Positions 1 through 32,986 of a stretch of DNA of 32,986 nucleotides are shown one piece after another. The stretch's first letter is position 1. Each line of letters opens with the position of its first letter. Location of the stretch: contig NZ_CAMFHX010000029.1 in the NCBI RefSeq assembly GCF_945952365.1, forward strand, positions 1 to 32,986, in the 5' to 3' direction. The stretch is from an uncultured Cetobacterium sp. Lineage in GTDB: Bacteria > Fusobacteriota > Fusobacteriia > Fusobacteriales > Fusobacteriaceae. The notes under the pieces were generated by a model that worked only from the letters and a program-made list of their open reading frames with translations, had not been told where the DNA came from and searched no databases. The translations under genes and the position numbers were made by a program.

Positions 1-126
1 TTCTGTTATTTTCATAACTTCTGACTATTTTCTCTATTCGGTTGTTAATGTCCTTATTCTTTTCTTTCGTCTGCGGTGTTTCCCGCTGACAAATATAATA
101 GTACCACAAAATTTAAAGTTCGTCAA
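1..126 (-). promoter_or_regulatory. Strong leftward promoter and leader, probably of an rRNA operon
   Basis: On the minus strand a -35 TTGACG (121-126) and a -10 TACTAT (98-103) are separated by exactly 17 bases. The stretch upstream of the -35 (127-180) is almost pure A/T and looks like an UP element. The predicted transcript starts near 90, opens with a small hairpin (GCGG/CCGC at about 71-87), and runs out of the window without a start codon in good context. The motif AACAACCGAATAG within it resembles rRNA leader/spacer sequences of low-GC bacteria. Promoter strength and the absence of an ORF suggest a stable RNA operon to the left. The rRNA identity is inferred, because no mature rRNA sequence is visible. 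Confidence 0.55.
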
Positions 127-173
127 CAACTTTTTTTATTTTTTTTAAAGTTTTTTTATTTTTTATTTTTAAA

Positions 174-215
174 ACAAAAAATAATGCAGCATAACCCATT
201 GATTCTGCTGCATTA
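174..215 (-). terminator. Rho-independent terminator of the dap operon
   Basis: The minus strand reads TAATGCAGCA (206-215), a 14-base loop, TGCTGCATTA (182-191), then a T-rich tract. The ten-base arms pair perfectly. It lies just after the dapH stop codon. Confidence 0.85.
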
Positions 216-228
216 AGTCTACATCTAT

Positions 229-930
229 CTATTTTCTAAGATCATCAACAAGTTTAGTCTTTTCACTTGTTTTTTCATCTTTTAATTTTACAACTTTAGC
301 TGGATTTCCTGCTACTACTGCACCAGCAGGAACATCTTCTAAAACTATAGCACCAGCTGCTACCACTGAACCTTTTCCAATTCTAACTCCTTCTATTACA
401 ACAGCATTAGCTCCTATCATAACATCATCTTCAACTATTACAGGCTGGGCTGATGGAGGTTCTATTACTCCTGCTAAAACCGTTCCTGCACCTACATGAC
501 ATCTTTTTCCTACAATAGCTCTTCCACCTAAAACAGCGTTCATATCTATCATAGTACCTTCACCAATTTCAGCACCAATATTTATAACAGCTCCCATCAT
601 TATAACAGCGTTATCTCCTATCTTAACTTTATCTCTTATTATTGCTCCTGGCTCAATTCTTGCATTTATAGCTTTTGTATCTAATAAAGGTACACCTGAA
701 TTTCTTGCTACATTCTCAACAAAATAATTTTTTATAGTTTCTTTATTTGCTTCTAATATAATTGAGATTTCTTGCCAATCCCCTATTAAAATAACTCCCT
801 CTTCACCTTTAAAAGTAAATATTCCATCATTTTCAAAATTAACACTTCCATTTATATAAACTTTACTTAATGTTTTCTTTTTAGAATTTTTTATAAAACT
901 TATCAATTCCTCAGCTGTTTCTAATCTCAT
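229..930 (-). CDS. dapH: Tetrahydrodipicolinate N-acetyltransferase
   Basis: A 233-residue acetyltransferase that transfers acetyl from acetyl-CoA to 2,3,4,5-tetrahydrodipicolinate, the committing step of the acetylase branch of meso-DAP/lysine synthesis in the cytoplasm. The N-terminal 85 residues form the DapH-type alpha/beta domain. From about 88 to 215 the protein is a left-handed beta helix with hexapeptide repeats (for example [24 protein letters not shown]), ending in the usual GNPAKVV motif. The length is normal. The start has an AGGAGG ribosome site. It is the last gene of dapA-dapB-dapH, followed by a terminator. The acetyl rather than succinyl assignment rests on resemblance to DapH and on the M20 deacylase encoded nearby. 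Confidence 0.93.
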
Positions 931-951
931 CTTTGTAATACCTCCTAATTT

Positions 952-1650
952 TTATTGAAAAATATCTTCCATTGTATATAGTCTTGCTTGTTTACCTTTT
1001 ATAAATTCAGCACATTTCAAAGCTCCTACAGCAAATATTTTTTTCGAGAGAGCTTTATGAGTAATTTCAATAATCTCATCCTCTCCTGCAAAAATAACTG
1101 TATGTTCTCCTACTATAGTTCCACCTCTAATAGCATGAACTCCAATCTCTTTAACCTCTCTTTTAGCCACTCCTTCTCTACCGTAAATTACATTATATTT
1201 TTCTGTTAAAGCTTTCTGTATAGTATCTAAAAGAGTTATTGCTGTTCCACTTGGTGAATCTATCTTTTTATTATGATGTTTCTCTATTATCTCTATATCG
1301 AAGTTACCTTCTAACTTTGGTGTTAAAGTTTTTAAAACTCCATTCATTGCATTCACTCCCAAAGATGTATTTGAAGATAATAAAATTGGAATATGCTTTG
1401 AGGCTGCTAAAAGCTTTTCTAAAGTCTCGCCTGTATATCCTGTTGTAGCTATTACTAAAGGATATTTTCTCTCAACACAAGAATCTATTAAGCTATTTAA
1501 TTTACTAAAATGTGAAAAATCGATTACAACATCAATTTCTTCATCTTTTTTTATCTCTTCTATATTATCAACAAAAGCTACTATTTTTTCTCCGCCTAAC
1601 TCTTTTATAGTTCTTCCCATAGCTCCTGTTCCATGCATAGCTATTTTCAA
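952..1650 (-). CDS. dapB: 4-hydroxy-tetrahydrodipicolinate reductase
   Basis: A 232-residue NAD(P)H-dependent reductase that acts directly after DapA in the DAP/lysine pathway. The nucleotide-binding glycine motif GTGAMG is at residues 7-12 and ATTG at 68-71. The substrate and catalytic segment KHHNKKIDSPSGTA at about 124-137 holds the His-His pair, a lysine and the SGT triplet. It begins with a TTG codon whose first base lies one position before the dapA stop codon, giving a TTGA overlap that implies translational coupling. ATG at residue 5 would remove the first beta strand of the Rossmann fold, so TTG is preferred. It is slightly shorter than the E. coli enzyme, as in many anaerobes. Confidence 0.93.
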   Translation of the reverse strand: MKIAMHGTGAMGRTIKELGGEKIVAFVDNIEEIKKDEEIDVVIDFSHFSKLNSLIDSCVERKYPLVIATTGYTGETLEKLLAASKHIPILLSSNTSLGVNAMNGVLKTLTPKLEGNFDIEIIEKHHNKKIDSPSGTAITLLDTIQKALTEKYNVIYGREGVAKREVKEIGVHAIRGGTIVGEHTVIFAGEDEIIEITHKALSKKIFAVGALKCAEFIKGKQARLYTMEDIFQ

Positions 1651-2522
1651 ATCTCTTCACCAACTTCTGCTAACTCTTTTTTCAGTATCTCTATACTCTT
1701 TTGTTCTAACTCTCCTAATGGTAAACGACATCCACCAACATTCATCCCTAAAATATTCATAGCTTTTTTCACTGGAATTGGATTAACTTCTACAAATAGT
1801 GATTTTACTAATCCATTGTATTTCAGTTGAAGCCTTCTAGCTTCATTTACATCCCCATTTAAAAAACTATAAACCATATTATGAACTACTTTAGGTTCTA
1901 TATTTGCTAGAACAGAAACTGTTCCTACTGCACCTATTGACATTAAAGGAACTGTCATATCGTCATTTCCTGAATATATCTCTAATTCGGGAACTAATCT
2001 TGCAATTTCACATGCATATGATATGTCTCCACTAGCTTCTTTTATTGCAACTATATTTTTTTGTTTTGCCAATTTTTTTAATAATCCTAAAGATAGATTA
2101 ACTCCTGTTCTTCCAGGCACGTTATAAAGCATAATTGGTAATTTCACAAATTCAGCTATTGATATAAAATGCTTATAAATTCCATCTTCATTTCCTTTAT
2201 TATAATAAGGAGTTACCAATAATAAACCATCAACTCCCATGCTTTCATACTTTTTAGACATTTCAATCGCTTGCTTTGTATTATTACTACCAGCACCAAC
2301 AATTATAGGTAGCCTTTTTTTATTTACATCTAAAACAGTTTCAACAATTTTTATTTTTTCATCATCTGTAAGTGTACTCGCTTCTCCTGTTGTTCCTAAT
2401 ATTATTAGAGCATCTGTGCTATTTGCACAATGATATTCTACTAATTTTGATATCTCTAAATAGTTTACACTCATATCTTCATTAAATGGTGTAATAAGTG
2501 CTACTCCTGATCCTTTAAACAT
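1647..2522 (-). CDS. dapA: 4-hydroxy-tetrahydrodipicolinate synthase
   Basis: A 291-residue (beta/alpha)8 aldolase that condenses pyruvate with aspartate semialdehyde. The active-site set matches the E. coli enzyme residue for residue: Thr44-Thr45 in GTTGE, Tyr107, Tyr133, Arg138 in the PGRTG loop, and the Schiff-base Lys161 in IKEASGD. The start ATG follows a GGAGGG ribosome site. It is the first gene of the dapA-dapB-dapH unit, with its own candidate promoter in the 142-base gap after lysC. Lysine feedback cannot be judged from sequence alone. Confidence 0.95.
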   Translation of the reverse strand: MFKGSGVALITPFNEDMSVNYLEISKLVEYHCANSTDALIILGTTGEASTLTDDEKIKIVETVLDVNKKRLPIIVGAGSNNTKQAIEMSKKYESMGVDGLLLVTPYYNKGNEDGIYKHFISIAEFVKLPIMLYNVPGRTGVNLSLGLLKKLAKQKNIVAIKEASGDISYACEIARLVPELEIYSGNDDMTVPLMSIGAVGTVSVLANIEPKVVHNMVYSFLNGDVNEARRLQLKYNGLVKSLFVEVNPIPVKKAMNILGMNVGGCRLPLGELEQKSIEILKKELAEVGEEI

Positions 2523-2570
2523 ATGCTACCCTCCACTACTAAATTTATAATTTGAAAATGTTCCTTCTAT

Positions 2571-2597
2571 ATTATAGGTTAGTTTCAAAAAATTCAA
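2571..2597 (-). promoter_or_regulatory. Candidate promoter for dapABH
   Basis: The minus strand has a perfect TATAAT (2571-2576), about 50 bases before the dapA start, and TTGAAT (2592-2597) with a short 15-base spacer. It would let dapABH be expressed separately from lysC upstream. The -10 is convincing; the -35 is weaker. Confidence 0.5.
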
Positions 2598-2664
2598 TTC
2601 ATTTTTTAAGATTTTTTATATTCTACTTATTTTTAATAACTTTAGCTTACAAAGACTATTTTTT

Positions 2665-3387
2665 CTAGTCCATTATATAAGTTCCATTATCACTTCCTAA
2701 GCTTTCTCCAACAAAAATAGAAACACCATATTTTTTTCCTATCATTACAGCTCTTGTCTCCATAACTTTAGCACCGTTTCTTGACATCTTTTCCATATCA
2801 TCATAAGAGATTTTAGAAATCTTCTTAGCTGTATTACTTTTTCTAGGATCCTCTGTATAAACCCCATCTACATCTGTATATATTTTACATTCACACTTTA
2901 AAAAACCTGCAAGAGCTACTGCCGTCGTATCAGAACCTCCTCTTCCTAATGTTGTTATATCTCCAATTTCATTAACTCCCTGAAATCCTGCAACTATAAC
3001 TACTTTATTACTTTTTAAGTTTTTTTCTAAAAGCTCTGTATCTAAACTTATTATTTCACTATCGCCATGTTCTCCATTTGTTTTTAATCCTATTTGATAC
3101 CCCGTATAAGAGACTGCTTCACATCCAATTGAATTCAAAGCTAAAGATAATAGTGCAATGCTTTGTTGCTCTCCTGTACTTATAAGCATATCAAGCTCTC
3201 TTTTGTTTGGTGTTGATGAAAAATATTGAGCTTTTTTCAATAACTCATCCGTTGTTTTTCCCATTGCTGAAACAACTATAACAATTTCTTCAACTTTTTC
3301 TTTTAAACTCTTTATATAATTTGCTATTTTTTCTATCTTTTCCAAAGTAGCAACCGAACTTCCTCCATACTTTAAAACAACTCTCAT
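2665..3387 (-). CDS. lysC: Aspartate kinase, catalytic domain only (no ACT domains)
   Basis: A 240-residue protein from ATG at 3385-3387; a GTG one codon earlier is also possible, and both follow GAGAGG. It phosphorylates aspartate, the first step toward lysine, threonine and methionine. Visible motifs are the ATP-site KYGGSS near the N terminus, STGEQQS, the GFQGV loop, GRGGSDTTA, DVDGVYTEDPR and NGAKVM. The usual LysC has about 400 residues with two C-terminal ACT domains that bind lysine or threonine. This one stops right after GTYI, where the linker to the ACT domains normally begins. Only 142 bases separate it from dapA, too few to hold them in any frame. It looks like a naturally short enzyme without the usual feedback site. 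Confidence 0.88.
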   Translation of the reverse strand: MRVVLKYGGSSVATLEKIEKIANYIKSLKEKVEEIVIVVSAMGKTTDELLKKAQYFSSTPNKRELDMLISTGEQQSIALLSLALNSIGCEAVSYTGYQIGLKTNGEHGDSEIISLDTELLEKNLKSNKVVIVAGFQGVNEIGDITTLGRGGSDTTAVALAGFLKCECKIYTDVDGVYTEDPRKSNTAKKISKISYDDMEKMSRNGAKVMETRAVMIGKKYGVSIFVGESLGSDNGTYIMD

Positions 3388-3611
3388 CACTATGCACCTC
3401 TCAAAGTTTTTATATATATTTTACTTCTTTTAATCATGATTTTAAATTTATCAATTTCTTATTTTTTTTGTTCATATAAACTTTAAATAAGTAAATATTT
3501 TAATATAATTTTATACTTATAAAGTTCTTAAAATATGAATTATTATTTTAAAAATTTGTTTTTATAAAAAAAAAAGAATATTATTAATTAATTATTCTTT
3601 AGGAGGTTACC
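3388..3611. other. Divergent intergenic region between lysC and the M20 deacylase
   Basis: A 220-base, very A/T-rich gap. Just before the rightward ribosome site there is an inverted repeat, AAAGAATA (3573-3580) and TATTCTTT (3593-3600), which could form a weak leader hairpin ending at the AGGAGG. I see no lysine riboswitch: the AGAGGTGC-like string before lysC is its ribosome site and the rest of the L-box is missing. No confident promoter could be chosen. Confidence 0.5.
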
Positions 3612-4745
3612 ATGAATTTTCTATTAAATAGCATTACTAAATACAGAAGAGATTTACATCAAATTCCAGAAATTGGTTTTAAAGAGTTCAAAACTCAAAA
3701 ATATATAATTGAAACTCTTACAGCTATGGGTTACAGTCCCAACATAATCTGCGAAACAGGAGTTTATATTTTCATTCCTGGAAATTCAGAGTATTGTAAA
3801 GCTTTTAGAGCTGATATAGATGCTCTTTCTATTCAAGAGGAAAATACCTGTGAATTTTCATCAAAGCACTCTGGCTTTATGCACGCATGCGGACATGATG
3901 GGCATACTGCTGCTCTCTTAGGTTTTGCTGAGTATCTAACTACTATTAAAAATAAAAGTATTAGTACTCTTTTAATATTCCAACCCGCTGAGGAGGGACC
4001 TGGTGGAGCAAAATTTATTTGTGAAGCTGGTTTATTAGAAAAATATAGAGTAAAAGAGATCTACTCATTCCATCTTTTCCCAGACTTAGAAGAAGGAACT
4101 GTTTCAACTAAAGCTGGTCCTTTTTTTGCTCAAGCAACAGAGTTTGATTGTAAAATTATAGCCAAAGGTGGACACGGTGGAATGCCACACAAAACAAATG
4201 ATCCCCTAATACCTTTTACGAAAATAATAGATTCTTACCAAACTATAATCTCTAGAAATCTTTCTCCATTCAGTGCAGGTGTTATAACTGTTGGAAAATT
4301 TAATGGTGGAACTGTTAGAAATATTATTCCTAACTCTGTAGATTTCCATGGTACAATTAGAGCGTATTCACAAGAGGATACTGAAAACATCATAAATAGA
4401 ATGAAAGATATTCATAGAGGAACTGAATTAGCATTTAATATCAAAGTCGAAGATGAATTTAGAATTCTTTATCCAGCAGTTATAAACGATGCTAAACTTT
4501 ATAAAAAGTTTTTAAATATTTCAAATAATTTTAACTTTATAGAAGGTGAAACTTTAGCATTAGCAGAAGATTTTGCTTTCTACGGTGAAAAAGTTCCTGC
4601 TGTATTTTTCCTACTAGGAACTAAAAATAAGGAAAAAAACTTTGTTTCTCCTCTTCACTCTTCAACATTCAATTTTGATGAAAAAGTTCTTCTTGAAGGA
4701 GTTAAACTATTCACTAAAATTTGGGAGGACAACAATGAAATATAA
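3612..4745 (+). CDS. M20D family amidohydrolase, probable N-acetyl-diaminopimelate deacetylase
   Basis: A 377-residue metal-dependent amidohydrolase. The metal ligands are in the order expected for the M20D group: HACGHDGHTA at 91-100 (Cys93, His95), the Glu pair in PAEEGPGG at 127-128, His154 in FHLFPDL, and a late His in PLHSSTF near 350. A dimerisation (lid) domain lies at about 180-290. Members of this group remove acyl groups from amino acids (hippurate, N-acetyl-amino acids, N-acetyl-DAP). Its position next to dapH, which makes the acetylated intermediate, favours N-acetyl-LL-DAP deacetylase, but the family is broad and substrate cannot be read from sequence. The start follows AGGAGG. 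The last 11 bases overlap the next gene. Confidence 0.82.
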   Translation: MNFLLNSITKYRRDLHQIPEIGFKEFKTQKYIIETLTAMGYSPNIICETGVYIFIPGNSEYCKAFRADIDALSIQEENTCEFSSKHSGFMHACGHDGHTAALLGFAEYLTTIKNKSISTLLIFQPAEEGPGGAKFICEAGLLEKYRVKEIYSFHLFPDLEEGTVSTKAGPFFAQATEFDCKIIAKGGHGGMPHKTNDPLIPFTKIIDSYQTIISRNLSPFSAGVITVGKFNGGTVRNIIPNSVDFHGTIRAYSQEDTENIINRMKDIHRGTELAFNIKVEDEFRILYPAVINDAKLYKKFLNISNNFNFIEGETLALAEDFAFYGEKVPAVFFLLGTKNKEKNFVSPLHSSTFNFDEKVLLEGVKLFTKIWEDNNEI

Positions 4746-5544
4746 AATGATTGTTACTGACCTTGACGATACTCTTTTAAACTCTCAAGGTAAAATTTCA
4801 TCTGAGGATAAAAAGGCCATCATGGAAGCTCAAGAAGCTGGAGTTAAATTTGTTTTAGCATCAGGAAGGCCTACATATGCAATGAGAGATCTTGCCAAGG
4901 AACTTCACCTTGAAAAATATGGAAGTTTTATTTTATCGTACAACGGTTCTATTATAACGGATTGCAAAACAAATAAAAATATTCTAGAAGAAACTTTAAC
5001 AGTTGATGAAATCCACAAGCTCTATGATTTTAGTAAAAGAAAAAATGTTGAAATTATAACTTACCTAGAAGATACAATTATCTCTGAAGACTATAGTTCA
5101 TACATCGAAGTTGAAGTTGATTTAACTAAGATGCCATTTGAAAAAGTAAAAAATTTCAAAGCCACTATCGATAAAGACTGTGTAAAATGTATCATGCTAG
5201 AAGACCCTAGTTATCTATCAAAAGTTGAAAAAGAATTAAAAAATGAGTTAGAAAAAGAGTTTTCTATTGCTATTTCAAAACCATTTTTCCTTGAGATTAC
5301 AAAACTTGGAGTTGATAAGGGAAGCTCTCTTTTGAGATTGGTTGATTTAATTGGAATTAAAATAGAGGAAGTTATTGTTGTTGGAGACTCTTATAATGAC
5401 TTACCTATGCTTAAGGTTGCTGGCCTTCCAGCTTGTGTTGAAAATGCAAAACCAGAAATTAAAGAGATTTGTCAATTTATTTCGACTTCAAATAACAACA
5501 ATGGTATGTCAAATCTAATAAAAAAATTAATATTCGAAAAGTAA
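4735..5544 (+). CDS. Cof-type HAD-IIB family hydrolase
   Basis: A 269-residue cytoplasmic phosphatase of the HAD superfamily. Motif I is VTDLDDTL (nucleophile Asp9, acid Asp11), motif II is the Ser in LASGRP, motif III is the Lys in DKGSSL, and motif IV is GDSYNDLPML. The cap between motifs II and III is of the C2B type typical of Cof/YidA sugar-phosphate phosphatases. The true start is the ATG at 4735, preceded by GGGAGG; an in-frame extension upstream would lie wholly in the M20 gene and lacks a ribosome site. The start lies inside the M20 gene, so the two are probably translationally coupled. Substrate unknown. Confidence 0.88.
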   Translation: MKYKMIVTDLDDTLLNSQGKISSEDKKAIMEAQEAGVKFVLASGRPTYAMRDLAKELHLEKYGSFILSYNGSIITDCKTNKNILEETLTVDEIHKLYDFSKRKNVEIITYLEDTIISEDYSSYIEVEVDLTKMPFEKVKNFKATIDKDCVKCIMLEDPSYLSKVEKELKNELEKEFSIAISKPFFLEITKLGVDKGSSLLRLVDLIGIKIEEVIVVGDSYNDLPMLKVAGLPACVENAKPEIKEICQFISTSNNNNGMSNLIKKLIFEK

Positions 5545-5568
5545 AGTGGTTAGCCACTTTTCTTTTTA
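5543..5568 (+). terminator. Terminator after the HAD hydrolase gene
   Basis: AAAGTGG (5543-5549), a four-base loop and CCACTTT (5554-5560) are followed by TTCTTTTT. The arm begins within the stop codon of the hydrolase. Confidence 0.85.
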
Positions 5569-5595
5569 AATAAAATACTTTGATAATAAAAATAA

Positions 5596-5628
5596 TTGAC
5601 ATTTAAAACATCTTATGATAATATCATA
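5596..5628 (+). promoter_or_regulatory. Promoter with a 7-1-7 palindromic operator for the DUF2023 operon
   Basis: A perfect -35 TTGACA lies at 5596-5601. The -10 region, with several overlapping candidates at 5614-5627 (for example TAATAT at 5619 with 17-base spacing), is covered by the 15-base perfect palindrome TATGATA-A-TATCATA (5614-5628). A 7-1-7 A/T palindrome over the -10 is the geometry of Fur/PerR-type repressor sites. Which regulator binds is inference. The predicted transcript start is about 20 bases before the start codon. Confidence 0.6.
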
Positions 5629-5652
5629 GTAATCAAATTTTTGGAGGAGTTT

Positions 5653-5988
5653 ATGCAAGTTTTTATTCATCATATATACGAGTTTGAAAAAGGAATTAGA
5701 AACCTAATTTTACATACTATTTCTGAAGATCTATTGACATTTGTTGAAGATAGACTTAACACTAAAAATATAGCTTATAAAATATATAAAATAAAAAATG
5801 GTAGATACAATATCTTCTTTGGAGATGAATCTTGTATCAACGTTATAAAAAAAATTAATAAACCTAATCTATCTGAATATACTGCTGAAGAGGATTTTAT
5901 TTTAGGAATCATGTTAGGATACGACAGAAAAAAACAGTGTGACAGATATATACAGTTTAAGAATAGAGAACATATCAAAGTTTCATAA
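5653..5988 (+). CDS. DUF2023 family protein
   Basis: A 111-residue protein from the ATG at 5653, chosen because GGAGGAG (5643-5649) lies just before it; the longer reading frame starts inside the promoter. The N-terminal motif HHIYEFEKGIRNLILHT at about 6-22 is what I recognise as DUF2023, a small cytoplasmic family of unknown function found mostly in anaerobes and microaerophiles. The C-terminal part holds FILGIMLGYDRKKQCDRY. There is no signal peptide or membrane segment. It is the first gene of a two-gene operon with the DUF2325-like gene, 14 bases away. I vaguely recall DUF2023 near flavodoxin or iron-regulated genes, but cannot confirm it here. Confidence 0.75.
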   Translation: MQVFIHHIYEFEKGIRNLILHTISEDLLTFVEDRLNTKNIAYKIYKIKNGRYNIFFGDESCINVIKKINKPNLSEYTAEEDFILGIMLGYDRKKQCDRYIQFKNREHIKVS

Positions 5989-6002
5989 GGGAGGAGAGAA
6001 AC

Positions 6003-6281
6003 ATGGTTGCTATTGTAGGTGGTTTAAAAAGAGGAGAAAGAGAGTATTTAGAGTTACTAAAATCTTATAACTTAAAAGGAAAAGTTTATAATACTCAATG
6101 TCCTAATTTTTGTAAAAAAATTAAAAACTGTGAAATGTGCATAATTTTTACTAACTTAGTTAGTCACAACCTTTTGAATAATTGTACTAAAGTTTGTAAA
6201 ACTCAAAATATTCCAATTGTTCATTTAAACAATAACAGCATCTCAACACTTAAAGAAAATTTAGAAAAAACTTATAAATAG
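6003..6281 (+). CDS. DUF2325-like small Cys-rich protein
   Basis: A 92-residue protein with a Rossmann-like layout. It has an N-terminal VAIVGGLKRGEREYLELL glycine-rich strand-turn-helix (2-19), a central IIFTNLVSHNL segment (47-57), and a late IPIVHLNNNSISTL strand-turn-helix, the pattern of the DUF2325 family. Unusual here are six cysteines: Cys33-x3-Cys37-x5-Cys43-x2-Cys46, then Cys61-x3-Cys65. This could bind a metal or cluster or act as a thiol switch; that is inference. The start follows GGGAGGAG. It is second in the operon with DUF2023 and ends at a strong bidirectional terminator. Function unknown. Confidence 0.7.
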   Translation: MVAIVGGLKRGEREYLELLKSYNLKGKVYNTQCPNFCKKIKNCEMCIIFTNLVSHNLLNNCTKVCKTQNIPIVHLNNNSISTLKENLEKTYK

Positions 6282-6313
6282 AAAAAAAGATTGCATTATC
6301 GCAATCTTTTTTT
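6282..6313. terminator. Bidirectional terminator between converging operons
   Basis: AAAAAAAGATTGC (6282-6294), a six-base loop and GCAATCTTTTTTT (6301-6313) work on both strands. On the minus strand the stem encodes the last residues of the flippase (KKRLR), and its TAA stop lies in the loop (6296-6298). Confidence 0.9.
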
Positions 6314-7741
6314 TATATAATTTATCCACATTAAAACTCTTGTATTCTTCAATAAAATTAAAGATATAAAGTATATTATTCCATAAACTATAGGAGTAAT
6401 TACTAAAGTAAATAGATTTCCATAAACTCTTATTAAATCTATTTTTAAATAAAGAGCTATTGAAATTAAAACTCCAATAACCATAGTTATAATCCTATCT
6501 TTAGTCAGAATTTTATAGTCAGAATAAATTCTTTTCATTTGATATATTTTAACTAATGCTATTATAATCTCTGTAACTAATGTAGCTATTGCTGCTCCAT
6601 TTCTTAGATAAACTGGTATTAGAAAATAGTTCAATCCAATATTTAAAAATACTCCAACTATAGAGATTATCAATATATCTCTTTCTAAATCATTTGGTAA
6701 CATCACTTGTCCACCTATAAATGTTCCTATAGCTAGAAATACTAAACATGGCGACATTATAATCATCGTTTCAATTGAACCAATAAATCCTTCTCCTGAA
6801 AATAGCAAAGTAAACTCCCTTGCCAATATCATCATCAAGACTGTTGCTGGAATTCCAACTATAAAAGCATAGTCCATAAATACATCTATATTTTTATAAA
6901 TATTTTCCTTCTCTTTTCTTTTTATAGCTCCTATTATCCTTGGTGATAAAACTGTTCCCAAAGTCAATATAACAGGTAAAACCATTTTATACATTTTAAC
7001 TGCTGCTGTGTATAGTCCAACCTCTGTATCATTTATCATTATTCCAAGCATGGTAGTATCAATACTACCATATATTCCTATTGTAAATATATACAGAAAT
7101 ATTATCAACATGCTTTTTGTATGTCTTTTAAAATTCAACTCTTTAAAATTAAAGTTAAAATATTTTCTGACACTAAAGACATCTACTATTCTTGCTAATA
7201 TCTCTGGAACAACAAGTAACAGAGCATATAAATAGTAATCATCTGGTGTTTTTATAAAATAGAATAAAAACCCTAAAGATAAAATTCTAATTGTAAATGA
7301 ACGTATCAATCTTCTTTTATGATTTTCCATTACAATGAAAAAGTGATTTATATGAAAACATTCAAATAAAACCTGAGCTGAAAAAATATAAAAAATTAAA
7401 CTTTCTTTTGTAAACTTATCATAAGATTTTACTGCTATTAAAAGAACTATCAAAGAACCAATGCTACTTAAGATTGTCATTAAAAAAAGTTCTGTAAAGA
7501 TTTTTTTAAACTCAACCCAATCTCCAATTCCTTTAGCTTTAGATAACTCTTTTATTCCATAATTAGGTGCACCTAATACTGACACTATTACAAAATAAGC
7601 TACAACTCCCTGAACAAAATAAACTTTCCCTAGATATTCTGGCATCAAAACTCTAGACACATAGGGAAAAGTTATTATTGGAAAAATTGTATTACTTATA
7701 ATAAGTAGTACGTTGTATAAATAATTTTTTGAAACTGACAT
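6296..7741 (-). CDS. Oligosaccharide flippase family membrane protein (Wzx/MOP type)
   Basis: A 481-residue polytopic membrane protein with about 12-14 hydrophobic segments. The N terminus, YNVLLIISNTIFPIITFPYVSRVL, and the following EYLGKVYF are typical of polysaccharide biosynthesis/export flippases of the MOP superfamily, which move lipid-linked sugar repeats across the inner membrane. No glycosyltransferase or other O-antigen/capsule genes lie nearby, which is unusual for a Wzx. It is preceded by nhaC with a 15-base gap, has a GGGGAAG ribosome site, and is probably cotranscribed with nhaC. The substrate is unknown. Confidence 0.82.
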   Translation of the reverse strand: MSVSKNYLYNVLLIISNTIFPIITFPYVSRVLMPEYLGKVYFVQGVVAYFVIVSVLGAPNYGIKELSKAKGIGDWVEFKKIFTELFLMTILSSIGSLIVLLIAVKSYDKFTKESLIFYIFSAQVLFECFHINHFFIVMENHKRRLIRSFTIRILSLGFLFYFIKTPDDYYLYALLLVVPEILARIVDVFSVRKYFNFNFKELNFKRHTKSMLIIFLYIFTIGIYGSIDTTMLGIMINDTEVGLYTAAVKMYKMVLPVILTLGTVLSPRIIGAIKRKEKENIYKNIDVFMDYAFIVGIPATVLMMILAREFTLLFSGEGFIGSIETMIIMSPCLVFLAIGTFIGGQVMLPNDLERDILIISIVGVFLNIGLNYFLIPVYLRNGAAIATLVTEIIIALVKIYQMKRIYSDYKILTKDRIITMVIGVLISIALYLKIDLIRVYGNLFTLVITPIVYGIIYFISLILLKNTRVLMWINYIKKRLR

Positions 7742-7756
7742 TTTTCTACTTCCCCA

Positions 7757-9061
7757 TTAAGATTCTTTTGGATTATATAAAATATATCCAATTGTTATCG
7801 CTGCTAAAATCATTTGATACCATAATAAAGGAATTATATCAAATGGTGAAACTTTCCCACCTGCAAAACTAAGCATTATCAACATTTGAGCTCCATAAGG
7901 AATTGCTCCTTGAGCTATACAAGAGAAAATATCTAAAACAGAAGCACTTTTTTTAGGATCTACTCCATATTTATCTGATATTTTTTTTGCTATTGGACCA
8001 TTTATTATTATCGCTACAGTGTTATTTGCTACAGCCATATCTGTTAATGTTACCAACAATCCCATACCTATCTGAGCACTCTTCACACCCTTTATTCTCT
8101 TCTCTATTGTATTCATAATCCACTCTACTCCACCAGCTTTTGTAACAAGTGATGCCAATCCACCAGTTAAAAGAGAAAGTAAGAATATCTCTGTCATTCC
8201 TGTAAATCCGTTATAGATCTCTTTTGCATAAGTTAACCATGTAAAATCACCGTAGAATAACCCAATTGCTCCTGAAAGACCTATTCCCGCTGTTAAAACA
8301 ACAAAAACATTTATTCCGATTAAAGAAAGTACTAAAACAAATATGTATGGTAAAACTTTTATTACATTAAAAGTATAGATTGCTGTTTCAGGTGTTGCAT
8401 CTGGTTTTCCAAATATAATTAATAATATCAATGTTAAAATTGCTGCTGGTGCTGCTATTTTAATATTTACCTTAAACTTATCTCTCATCTCAACACCTTG
8501 AGTTCTAGTTGCAGCTATCGTTGTATCAGAAATTATTGAAAGGTTATCTCCAAACATAGCTCCACCCATCAAAGCTGCTAATACCAACGGCATTGATACT
8601 CCACTTTTATCCGCCAATCCAACTGCTATAGGTGCTAAAGATACTATCGATCCTACAGAAGTTCCTGTAGCCGTAGCTATAAATCCTGCTATAAGGAATA
8701 ATCCTGGTGCTATATAATGTGAAGGAACATACGTTAATCCTAAATTAACTGTTGAATCCACTCCTCCCATTCCTTTTGAAACAACTGCAAATGCTCCAGC
8801 TAAAAGATATATTACACACATCGTTATAATATCTTGGTGCCCACATCCCTCTAAAAAAGTTTCAAACTTCTCTTTTATTGTTCCTTTAAAAAGTAAAAAT
8901 GCAACAATTATCGCTGGAAAAATTGCTACTGGTGCAGGAAGTTGATAAAATGCTAACTCTACTCCTTTTGAGTCTAATATGATTCCACTTCCTAAATAAA
9001 ACCCTATGAAAACTAAGAAAGGAACTAAGCCTTTAAAACTTCCTTTTATTTTTGTATTCAT
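7757..9061 (-). CDS. NhaC family Na+/H+ antiporter
   Basis: A 434-residue inner-membrane protein with about 11 hydrophobic segments. Family features are the conserved TATGTSVGSIVSLAPIAVGLA stretch near 130-150, GGAMFGDNLSIISDTTIAATRTQG near 165-188, and the late IAQGAIPYGAQML segment near 387-399. NhaC proteins exchange Na+ for H+, though some relatives exchange malate for lactate with Na+. In an organism with the ion-pumping Rnf complex such an exchanger would link the Na+ and H+ gradients. The start has a GGGGG-rich ribosome site. A promoter is visible at 9099-9127. Confidence 0.87.
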   Translation of the reverse strand: MNTKIKGSFKGLVPFLVFIGFYLGSGIILDSKGVELAFYQLPAPVAIFPAIIVAFLLFKGTIKEKFETFLEGCGHQDIITMCVIYLLAGAFAVVSKGMGGVDSTVNLGLTYVPSHYIAPGLFLIAGFIATATGTSVGSIVSLAPIAVGLADKSGVSMPLVLAALMGGAMFGDNLSIISDTTIAATRTQGVEMRDKFKVNIKIAAPAAILTLILLIIFGKPDATPETAIYTFNVIKVLPYIFVLVLSLIGINVFVVLTAGIGLSGAIGLFYGDFTWLTYAKEIYNGFTGMTEIFLLSLLTGGLASLVTKAGGVEWIMNTIEKRIKGVKSAQIGMGLLVTLTDMAVANNTVAIIINGPIAKKISDKYGVDPKKSASVLDIFSCIAQGAIPYGAQMLIMLSFAGGKVSPFDIIPLLWYQMILAAITIGYILYNPKES

Positions 9062-9098
9062 TTTTTACCCCCTTTTTATTTTCTTATACATTTTTATG

Positions 9099-9127
9099 AG
9101 TATACATTATTTTTCAATATTTATCAA
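9099..9127 (-). promoter_or_regulatory. Promoter of nhaC-flippase unit
   Basis: Minus strand -35 TTGATA (9122-9127), 17-base spacer, -10 TATACT (9099-9104). The -10 is set in ATGTATAC, and a second ATGTATA copy follows a few bases later in the leader. Confidence 0.6.
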
Positions 9128-9135
9128 ATTTTTCA

Positions 9136-9166
9136 TAAAAAAAAGCTCCGGTTAGACCGAAGCTTT
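9136..9166 (-). terminator. Terminator of the PTS IIC-like gene
   Basis: Minus strand arms AAAGCTTCGGT (9156-9166) and ACCGGAGCTTT (9142-9152) pair with one G-T wobble across a three-base loop. A T run follows. Confidence 0.87.
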
Positions 9167-9177
9167 CACATTAACTA

Positions 9178-10191
9178 TTATCCTCTTATTTCAGATACAG
9201 TTTTGATTTTATAGTTCTTAAATACGATTGATCCTACATATCCTGTTAAGATACCAGCAGCAGCACATAGTCCAGCTGTTATTAATACCTCTTTAGCAGG
9301 GTTGAATCCAAACATTACTGCGAAACCAGCGATTGGTGTTGCTGTTCCTGTAGCATTGTTTATTAATCCAAAGTAGTTAACGATCATTCCAGCGATTCCT
9401 CCACCTATGAAGTTAGTTGTAAATACTGGAATTGGGTTTGCAGATATGATATCTGCTTGAGTTAATGGCTCGATTGCTACAGCTATCGTTGTTGATCTAT
9501 CTCCAAACTTCATTCTATCGAAGAACACGAAGTTCATGAATGATGAAGCCATTACAGATAAAGCTCCTATAGCCATTGGTAAACCAGTTAATCCTAACAT
9601 TGCTGTTAACGCCATTGAACTTATTGGAGCTGTTGCAACTACTGTTATAACTCCTCCTAAGATAAATGACATTACATATGGACTAGCTGATTGAGCCGCT
9701 ATAATTATATCTCCAATTGTTTTTAAAGCAAATGTAACTCCAGGTGAAGTGAATTGTGCAATTCCTCTTCCTAAAGGTGCCGCTAAACAAATAATAACAA
9801 TTAAATCTAATCCATCAGGGATTTTCTCCTCTAATTTAGGTATGATGAATGACATTACGTATCCAGTGATAAATCCAGGGATGATTCCCATTCCTCCACA
9901 AACTACACCTAACATAACTGCATAAACAGGACTTACTCCTAAAGCTAATGGTACTAATATTGCTGCTGCAACTCCTCCCATTGATCCTGCAGATGATCCA
10001 ACTTCTCCTAAAAACTTAATTCCTAAAAGATCTCCACCAACATATAATTGGAAAGCTTCTACTAGAAAACTCGCCGTTGCTGCTCCTGCTAGAGCACCCA
10101 TAGCCTTCATTCCTTTTGGTGCTTTTAAACTAAAACCACTAAAGAATGCTAAAACCAATAATAATAATACTGAACCTTTTAATAATTCCAT
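9178..10191 (-). CDS. PTS_EIIC type-2 family membrane protein (PfoR-like)
   Basis: A 337-residue integral membrane protein with about 8-10 hydrophobic segments and many Gly/Ala residues. It resembles the single-domain PTS IIC family that includes PfoR. Features are KAPKGMKAMGALAGAA near 24-39, the GMGIIPGF loop near 100, PLGRGIAQFTSPG near 139, and the NFVFFDRMKFGDRSTTIAVAIEPLTQ stretch near 220-245. No IIA or IIB domains (no phosphorylatable His/Cys motif) are fused to it or encoded in the window, so transport would need partners elsewhere, or the protein may have a regulatory role. It stands alone with its own terminator and a long structured leader. Sugar substrate unknown. Confidence 0.78.
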   Translation of the reverse strand: MELLKGSVLLLLVLAFFSGFSLKAPKGMKAMGALAGAATASFLVEAFQLYVGGDLLGIKFLGEVGSSAGSMGGVAAAILVPLALGVSPVYAVMLGVVCGGMGIIPGFITGYVMSFIIPKLEEKIPDGLDLIVIICLAAPLGRGIAQFTSPGVTFALKTIGDIIIAAQSASPYVMSFILGGVITVVATAPISSMALTAMLGLTGLPMAIGALSVMASSFMNFVFFDRMKFGDRSTTIAVAIEPLTQADIISANPIPVFTTNFIGGGIAGMIVNYFGLINNATGTATPIAGFAVMFGFNPAKEVLITAGLCAAAGILTGYVGSIVFKNYKIKTVSEIRG

Positions 10192-10206
10192 TTTCCCTCT
10201 TTCCTT

Positions 10207-10238
10207 GTAACTTTGTTAAAAAAATAACAAGTAGTTAC
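10207..10238 (-). promoter_or_regulatory. Leader hairpin just before the PTS IIC-like ribosome site
   Basis: In the minus-strand leader, AGTTAC-type outer arms (10233-10238/10207-10212) and TTGTTA/TAACAA inner arms (10225-10230/10213-10218) enclose a six-T loop with a two-base bulge at 10231-10232. This gives about 12 base pairs ending five bases or so before the GGAAAGAGGG ribosome site. It is not followed by a T run, so it is more likely a translation or stability control element than a terminator. Confidence 0.5.
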
Positions 10239-10283
10239 TCTAAACTTTTTTTCTCACAAAAGTGATTTTACTCTACTTTTCAC

Positions 10284-10334
10284 AAAAAGTAAAGTACTTT
10301 TTTTAATTTTATGTTTATTTTTAAAACAATTCAA
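10284..10334 (-). promoter_or_regulatory. Promoter of the PTS IIC-like gene with an operator-like repeat
   Basis: Minus strand -35 TTGAAT (10329-10334), 17-base spacer, -10 TAAAAT (10306-10311). The predicted start near 10299 falls in a perfect inverted repeat AAAAAGTA-AAG-TACTTTTT (10284-10302), a plausible repressor site. The predicted leader is over 100 bases. Confidence 0.5.
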
Positions 10335-10472
10335 TATACGTTTAACACATTTAATTTATACTTTACATAAGTTTAGTTTTTGTTAAGTCCTACAAACCAT
10401 TTTTTTATGTAATAAAGTTATTTTTTTCACAAATGCTTTTTTTAAATATCCCTTAAATTAGTATTTTATAGG

Positions 10473-10501
10473 TTGTTTATGTCATAAATTTATGTTAGAA
10501 T
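10473..10501 (+). promoter_or_regulatory. ridA promoter with internal palindrome
   Basis: -35 TTGTTT (10473-10478), 17-base spacer, extended -10 TGT-TAGAAT (10493-10501). The spacer contains the perfect palindrome CATAAATTTATG (10483-10494), which could be an operator. Confidence 0.6.
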
Positions 10502-10535
10502 TGACGTATCTAAATTTAATTGGGAGGTATTTATA

Positions 10536-10913
10536 ATGAAAAGAGTTATTAACACAGCCAAAGCTCCTGCAGCTATTGGACCTTATTCTCAAGCTATCGA
10601 AGTAAACGGAACACTTTATGTTTCTGGACAAATTCCATTTGTTCCTGAAACTATGACAGTTATCTCTGATGATGTTAAAGAGCAAACTAAACAATCTTTA
10701 GAAAATGTAAAAGCGATTTTAGAAGAAGCTGGATACTCATTAACTGATGTTGTGAAAGCTGGGGTTTTCATTAAAGATATGAACGATTTTGCTGCTATAA
10801 ATGAAGTATACTCTGAGTACTTAGGAGACGTTAAACCTGCTAGAGCATGTGTTGAGGTTGCTAGATTACCTAGAGATGTTAAAGTTGAAATAGAAGTTAT
10901 CGCAGTTAAGTAA
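10536..10913 (+). CDS. ridA: RidA family reactive enamine/imine deaminase
   Basis: A 125-residue protein of the YjgF/YER057c/UK114 family, which forms cytoplasmic trimers and hydrolyses reactive enamines and imines such as 2-aminoacrylate released by PLP enzymes. Characteristic segments are [12 protein letters not shown] (10-21), LYVSGQIP (27-34), the [12 protein letters not shown] helix, and the C-terminal [20 protein letters not shown] containing the conserved Arg that binds the substrate carboxylate. The length is typical. It is monocistronic, with its own promoter, a TGGGAGG ribosome site and a bidirectional terminator shared with rnfB. In an amino-acid fermenter with serine dehydratase this housekeeping role makes sense. 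Confidence 0.95.
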
Positions 10914-10914
10914 T

Positions 10915-10944
10915 AAAAAAGATGAGGGAACCCTCATCTTTTTT
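10915..10944. terminator. Bidirectional terminator between ridA and rnfB
   Basis: AAAAAAGATGAGGG (10915-10928), a two-base centre and CCCTCATCTTTTTT (10931-10944) form a strong stem with T runs on both strands. The rnfB stop codon (10943-10945) overlaps its edge. Confidence 0.93.
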
Positions 10945-11938
10945 ATTTGTTTTGAATATTTATTTTTATCGCCGAGAATTTACATTTATCATAACAAAGT
11001 TGACAACCTATACACTTCGATTGATCAATTTTATGCTTTTGCTTTACTTCTCCTTCGATACACTTCATCGGACAAACTCTAGAACATGCTGTACAACCTA
11101 TACATTTCTCCTCTATTATTTCAGCCTTTTTTATCTCCTTCACTTCACTGTTGATTGCTTTCGTTGGACACTTCACAGCACATAATCCACACTCAACACA
11201 CTTTTCAGGATTAATTCTTGCTACATTATTTTTAATTTCAATTGCATCTACTGGGCAAGCCTTTTGACATAATCCACATGCGATACAAGCAGCTGTACAA
11301 GCTTTTCTTGCTACAACACCTTTATCTCTTGATAAACAATTTACAGTAACTCTTTTATTCATAGGAAGCATCTCTATCAATCTTTTCGGACAAGTACTTA
11401 CACATTTTTTACAAGATACACACTTCTCTTCATCGATATTAACTATTCCTTTTTCAGTAACTGTTATTGCATTAACTGGACAAACTTTAGAACAATCTCC
11501 ATATCCTAAACATCCAAACTTACATGATTTATCTCCACCTGCATATAGGTTTATAGCTTCACAAGTTGTTAACTTACCTTGAAACTCATATGTTTTTGTT
11601 GTTTTTGTGCAATCACCTTGACATAGTAATTTAGCTACCATTTTAGGTCCTGATAAATCTACAGTTGCTCCCATAACTTTTGCAATCTCTGATGCAACTG
11701 CTGGTCCTCCTGGTGAACAAGCTGTCATCTCTGCTCCATTTAATGCTATTGCCTCTGCATATCCAGCACACCCTGGGTAACCACAAGCTCCGCAATTTAT
11801 TCCTGGAAGTATTCCTTGAATCGCCTCTACCTTCTCATCAACCTTTACTTCAAATTTTTTAGAAGCATAAGCTAAAAATAGTCCCATTGCTAACCCTGTT
11901 CCTCCTAAAGATAAAACAGGAAATAATATTGATTCCAT
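10943..11938 (-). CDS. rnfB: Rnf complex subunit B, multi-cluster ferredoxin-like protein
   Basis: A 331-residue electron entry subunit of the Rnf complex, attached to the membrane by an N-terminal hydrophobic helix (about 5-25). The Fe-S domain near 49-74 has the ligand set Cys49, Cys52, Cys57, Cys74. Six ferredoxin-type Cys sets follow: 139/143/149/153 (atypical spacing), then CxxCxxCxxxCP repeats starting at 173, 218, 247, 279 and 309 (the last ends CK rather than CP). That potentially gives seven [4Fe-4S] clusters, more than the three of E. coli or Vibrio type RnfB. It accepts electrons from reduced ferredoxin and passes them on within the complex. Last gene of rnfCDGEAB. Confidence 0.95.
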   Translation of the reverse strand: MESILFPVLSLGGTGLAMGLFLAYASKKFEVKVDEKVEAIQGILPGINCGACGYPGCAGYAEAIALNGAEMTACSPGGPAVASEIAKVMGATVDLSGPKMVAKLLCQGDCTKTTKTYEFQGKLTTCEAINLYAGGDKSCKFGCLGYGDCSKVCPVNAITVTEKGIVNIDEEKCVSCKKCVSTCPKRLIEMLPMNKRVTVNCLSRDKGVVARKACTAACIACGLCQKACPVDAIEIKNNVARINPEKCVECGLCAVKCPTKAINSEVKEIKKAEIIEEKCIGCTACSRVCPMKCIEGEVKQKHKIDQSKCIGCQLCYDKCKFSAIKINIQNK

Positions 11939-11953
11939 TAACCTACCTCCAAA

Positions 11954-12538
11954 CTATATTTGCATTCCGCTGAATCCCATAAAAGCCATTGCTAAAAGTC
12001 CTGCTGATATAAACGCAATCGGAACTCCTTTAAATGGACCTGGAATAGCTGCATACTCTATTCTTTCTCTTATTCCCGCTAATAAAACTAGAGCTAATGT
12101 AAATCCAATCGCTACCGCTGCTCCATTTATAACTGATTCAATAAAATTATATTCTTGTTGAATATTTAAGATAGCTATACCTAGCACAGCACAGTTTGTT
12201 GTTATTAAAGGAAGAAATACTCCTAACGCTTTATAAAGATTTGGTGATGTCTTTTGAATTGCCATCTCAACAAATTGTACTAAAGATGCTATTATTAAAA
12301 TAAAAGCTATTGTTTGTAAATACTCTAAATTTAAAGGAACTAATAGATAGTTATAAATTGTCCAAGTTACACCCGAAGCTAGTGACATAACGAATGTTAC
12401 TGCCATTCCCATTCCAATAGATGCCTCAACTTTCTTAGAAACACCCATAAATGGACATATCCCTAAAAACTTAGCAAATATTATATTTTGAATAAAAATT
12501 GCTGTTATGATTAAACTAAATATTTTTGCAAAATCCAT
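11954..12538 (-). CDS. rnfA: Rnf complex membrane subunit A
   Basis: A 194-residue inner-membrane protein with six hydrophobic helices, homologous to NqrE. The conserved cysteines Cys28 in GICPFMG and Cys116 in TTNCAVLG lie in half-membrane helices. Together with the equivalent pair in RnfE they hold a [2Fe-2S] cluster within the membrane, as established for Nqr/Rnf structures. It starts four bases after the rnfE stop codon. Confidence 0.96.
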   Translation of the reverse strand: MDFAKIFSLIITAIFIQNIIFAKFLGICPFMGVSKKVEASIGMGMAVTFVMSLASGVTWTIYNYLLVPLNLEYLQTIAFILIIASLVQFVEMAIQKTSPNLYKALGVFLPLITTNCAVLGIAILNIQQEYNFIESVINGAAVAIGFTLALVLLAGIRERIEYAAIPGPFKGVPIAFISAGLLAMAFMGFSGMQI

Positions 12539-12541
12539 TCT

Positions 12542-13150
12542 TTATTTCACCTCACTTTTTCTAGCTTTAAAATAATTTTGAGTAGCAATTATAAATCCTA
12601 TTGTTATAAATGCTCCTGGTGCTAGTATAAAGATTAAAGCCGGAGTAAATCCTGCTGGTGTCACTGGAATTCCAAATGCAGTTCCATTTCCTAAAATCTC
12701 TCTTATAGTACCTAATATAGTTAATGCTAATGTAAATCCTAATCCAGCTCCAATTCCATCCAATAATGATTTGAAAACACTATTTTTTGATGCGAAACTT
12801 TCCGCTCTTCCAAGCACAATACAGTTTACAACAATAAGCGGTATAAATAGTCCTAAAACCTTATATAAATCTGGAAGGTATGCTTTCATAACCATCTCAA
12901 CTATTGTAACCAATGAAGCTATAACCATTATAAACGCTGGTATTCTAACTTTATCTGGAATAAAACTTTTCATCATCGATATCAACATATTTGAAAACAC
13001 AATAACTGCCATAGTTGCTAATCCCATCGCCATTCCATTTATTGAAGACGACGTAACTCCTAATGTTGGACACAGCCCTAATAATAAAACAAAAACTGGA
13101 TTTTCTTTAATTATTCCGTTTAATAATATCTCTTTATTTGACTTTGCCAT
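12542..13150 (-). CDS. rnfE: Rnf complex membrane subunit E
   Basis: A 202-residue inner-membrane protein, paralogous to RnfA and homologous to NqrD, inserted in the opposite topology. Cys27 in GLCPTLGVTSS and Cys110 in VVNCIVLGRAES match the intramembrane cluster ligands. The start codon shares one base with the rnfG stop, indicating coupled translation. Confidence 0.96.
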   Translation of the reverse strand: MAKSNKEILLNGIIKENPVFVLLLGLCPTLGVTSSSINGMAMGLATMAVIVFSNMLISMMKSFIPDKVRIPAFIMVIASLVTIVEMVMKAYLPDLYKVLGLFIPLIVVNCIVLGRAESFASKNSVFKSLLDGIGAGLGFTLALTILGTIREILGNGTAFGIPVTPAGFTPALIFILAPGAFITIGFIIATQNYFKARKSEVK

Positions 13151-13689
13151 TATCTTTTGTTCACCCCACTATTAAAGCTATTTAAAGCTCTTTTAATTCC
13201 TGTGTAAACAGCATTTGGTGATATTGTTGCTCCTGCAAATCCATCTGCTGATTTATTGAATTCATAAGATGCATCTTTTCCAATAGCCTTCTTTTGCCAT
13301 TCTAAATCAAGAATTTTTGAACCTAATCCTGGTGTCTCTTGACTACCTATTATGTTTAATCCAGTTACTCTTCCTCTTCTATCAATACCTAATACAAAAT
13401 CTATATTAGCTGCATATCCAGGTTCTGAAACAGTTACAACATAACCTACAGGTCTACCATTATCTCCATTTCCCGGAATAAAGTCTAAACCATCAACTTT
13501 TACAGTTGCTTCTTCATCAAAAGATACAGCCTTAGGAAGAACTAAAGTTCTTGCTGCATTTACCGCTATCTTTTCATTTTCTTTTATAACTTTTTGTGTC
13601 GCTCCATTTACAACCGATAAAATTCCTGCTGATATAGAAGCTATCAACGTTAAAACTAATCCGTAATGAACAAATCTATTTTTTTCCAT
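13150..13689 (-). CDS. rnfG: Rnf complex flavoprotein subunit G
   Basis: A 179-residue protein with one N-terminal membrane helix (about 8-28) and an extracytoplasmic FMN-binding domain. The flavin is attached covalently through a phosphoester to a Thr by the ApbE transferase; the site here is AGATIS with Thr155, a variant of the usual SGAT(S/T). The family motif QETPGLGSKI lies at 118-127. No apbE gene is in the window. Its start shares one base with the rnfD stop. Confidence 0.95.
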   Translation of the reverse strand: MEKNRFVHYGLVLTLIASISAGILSVVNGATQKVIKENEKIAVNAARTLVLPKAVSFDEEATVKVDGLDFIPGNGDNGRPVGYVVTVSEPGYAANIDFVLGIDRRGRVTGLNIIGSQETPGLGSKILDLEWQKKAIGKDASYEFNKSADGFAGATISPNAVYTGIKRALNSFNSGVNKR

Positions 13690-14621
13690 TATTTTACCTC
13701 CCCAAACTTTTTAGGGCTTATGTATCTATTAATTAATGGCACAAATCCATTCATTATTAATATTGAATATGCAACTCCTTCTGGATATCCACCTTTAAAT
13801 CTAATTAAAGATACTAAAATTCCAACTCCTAAAGCAAATATAGCTTTTCCTTTTGGTGTATGAGGAGAAGTTACCATATCTGTTGCCATAAAGAATGCTC
13901 CTAAAAACAATCCACCTGAGAATATATGTAAAAATGGATCTACTCCAGCTATTAAAGATGAAGCGAAAACTGTTCCAATAATAATTGCAGGAACTTTCCA
14001 ATCAACTTGCTTTTTATAGATTAAATACAATCCACCTAAAAGTAAAGCTAAGGCTGAAGTTTCTCCTAAACAACCACCCATTTTTCCTATAAAAGTATTT
14101 AAGTATAAATTACCTTTATCAACCAAAGCTAAATCTGTTGATAAACCTCTTTTCATAGCATCTAATAGTGTTGCTCCACCGATATCATCATACATAAATG
14201 TCGTTATTGCAACTGGCCAAGACGCTTGCACAAAAGCTCTTCCTACTAAAGCAGGATTAAATATATTATGACCTAATCCACCAAATACCATCTTTCCTAA
14301 CACTATAGAAACTACCGCTCCTACTATTATATATGCTAATGACATATATGGCGGTATTACAAAAGCGTATAAAATTCCTGTGATAATAGCACTTCCATCA
14401 AAAATTTGAACATCTTGCTTCATTAATTTTTGACAGATAAACTCTGTTGCCATACATGATAAAATAGATACTGCTGTTACTACTATTGCTCTAATTCCAA
14501 AAAAATAGCTCGCTGCTAAAAGTGCTGGTAGTAATGCTATTATTACATCATACATTACATCATCAACAGTTTCTTTAGTTCTGATATGAGGCGATGGCCC
14601 CATTTTTAAAATTTTTGCCAC
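13689..14621 (-). CDS. rnfD: Rnf complex flavoprotein membrane subunit D
   Basis: A 310-residue inner-membrane protein homologous to NqrB, with about 9-10 hydrophobic helices. The conserved GGLGHNIFNPALVGRAF stretch lies at 114-130. The likely covalent FMN site is GGATLLDA with Thr151. RnfD is part of the ion-translocating core. The start has a GGAGG ribosome site ten bases after rnfC. Confidence 0.95.
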   Translation of the reverse strand: MAKILKMGPSPHIRTKETVDDVMYDVIIALLPALLAASYFFGIRAIVVTAVSILSCMATEFICQKLMKQDVQIFDGSAIITGILYAFVIPPYMSLAYIIVGAVVSIVLGKMVFGGLGHNIFNPALVGRAFVQASWPVAITTFMYDDIGGATLLDAMKRGLSTDLALVDKGNLYLNTFIGKMGGCLGETSALALLLGGLYLIYKKQVDWKVPAIIIGTVFASSLIAGVDPFLHIFSGGLFLGAFFMATDMVTSPHTPKGKAIFALGVGILVSLIRFKGGYPEGVAYSILIMNGFVPLINRYISPKKFGEVK

Positions 14622-14631
14622 TTTTTTCCTC

Positions 14632-15942
14632 CTACTTTTTCATCGATCTAAGTTTAGCTTTTCCAATTTTTATTGCTTCTGTTAATGGTCTATTAGCTGG
14701 ACATATATATGCACATGAACCACACTCTATACAGTCCATCAAATGATACTTAGCTAACTCTTCCCATTGTGAAAACTCAGCTAATCTAGCATACATTATT
14801 GGTTCTAAAGACATCGGGCAAGCATCTACACACTTTCCACATCCTATACATGCTTTTGGCTTACAATAATTTGTTTCTTTTTTTGTTAAAGCCAGTAAAC
14901 CAGATGTTCCTTTTATAACTGGAACTTCAAGTGTCAATTGAGCCATTCCCATCATAGGACCACCCATAACTATCTTTTCTACTTCACTTTCATCATAACC
15001 ACAGTTTTCTAAAATAAGAGAGATTGGAGTTCCAATAACTGCTCTTACGTTTTTAGGATGTTTTATCGCTTTTCCTGTTACAGTTACTACCTTATCTATT
15101 AAAGGTAATCCATTTACTATAGCATCATAAATAGCTGCTGCTGTTGTTGTATTATTAACCACAACACCAACCGCTGATGGTAATTTTCCTGATGGAACCT
15201 CTATATTTAACGTTGCTTTAATTAAAGATTTTTCTCCACCTTGTGGATACATAGTTTTTAAAGGCATAACCTCTATTCCTGTTCCCGAAGCTGCTTTTTT
15301 CATAGCTTCTATAGCTTCAGGTTTATTATCTTCAATTCCAATAATAGCACTATCTACATTTAAAATATGCTTCATTATTTTTATACCTTCTATTACCTTT
15401 AAAGGCTCTTCAATCATAACTCTATTGTCTGAATTTAAGTATGGCTCACATTCAGCACCATTTAATAGTAAATGATTTATTTTAACATCTGCTGGTGGAT
15501 TTAACTTTATATGAGTTGGAAAGGCTGCTCCTCCAAGACCAACAATTCCTTTTGTTCTTATTATTTTTAAAAGTTCATCTTTACCCATATTTTTCCACTC
15601 AGGATTTTTCTCTAAGTGAGTCCATTCATCTTGTTCATCATTTTCAATTACAATTGTTTGTACATTTCCCATCAATGGAAACGGTAAATTTTCAATTTTT
15701 TTAACTGTTCCACTTACACTTGCATGAACTGGTACAGATAAAAAAGCTTCTGAATCTGCAATTATTTGTCCTTTTAAAACTTTCTCCCCTATTTCCACTG
15801 AAGGAACTAAAGGAACCCCTATATGTTGAAGAAGTGGGATGAAAACCATTTTAGGTGCTGCCAGTACTTCAATGGCTGCATTTTCAGTTTGGATCTTATT
15901 TTCAGGTGGATGTACTCCGCCTTTGAATCCGAAGAATTTCAT
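14632..15942 (-). CDS. rnfC: Rnf complex NADH-side subunit C
   Basis: A 436-residue peripheral subunit, homologous to the NuoF N-terminal part, that binds FMN and NAD(H) and carries two [4Fe-4S] clusters. Visible are the KGGVHPPENK start typical of RnfC, GLGGAAFPTHIKL near 136-148, NGAECEPYL, and the two cluster motifs CIGCGKCVDACP and CIECGSCAYICP in the last 80 residues. The start is the ATG at 15940-15942, preceded by AAAGGAGGG. An in-frame extension to 16014 would begin inside the -35 element and is rejected. First gene of rnfCDGEAB. Confidence 0.95.
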   Translation of the reverse strand: MKFFGFKGGVHPPENKIQTENAAIEVLAAPKMVFIPLLQHIGVPLVPSVEIGEKVLKGQIIADSEAFLSVPVHASVSGTVKKIENLPFPLMGNVQTIVIENDEQDEWTHLEKNPEWKNMGKDELLKIIRTKGIVGLGGAAFPTHIKLNPPADVKINHLLLNGAECEPYLNSDNRVMIEEPLKVIEGIKIMKHILNVDSAIIGIEDNKPEAIEAMKKAASGTGIEVMPLKTMYPQGGEKSLIKATLNIEVPSGKLPSAVGVVVNNTTTAAAIYDAIVNGLPLIDKVVTVTGKAIKHPKNVRAVIGTPISLILENCGYDESEVEKIVMGGPMMGMAQLTLEVPVIKGTSGLLALTKKETNYCKPKACIGCGKCVDACPMSLEPIMYARLAEFSQWEELAKYHLMDCIECGSCAYICPANRPLTEAIKIGKAKLRSMKK

Positions 15943-15985
15943 AAAAATATTCCCTCCTTTGTAGTAAAAACTATATTCCATTGTT

Positions 15986-16014
15986 AGAATAACATATTTA
16001 TTTATATTTAACAA
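15986..16014 (-). promoter_or_regulatory. Promoter of the rnfCDGEAB operon
   Basis: Minus strand -35 TTGTTA (16009-16014), 17-base spacer, -10 TATTCT (15986-15991) preceded by TGT, an extended -10 pattern. It lies 44 bases before the rnfC start. Confidence 0.6.
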
Positions 16015-16045
16015 CTTTTTTGCTCTATTTTTTTGCTTTTTTGTG

Positions 16046-16612
16046 TTACTTTTTGTTATATTTCTGCATAATTTTATCTATTTGAGTGTCATTTACAACA
16101 TCATCTAATAAACTTTTTACTGAATCAAACATCGGGTTTACAAGTTCTGATTCCTCTTTTGTGAATCTACCCAATACAAAATTTATATTTTCATCTTTAT
16201 TTTTTGCTTTTCCAATACCACATTTAACTCTAATAAAATCTTGCCCTAAATGAGATATAATAGATTTTATACCATTATGTCCTCCAGCACTACCATTTAC
16301 CTTAACTCTTGTTTTACCTAATGGTAAATCCATATCATCATATACTATCACTAACTCTGTAGCTGGATCTATTTTATAAAATTTTGCAACCTGAACTACT
16401 GAATTTCCACTTAAATTCATATACGTTTGAGGTTTTAAAAGAATGACTTTTTCTCCATCTATTGTTTTTTCTGTTATTAATCCTTGAAATTTTTCTTTAA
16501 ATTGATTAAATCCCTTTTTATCTGCAAACTCGTCAAGTATATCAAATCCAACGTTGTGTCTTGTTCTTTCATACTCTCTTCCTGGATTTCCAAGTCCTAC
16601 TATTAACTTCAT
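16046..16612 (-). CDS. pth: Peptidyl-tRNA hydrolase
   Basis: A 188-residue cytoplasmic enzyme that releases tRNA from peptidyl-tRNA dropped by stalled ribosomes. Catalytic residues are in place: Asn10 in GLGNPG, His19 in TRHNVGF, and the Asp pair 92-93 in YDDMDLPLG. The NGSAGGHNGIKS segment near 107-118 is also conserved. Length is typical. It lies after the sdaA terminator and before the rnf promoter; the AT-rich 5' gap may contain its own promoter. Confidence 0.96.
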   Translation of the reverse strand: MKLIVGLGNPGREYERTRHNVGFDILDEFADKKGFNQFKEKFQGLITEKTIDGEKVILLKPQTYMNLSGNSVVQVAKFYKIDPATELVIVYDDMDLPLGKTRVKVNGSAGGHNGIKSIISHLGQDFIRVKCGIGKAKNKDENINFVLGRFTKEESELVNPMFDSVKSLLDDVVNDTQIDKIMQKYNKK

Positions 16613-16642
16613 TTTTCCTCCTAATATTTTTATAACTATAAA

Positions 16643-16671
16643 GAAAGAGAGAATCTTAGATTCTCTCTTTC
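16643..16671 (-). terminator. Terminator after sdaA, end of the long yaaA-to-sdaA gene series
   Basis: Thirteen-base perfect arms (16659-16671 and 16643-16655) with a three-base loop. On the minus strand the stem is followed by TTTCTTTATAG. It lies 11 bases after the sdaA stop; the T tract is moderate. Confidence 0.8.
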
Positions 16672-16681
16672 AAAGGTTTTA

Positions 16682-17890
16682 TTAGCAATTCCCATCAAAT
16701 TGGTACTTTGCAAGTCCTCCTAATGAAGTCTCCTTGTACTCATCTTTCAAGTCTTTTCCTGTTTCTCCCATTGTTTTTACAACTTGGTCAAATGTAATGC
16801 TGTGCTTTCCATCAGTATACATAGCATATTGAGCTGAATCTAAAGCTCTAACTGCTGCTGCTGCGTTTCTCTCAATACAAGGTATTTGAACATATCCTCC
16901 AACTGGATCGCATGTTAATCCTAAGTGGTGCTCTAATGCCATCTCTGCTGCATATTCGATTTGCTCTAATGATCCACCTAATATGAAACAAGCCATTGCT
17001 GCTGCCATTGCACAAGCTGATCCAACCTCTGCTTGACATCCACCCTCTGCTCCTGATATAGTAGCATTTTCTTTTATTATGTTACCAATTAATCCTGCTA
17101 TTGCAAGTCCTTTTAGTACCTCTTCATTTGATAAGTTATACTCCTCTTTTAATGCGTACATTAATCCTGGAATTACACCTGCAGCTCCACAAGTAGGGGC
17201 AGTAACAACTCTACCTCCTCCTCCGTTTTCTTCAGATACAGCTAGTGTATAAGCGAATATTCTTCCAACAAATCCATTTCTAGATTTGTCGTTTCTTGCT
17301 TTTCTGTAGAACGATTGTGCTCTTCTTTGTAATCTAATTGTTCCTGGTAAAACACCATTTTTTGAAAGACCTGATTGTACAGAAGCTTCTAAAGCAGTTC
17401 TAATTTGATCTAAGAAATACCAAATTGATTCCCCTTCACTTTCTGTAACAAATTCCCATAATTCTTTTTTATTTTTTTCACACCATAGCATAATTTCTGC
17501 CATTGTTCCAAATGAATAAACCTTTGATCCACCCTGTCTTTGTTGTCCTTCTTCCATGATAGTTCCTCCACCAACTGAGAATACTAACCAAGACTTTAAT
17601 TCGTTTCCTTCTTTATCTAAAGCTATAAACTTCATTCCGTTAGTGTGATACGGATGAACATACTCTGGCATCCATACAATTTCTGTAGATTTAGGCTTTA
17701 ACGTTTCAACAACTATGTGATCTGTTAAATGCCCTTTTCCTGTTAATGCAAGTGATCCGTATAACTCTACTTTAAAACTTGCTGCATCCGGGTTTTCTGC
17801 CTTAAATCTTTTTGCTGCTCTCTCTGGCCCCATTGTGTGAGAGCTTGATGGTCCATTTCCAACCTTAAATAATTCTCTTAGTGAATCCAT
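16682..17890 (-). CDS. sdaA: L-serine ammonia-lyase (iron-sulfur type, single chain)
   Basis: A 402-residue enzyme that deaminates L-serine to pyruvate and ammonia using a [4Fe-4S] cluster rather than PLP. The N-terminal beta domain begins with the family signature GPSSSHTMGP (13-22). The alpha domain carries the cluster cysteines: APTCGAAG (Cys234), GGCQAEVGSACAMA (Cys285, Cys293) and LGLTCDPVGG (Cys327). The final residue is Cys402, reminiscent of the C-terminal cysteine that occupies the active site in the Legionella enzyme. Located 29 bases after pheT with an AGGAGG site, probably cotranscribed. It feeds fermentation through pyruvate. Confidence 0.93.
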   Translation of the reverse strand: MDSLRELFKVGNGPSSSHTMGPERAAKRFKAENPDAASFKVELYGSLALTGKGHLTDHIVVETLKPKSTEIVWMPEYVHPYHTNGMKFIALDKEGNELKSWLVFSVGGGTIMEEGQQRQGGSKVYSFGTMAEIMLWCEKNKKELWEFVTESEGESIWYFLDQIRTALEASVQSGLSKNGVLPGTIRLQRRAQSFYRKARNDKSRNGFVGRIFAYTLAVSEENGGGGRVVTAPTCGAAGVIPGLMYALKEEYNLSNEEVLKGLAIAGLIGNIIKENATISGAEGGCQAEVGSACAMAAAMACFILGGSLEQIEYAAEMALEHHLGLTCDPVGGYVQIPCIERNAAAAVRALDSAQYAMYTDGKHSITFDQVVKTMGETGKDLKDEYKETSLGGLAKYQFDGNC

Positions 17891-17919
17891 TTTTCCTCCT
17901 GAACTTTTAATTAAAAATT

Positions 17920-20313
17920 TTACTGTCTAATCTCTCCATTATAGTTTTTAGCTATTAACTTTAAAATCTTATCAACAGTTATATTGATATCGTTTTCCTC
18001 AAGAGTCCCATCTTTCTTTCTAAGAACGATGCTAATAGCTACTGATTTTTTATCAGCTTCTATTTTATCTCCTTGGTAAACGTCAAATATAGCAACACTT
18101 TCTATTAGATTTGATGACTTTTTAATGTCTTCTAACATCTTCCCTACAAGTACATCTCTATCTAAAACAACTGCAATGTCTCTTGTAACTTCTGGATATT
18201 TAACAATTCTCTCATATTTAACTTTTTTAGCTCTATAGTTTAATAATGTCGTTAAATCCAACTCTGCAACATATGCTTTCTCTCTCTTGATATCCATATT
18301 CTCTGCAATTTCTGGATGAATCTCTCCAAAAGTTCCTATTTTAACTTTTCCTATTTTTATATCTGCACTTCTTCCTGGATGGAAGTTTTTATCTTCTGAT
18401 CTTTCTAATTGATATCTATTTACACCCATATACTCTAAGAATTTTTCAACAAATCCTTTTAAAGTATAGAAATCCATAGCTTCTGGTTTTGGATCCCATA
18501 AAGATTTAGATGTCTTTCCAGCTAAAGCAATAGATGCTCTTAACGTTTCATTTGCTAGTCCATCCTCTTTTGGAGTAAATACTCTAGATACTTCAAAGAA
18601 TCTTAAACCATTTTGATTTCTATTTAAGTTATCTCTTAAATTAGCTAATAAACTATAAACAAGTGTTGGTCTCATAACAGCCATATCATCACTTATAGGA
18701 TTAGTAATCTCTAAAGTTGGCTCTGATATTCCTAACATTTTTATAGCTTCTCTTGAAATAAAGCTGTAGTTTATTACTTCTTGTAATCCTAACTTAGCTA
18801 AAATCTCCTTAGCCTCATCAACAACAACAGTCATTGAATCTTTTACACCAGGTCTTATGTTTTCTTCTGGCATTTTATTTTCAATATTATCAAAACCATA
18901 CATTCTTATAATCTCTTCATATAAGTCTGCGGTTCTTGTTAAATCACCTCTATATGAAGGTGGTGTAGCTAAAATTGTTGTTGAATTTAATGTTTTTATG
19001 TTAATACCTAAGTTTGTAAGTATTTTTCCAACGATATCTATTTCAATATCTTTTCCCATAAACTTTCTTAATTTTTCAATGTTTAAAGGAATCTCTATTT
19101 TCTCATATTTTTCAATATATTTATCGATGCTTCCCTCTAAAATTTCTCCTTCAGTAAGTTGAGAAATTAATTCAGCAGCTCTTTCTAAAACTTCAATATT
19201 GTTTTCAATATCTAATCCTCTTTCAAATCTGTATGAAGAGTCACTTGATAAAGTTAAATCCTTCGATGTTTTTCTTATATTTTCAGGTGTGAAATAAGCA
19301 CACTCTAAGAAAATCTCTGTTGTTTCTTCAGTAACTTTACTAGATTCTCCACCCATTATTCCAGCTATTCCTAATGGCTTTTCAGCATCTGCAATAACAA
19401 GCTCTCCTTTTTTAAGCTCTCTTTCAACTCCATCTAAAGTTACTATTTTCTCTCCTTCAGAAGCTTTTCTAACAACAATTTTTCTATCTGCAATTTTTGT
19501 TAAATCATAAGCATGTAACGGTTGATTACATTCAAATAGTATATAGTTCGTCGCATCTACAACATTGTTGATTGGCTTCAATCCCATAGATAACAATCTA
19601 TTTTTTAACCATTCAGGAGATTCTTGAACTTTTATATTCTTTATAACTTTTCCTGTAAATCTCTTACATCTCTCTTTATCTTCAATTCTTACATCTACAT
19701 GTCCTGTATTGATGCTCTCAATTATACTCTTTGATTGGAACTCAGGCCATTTTATTTTTCTACCGTAGTATGCTGCAATCTCTCTAGCTATACCTATATA
19801 AGATAAACAATCAGGTCTATTTGGAGTTATCTCTAATTCGAATATTACATCGTTTAATTTTTTATAAACTCTGTATTCTATACCTAAAGGTGCATCTTCA
19901 GGAAGTATGATTATTCCATCTCCGTCATTTCCAAGACCTAATTCAACCTCAGAACATAACATTCCTTGAGATTCTACTCCTCTTATTTTACTTTTTTTGA
20001 TTTTAAAATCTCCAGGTAAAACAGCTCCAATAGTTGCTACTACAACTTTATCTCCTAATTTATGATTAGGTGCTCCACAAACTATTTGAAGTTCCTCTTC
20101 TGCACCAACATTAACTTTTAATAAAGTTAACTTTTCAGCTTCAGGATGTCTTCCATATTCTGTTATTTGCCCAATAACAACCTTTGCTAAATCTTTACCT
20201 TGCTCATCTATAGCTTCAACCTCTTGACCTATCATTGTCAAAGTGTTTTCTAACTCTTTTATGTCCTCTTTTATATCGACATATTGCTTCAACCAATCCA
20301 ACGAAATTAACAT
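17920..20313 (-). CDS. pheT: Phenylalanine-tRNA ligase beta subunit
   Basis: A 797-residue subunit of the (alpha-beta)2 enzyme that charges tRNA-Phe. Domains in order: the N-terminal DWLKQYVDI segment, an OB-fold tRNA-binding domain at about 40-150 (VVIGQI, VCGAPNH), the B3/B4 editing domain with ITPNRPDCLSYIGIARE near 162-178, the B5 domain at about 405-480, the catalytic-like core, and the C-terminal anticodon-binding FDX-ACB domain (about 705-797, KYPEVTRDIAVVLD). Length is normal. It follows pheS by 16 bases. Confidence 0.97.
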   Translation of the reverse strand: MLISLDWLKQYVDIKEDIKELENTLTMIGQEVEAIDEQGKDLAKVVIGQITEYGRHPEAEKLTLLKVNVGAEEELQIVCGAPNHKLGDKVVVATIGAVLPGDFKIKKSKIRGVESQGMLCSEVELGLGNDGDGIIILPEDAPLGIEYRVYKKLNDVIFELEITPNRPDCLSYIGIAREIAAYYGRKIKWPEFQSKSIIESINTGHVDVRIEDKERCKRFTGKVIKNIKVQESPEWLKNRLLSMGLKPINNVVDATNYILFECNQPLHAYDLTKIADRKIVVRKASEGEKIVTLDGVERELKKGELVIADAEKPLGIAGIMGGESSKVTEETTEIFLECAYFTPENIRKTSKDLTLSSDSSYRFERGLDIENNIEVLERAAELISQLTEGEILEGSIDKYIEKYEKIEIPLNIEKLRKFMGKDIEIDIVGKILTNLGINIKTLNSTTILATPPSYRGDLTRTADLYEEIIRMYGFDNIENKMPEENIRPGVKDSMTVVVDEAKEILAKLGLQEVINYSFISREAIKMLGISEPTLEITNPISDDMAVMRPTLVYSLLANLRDNLNRNQNGLRFFEVSRVFTPKEDGLANETLRASIALAGKTSKSLWDPKPEAMDFYTLKGFVEKFLEYMGVNRYQLERSEDKNFHPGRSADIKIGKVKIGTFGEIHPEIAENMDIKREKAYVAELDLTTLLNYRAKKVKYERIVKYPEVTRDIAVVLDRDVLVGKMLEDIKKSSNLIESVAIFDVYQGDKIEADKKSVAISIVLRKKDGTLEENDINITVDKILKLIAKNYNGEIRQ

Positions 20314-20329
20314 TATATGCCTCCACCTT

Positions 20330-21346
20330 TTATTTAAATTGCTTTAGGAATCTTACATCATTTTCAAAGAATGCTCTTAAATCATCAATACCATATCTTA
20401 GCATTGTAATTCTTTCTATTCCCATTCCAAATGCAAATCCTGATACTTCTTCTGAGTCATATCCTACAGCTGCTAAAACTGCTGGGTCTACCATTCCACA
20501 TCCCATAATTTCTAGCCAACCACTGTGTTTACAAAGTCTACAACCTTCACCTTTACAGATTACGCATTGTACATCCATTTCTGCACTTGGTTCTGTGAAC
20601 GGGAAGAAGTGTGGTCTAAATCTAACCTTTGTTTCTCCAAATACTCTTGTAACAAATTGCTCTAACATAGCTTTTAAGTTAGCAAAAGATACCTCTGGTC
20701 CAACCATTAATCCTTCCATTTGGTGGAACATTGGAGTATGAGATATATCATAATCATTTCTATAAACTTTCCCTGGACAAATCATTCTAAATGGAGGTTG
20801 ATTCTTCTCCATATATCTTGCTTGTACTGGTGATGTATGTGTTCTTAAAACTACATTTTCACTCATATAGAATGTGTCTTGTAAATCTCTTGATGGGTGT
20901 GTTTCTGGAATATTTAACGCATCAAAGTTATAAGATGTAAATTCTACTTCTGGCCCCTCTGCAACGTCAAATCCCATCTCCACAAATATATTTTTTAAGA
21001 AGTTCATAGTTTCAGTTATCGGATGTAATCCTCCTGTTGAAACCTCTCTTCCTGGAAGTGAGATATCTAAAGTTTCTAACTTTAATTGCTCTCTTTTTAC
21101 TTCTTGGCTAATCTCATTTGTTTTCTCTTCAACTAAAGTTGTTATGAAAGTTTTTACTTCATTTACCATTTGACCAAAAGCAGGTCTTTCCTCTGGCGAT
21201 AAATCTCTCATTGATTTAGAAATTTCTGTGAATTCACCTTTTTTTCCTAAATATTTAACTCTAATCTCGTCCATCTCTTGTAGTGTAACTGCTTTTTGGA
21301 TGTTTAAACTAGCTTCATCCTTTAAAGCATTCAGCTTATTTTTCAT
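20330..21346 (-). CDS. pheS: Phenylalanine-tRNA ligase alpha subunit
   Basis: A 338-residue class II synthetase subunit carrying the active site. After the N-terminal coiled-coil arm (1-85) come HPITETMNFLKNIF (motif 1 region), DTFYM, the TSPVQARYM loop, the motif 2 GKVYRNDYDISHTPMFHQMEG, and the motif 3 GFAFGMGIERITMLRYGIDDLR near the C terminus. Directly followed by pheT. It is 23 bases after the phosphoesterase gene with a GGAGG ribosome site, so it appears to be part of the long leftward series starting at yaaA. Confidence 0.97.
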   Translation of the reverse strand: MKNKLNALKDEASLNIQKAVTLQEMDEIRVKYLGKKGEFTEISKSMRDLSPEERPAFGQMVNEVKTFITTLVEEKTNEISQEVKREQLKLETLDISLPGREVSTGGLHPITETMNFLKNIFVEMGFDVAEGPEVEFTSYNFDALNIPETHPSRDLQDTFYMSENVVLRTHTSPVQARYMEKNQPPFRMICPGKVYRNDYDISHTPMFHQMEGLMVGPEVSFANLKAMLEQFVTRVFGETKVRFRPHFFPFTEPSAEMDVQCVICKGEGCRLCKHSGWLEIMGCGMVDPAVLAAVGYDSEEVSGFAFGMGIERITMLRYGIDDLRAFFENDVRFLKQFK

Positions 21347-21369
21347 CTGTTTCCTCCTAAAACAAGGCT

Positions 21370-21834
21370 TTATTGTTTTATCTCTTTATAATTAAAAGTC
21401 AACTCTTTGTTTTCTATAAGTAATACTCCATATCTATTATCTTTTAAAGCTCCTGGGTTAAAATATTCTATCCCATTTTTTCTATTCAAATAAGGAATAT
21501 GAGTATGTCCAAAACAAACAGCATCTACTTTATATTTTTCAGCTACCGCCTCTAGTGTAAATAAATTTTGCTTCACATTGTAAAGATGTCCATGTGTTAT
21601 AAGAATCTTTACTCCTTCCACATCTAGAATTTCATTATCATTAAATTTTCTATCAAAAACATCACAGTTTCCTCTTACTATAGAAAATTTTATCTCGGGA
21701 AATGCAAAGGAACACTCCTCTCCATCCCAACTATGATCTCCAGTCCATATCACTAAAGTAGGATTTTCCTGTGTTATTATATCATAAATTTTATTCATGT
21801 TACCATGAGAATCTGTTATTATTAATATTTTCAT
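21370..21834 (-). CDS. YfcE/MJ0936 family metallophosphoesterase
   Basis: A 154-residue protein with the full two-metal phosphoesterase set: DSHGN (Asp8, His10), GDH (Asp33), GNCD (Asn56), THGH (His81, His83) and GHTH (His110, His112). Family members hydrolyse phosphodiesters in vitro; physiological substrates are mostly unknown. It lies between the USP-like gene (four-base gap) and pheS, in the same orientation and probably cotranscribed. Confidence 0.92.
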   Translation of the reverse strand: MKILIITDSHGNMNKIYDIITQENPTLVIWTGDHSWDGEECSFAFPEIKFSIVRGNCDVFDRKFNDNEILDVEGVKILITHGHLYNVKQNLFTLEAVAEKYKVDAVCFGHTHIPYLNRKNGIEYFNPGALKDNRYGVLLIENKELTFNYKEIKQ

Positions 21835-21838
21835 CTTT

Positions 21839-22612
21839 CTATCCTATAAATATTGATGCTTGTGATTTTTCCATAATACTTAAACCTTTTCTTCCTGTTA
21901 TTTTCTCAAAGAAATAGCTAACACTAAGATTTCCCATAATTAATAAATCAAGTTTATTAATCTCTTCTAAATATTTTTCTTTTGCCAATTCACCATCAAA
22001 ATTTTTCCATTCTACTTTTTTTCCTTTTTCTTCTAAGTATTTCAATAAAGTATTCTCTTCAATTTTATAAAGAAGAGTATACATTGAAAAACTATTTATT
22101 TCAGAAAAAATATTTATAAACGAAAATACACTTTTATTTATCTTTACACCATCATCACTTGAAATTCCAACTTTTTCTAAAGAGTTAATTCCTTTTTCAC
22201 CAACCATTATAATTGGTTTAAAGTGATTTTTTAAAACTGTTATAGCTGACTCCGATAAAGATTCTCCTTTTTCAAACATCAATAAATCAGCACATTTCAT
22301 ATACTCTTTAATTATGTCCCAAGGAAAACCGAATTCTATATTTAAAGGTTCTTTTACTCCCTTTGACTCTAGTTTTTCTCGAAGTTTTTTTACCTCTTCC
22401 TCTTCTAACGCATCTCTTTCTTGAGTGAAGGAGTTATTACTTAAGTTTACTATCATTCCATCCATAGTAGCTGGAAGTATCTCGTCTCTTCTTACATCTT
22501 TGATATATAAAGGCACTATCTTGTATCCAAATCTCTTTTTAAAAAATATTGCACTATCTATTAAAATATTTTTTTTTGATCCTTCACTAAATACTACTAA
22601 AACTTTTTTCAT
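21839..22612 (-). CDS. Degenerate tandem universal-stress-protein-like protein
   Basis: A 257-residue protein I do not recognise as a named gene. It appears to be two UspA-like alpha/beta units. Unit one (1-150) opens with KKVLVVFSEGSKKN and closes with ADLLMFEKGESLSESAITVLKNH plus PIIMVGE. Unit two (about 155-257) closes with LDLLIMGNLSVSYFFEKITG and SQASIFIG. These endings match the usual layout of D-L-hydrophobic, M-G, helix, then a final V-L-V strand. The G2xG9xG(S/T) ATP-binding motif is not intact in either unit, so nucleotide binding is doubtful. It has no membrane segments. Located 23 bases after gyrA. Confidence 0.6.
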   Translation of the reverse strand: MKKVLVVFSEGSKKNILIDSAIFFKKRFGYKIVPLYIKDVRRDEILPATMDGMIVNLSNNSFTQERDALEEEEVKKLREKLESKGVKEPLNIEFGFPWDIIKEYMKCADLLMFEKGESLSESAITVLKNHFKPIIMVGEKGINSLEKVGISSDDGVKINKSVFSFINIFSEINSFSMYTLLYKIEENTLLKYLEEKGKKVEWKNFDGELAKEKYLEEINKLDLLIMGNLSVSYFFEKITGRKGLSIMEKSQASIFIG

Positions 22613-22635
22613 AATAACTCCTCCTTTAGTTTAAA

Positions 22636-25095
22636 TTACTCTTGAGTTGCCTCTTCTGTTTCTGAATCTTCCTCTTTAAAGCTTGCTATTGATACAACCT
22701 TCTCTGATTGAACTTCATTTACTCTCATAATTTTTACACCTTGAGTTGCTCTTCCGATTATTGATACTTGATTAACCGGAGTTCTTATAACTACTCCTGA
22801 CGAAGTTATAACCATTAGTTCCTCTTCCTCTTTAACAGGTTTTACCGCTACAACATCTCCTGTTTTATCACTACATCTTATATTTATAACACCTTTTCCA
22901 CTTCTAGATTGTAAAGGATATTCATCTACTCTAGTTCTCTTTCCAAATCCATTCTCTGTTATAGTTAAGATTGTTTCATTTGCTGCATCATCTATTAATA
23001 ATGCTGATATTACCTTATCATCTTTTTTAAGAGATATTCCTTTTACTCCGCTTGTATCTCTACCAGTTACTCTAACATCATCTTTAGAGAATCTTATAGA
23101 ATGTCCTGCTTTAGTTGCTAAGAATACTTGCTCTTTTGATTCTACTGGCATAATTCCAACAAAGATAATGTCATCTCCATCTCTTAATTTTATAGCTTTT
23201 AGTCCAGCAGTATTAATATTTTTATATTCACTTAAAGTAGTCTTCTTAACCATTCCATCTCTTGTTACGAATACTAACTCTTTATCTTGGCTGAACTCTC
23301 TTATTTTTATTATTTCTCTAACCTTTTCGTCTTCCTTTAATTTAATTAGGTTTCCGATTAGTCTTCCTCTAGCTTGCTTTGAAGATTCTGGGATTTGATA
23401 TACTTTTAAGTGGAATACTCTTCCCTTATCAGTGAATATCATCATAGTATCTAAGTTAGACATTACTTCCATTCTTTCAACAAAGTCATCTTCGATGGTA
23501 TTTTGAGTTGAAACTCCTTTTCCACCTCTTTTTTGAGCTTTGTACTTATCTAATTCCATTCTCTTTACGTAACCTCTATTTGTTACTGTAACTAAAACGC
23601 TATCATCCTTTATTAAATCTTCAGGTCTGATTTCCATTCTTTCTTTTTCGATAGTTGTTCTTCTAGCGTCATCATATTTATCTTTTATTTCGATTAACTC
23701 CTCTTTGATAATCTCATAAACTTTTCCTTCATCTGCTAAAATTCCACTTAATTCGATTATTAAAGATTTTAACTCTTCATGTTCTTTATCTATCTTTCCT
23801 CTTTCAAGGCCAGTTAATCTTTGTAATCTCATATCTAATATAGCTTTCGATTGCTCTTCACTGAAACCATATTTATCAATTAAAGAAACTCTAGCTTCAT
23901 TTGCATCTAATGATCCTCTAACAATCTCAATAACTCTATCTATATTTTCAAGAGCTATAATAAATCCTTTTAATAAATGAGCTCTTCTTTCAGCTTTCGC
24001 TAAATTAAATTTAGTTCTTCTTGTTACTACTTCAAATCTATGTTTTAAATATTCGTTTAAAACTTCTCTTAAATTTAAAACTCTTGGAACATTATTAACT
24101 AAAGCTAACATAATTATTCCAAACGTTGTTTGAAGTTCTGTAAATTTGTATAATGAATTTAAAATTAATTCTGGTTCTTCACCTTTTTTAAGCTCAATTA
24201 CAACTCTTATACCATCTCTATCTGATTCATCTCTTAAATCTGATATTCCAACAATTTTCTTTTCTTTTACTAAATTAGCTATTTTTTCAATTAAAGAAGA
24301 TTTATTTAATTGATAAGGAATCTCTTTTATGATAATACTTTGTCTACCAGTTTTAGTTTCCTCTATATCAACTTTTCCTCTAACTCTAACTCTTCCTCTT
24401 CCTGTTGTATAAGCATCATATATTCCAGCTTCACCATCTATTATTCCACCTGTAGGGAAATCTGGTCCTTTTATATATTGCATTAGTTCTACAGGAGTAA
24501 TATCTCTGTTCTCAATTAAAGCTAATACACCATCTACAACCTCTCCTAAATTATGAGGAGGGATATTAGTAGCCATTCCTACTGCAATTCCAGTTGCTCC
24601 ATTTAACAGAAGGTTTGGTAATTTTGCTGGTAAAACGATTGGCTCATCTAGTGAGTCGTCAAAGTTTTTTCTAAAATCTATTGTATCTTTATCGATATCC
24701 TCTAAAATTTCGTTACTGATTTTAGACATTCTTGCTTCAGTATATCTCATTGCTGCCGCTGAATCTCCATCTATCGAACCGAAGTTTCCATGTCCATCAA
24801 CAAGCTCATATCTATAAGCAAAATCTTGAGCCATTCTAACCATTGTATTATATACAGCCGAATCTCCATGTGGGTGATACTTACCTAAAACTTCCCCTAC
24901 TATTCTCGCCGATTTTTTATATGCTTTATCACTTGTCATTCCCATTTCATTCATAGCGAATAGAATTCTTCTATGTACTGGTTTTAATCCATCTCTTACA
25001 TCTGGTAATGCTCTACTAACTATTACACTCATAGAGTAATCTAGATAGGATTGTTTCAACTCTTCCTCTATATATCTATTATTCACGTTAGACAT
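22636..25095 (-). CDS. gyrA: DNA gyrase subunit A
   Basis: An 819-residue type IIA topoisomerase subunit that breaks and rejoins DNA. The catalytic Tyr118 lies in [10 protein letters not shown]. The quinolone-resistance region [14 protein letters not shown] has Ser79 and Asn83, equivalent to E. coli Ser83 and Asp87. The C-terminal beta-pinwheel domain begins near residue 500 and has a GyrA-box variant QKRGGKG, which distinguishes gyrase from topoisomerase IV. The last residues are an acidic tail. It follows gyrB by 46 bases with a GGAGG site. Confidence 0.97.
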
Positions 25096-25141
25096 TATCT
25101 TTTCCTCCTAGAACATTCTTTTTATTACTGTTTATATACAT

Positions 25142-27052
25142 TTATATATCCAGATTTTTTACAAACTCTGCGTGTTCCTCAATAAACTCTTTTCTTGGTT
25201 CAACTCTATCTCCCATTAATTTATCAAATAGTATATCTGCTTCTCTAGCGTCATCTATTGTCACCTTTAATAGAGTTCTTGTGTCTGGATCCATAGTTGT
25301 TTCCCAAAGTTGCTCAGGATTCATCTCTCCTAGACCTTTATATCTTTGAAGAGTATATCTCTTATCGTCACCTTCAAGATCAGCTATCATCTCTTTCAGC
25401 TGTCTGTCACTATATGCATAAGATATTGTTCTTCCTTGAGTTATCTTATATAGTGGTGGTTGTGCAATATATATATTTCCACCATGAATTAACTCTACCA
25501 TATATCTATAGAAGAATGTTAGAATTAAAGTTCTAATATGAGCTCCATCTACATCGGCATCGGTCATTATTATGATTTTTCCATATCTTAACTTCTCAAT
25601 ATTAAAATTATCTCCAATACTTGTTCCAAAAGCCGTTACCATAGCTCTAACCTCTGCATTTTCTAAAGCTTTGTGTAGTCCCGATTTTTCAACGTTTATA
25701 ATTTTTCCTCTTAAAGGTAAAATCGCTTGGAATCCTCTATCTCTTCCTTGCTTTGCTGATCCACCTGCCGAGTCTCCCTCAACTATATAAACCTCACACT
25801 CTTCAGCGTTTTTAGAAGAACAATCAGCTAATTTTCCAGGTAAAGATCCTATATCTAATGCTGATTTTCTAAGAACTAACTCTCTTGCTCTTTGTGCAGC
25901 TTCTCTTGCTCTTTTTGAGTTTAGAATCTTATCAATTATAACTTTTAAATCATTTGGTGCATCCTCTAAATACATCTTTATTTGAGAACCTGCAACAGTT
26001 GAAACAATACCTGTTACCTCACTGTTTCCTAATTTAGTTTTTGTTTGTCCTTCAAATTGAGGTTGAGGTACTTTTACAGAAACTATAGCTGTTAGTCCCT
26101 CTCTTATATCAGAACCTTGAAGCTTTCCATCTTTATCTTTTATAAGACCTGTACTTTTTCCTAAATCGTTTATCACTCTTGTTAAAGCTGTTCTAAATCC
26201 ACTTACGTGAGTTCCACCCTCGTGAGTATTTATGTTGTTAACAAAAGAATAGATTGTTTCTCTTTGATTTGTATTATATGTCATTGCGATTTCTACAGAA
26301 ACATTATCAACCTCTCCACTCATATAGAAAGGTGTTTTTATTATTGCTGTACTATCTTTTTCTATCTCTTTTATGTAATCTAAAATTCCACCCTCGAATT
26401 CTAAGTTTACTGTTTTTGGAGTCTCTTTTCTTAAATCAGATAAAACTATATTTAATCCTTTATTTAAATAAGCTAACTCTCTTAATCTTGTTTCTAAAGT
26501 TGAGAAACTATATACTAAAGTTTCAAAAATTTCATGGTCAGCTTTAAATCTAACTGTTGTTCCACTATTTTCTGAAACACCAATCTCTGCTACATCTTTT
26601 TCTGGAACTCCTCTATTGTATTTTTGGTAGTAAAGTTTTCCAGCTTTTCTTACTGTTACCTCTGTCCATTCAGAAAGAGCGTTTACTACTGAAACTCCAA
26701 CTCCGTGAAGTCCTCCTGAAACTTTATAGTTATTATTTTCAAATTTTCCACCTGCATGAAGAACTGTTAACACTATCTCTAATGCTGACTTTCCATATTT
26801 TGGATGAATATCTACAGGAATTCCTCTCCCGTTATCTGTTACCTCTATTATATTATCTGGTAATATTGAAACTTCAATTTTTGTAGCAAATCCAGCTAGT
26901 GCCTCATCCACAGAGTTATCTACAATCTCCCAAACTAGATGATGTAATCCTCTTTCTGAAGTAGTTCCGATATACATACCCGGTCTTTTTCTTACAGCTT
27001 CTAATCCCTCTAAAACTGTAATATTTTCTGCTTGATAATTATTCATTGTCAT
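25142..27052 (-). CDS. gyrB: DNA gyrase subunit B
   Basis: A 636-residue ATPase subunit of gyrase. The GHKL fold shows [28 protein letters not shown] and [15 protein letters not shown]. The transducer follows, then the TOPRIM part with [15 protein letters not shown] and the metal-binding [12 protein letters not shown], ending with the [13 protein letters not shown] tail. Its length suits the shorter gyrB type without the insert of E. coli. The start ATG has GGAGG six bases before it and lies inside the 3' end of the DUF721 gene (14-base overlap). Confidence 0.97.
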
Positions 27053-27590
27053 TTTTATCCTCCAATAGCTTATCTACGACATCTTTTAAGGAACAAGGTT
27101 TACATGTAGCCTCATCTCCTAAAAACATCATTCCGCAAATATCACATTTTTTATATCCTTTTGATATCAATACCTGTTCTCTTTCTCTTGCTTTTCTTCT
27201 TAAAACATCTACCTTTTCTTCTAAAGTTAAATCTTTCAGCTCAGAAGTGAACTCTTCATTTTTTTTCTCATCAATATTCTTATTCATATATTCTGAATAA
27301 TCTAAATTTTGAATTTTTGAGATTTTAAATCTTATATCCTTAACATAATCTTTCTTTAAAATATCTTGAACCTTTTTTAAATATTTATTTTTGTTCATAG
27401 ACATATGATGAAGATACATACTATCTTCAACAAGCACATATAACGTGTCCTCTTTTATCCAAAGCGGCTCACTTTTTTCAGAAAGTTTATCAACAATGTC
27501 TCGCCAATGCCCTCTTATTATTCCCTCTTTTAACTTTCTACTCTTAATAATAGCTTCTTCTACTGCTTCACTCACATTCATAATGTCCAT
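27039..27590 (-). CDS. DUF721/DciA-like protein with C-terminal zinc ribbon
   Basis: A 183-residue protein. The N-terminal part (about 1-95) is a DUF721 domain, with the typical HWRDIV element followed by strands [15 protein letters not shown] and the helix [16 protein letters not shown]721 includes DciA, the loader or recruiter of the replicative helicase in bacteria without DnaC/DnaI. The C-terminal part is charged and helical, then carries Cys149-x2-Cys152-x10-Cys163-x2-Cys166, a likely zinc ribbon not usual in DciA. The ATG at 27588-27590 follows AAAGGAG; an in-frame TTG further upstream lacks such a site. It overlaps recF by 23 bases and gyrB by 14. The role in replication is inferred from family and location. 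Confidence 0.82.
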
Positions 27591-28668
27591 CTTGAATCTC
27601 TCCTTTATCAATTCTAAAGTTTTTAGATTCTATATTTAAATCTGTTGTTGAGCTAATGAAAACTTGTAACTCTCTTTTTTTTAGATAGTTTATAATGCTA
27701 TCTTTTCTTATAGAGTCAAAATAAGATGATATATCATCTATCAAGAAAATTGGTGTTTCTTTTTTCTCCTTTATAACCATATCTATTTCAGATAATTTTA
27801 AAGCAAAAATTATTGATTTTTTTTCTCCTTGTGATGAATATGATTTTGCCTCTTTCATATTCAAAAGAAATTTAAAATCATCTCTTTGTGGTCCTACCAA
27901 AGAATAACCATATCTAAGTTCTTGCAGTTTAAATTTTTCTATTTTTTCTCTTATTTTTTCCTCTATTTTTAAGAGGTTGAGTCCCTTAAATTCGCCAATA
28001 AAGCTTTCATATTTTAAACTTAACTCTTTTTTACTATCAAAAAGTTTTCGATAATTTAAATTTAATATTATTGATATATTTTTTACATACTCTATTCTTT
28101 TAAAAATAATTTTAGCTGCGAGTTTCACAAAATTATCTTCATATATCGAATAAACTTCATCTTTTGTATTTTTTTCTTTTAAATATTTATTTCTAATTTT
28201 CAGAACTTTATTAAAATCTTTCAAATTTTTAAAATATTCATAATTACTTTGAGCTATTTCTGCATCAAAAAATGATCTTCTAAAAGCTGGACTTCCAACT
28301 ATTAACTCAATATCTTCAGGAATAAATGTTACTACATTCATTTTTCCATAAAATTCATCAAAAGATGTTTTTTTACCATTGTATTTATACTCTTTATTTT
28401 TCTTATCAAGCTTTACACTTAATGTTTTCTCTGAAATTAAATCTCTATACGAGATATAACTTCCCATCTTATCTCTATTATATTTTATCAATTCAATATT
28501 TTTTGAAGTTCTAAAGCTTTTCCCTGTAGCACTAAAATAGATAGCTTCAAGAATACTTGTTTTCCCCTGACCATTTTTCCCAAAGAAAAGATTAAATCTT
28601 GGAGAAAACTGTATATTTCTATCTTCAAGATTTCTAAAATTTATATAATTCATCTCAAGAATTTCCAA
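27568..28668 (-). CDS. recF: DNA replication and repair protein RecF
   Basis: A 366-residue SMC-like ATPase that helps load RecA at single-strand gaps. Walker A is GKNGQGKTS (30-38), the ABC-type signature is SQGEKKSIIFALKLSE, and Walker B is FLIDDISSYFD. The start is probably TTG at 28666-28668: it keeps the first strand (EILEMNYINFRN) expected of RecF, and GAGGTG lies nine bases upstream. The ATG five codons later would cut this strand. It follows yaaA by 29 bases and overlaps the DUF721 gene. Confidence 0.94.
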   Translation of the reverse strand: MEILEMNYINFRNLEDRNIQFSPRFNLFFGKNGQGKTSILEAIYFSATGKSFRTSKNIELIKYNRDKMGSYISYRDLISEKTLSVKLDKKNKEYKYNGKKTSFDEFYGKMNVVTFIPEDIELIVGSPAFRRSFFDAEIAQSNYEYFKNLKDFNKVLKIRNKYLKEKNTKDEVYSIYEDNFVKLAAKIIFKRIEYVKNISIILNLNYRKLFDSKKELSLKYESFIGEFKGLNLLKIEEKIREKIEKFKLQELRYGYSLVGPQRDDFKFLLNMKEAKSYSSQGEKKSIIFALKLSEIDMVIKEKKETPIFLIDDISSYFDSIRKDSIINYLKKRELQVFISSTTDLNIESKNFRIDKGEIQDGHYECE

Positions 28669-28697
28669 CGCTTATGTCACCTCAAAATTATAATAAA

Positions 28698-28904
28698 TTA
28701 AGCTACAACAAATACTAATCCTAAAAATTCAACCTTATCTCCTGGATAAAGTTTTTTTCCACGTCTTTCTTCTATTTCGCCATTTACTTTTACTTGACCA
28801 TCTAAAATAAGCTCTTTTGCTTGTCCACCAGTTCCAATTTCACCAGTAAATTTAAGAAACTGATCTAATTTGATAAACTCAGTAGAAATTTTTATTTCTT
28901 GCAT
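28698..28904 (-). CDS. yaaA: S4 domain RNA-binding protein YaaA-like
   Basis: A 68-residue protein consisting of one S4 RNA-binding domain: IKLDQFLKFTGEIGTGGQAKELILDGQVKVNGEIE, then the RRGKKLYPGDKVEF turn. In Firmicutes the equivalent gene lies between dnaN and recF; in B. subtilis it is linked with ribosome assembly. Here it is the first gene of the leftward replication block and no dnaN precedes it. The ribosome site is AGGAGGG. Confidence 0.9.
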   Translation of the reverse strand: MQEIKISTEFIKLDQFLKFTGEIGTGGQAKELILDGQVKVNGEIEERRGKKLYPGDKVEFLGLVFVVA

Positions 28905-29400
28905 TTTAACCCTCCTAAAATATTTTTAGTCTATTATATATTTTACCATAAAACTAACTTTATTTCTATAAGATTTATGGGGTTTAATAAGCTGATTAGC
29001 CCTCACAAAATACATTTTTCTTTTATTTTTTATTTATTTTTTTCCTTTTTTCAATATATATACATTAAGTTTGTTTTTTAATCTTACTCTATATATTTTA
29101 TGTTATTTTTTTATTATTATTTTAATAAAAAATCACTTTATTTGAACACATTTTAAAAGTGTACATTTTTCTTTTAAGTTCTATTTTTAAAACTTTTAGT
29201 ATCATTTAAGTTTTTTTTGTTATATTTATAAATCAATATTATTTTTTATTTTATGCTTTATTTTTATATGTATACATAATATTTTTTTACTAGGCAACTT
29301 GTCCTATGTATATTATATATTTTAGAATATAATTAAAAGGATAAAGTAATTTTTGATAGTATTATCAAAATAATAATATAGTTATAGAGGAGCTGGTAAT
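28905..29400. other. AT-rich divergent gap between yaaA and nupC
   Basis: About 500 bases, nearly all A and T, with no gene I can support. A TATAAT lies at 28933-28938 on the minus strand for yaaA. Palindromes visible are TATGTATACATA (29267-29278), an imperfect ACAC(A)TTTT/AAAAGTGT repeat (29146-29162), and the operator-like repeat before nupC. I looked for DnaA boxes (TTATCCACA and one-mismatch forms of it) on both strands and found no convincing cluster, so I do not call an origin, despite the location next to recF/gyrB and divergent transcription. Confidence 0.6.
29328..29370 (+). promoter_or_regulatory. nupC promoter (-10) and operator-like inverted repeat
   Basis: A perfect TATAAT lies at 29328-29333 without a clear -35. 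Downstream, between it and the ribosome site, is the perfect inverted repeat TTTTGATA-GTAT-TATCAAAA (29351-29370). This is a typical place for a repressor site. TTGATA within it could instead be a -35, but the transcript would then start in the ribosome site. Confidence 0.55.
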
Positions 29401-30612
29401 GTGTCTATACTGAGAAGTATATTCGGGATTTTTGCAATTTTATTTTTAGGTTATCTTCTATCTTACGATAGAAAAAACATCAAATGGAGAACTGTTGTAT
29501 CTGGATTCGCACTTCAATTTGTTTTTGCTTTTATTGTTATGAAAACAACTGGTGGAGCTTATGTTCTTGAATCTGTTTCTAATGGATTTAATAAAGTAAT
29601 TGCACAAGCCAATGAGGGAATACAATTCGTTTTTGGTGGGCTTTATGGTCCTGGAAGTAATATCGCTTTCGTTTTTGCTTTTAATGTTTTACCACTTATT
29701 GTTTTCTTTGGTGCTTTAATTTCTGTTTTATACCACCTTGGAATAATGCAATTGGTTATCAAATATATCGGTGGAGGAATTTCTAAGCTTTTAGGAACTA
29801 AAGATGCTGAATCTGTTTCTGCTGCTGCTAATATTTTCTTAGGACAAACAGAAGCGCCACTGGTTATAAAACCTTACATCGCAAATTTAAGTAGATCTCA
29901 ACTTTTCGCCGTGTTAACTTGTGGAGTTGCCTCGGTTTCTGGATCAACTCTAGCTGCTTATGCTGCTCTTGGAGTTCCTATGAAGTATCTTATCGCTGGA
30001 TCTTTCATGGCTGCACCAAGCGGACTAGTTTTCGCTAAATTAATTATGCCTGAAACTCAATCTGACTCAGAAGAGGAAAAAATTGAGTTTACAAAAAGTG
30101 ACTCTGTTAACGTAATCGAAGCTGCTGCAAAAGGAACTATCGATGGAATGAACATAGCTCTTATAATCGGTGCTATTCTTATCTCTTTCATAGCTTTAGT
30201 TTCGTTAGTTAATATGATTTTAGGTGGTATCGGTGATTTATTCGGTATCAAAATAACTTTACAAATTATTTTAGGTTATATCTTCGCACCTATTACTTAC
30301 GCAATGGGAATTCCTTGGAATGAAGCTATTTACACTGGAAGCTTACTTGGACAAAAAATGGTTCTTAATGAGTTTGTTGCCTATGTAGATTTCACTCAAA
30401 ATTTAGCTGGTCTTTCTGAAAAGACAATAGCTATTATGAGTTTCGCTCTTCTTGGATTTGCTAACGTAGCTTCTTTAGGATTACAAATTGGTGCTCTAGG
30501 TGCTATTGCTCCTAATAGAAGAAGTGAAATTGCTCAAGTTGGTATGAGAGCTGTTTTAGGTGGATTCCTTGCATCACTTTTAAACGGAGTTATCGCAGGA
30601 GTATTCTTCTAA
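29401..30612 (+). CDS. NupC family concentrative nucleoside transporter
   Basis: A 403-residue inner-membrane symporter that imports nucleosides with H+ or Na+. The family core is present: NEGIQFVFGG near 71-80, the FNVLPLIVFFGALISVLYHLG stretch, the substrate-binding GQTEAPLVIKPYI (148-160), and SGSTLAAYAALGVP after it. The C terminus ends ALGGFLASLLNGVIAGVFF-like. The start is GTG at 29401 with AGAGGAG eight bases upstream; the overlapping ATG is out of frame. It stands alone with its own terminator. Na+ coupling is likely in such an organism but is not shown by the sequence. Confidence 0.93.
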   Translation: MSILRSIFGIFAILFLGYLLSYDRKNIKWRTVVSGFALQFVFAFIVMKTTGGAYVLESVSNGFNKVIAQANEGIQFVFGGLYGPGSNIAFVFAFNVLPLIVFFGALISVLYHLGIMQLVIKYIGGGISKLLGTKDAESVSAAANIFLGQTEAPLVIKPYIANLSRSQLFAVLTCGVASVSGSTLAAYAALGVPMKYLIAGSFMAAPSGLVFAKLIMPETQSDSEEEKIEFTKSDSVNVIEAAAKGTIDGMNIALIIGAILISFIALVSLVNMILGGIGDLFGIKITLQIILGYIFAPITYAMGIPWNEAIYTGSLLGQKMVLNEFVAYVDFTQNLAGLSEKTIAIMSFALLGFANVASLGLQIGALGAIAPNRRSEIAQVGMRAVLGGFLASLLNGVIAGVFF

Positions 30613-30626
30613 AATCTATATTCTAT

Positions 30627-30656
30627 AAAAAAAAGACAGTTTTCTGTCTTTTTTTT
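30627..30656 (+). terminator. Terminator after nupC
   Basis: AAAAAAAAGACAG (30627-30639), a TTTT loop and CTGTCTTTTTTTT (30644-30656). Confidence 0.92.
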
Positions 30657-30690
30657 ATTATATATTTTTTATATCCTGTTAATTTTACTA

Positions 30691-30719
30691 TTGTTTTTTA
30701 GAGTTTTATATAATATACT
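30691..30719 (+). promoter_or_regulatory. Promoter of the YfcC family gene
   Basis: -35 TTGTTT (30691-30696), 17-base spacer and -10 TATACT (30714-30719). The start codon follows 34 bases later, with AGGAGG. Confidence 0.65.
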
Positions 30720-30753
30720 CGTACAAACAAAAATAATTAACTAGGAGGATACA

Positions 30754-32253
30754 ATGAAGAAAAAAATCAAAATACCTGATACCTACGTCATCATATTTTT
30801 TGTGGTTATAGTCGCCGCTATATTGACGTACCTTATCCCTGTTGGAAGTTTTACTATGGAAAAAATCCAGTACGCTACTGAAACCGGTATGAAAACTAGA
30901 ACAGTACCTGTCCCTGGAAGCTTTACTTATACCTTAGACGAGCTTGGAAAGCCACTTACTAAAGGTATTCCTATTTTTGCTGCTGGAGGAGATATGAGTA
31001 TAACTAATTACATCTTCGAAGGTCTTGTTAGCGGAGACAAATGGGGAACTGCTGTTGGAATTATCGCCTTTATTTTAATTACAGGTGGAGCTTTTGGAAT
31101 TATTTTAAAAACCAAAGCTGTTGAAGCTGGAATTTTAAATATGATAAAGAAAACAAAAGGTTCTGAGGTACTTTTAATTCCTCTTGTATTCTTACTGTTT
31201 TCTTTAGGTGGTGCTGTCTTTGGTATGGGAGAGGAAGCAATCCCGTTTGCTATGATTTTAATTCCTATCGTTGTTGGAATGGGATATGATTCTATTACCG
31301 GTATCTTTATGTGCTATATATCAACCCAAATAGGATTTGGTACCTCTTGGATGAATCCGTTTAGTGTTGCTGTTGCCCAAGGTGTTGCCGGCGTTCCCGT
31401 TCTTTCTGGAGCTATGTTTAGAATAGCTATGTGGATATTCTTTACAGCATTTGGAATTATTTATACTATGAGGTATGCTAAAAAAATTAAAGCCAACCCT
31501 GAGCTTTCAATATCTTATGAAAGCGATAAATTCTTTAGAGAGGATTTCAAAGCTGACGCCGAAGAGGATTTAGAATTTACTTTCGGGCATAAATTAGTTT
31601 TTCTAACTATATTTTTAGGAATGTCTTGGATTGTTTGGGGAGTTGTATTCCACGGTTATTACCTTCCTGAAATTGCCGCTCAATTTACTATAATGGGTAT
31701 AGTTTCTGGAATAATTGGAGTTATATTTAATTTAAATGACATGACAGTAAACGATATTGCTACTTCTTTTAGAAAAGGAGCTGAAGATTTGATAGGAGCT
31801 GCTTTAGTTGTTGGAATGGCAAAGGGAATAGTACTAGTTTTAGGTGGAATAGATGCTGGAACTCCGACAGTTTTAAATACAATTTTAAATTCTGTTGCAG
31901 GGATTTTAGGAAATTTACACGCTTCTGTATCAGCAGTAGCAATGTATTTCTTCCAATCTATTTTCAACTTCTTCGTTGTATCTGGTTCTGGACAAGCTGC
32001 ACTTACAATGCCTATAATGGCACCATTATCTGATTTAGTTGGTGTTCCCCGACAAGTTGCTGTACTAGCCTTTCAATTGGGAGATGGATTTACAAATATG
32101 ATTGTTCCTACTTCTGGAATTCTTATGGCAATCTTAGGAATAGCTAAAATAGAATGGGGCGCTTGGGCAAAACAACAGATAAAATTCCAAGGTGTTTTAT
32201 TTATTTTAGGTTCACTATTCGTTATTGCTGGTGTACTAATAAATTTACAATAA
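30754..32253 (+). CDS. YfcC family (DcuC-like) membrane carrier
   Basis: A 499-residue inner-membrane protein with about 12 hydrophobic segments. It belongs to the C4-dicarboxylate anaerobic carrier superfamily (YfcC/DcuC). The N-terminal KIPDTYVIIFFVVIVAAILTYLIPVGSF is typical; GGAVFGMGEEAIPFAMILIP near 152-171, GFGTSWMNPFSVAVAQ near 194-209, and the late VVSGSGQAALTMPIMAPLSD and LGDGFTNMIVPTSG are conserved. YfcC members are variously annotated as carriers of dicarboxylates, peptides or basic amino acids; the substrate cannot be chosen from sequence. Monocistronic with its own promoter and terminator. Confidence 0.88.
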   Translation: MKKKIKIPDTYVIIFFVVIVAAILTYLIPVGSFTMEKIQYATETGMKTRTVPVPGSFTYTLDELGKPLTKGIPIFAAGGDMSITNYIFEGLVSGDKWGTAVGIIAFILITGGAFGIILKTKAVEAGILNMIKKTKGSEVLLIPLVFLLFSLGGAVFGMGEEAIPFAMILIPIVVGMGYDSITGIFMCYISTQIGFGTSWMNPFSVAVAQGVAGVPVLSGAMFRIAMWIFFTAFGIIYTMRYAKKIKANPELSISYESDKFFREDFKADAEEDLEFTFGHKLVFLTIFLGMSWIVWGVVFHGYYLPEIAAQFTIMGIVSGIIGVIFNLNDMTVNDIATSFRKGAEDLIGAALVVGMAKGIVLVLGGIDAGTPTVLNTILNSVAGILGNLHASVSAVAMYFFQSIFNFFVVSGSGQAALTMPIMAPLSDLVGVPRQVAVLAFQLGDGFTNMIVPTSGILMAILGIAKIEWGAWAKQQIKFQGVLFILGSLFVIAGVLINLQ

Positions 32254-32257
32254 TTAT

Positions 32258-32295
32258 AAAAGGTAGAGTTTATCTTGAATAGCTCTACCTTTTTT
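32258..32295 (+). terminator. Terminator after the YfcC family gene
   Basis: AAAAGGTAGAG (32258-32268) and CTCTACCTTTT (32283-32293) with a 14-base loop, followed by more T. Confidence 0.85.
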
Positions 32296-32319
32296 ATCTT
32301 CATAAATTTATTTTTGAAT

Positions 32320-32346
32320 AAAAAAAAAGATGTATCTCTACATCTT
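32320..32346 (-). terminator. Terminator of the tRNA operon
   Basis: Minus strand AAGATGTA (32339-32346), four-base loop, TACATCTT (32327-32334), then a run of T (32320-32326). Confidence 0.85.
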
Positions 32347-32361
32347 AAAAAATTCATTTAA

Positions 32362-32438
32362 TGGCGGGAGTGACGAGGGTCGAACTCGCGACCTCATGCG
32401 TGACAGGCATGCGCTCTAACCAACTGAGCTACACCCCC
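32362..32438 (-). tRNA. tRNA-Asp (anticodon GTC)
   Basis: 77 bases with encoded CCA. The acceptor arm GGGGGTG pairs with CACTCCC (one wobble). The anticodon loop is CTGTCAC and the T arm contains GTTCGAC. It is the last gene of the seven-tRNA cluster. Confidence 0.97.
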
Positions 32439-32448
32439 ATTAATTATA

Positions 32449-32524
32449 TGGTGGAAACAACTGGACTTGAACCAGTGACCCCCTGCTTGTAAGGCAGGTG
32501 CTCTCCCAACTGAGCTATGCTTCC
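32449..32524 (-). tRNA. tRNA-Val (anticodon TAC)
   Basis: 76 bases with encoded CCA. Acceptor arm GGAAGCA pairs with TGTTTCC, anticodon loop CTTACAA. Confidence 0.97.
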
Positions 32525-32539
32525 TATTGAATTTTTTTA

Positions 32540-32615
32540 TGGTGCCCAGAGGCGGAATCGAACCACCGACACGGGGATTTTCAGTCCCCTGCTCTACCGA
32601 CTGAGCTATCTGGGC
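32540..32615 (-). tRNA. tRNA-Phe (anticodon GAA)
   Basis: 76 bases with encoded CCA. Acceptor arm GCCCAGA pairs with TCTGGGC, anticodon stem GGGGA/TCCCC, loop CTGAAAA. Confidence 0.97.
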
Positions 32616-32648
32616 ATCATTTGTTACCTGCTATAGGTACCTTTAGTA

Positions 32649-32732
32649 TGGCGGAAGGTCAGAGACTCGAACTCTGAAGTCTTGCGACGCCGGTTTTCAA
32701 GACCGGTTCCTTACCAGTTAGGATAACCTTCC
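32649..32732 (-). tRNA. tRNA-Ser (anticodon TGA)
   Basis: 84 bases with encoded CCA. Acceptor arm GGAAGGT pairs with ACCTTCC, anticodon loop CTTGAAA. A long variable arm (GTC-GCAA-GAC) fits a class II serine tRNA. Confidence 0.96.
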
Positions 32733-32739
32733 ATATTAA

Positions 32740-32814
32740 TGGTACCCCGTAGGGGAATCGAACCCCTGTTTATAGAGTGAAAATCTATTGTCCTAACCGT
32801 TGAACGAACGGGGC
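32740..32814 (-). tRNA. tRNA-Glu (anticodon TTC)
   Basis: 75 bases with encoded CCA. Acceptor arm GCCCCGT pairs with ACGGGGT, the first pair being G-U. Anticodon loop TTTTCAC. Confidence 0.96.
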
Positions 32815-32820
32815 AGGTGA

Positions 32821-32897
32821 TGGTGGATCTAGCTGGAGTCGAACCAGCGACCACTCGGTTATGAGCCGAGTGCTCTAACCAACTGAGCTATAGATCC
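32821..32897 (-). tRNA. tRNA with anticodon CAT (elongator Met or lysidine-type Ile)
   Basis: 77 bases with encoded CCA. Acceptor arm GGATCTA pairs with TAGATCC, anticodon loop CTCATAA. A fully paired first acceptor pair (G-C) excludes initiator tRNA. The variable/T-arm stretch GGTCGCTGGTTC matches known Ile (CAT) tRNAs, but the acceptor arm does not decide between Met and Ile. Confidence 0.9.
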
Positions 32898-32905
32898 GTT
32901 AGTTA

Positions 32906-32982
<77 letters not shown>

Positions 32983-32986
32983 ATTT

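Follow-up and report, generated by a model that had tools for sequence, protein, structure and literature searches.

A DUF2023-DUF2325 operon of Fusobacteriota as a probable member of an iron-starvation regulon with its own palindromic operator

Described relatives and layout of the operon

In Bacteroidota, DUF2023 genes form iron-starvation operons with the flavodoxin gene fldA (PG1858-PG1857, BT0517-BT0516, and PIOMA14_I_0020-21), and RNA-seq of iron-starved cells recorded increases in DUF2023 mRNA of 48-fold in P. gingivalis, ~160-fold in P. intermedia, and 598-fold in B. thetaiotaomicron, with flavodoxin also induced (PMC10434189). Cj1384 of C. jejuni is a small cysteine-rich DUF2325 protein (104 aa, 7 Cys) that is encoded next to katA and regulated by PerR (PMC9426514). 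It is thus already known that iron starvation induces DUF2023 in Bacteroidota and that a DUF2325 protein can be under PerR, and the proposal of an earlier note on this DNA that the two genes described here make up an undescribed system was overstated.

In the 32,986-nucleotide stretch of DNA analyzed here (the window), which belongs to the Fusobacteriota genome (2.5 Mb, 98.7% complete) of a gut bacterium resembling Cetobacterium, a DUF2023 gene and a DUF2325 gene form an isolated two-gene operon (positions 5596 to 6314) with its own -35 and -10 elements and terminator (Table 1). The promoter spacer between TTGACA and TAATAT is 17 bp, and the DUF2325 gene starts 14 bp past the DUF2023 stop codon. 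The isolation, consensus -35, and strong terminator described in the earlier note were all seen, as was a separate terminator of the upstream gene. The operon resembles those of Bacteroidota in its DUF2023 family and in its association with iron-sparing genes; it differs from them in that the partner is DUF2325 rather than flavodoxin and the operator is of its own type, and the iron response established there by RNA-seq is here predicted from sequence. With Cj1384 it shares a small cysteine-rich DUF2325 protein, under a FUR-family regulator (PerR) in C. jejuni, but Cj1384 adjoins katA, answers oxidative stress, and has no described DUF2023 partner. Elsewhere in the window, seven tRNA genes are clustered on the minus strand (32365 to 32982).

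Table 1. Features of the DUF2023-DUF2325 locus, in window coordinates
Feature	Position	Strand	Remark
Intrinsic terminator of upstream HAD-type hydrolase gene	5543..5560	+	Isolates the operon
Operator candidate CTTTGATAATAAAAA	5578..5592	.	Genus alignment, common to feoAB, cross-genus enrichment, regulon scan
Core TTTGATNATNAAA of operator candidate	5579-5591		Inside CTTTGATAATAAAAA
-35 hexamer TTGACA	5596..5601	+	
Palindrome TATGATAATATCATA of the earlier note	5614..5628	.	Not conserved; best read as chance symmetry over the -10
Extended -10 TGaTAATAT	5616..5624	+	Genus alignment
-10 TAATAT	5619-5624		Extended by TG
Ribosome-binding site GGAGGAG of DUF2023	5643-5649		
DUF2023 gene, 111 aa (PF09633)	5653..5988	+	ATG at 5653
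Ribosome-binding site GGAGGAG of DUF2325	5990-5996		
Cys-rich DUF2325 gene, 92 aa (PF10087)	6003..6281	+	
Intrinsic terminator of the operon	6281..6314	+	

Among 98 Fusobacteriota genomes, DUF2023 was found above the cut-off in 53 and DUF2325 in 26. The pairing whose conservation the earlier note proposed to check is conserved: the two genes are adjacent in 20 of the 23 Fusobacteriaceae genomes that have both. DUF2023 comes first in the window's genus, DUF2325 in four other genera, and the pair has therefore been kept despite a change of gene order. It adjoins feoB in two genomes (G041 and G044), and Propionigenium maris has the order feoA-feoB-fld-DUF2325-DUF2023. In other Fusobacteriota genera, DUF2023 lies directly 3' of flavodoxin. 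A flavodoxin gene was found within 500 bp of DUF2023 on the same strand at 39 of 80 loci drawn from many phyla and the Methanosarcinales; some of the remaining loci adjoin feoB, feoA with a DtxR-type protein, a Fur-type protein, or ferredoxin.

Palindromes around the promoter

The earlier note had read the 15-base palindrome TATGATAATATCATA as a possible Fur/PerR regulatory site. Its perfect 7-1-7 symmetry and its position over the -10 stood up, and it has only one perfect copy in the window's genome, all of which would suit an operator. Against this, the window holds no more such palindromes than chance would supply (six, compared with a mean of 4.7 and a range of 0 to 10 in dinucleotide shuffles); among shuffles of the AT-rich 108-bp intergenic region (21% GC), 4% hold one. 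The site also failed on conservation. The closest relative carries CATGGTAATATCATA, in which the palindrome is broken, and the other congeners have lost it, the genus alignment retaining the extended -10 TGnTAnTAT alone. Homologous operons showed no enrichment of the pattern TATGATnATCATA in their upstream regions (2/23 versus 14/332 background upstreams; P = 0.28), nor did they when one genome per genus was used (1/12 genera versus 3/107; P = 0.35). With up to three mismatches genome-wide, the palindrome gave 289/293 matches versus 227/240 for a reversed control and so carries little information. Known half-sites are TGATAAT for Fur and TTATAAT for PerR, and the half-site here, TATGATA, is neither in register. 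The palindrome is best read as a chance one over an AT-rich -10, and a Fur/PerR operator covering the -10 at this position is scarcely credible.

The candidate operator starts 36 bases upstream of that palindrome. Besides the -10, the main conserved block in the genus alignment is aTAyTTTGAtnATAAAAATAaTTGACA, which ends in the -35, and the conserved palindrome directly upstream of the -35 is TTTGAYWATCAAA. The window's copy is imperfect, agreeing at 11 of the 12 specified bases. Within this genus, the feoAB promoter has CTTTRATWATYAAAG just before TTGACA in eight of nine aligned genomes. When 6-1-6 palindromes were enumerated and scored for TTTGAT arms, with at least 10 of 12 positions matching, they were found at 21/23 operon heads versus 33/332 background upstreams (P = 3e-17). 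Repeated with one genome per genus to limit relatedness, the test found TTTGATnATCAAA upstream of DUF2023, DUF2325, or flavodoxin operons in 12/12 genera versus 12/107 background upstreams (P = 3e-10) and, at a stricter cut-off, in 7/12 versus 0/107.

Forms of the element also precede DUF2325 genes that have no adjacent DUF2023 (G014, G039, G040, and G046), and the Leptotrichiaceae version, TTTGACAATCAAA, contains the -35 TTGACA within it and stands before flavodoxin-DUF2023. TGATAA half-sites at 6-1-6 spacing were not enriched; of the classical Fur box, the element holds only TGATnATCA, which forms the middle of the Fur consensus of E. coli. Since some of the sequences tested for enrichment had served to derive the element's consensus, and the genus feoAB promoters had also been seen beforehand, whole genomes were scanned as a more independent check than enrichment upstream of the operons.

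Targets of the candidate operator and its regulator

Exact copies of TTTGAYWATCAAA were present in seven of the nine genomes searched, at two to five places in each. Those between genes precede feoAB in G041, G054, and G046 (L273, L275, and L282), FutA/FbpA-type ferric-iron-binding proteins of ABC transporters in G041, G039, and G040 (L281, L286, and L289), flavodoxin in G046 (L274), and DUF2325 with or without DUF2023. The closest solved relatives of the G041 ferric-binding protein include iron-binding FutA/FbpA proteins. Other exact sites fall within genes or ahead of unrelated ones and were put down to chance. In the window's own genome, exact TTTGATWATCAAA occurs ~25 bp before the start of a TonB-dependent receptor gene (L295:2180-4336; C26) and ~110 bp before a 2[4Fe-4S] ferredoxin gene (L279:1030-1317; C42). 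The flavodoxin gene of this genome (L115) stands behind another gene, and the element is absent upstream of it.

The combined pattern TTTRATWATHAAA-N2-13-TTGACA has exactly two matches in the window's genome, feoAB and the DUF2023-DUF2325 operon, and its reversed control has none. Across the genus, nearly all matches to operator plus -35 belong to feoAB, DUF2023/DUF2325, and one small, probably secreted protein. Both this pattern and the exact 13-mer are specific, unlike the 15-mer CTTTGATWATYAAAG with two mismatches, which was rejected as a scan pattern (57/55 matches versus 56/50 for the control, mostly inside genes). A single palindromic operator is thus common to iron-uptake and iron-sparing genes, as looked for in a Fur-type regulon. 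Because the operator-plus-(-35) pattern matches only feoAB and this operon in the window's genome, and exact copies precede iron genes, the operon very probably belongs to the iron regulon. The iron connection suspected in the earlier note is supported by other and stronger evidence than its palindrome: this common operator and the feoB and fldA neighbors.

The secreted candidate is a 130-aa protein (MKKLLVLL...AEYRNGTYRG; L307:1060-1449, minus strand; also L300, L308, L311, and L318) that has no match in Pfam or NCBIfam. Its gene has the operator-plus-(-35) block in five genus genomes, and we treat it as a putative iron-regulon member. Two further sites were observed: an exact TTTGATAATCAAA upstream of a small DUF1858 protein gene in G040 (L284:1501-1783) and, in the ahpC promoter of the window's genome (L133, ~1500-1620), a weak form of the element, CTTTAACTATCAAAA, 18 bp before TTGACA.

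In having a palindromic operator by the promoters of feo, ferric transporter, TonB receptor, and flavodoxin genes, this gene set resembles the Fur regulons of E. coli and B. subtilis. It differs from them in the operator itself, where TTTGAYWATCAAA stands in place of the 19-bp Fur box or TGATAATNATTATCA, and in that the sole candidate regulator is PerR-like. No FUR-family protein other than this candidate, P0001 (L096:6228-6638), was found in the window's genome. A FUR protein was found in all 47 good-quality genomes of the family; some congeners have a second one, and the operator is present where there is one only. A DtxR/MntR-type protein (PF02742) was found in none of 12 genus genomes. The closest characterized relatives of P0001 are not Fur: its best match is PerR (2fe3; E = 1e-21), and the best chain named Fur follows at E = 2e-12. 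PerR is also its nearest named NCBIfam family, at 114 bits and under the cut-off of 180. The gene clusters with desulfoferrodoxin and rubredoxin genes. The repeat in its promoter is a different one, TTACAAAATTGTAA, which closely follows the -10 and is partly kept in other genera as ATGATTACAAA, and P0001's own site may therefore not be TTTGATnATCAAA. Another possible autoregulatory site, TTTGATGGTCAAA, was dismissed because it is not conserved and is situated within the upstream gene or at its end.

Since P0001 is the sole FUR-family protein and no DtxR/MntR-type protein was found, it is the leading candidate for the regulator acting at 5578-5592, and on this reading of the genomes we incline toward it; the FUR-family control envisaged in the earlier note is plausible. 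There is an appreciable possibility that the iron regulon and operator are real and the regulator is a protein outside the FUR and DtxR families. The conserved repeat of the P0001 promoter is unlike the operator, and TTTGATnATCAAA departs from the standard Fur and PerR boxes even though it contains TGATnATCA; such a regulator is set against the universal FUR protein of the family genomes, with P0001 alone here, and the DtxR/MntR-type protein not found in the genus.

The signal itself might instead be mainly peroxide, with P0001 acting as a PerR at 5578-5592 and DUF2325 and DUF2023 protecting thiols or Fe-S clusters under oxidative stress. The PerR-like sequence and gene neighbors of P0001 fit such a response, as do the weak element before ahpC and the PerR-regulated Cj1384 beside katA (PMC9426514). 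The exact sites, however, precede iron-import and flavodoxin genes and not peroxide genes, and in three Bacteroidota it is iron starvation that induces DUF2023 (PMC10434189), so that we consider a mainly peroxide response unlikely. Very unlikely, in turn, is that the element is an UP-type A/T-rich promoter block and the operon is not iron regulated. The element is A/T rich and directly upstream of the -35, but it is palindromic, its distance to the -35 varies to the point of containing the -35 in Leptotrichiaceae, and it marks iron genes genome-wide.

The two proteins and a proposed mechanism

The DUF2023 protein matches PF09633 over residues 2 to 101 (E = 2e-40; 137 bits versus a cut-off of 27), and the DUF2325 protein matches PF10087 over residues 2 to 89 (E = 1.6e-22; 79.9 bits versus a cut-off of 33.6), which places each in its family. 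The solved structure nearest to the DUF2023 protein is that of P. gingivalis PG1857 (2guk), to which the AlphaFold model (pLDDT 94) aligns with a TM score of 0.86 and 43% identity in the fold alignment; the fold search returned nothing but 2guk below E = 0.001. The invariant motifs of DUF2023 are H-x2-YE-x2-KG-x-R, N-x2-FG, and E-x-D-x2-LG-x2-LGY-x7-R. For DUF2325, the model (pLDDT 87) shows a small sheet of Rossmann-like type, and the fold search brought up nothing beyond weak, general matches to Rossmann, receiver, and PTS-IIB-like folds. Weak Pfam matches to Kinase-PPPase, PylC-like_N, and hnRNP_Q fell below cut-offs and were dismissed, as were compositional matches of DUF2325 to leucine-rich-repeat chains in the PDB.

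The DUF2325 protein has the six cysteines counted in the earlier note, and four of them (C33, C43, C46, and C65) are invariant in seven aligned Fusobacteriaceae homologues. The DUF2325 proteins of G039 and G040 have kept the operator upstream and lack several of the conserved cysteines, which counts against a strict cysteine requirement. In the solo DUF2325 proteins of genus g7 (L148:1483-1770 and L154), the loss of several conserved cysteines (NVPNF and KNVDAV) was seen with the operator or a form of it kept. Tentatively, the invariant motifs and the flavodoxin link suggest that DUF2023 could be a cytosolic accessory of an iron-sparing switch from ferredoxin to flavodoxin, and the four invariant cysteines and the feo neighbors suggest that DUF2325 could be a soluble carrier of iron or Fe-S clusters.

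Taken as a whole, an iron-starvation operon under the element at 5579-5591 is the likely explanation of this locus. In iron-replete cells, a metalloregulator bound to TTTGATNATNAAA, beside or over the -35, would block transcription; we infer repression as the direction of regulation. As iron falls, the repressor would be released, and DUF2023 and DUF2325 would be made together with feoAB, the ferric-iron transporters, and, in relatives, flavodoxin. The small Rossmann-like DUF2325 protein might then, through its conserved cysteines, bind or hand on iron or an Fe-S cluster near the iron imported by Feo. A more specific version is speculative and rather doubtful: DUF2325 and DUF2023 might form a two-protein iron-sparing module that steers ferredoxin and flavodoxin use, the cysteine site of DUF2325 accepting iron or an Fe-S cluster when iron is scarce, and a PerR-like protein in the role of Fur might recognize TTTGAYWATCAAA in Fusobacteriota.

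A search of the literature found the operator motif string in no paper, no paper on a Fur regulon of Fusobacterium or Cetobacterium, and no expression or binding results for any of the Fusobacteriota. As far as the literature searched shows, then, two things are new: the iron operon of DUF2325 and DUF2023 and, in Fusobacteriota, the operator TTTGAYWATCAAA together with its set of targets. The analysis would assign two protein families of unknown role to the iron-starvation response in Fusobacteriota, a phylum for which the literature searched showed no iron-regulon operator, and it makes a concrete operator with a target list available there. In gut and oral Bacteroidota, few genes respond to iron starvation as strongly as DUF2023, and its recurring partners, flavodoxin, Feo, and DUF2325, make its function testable.
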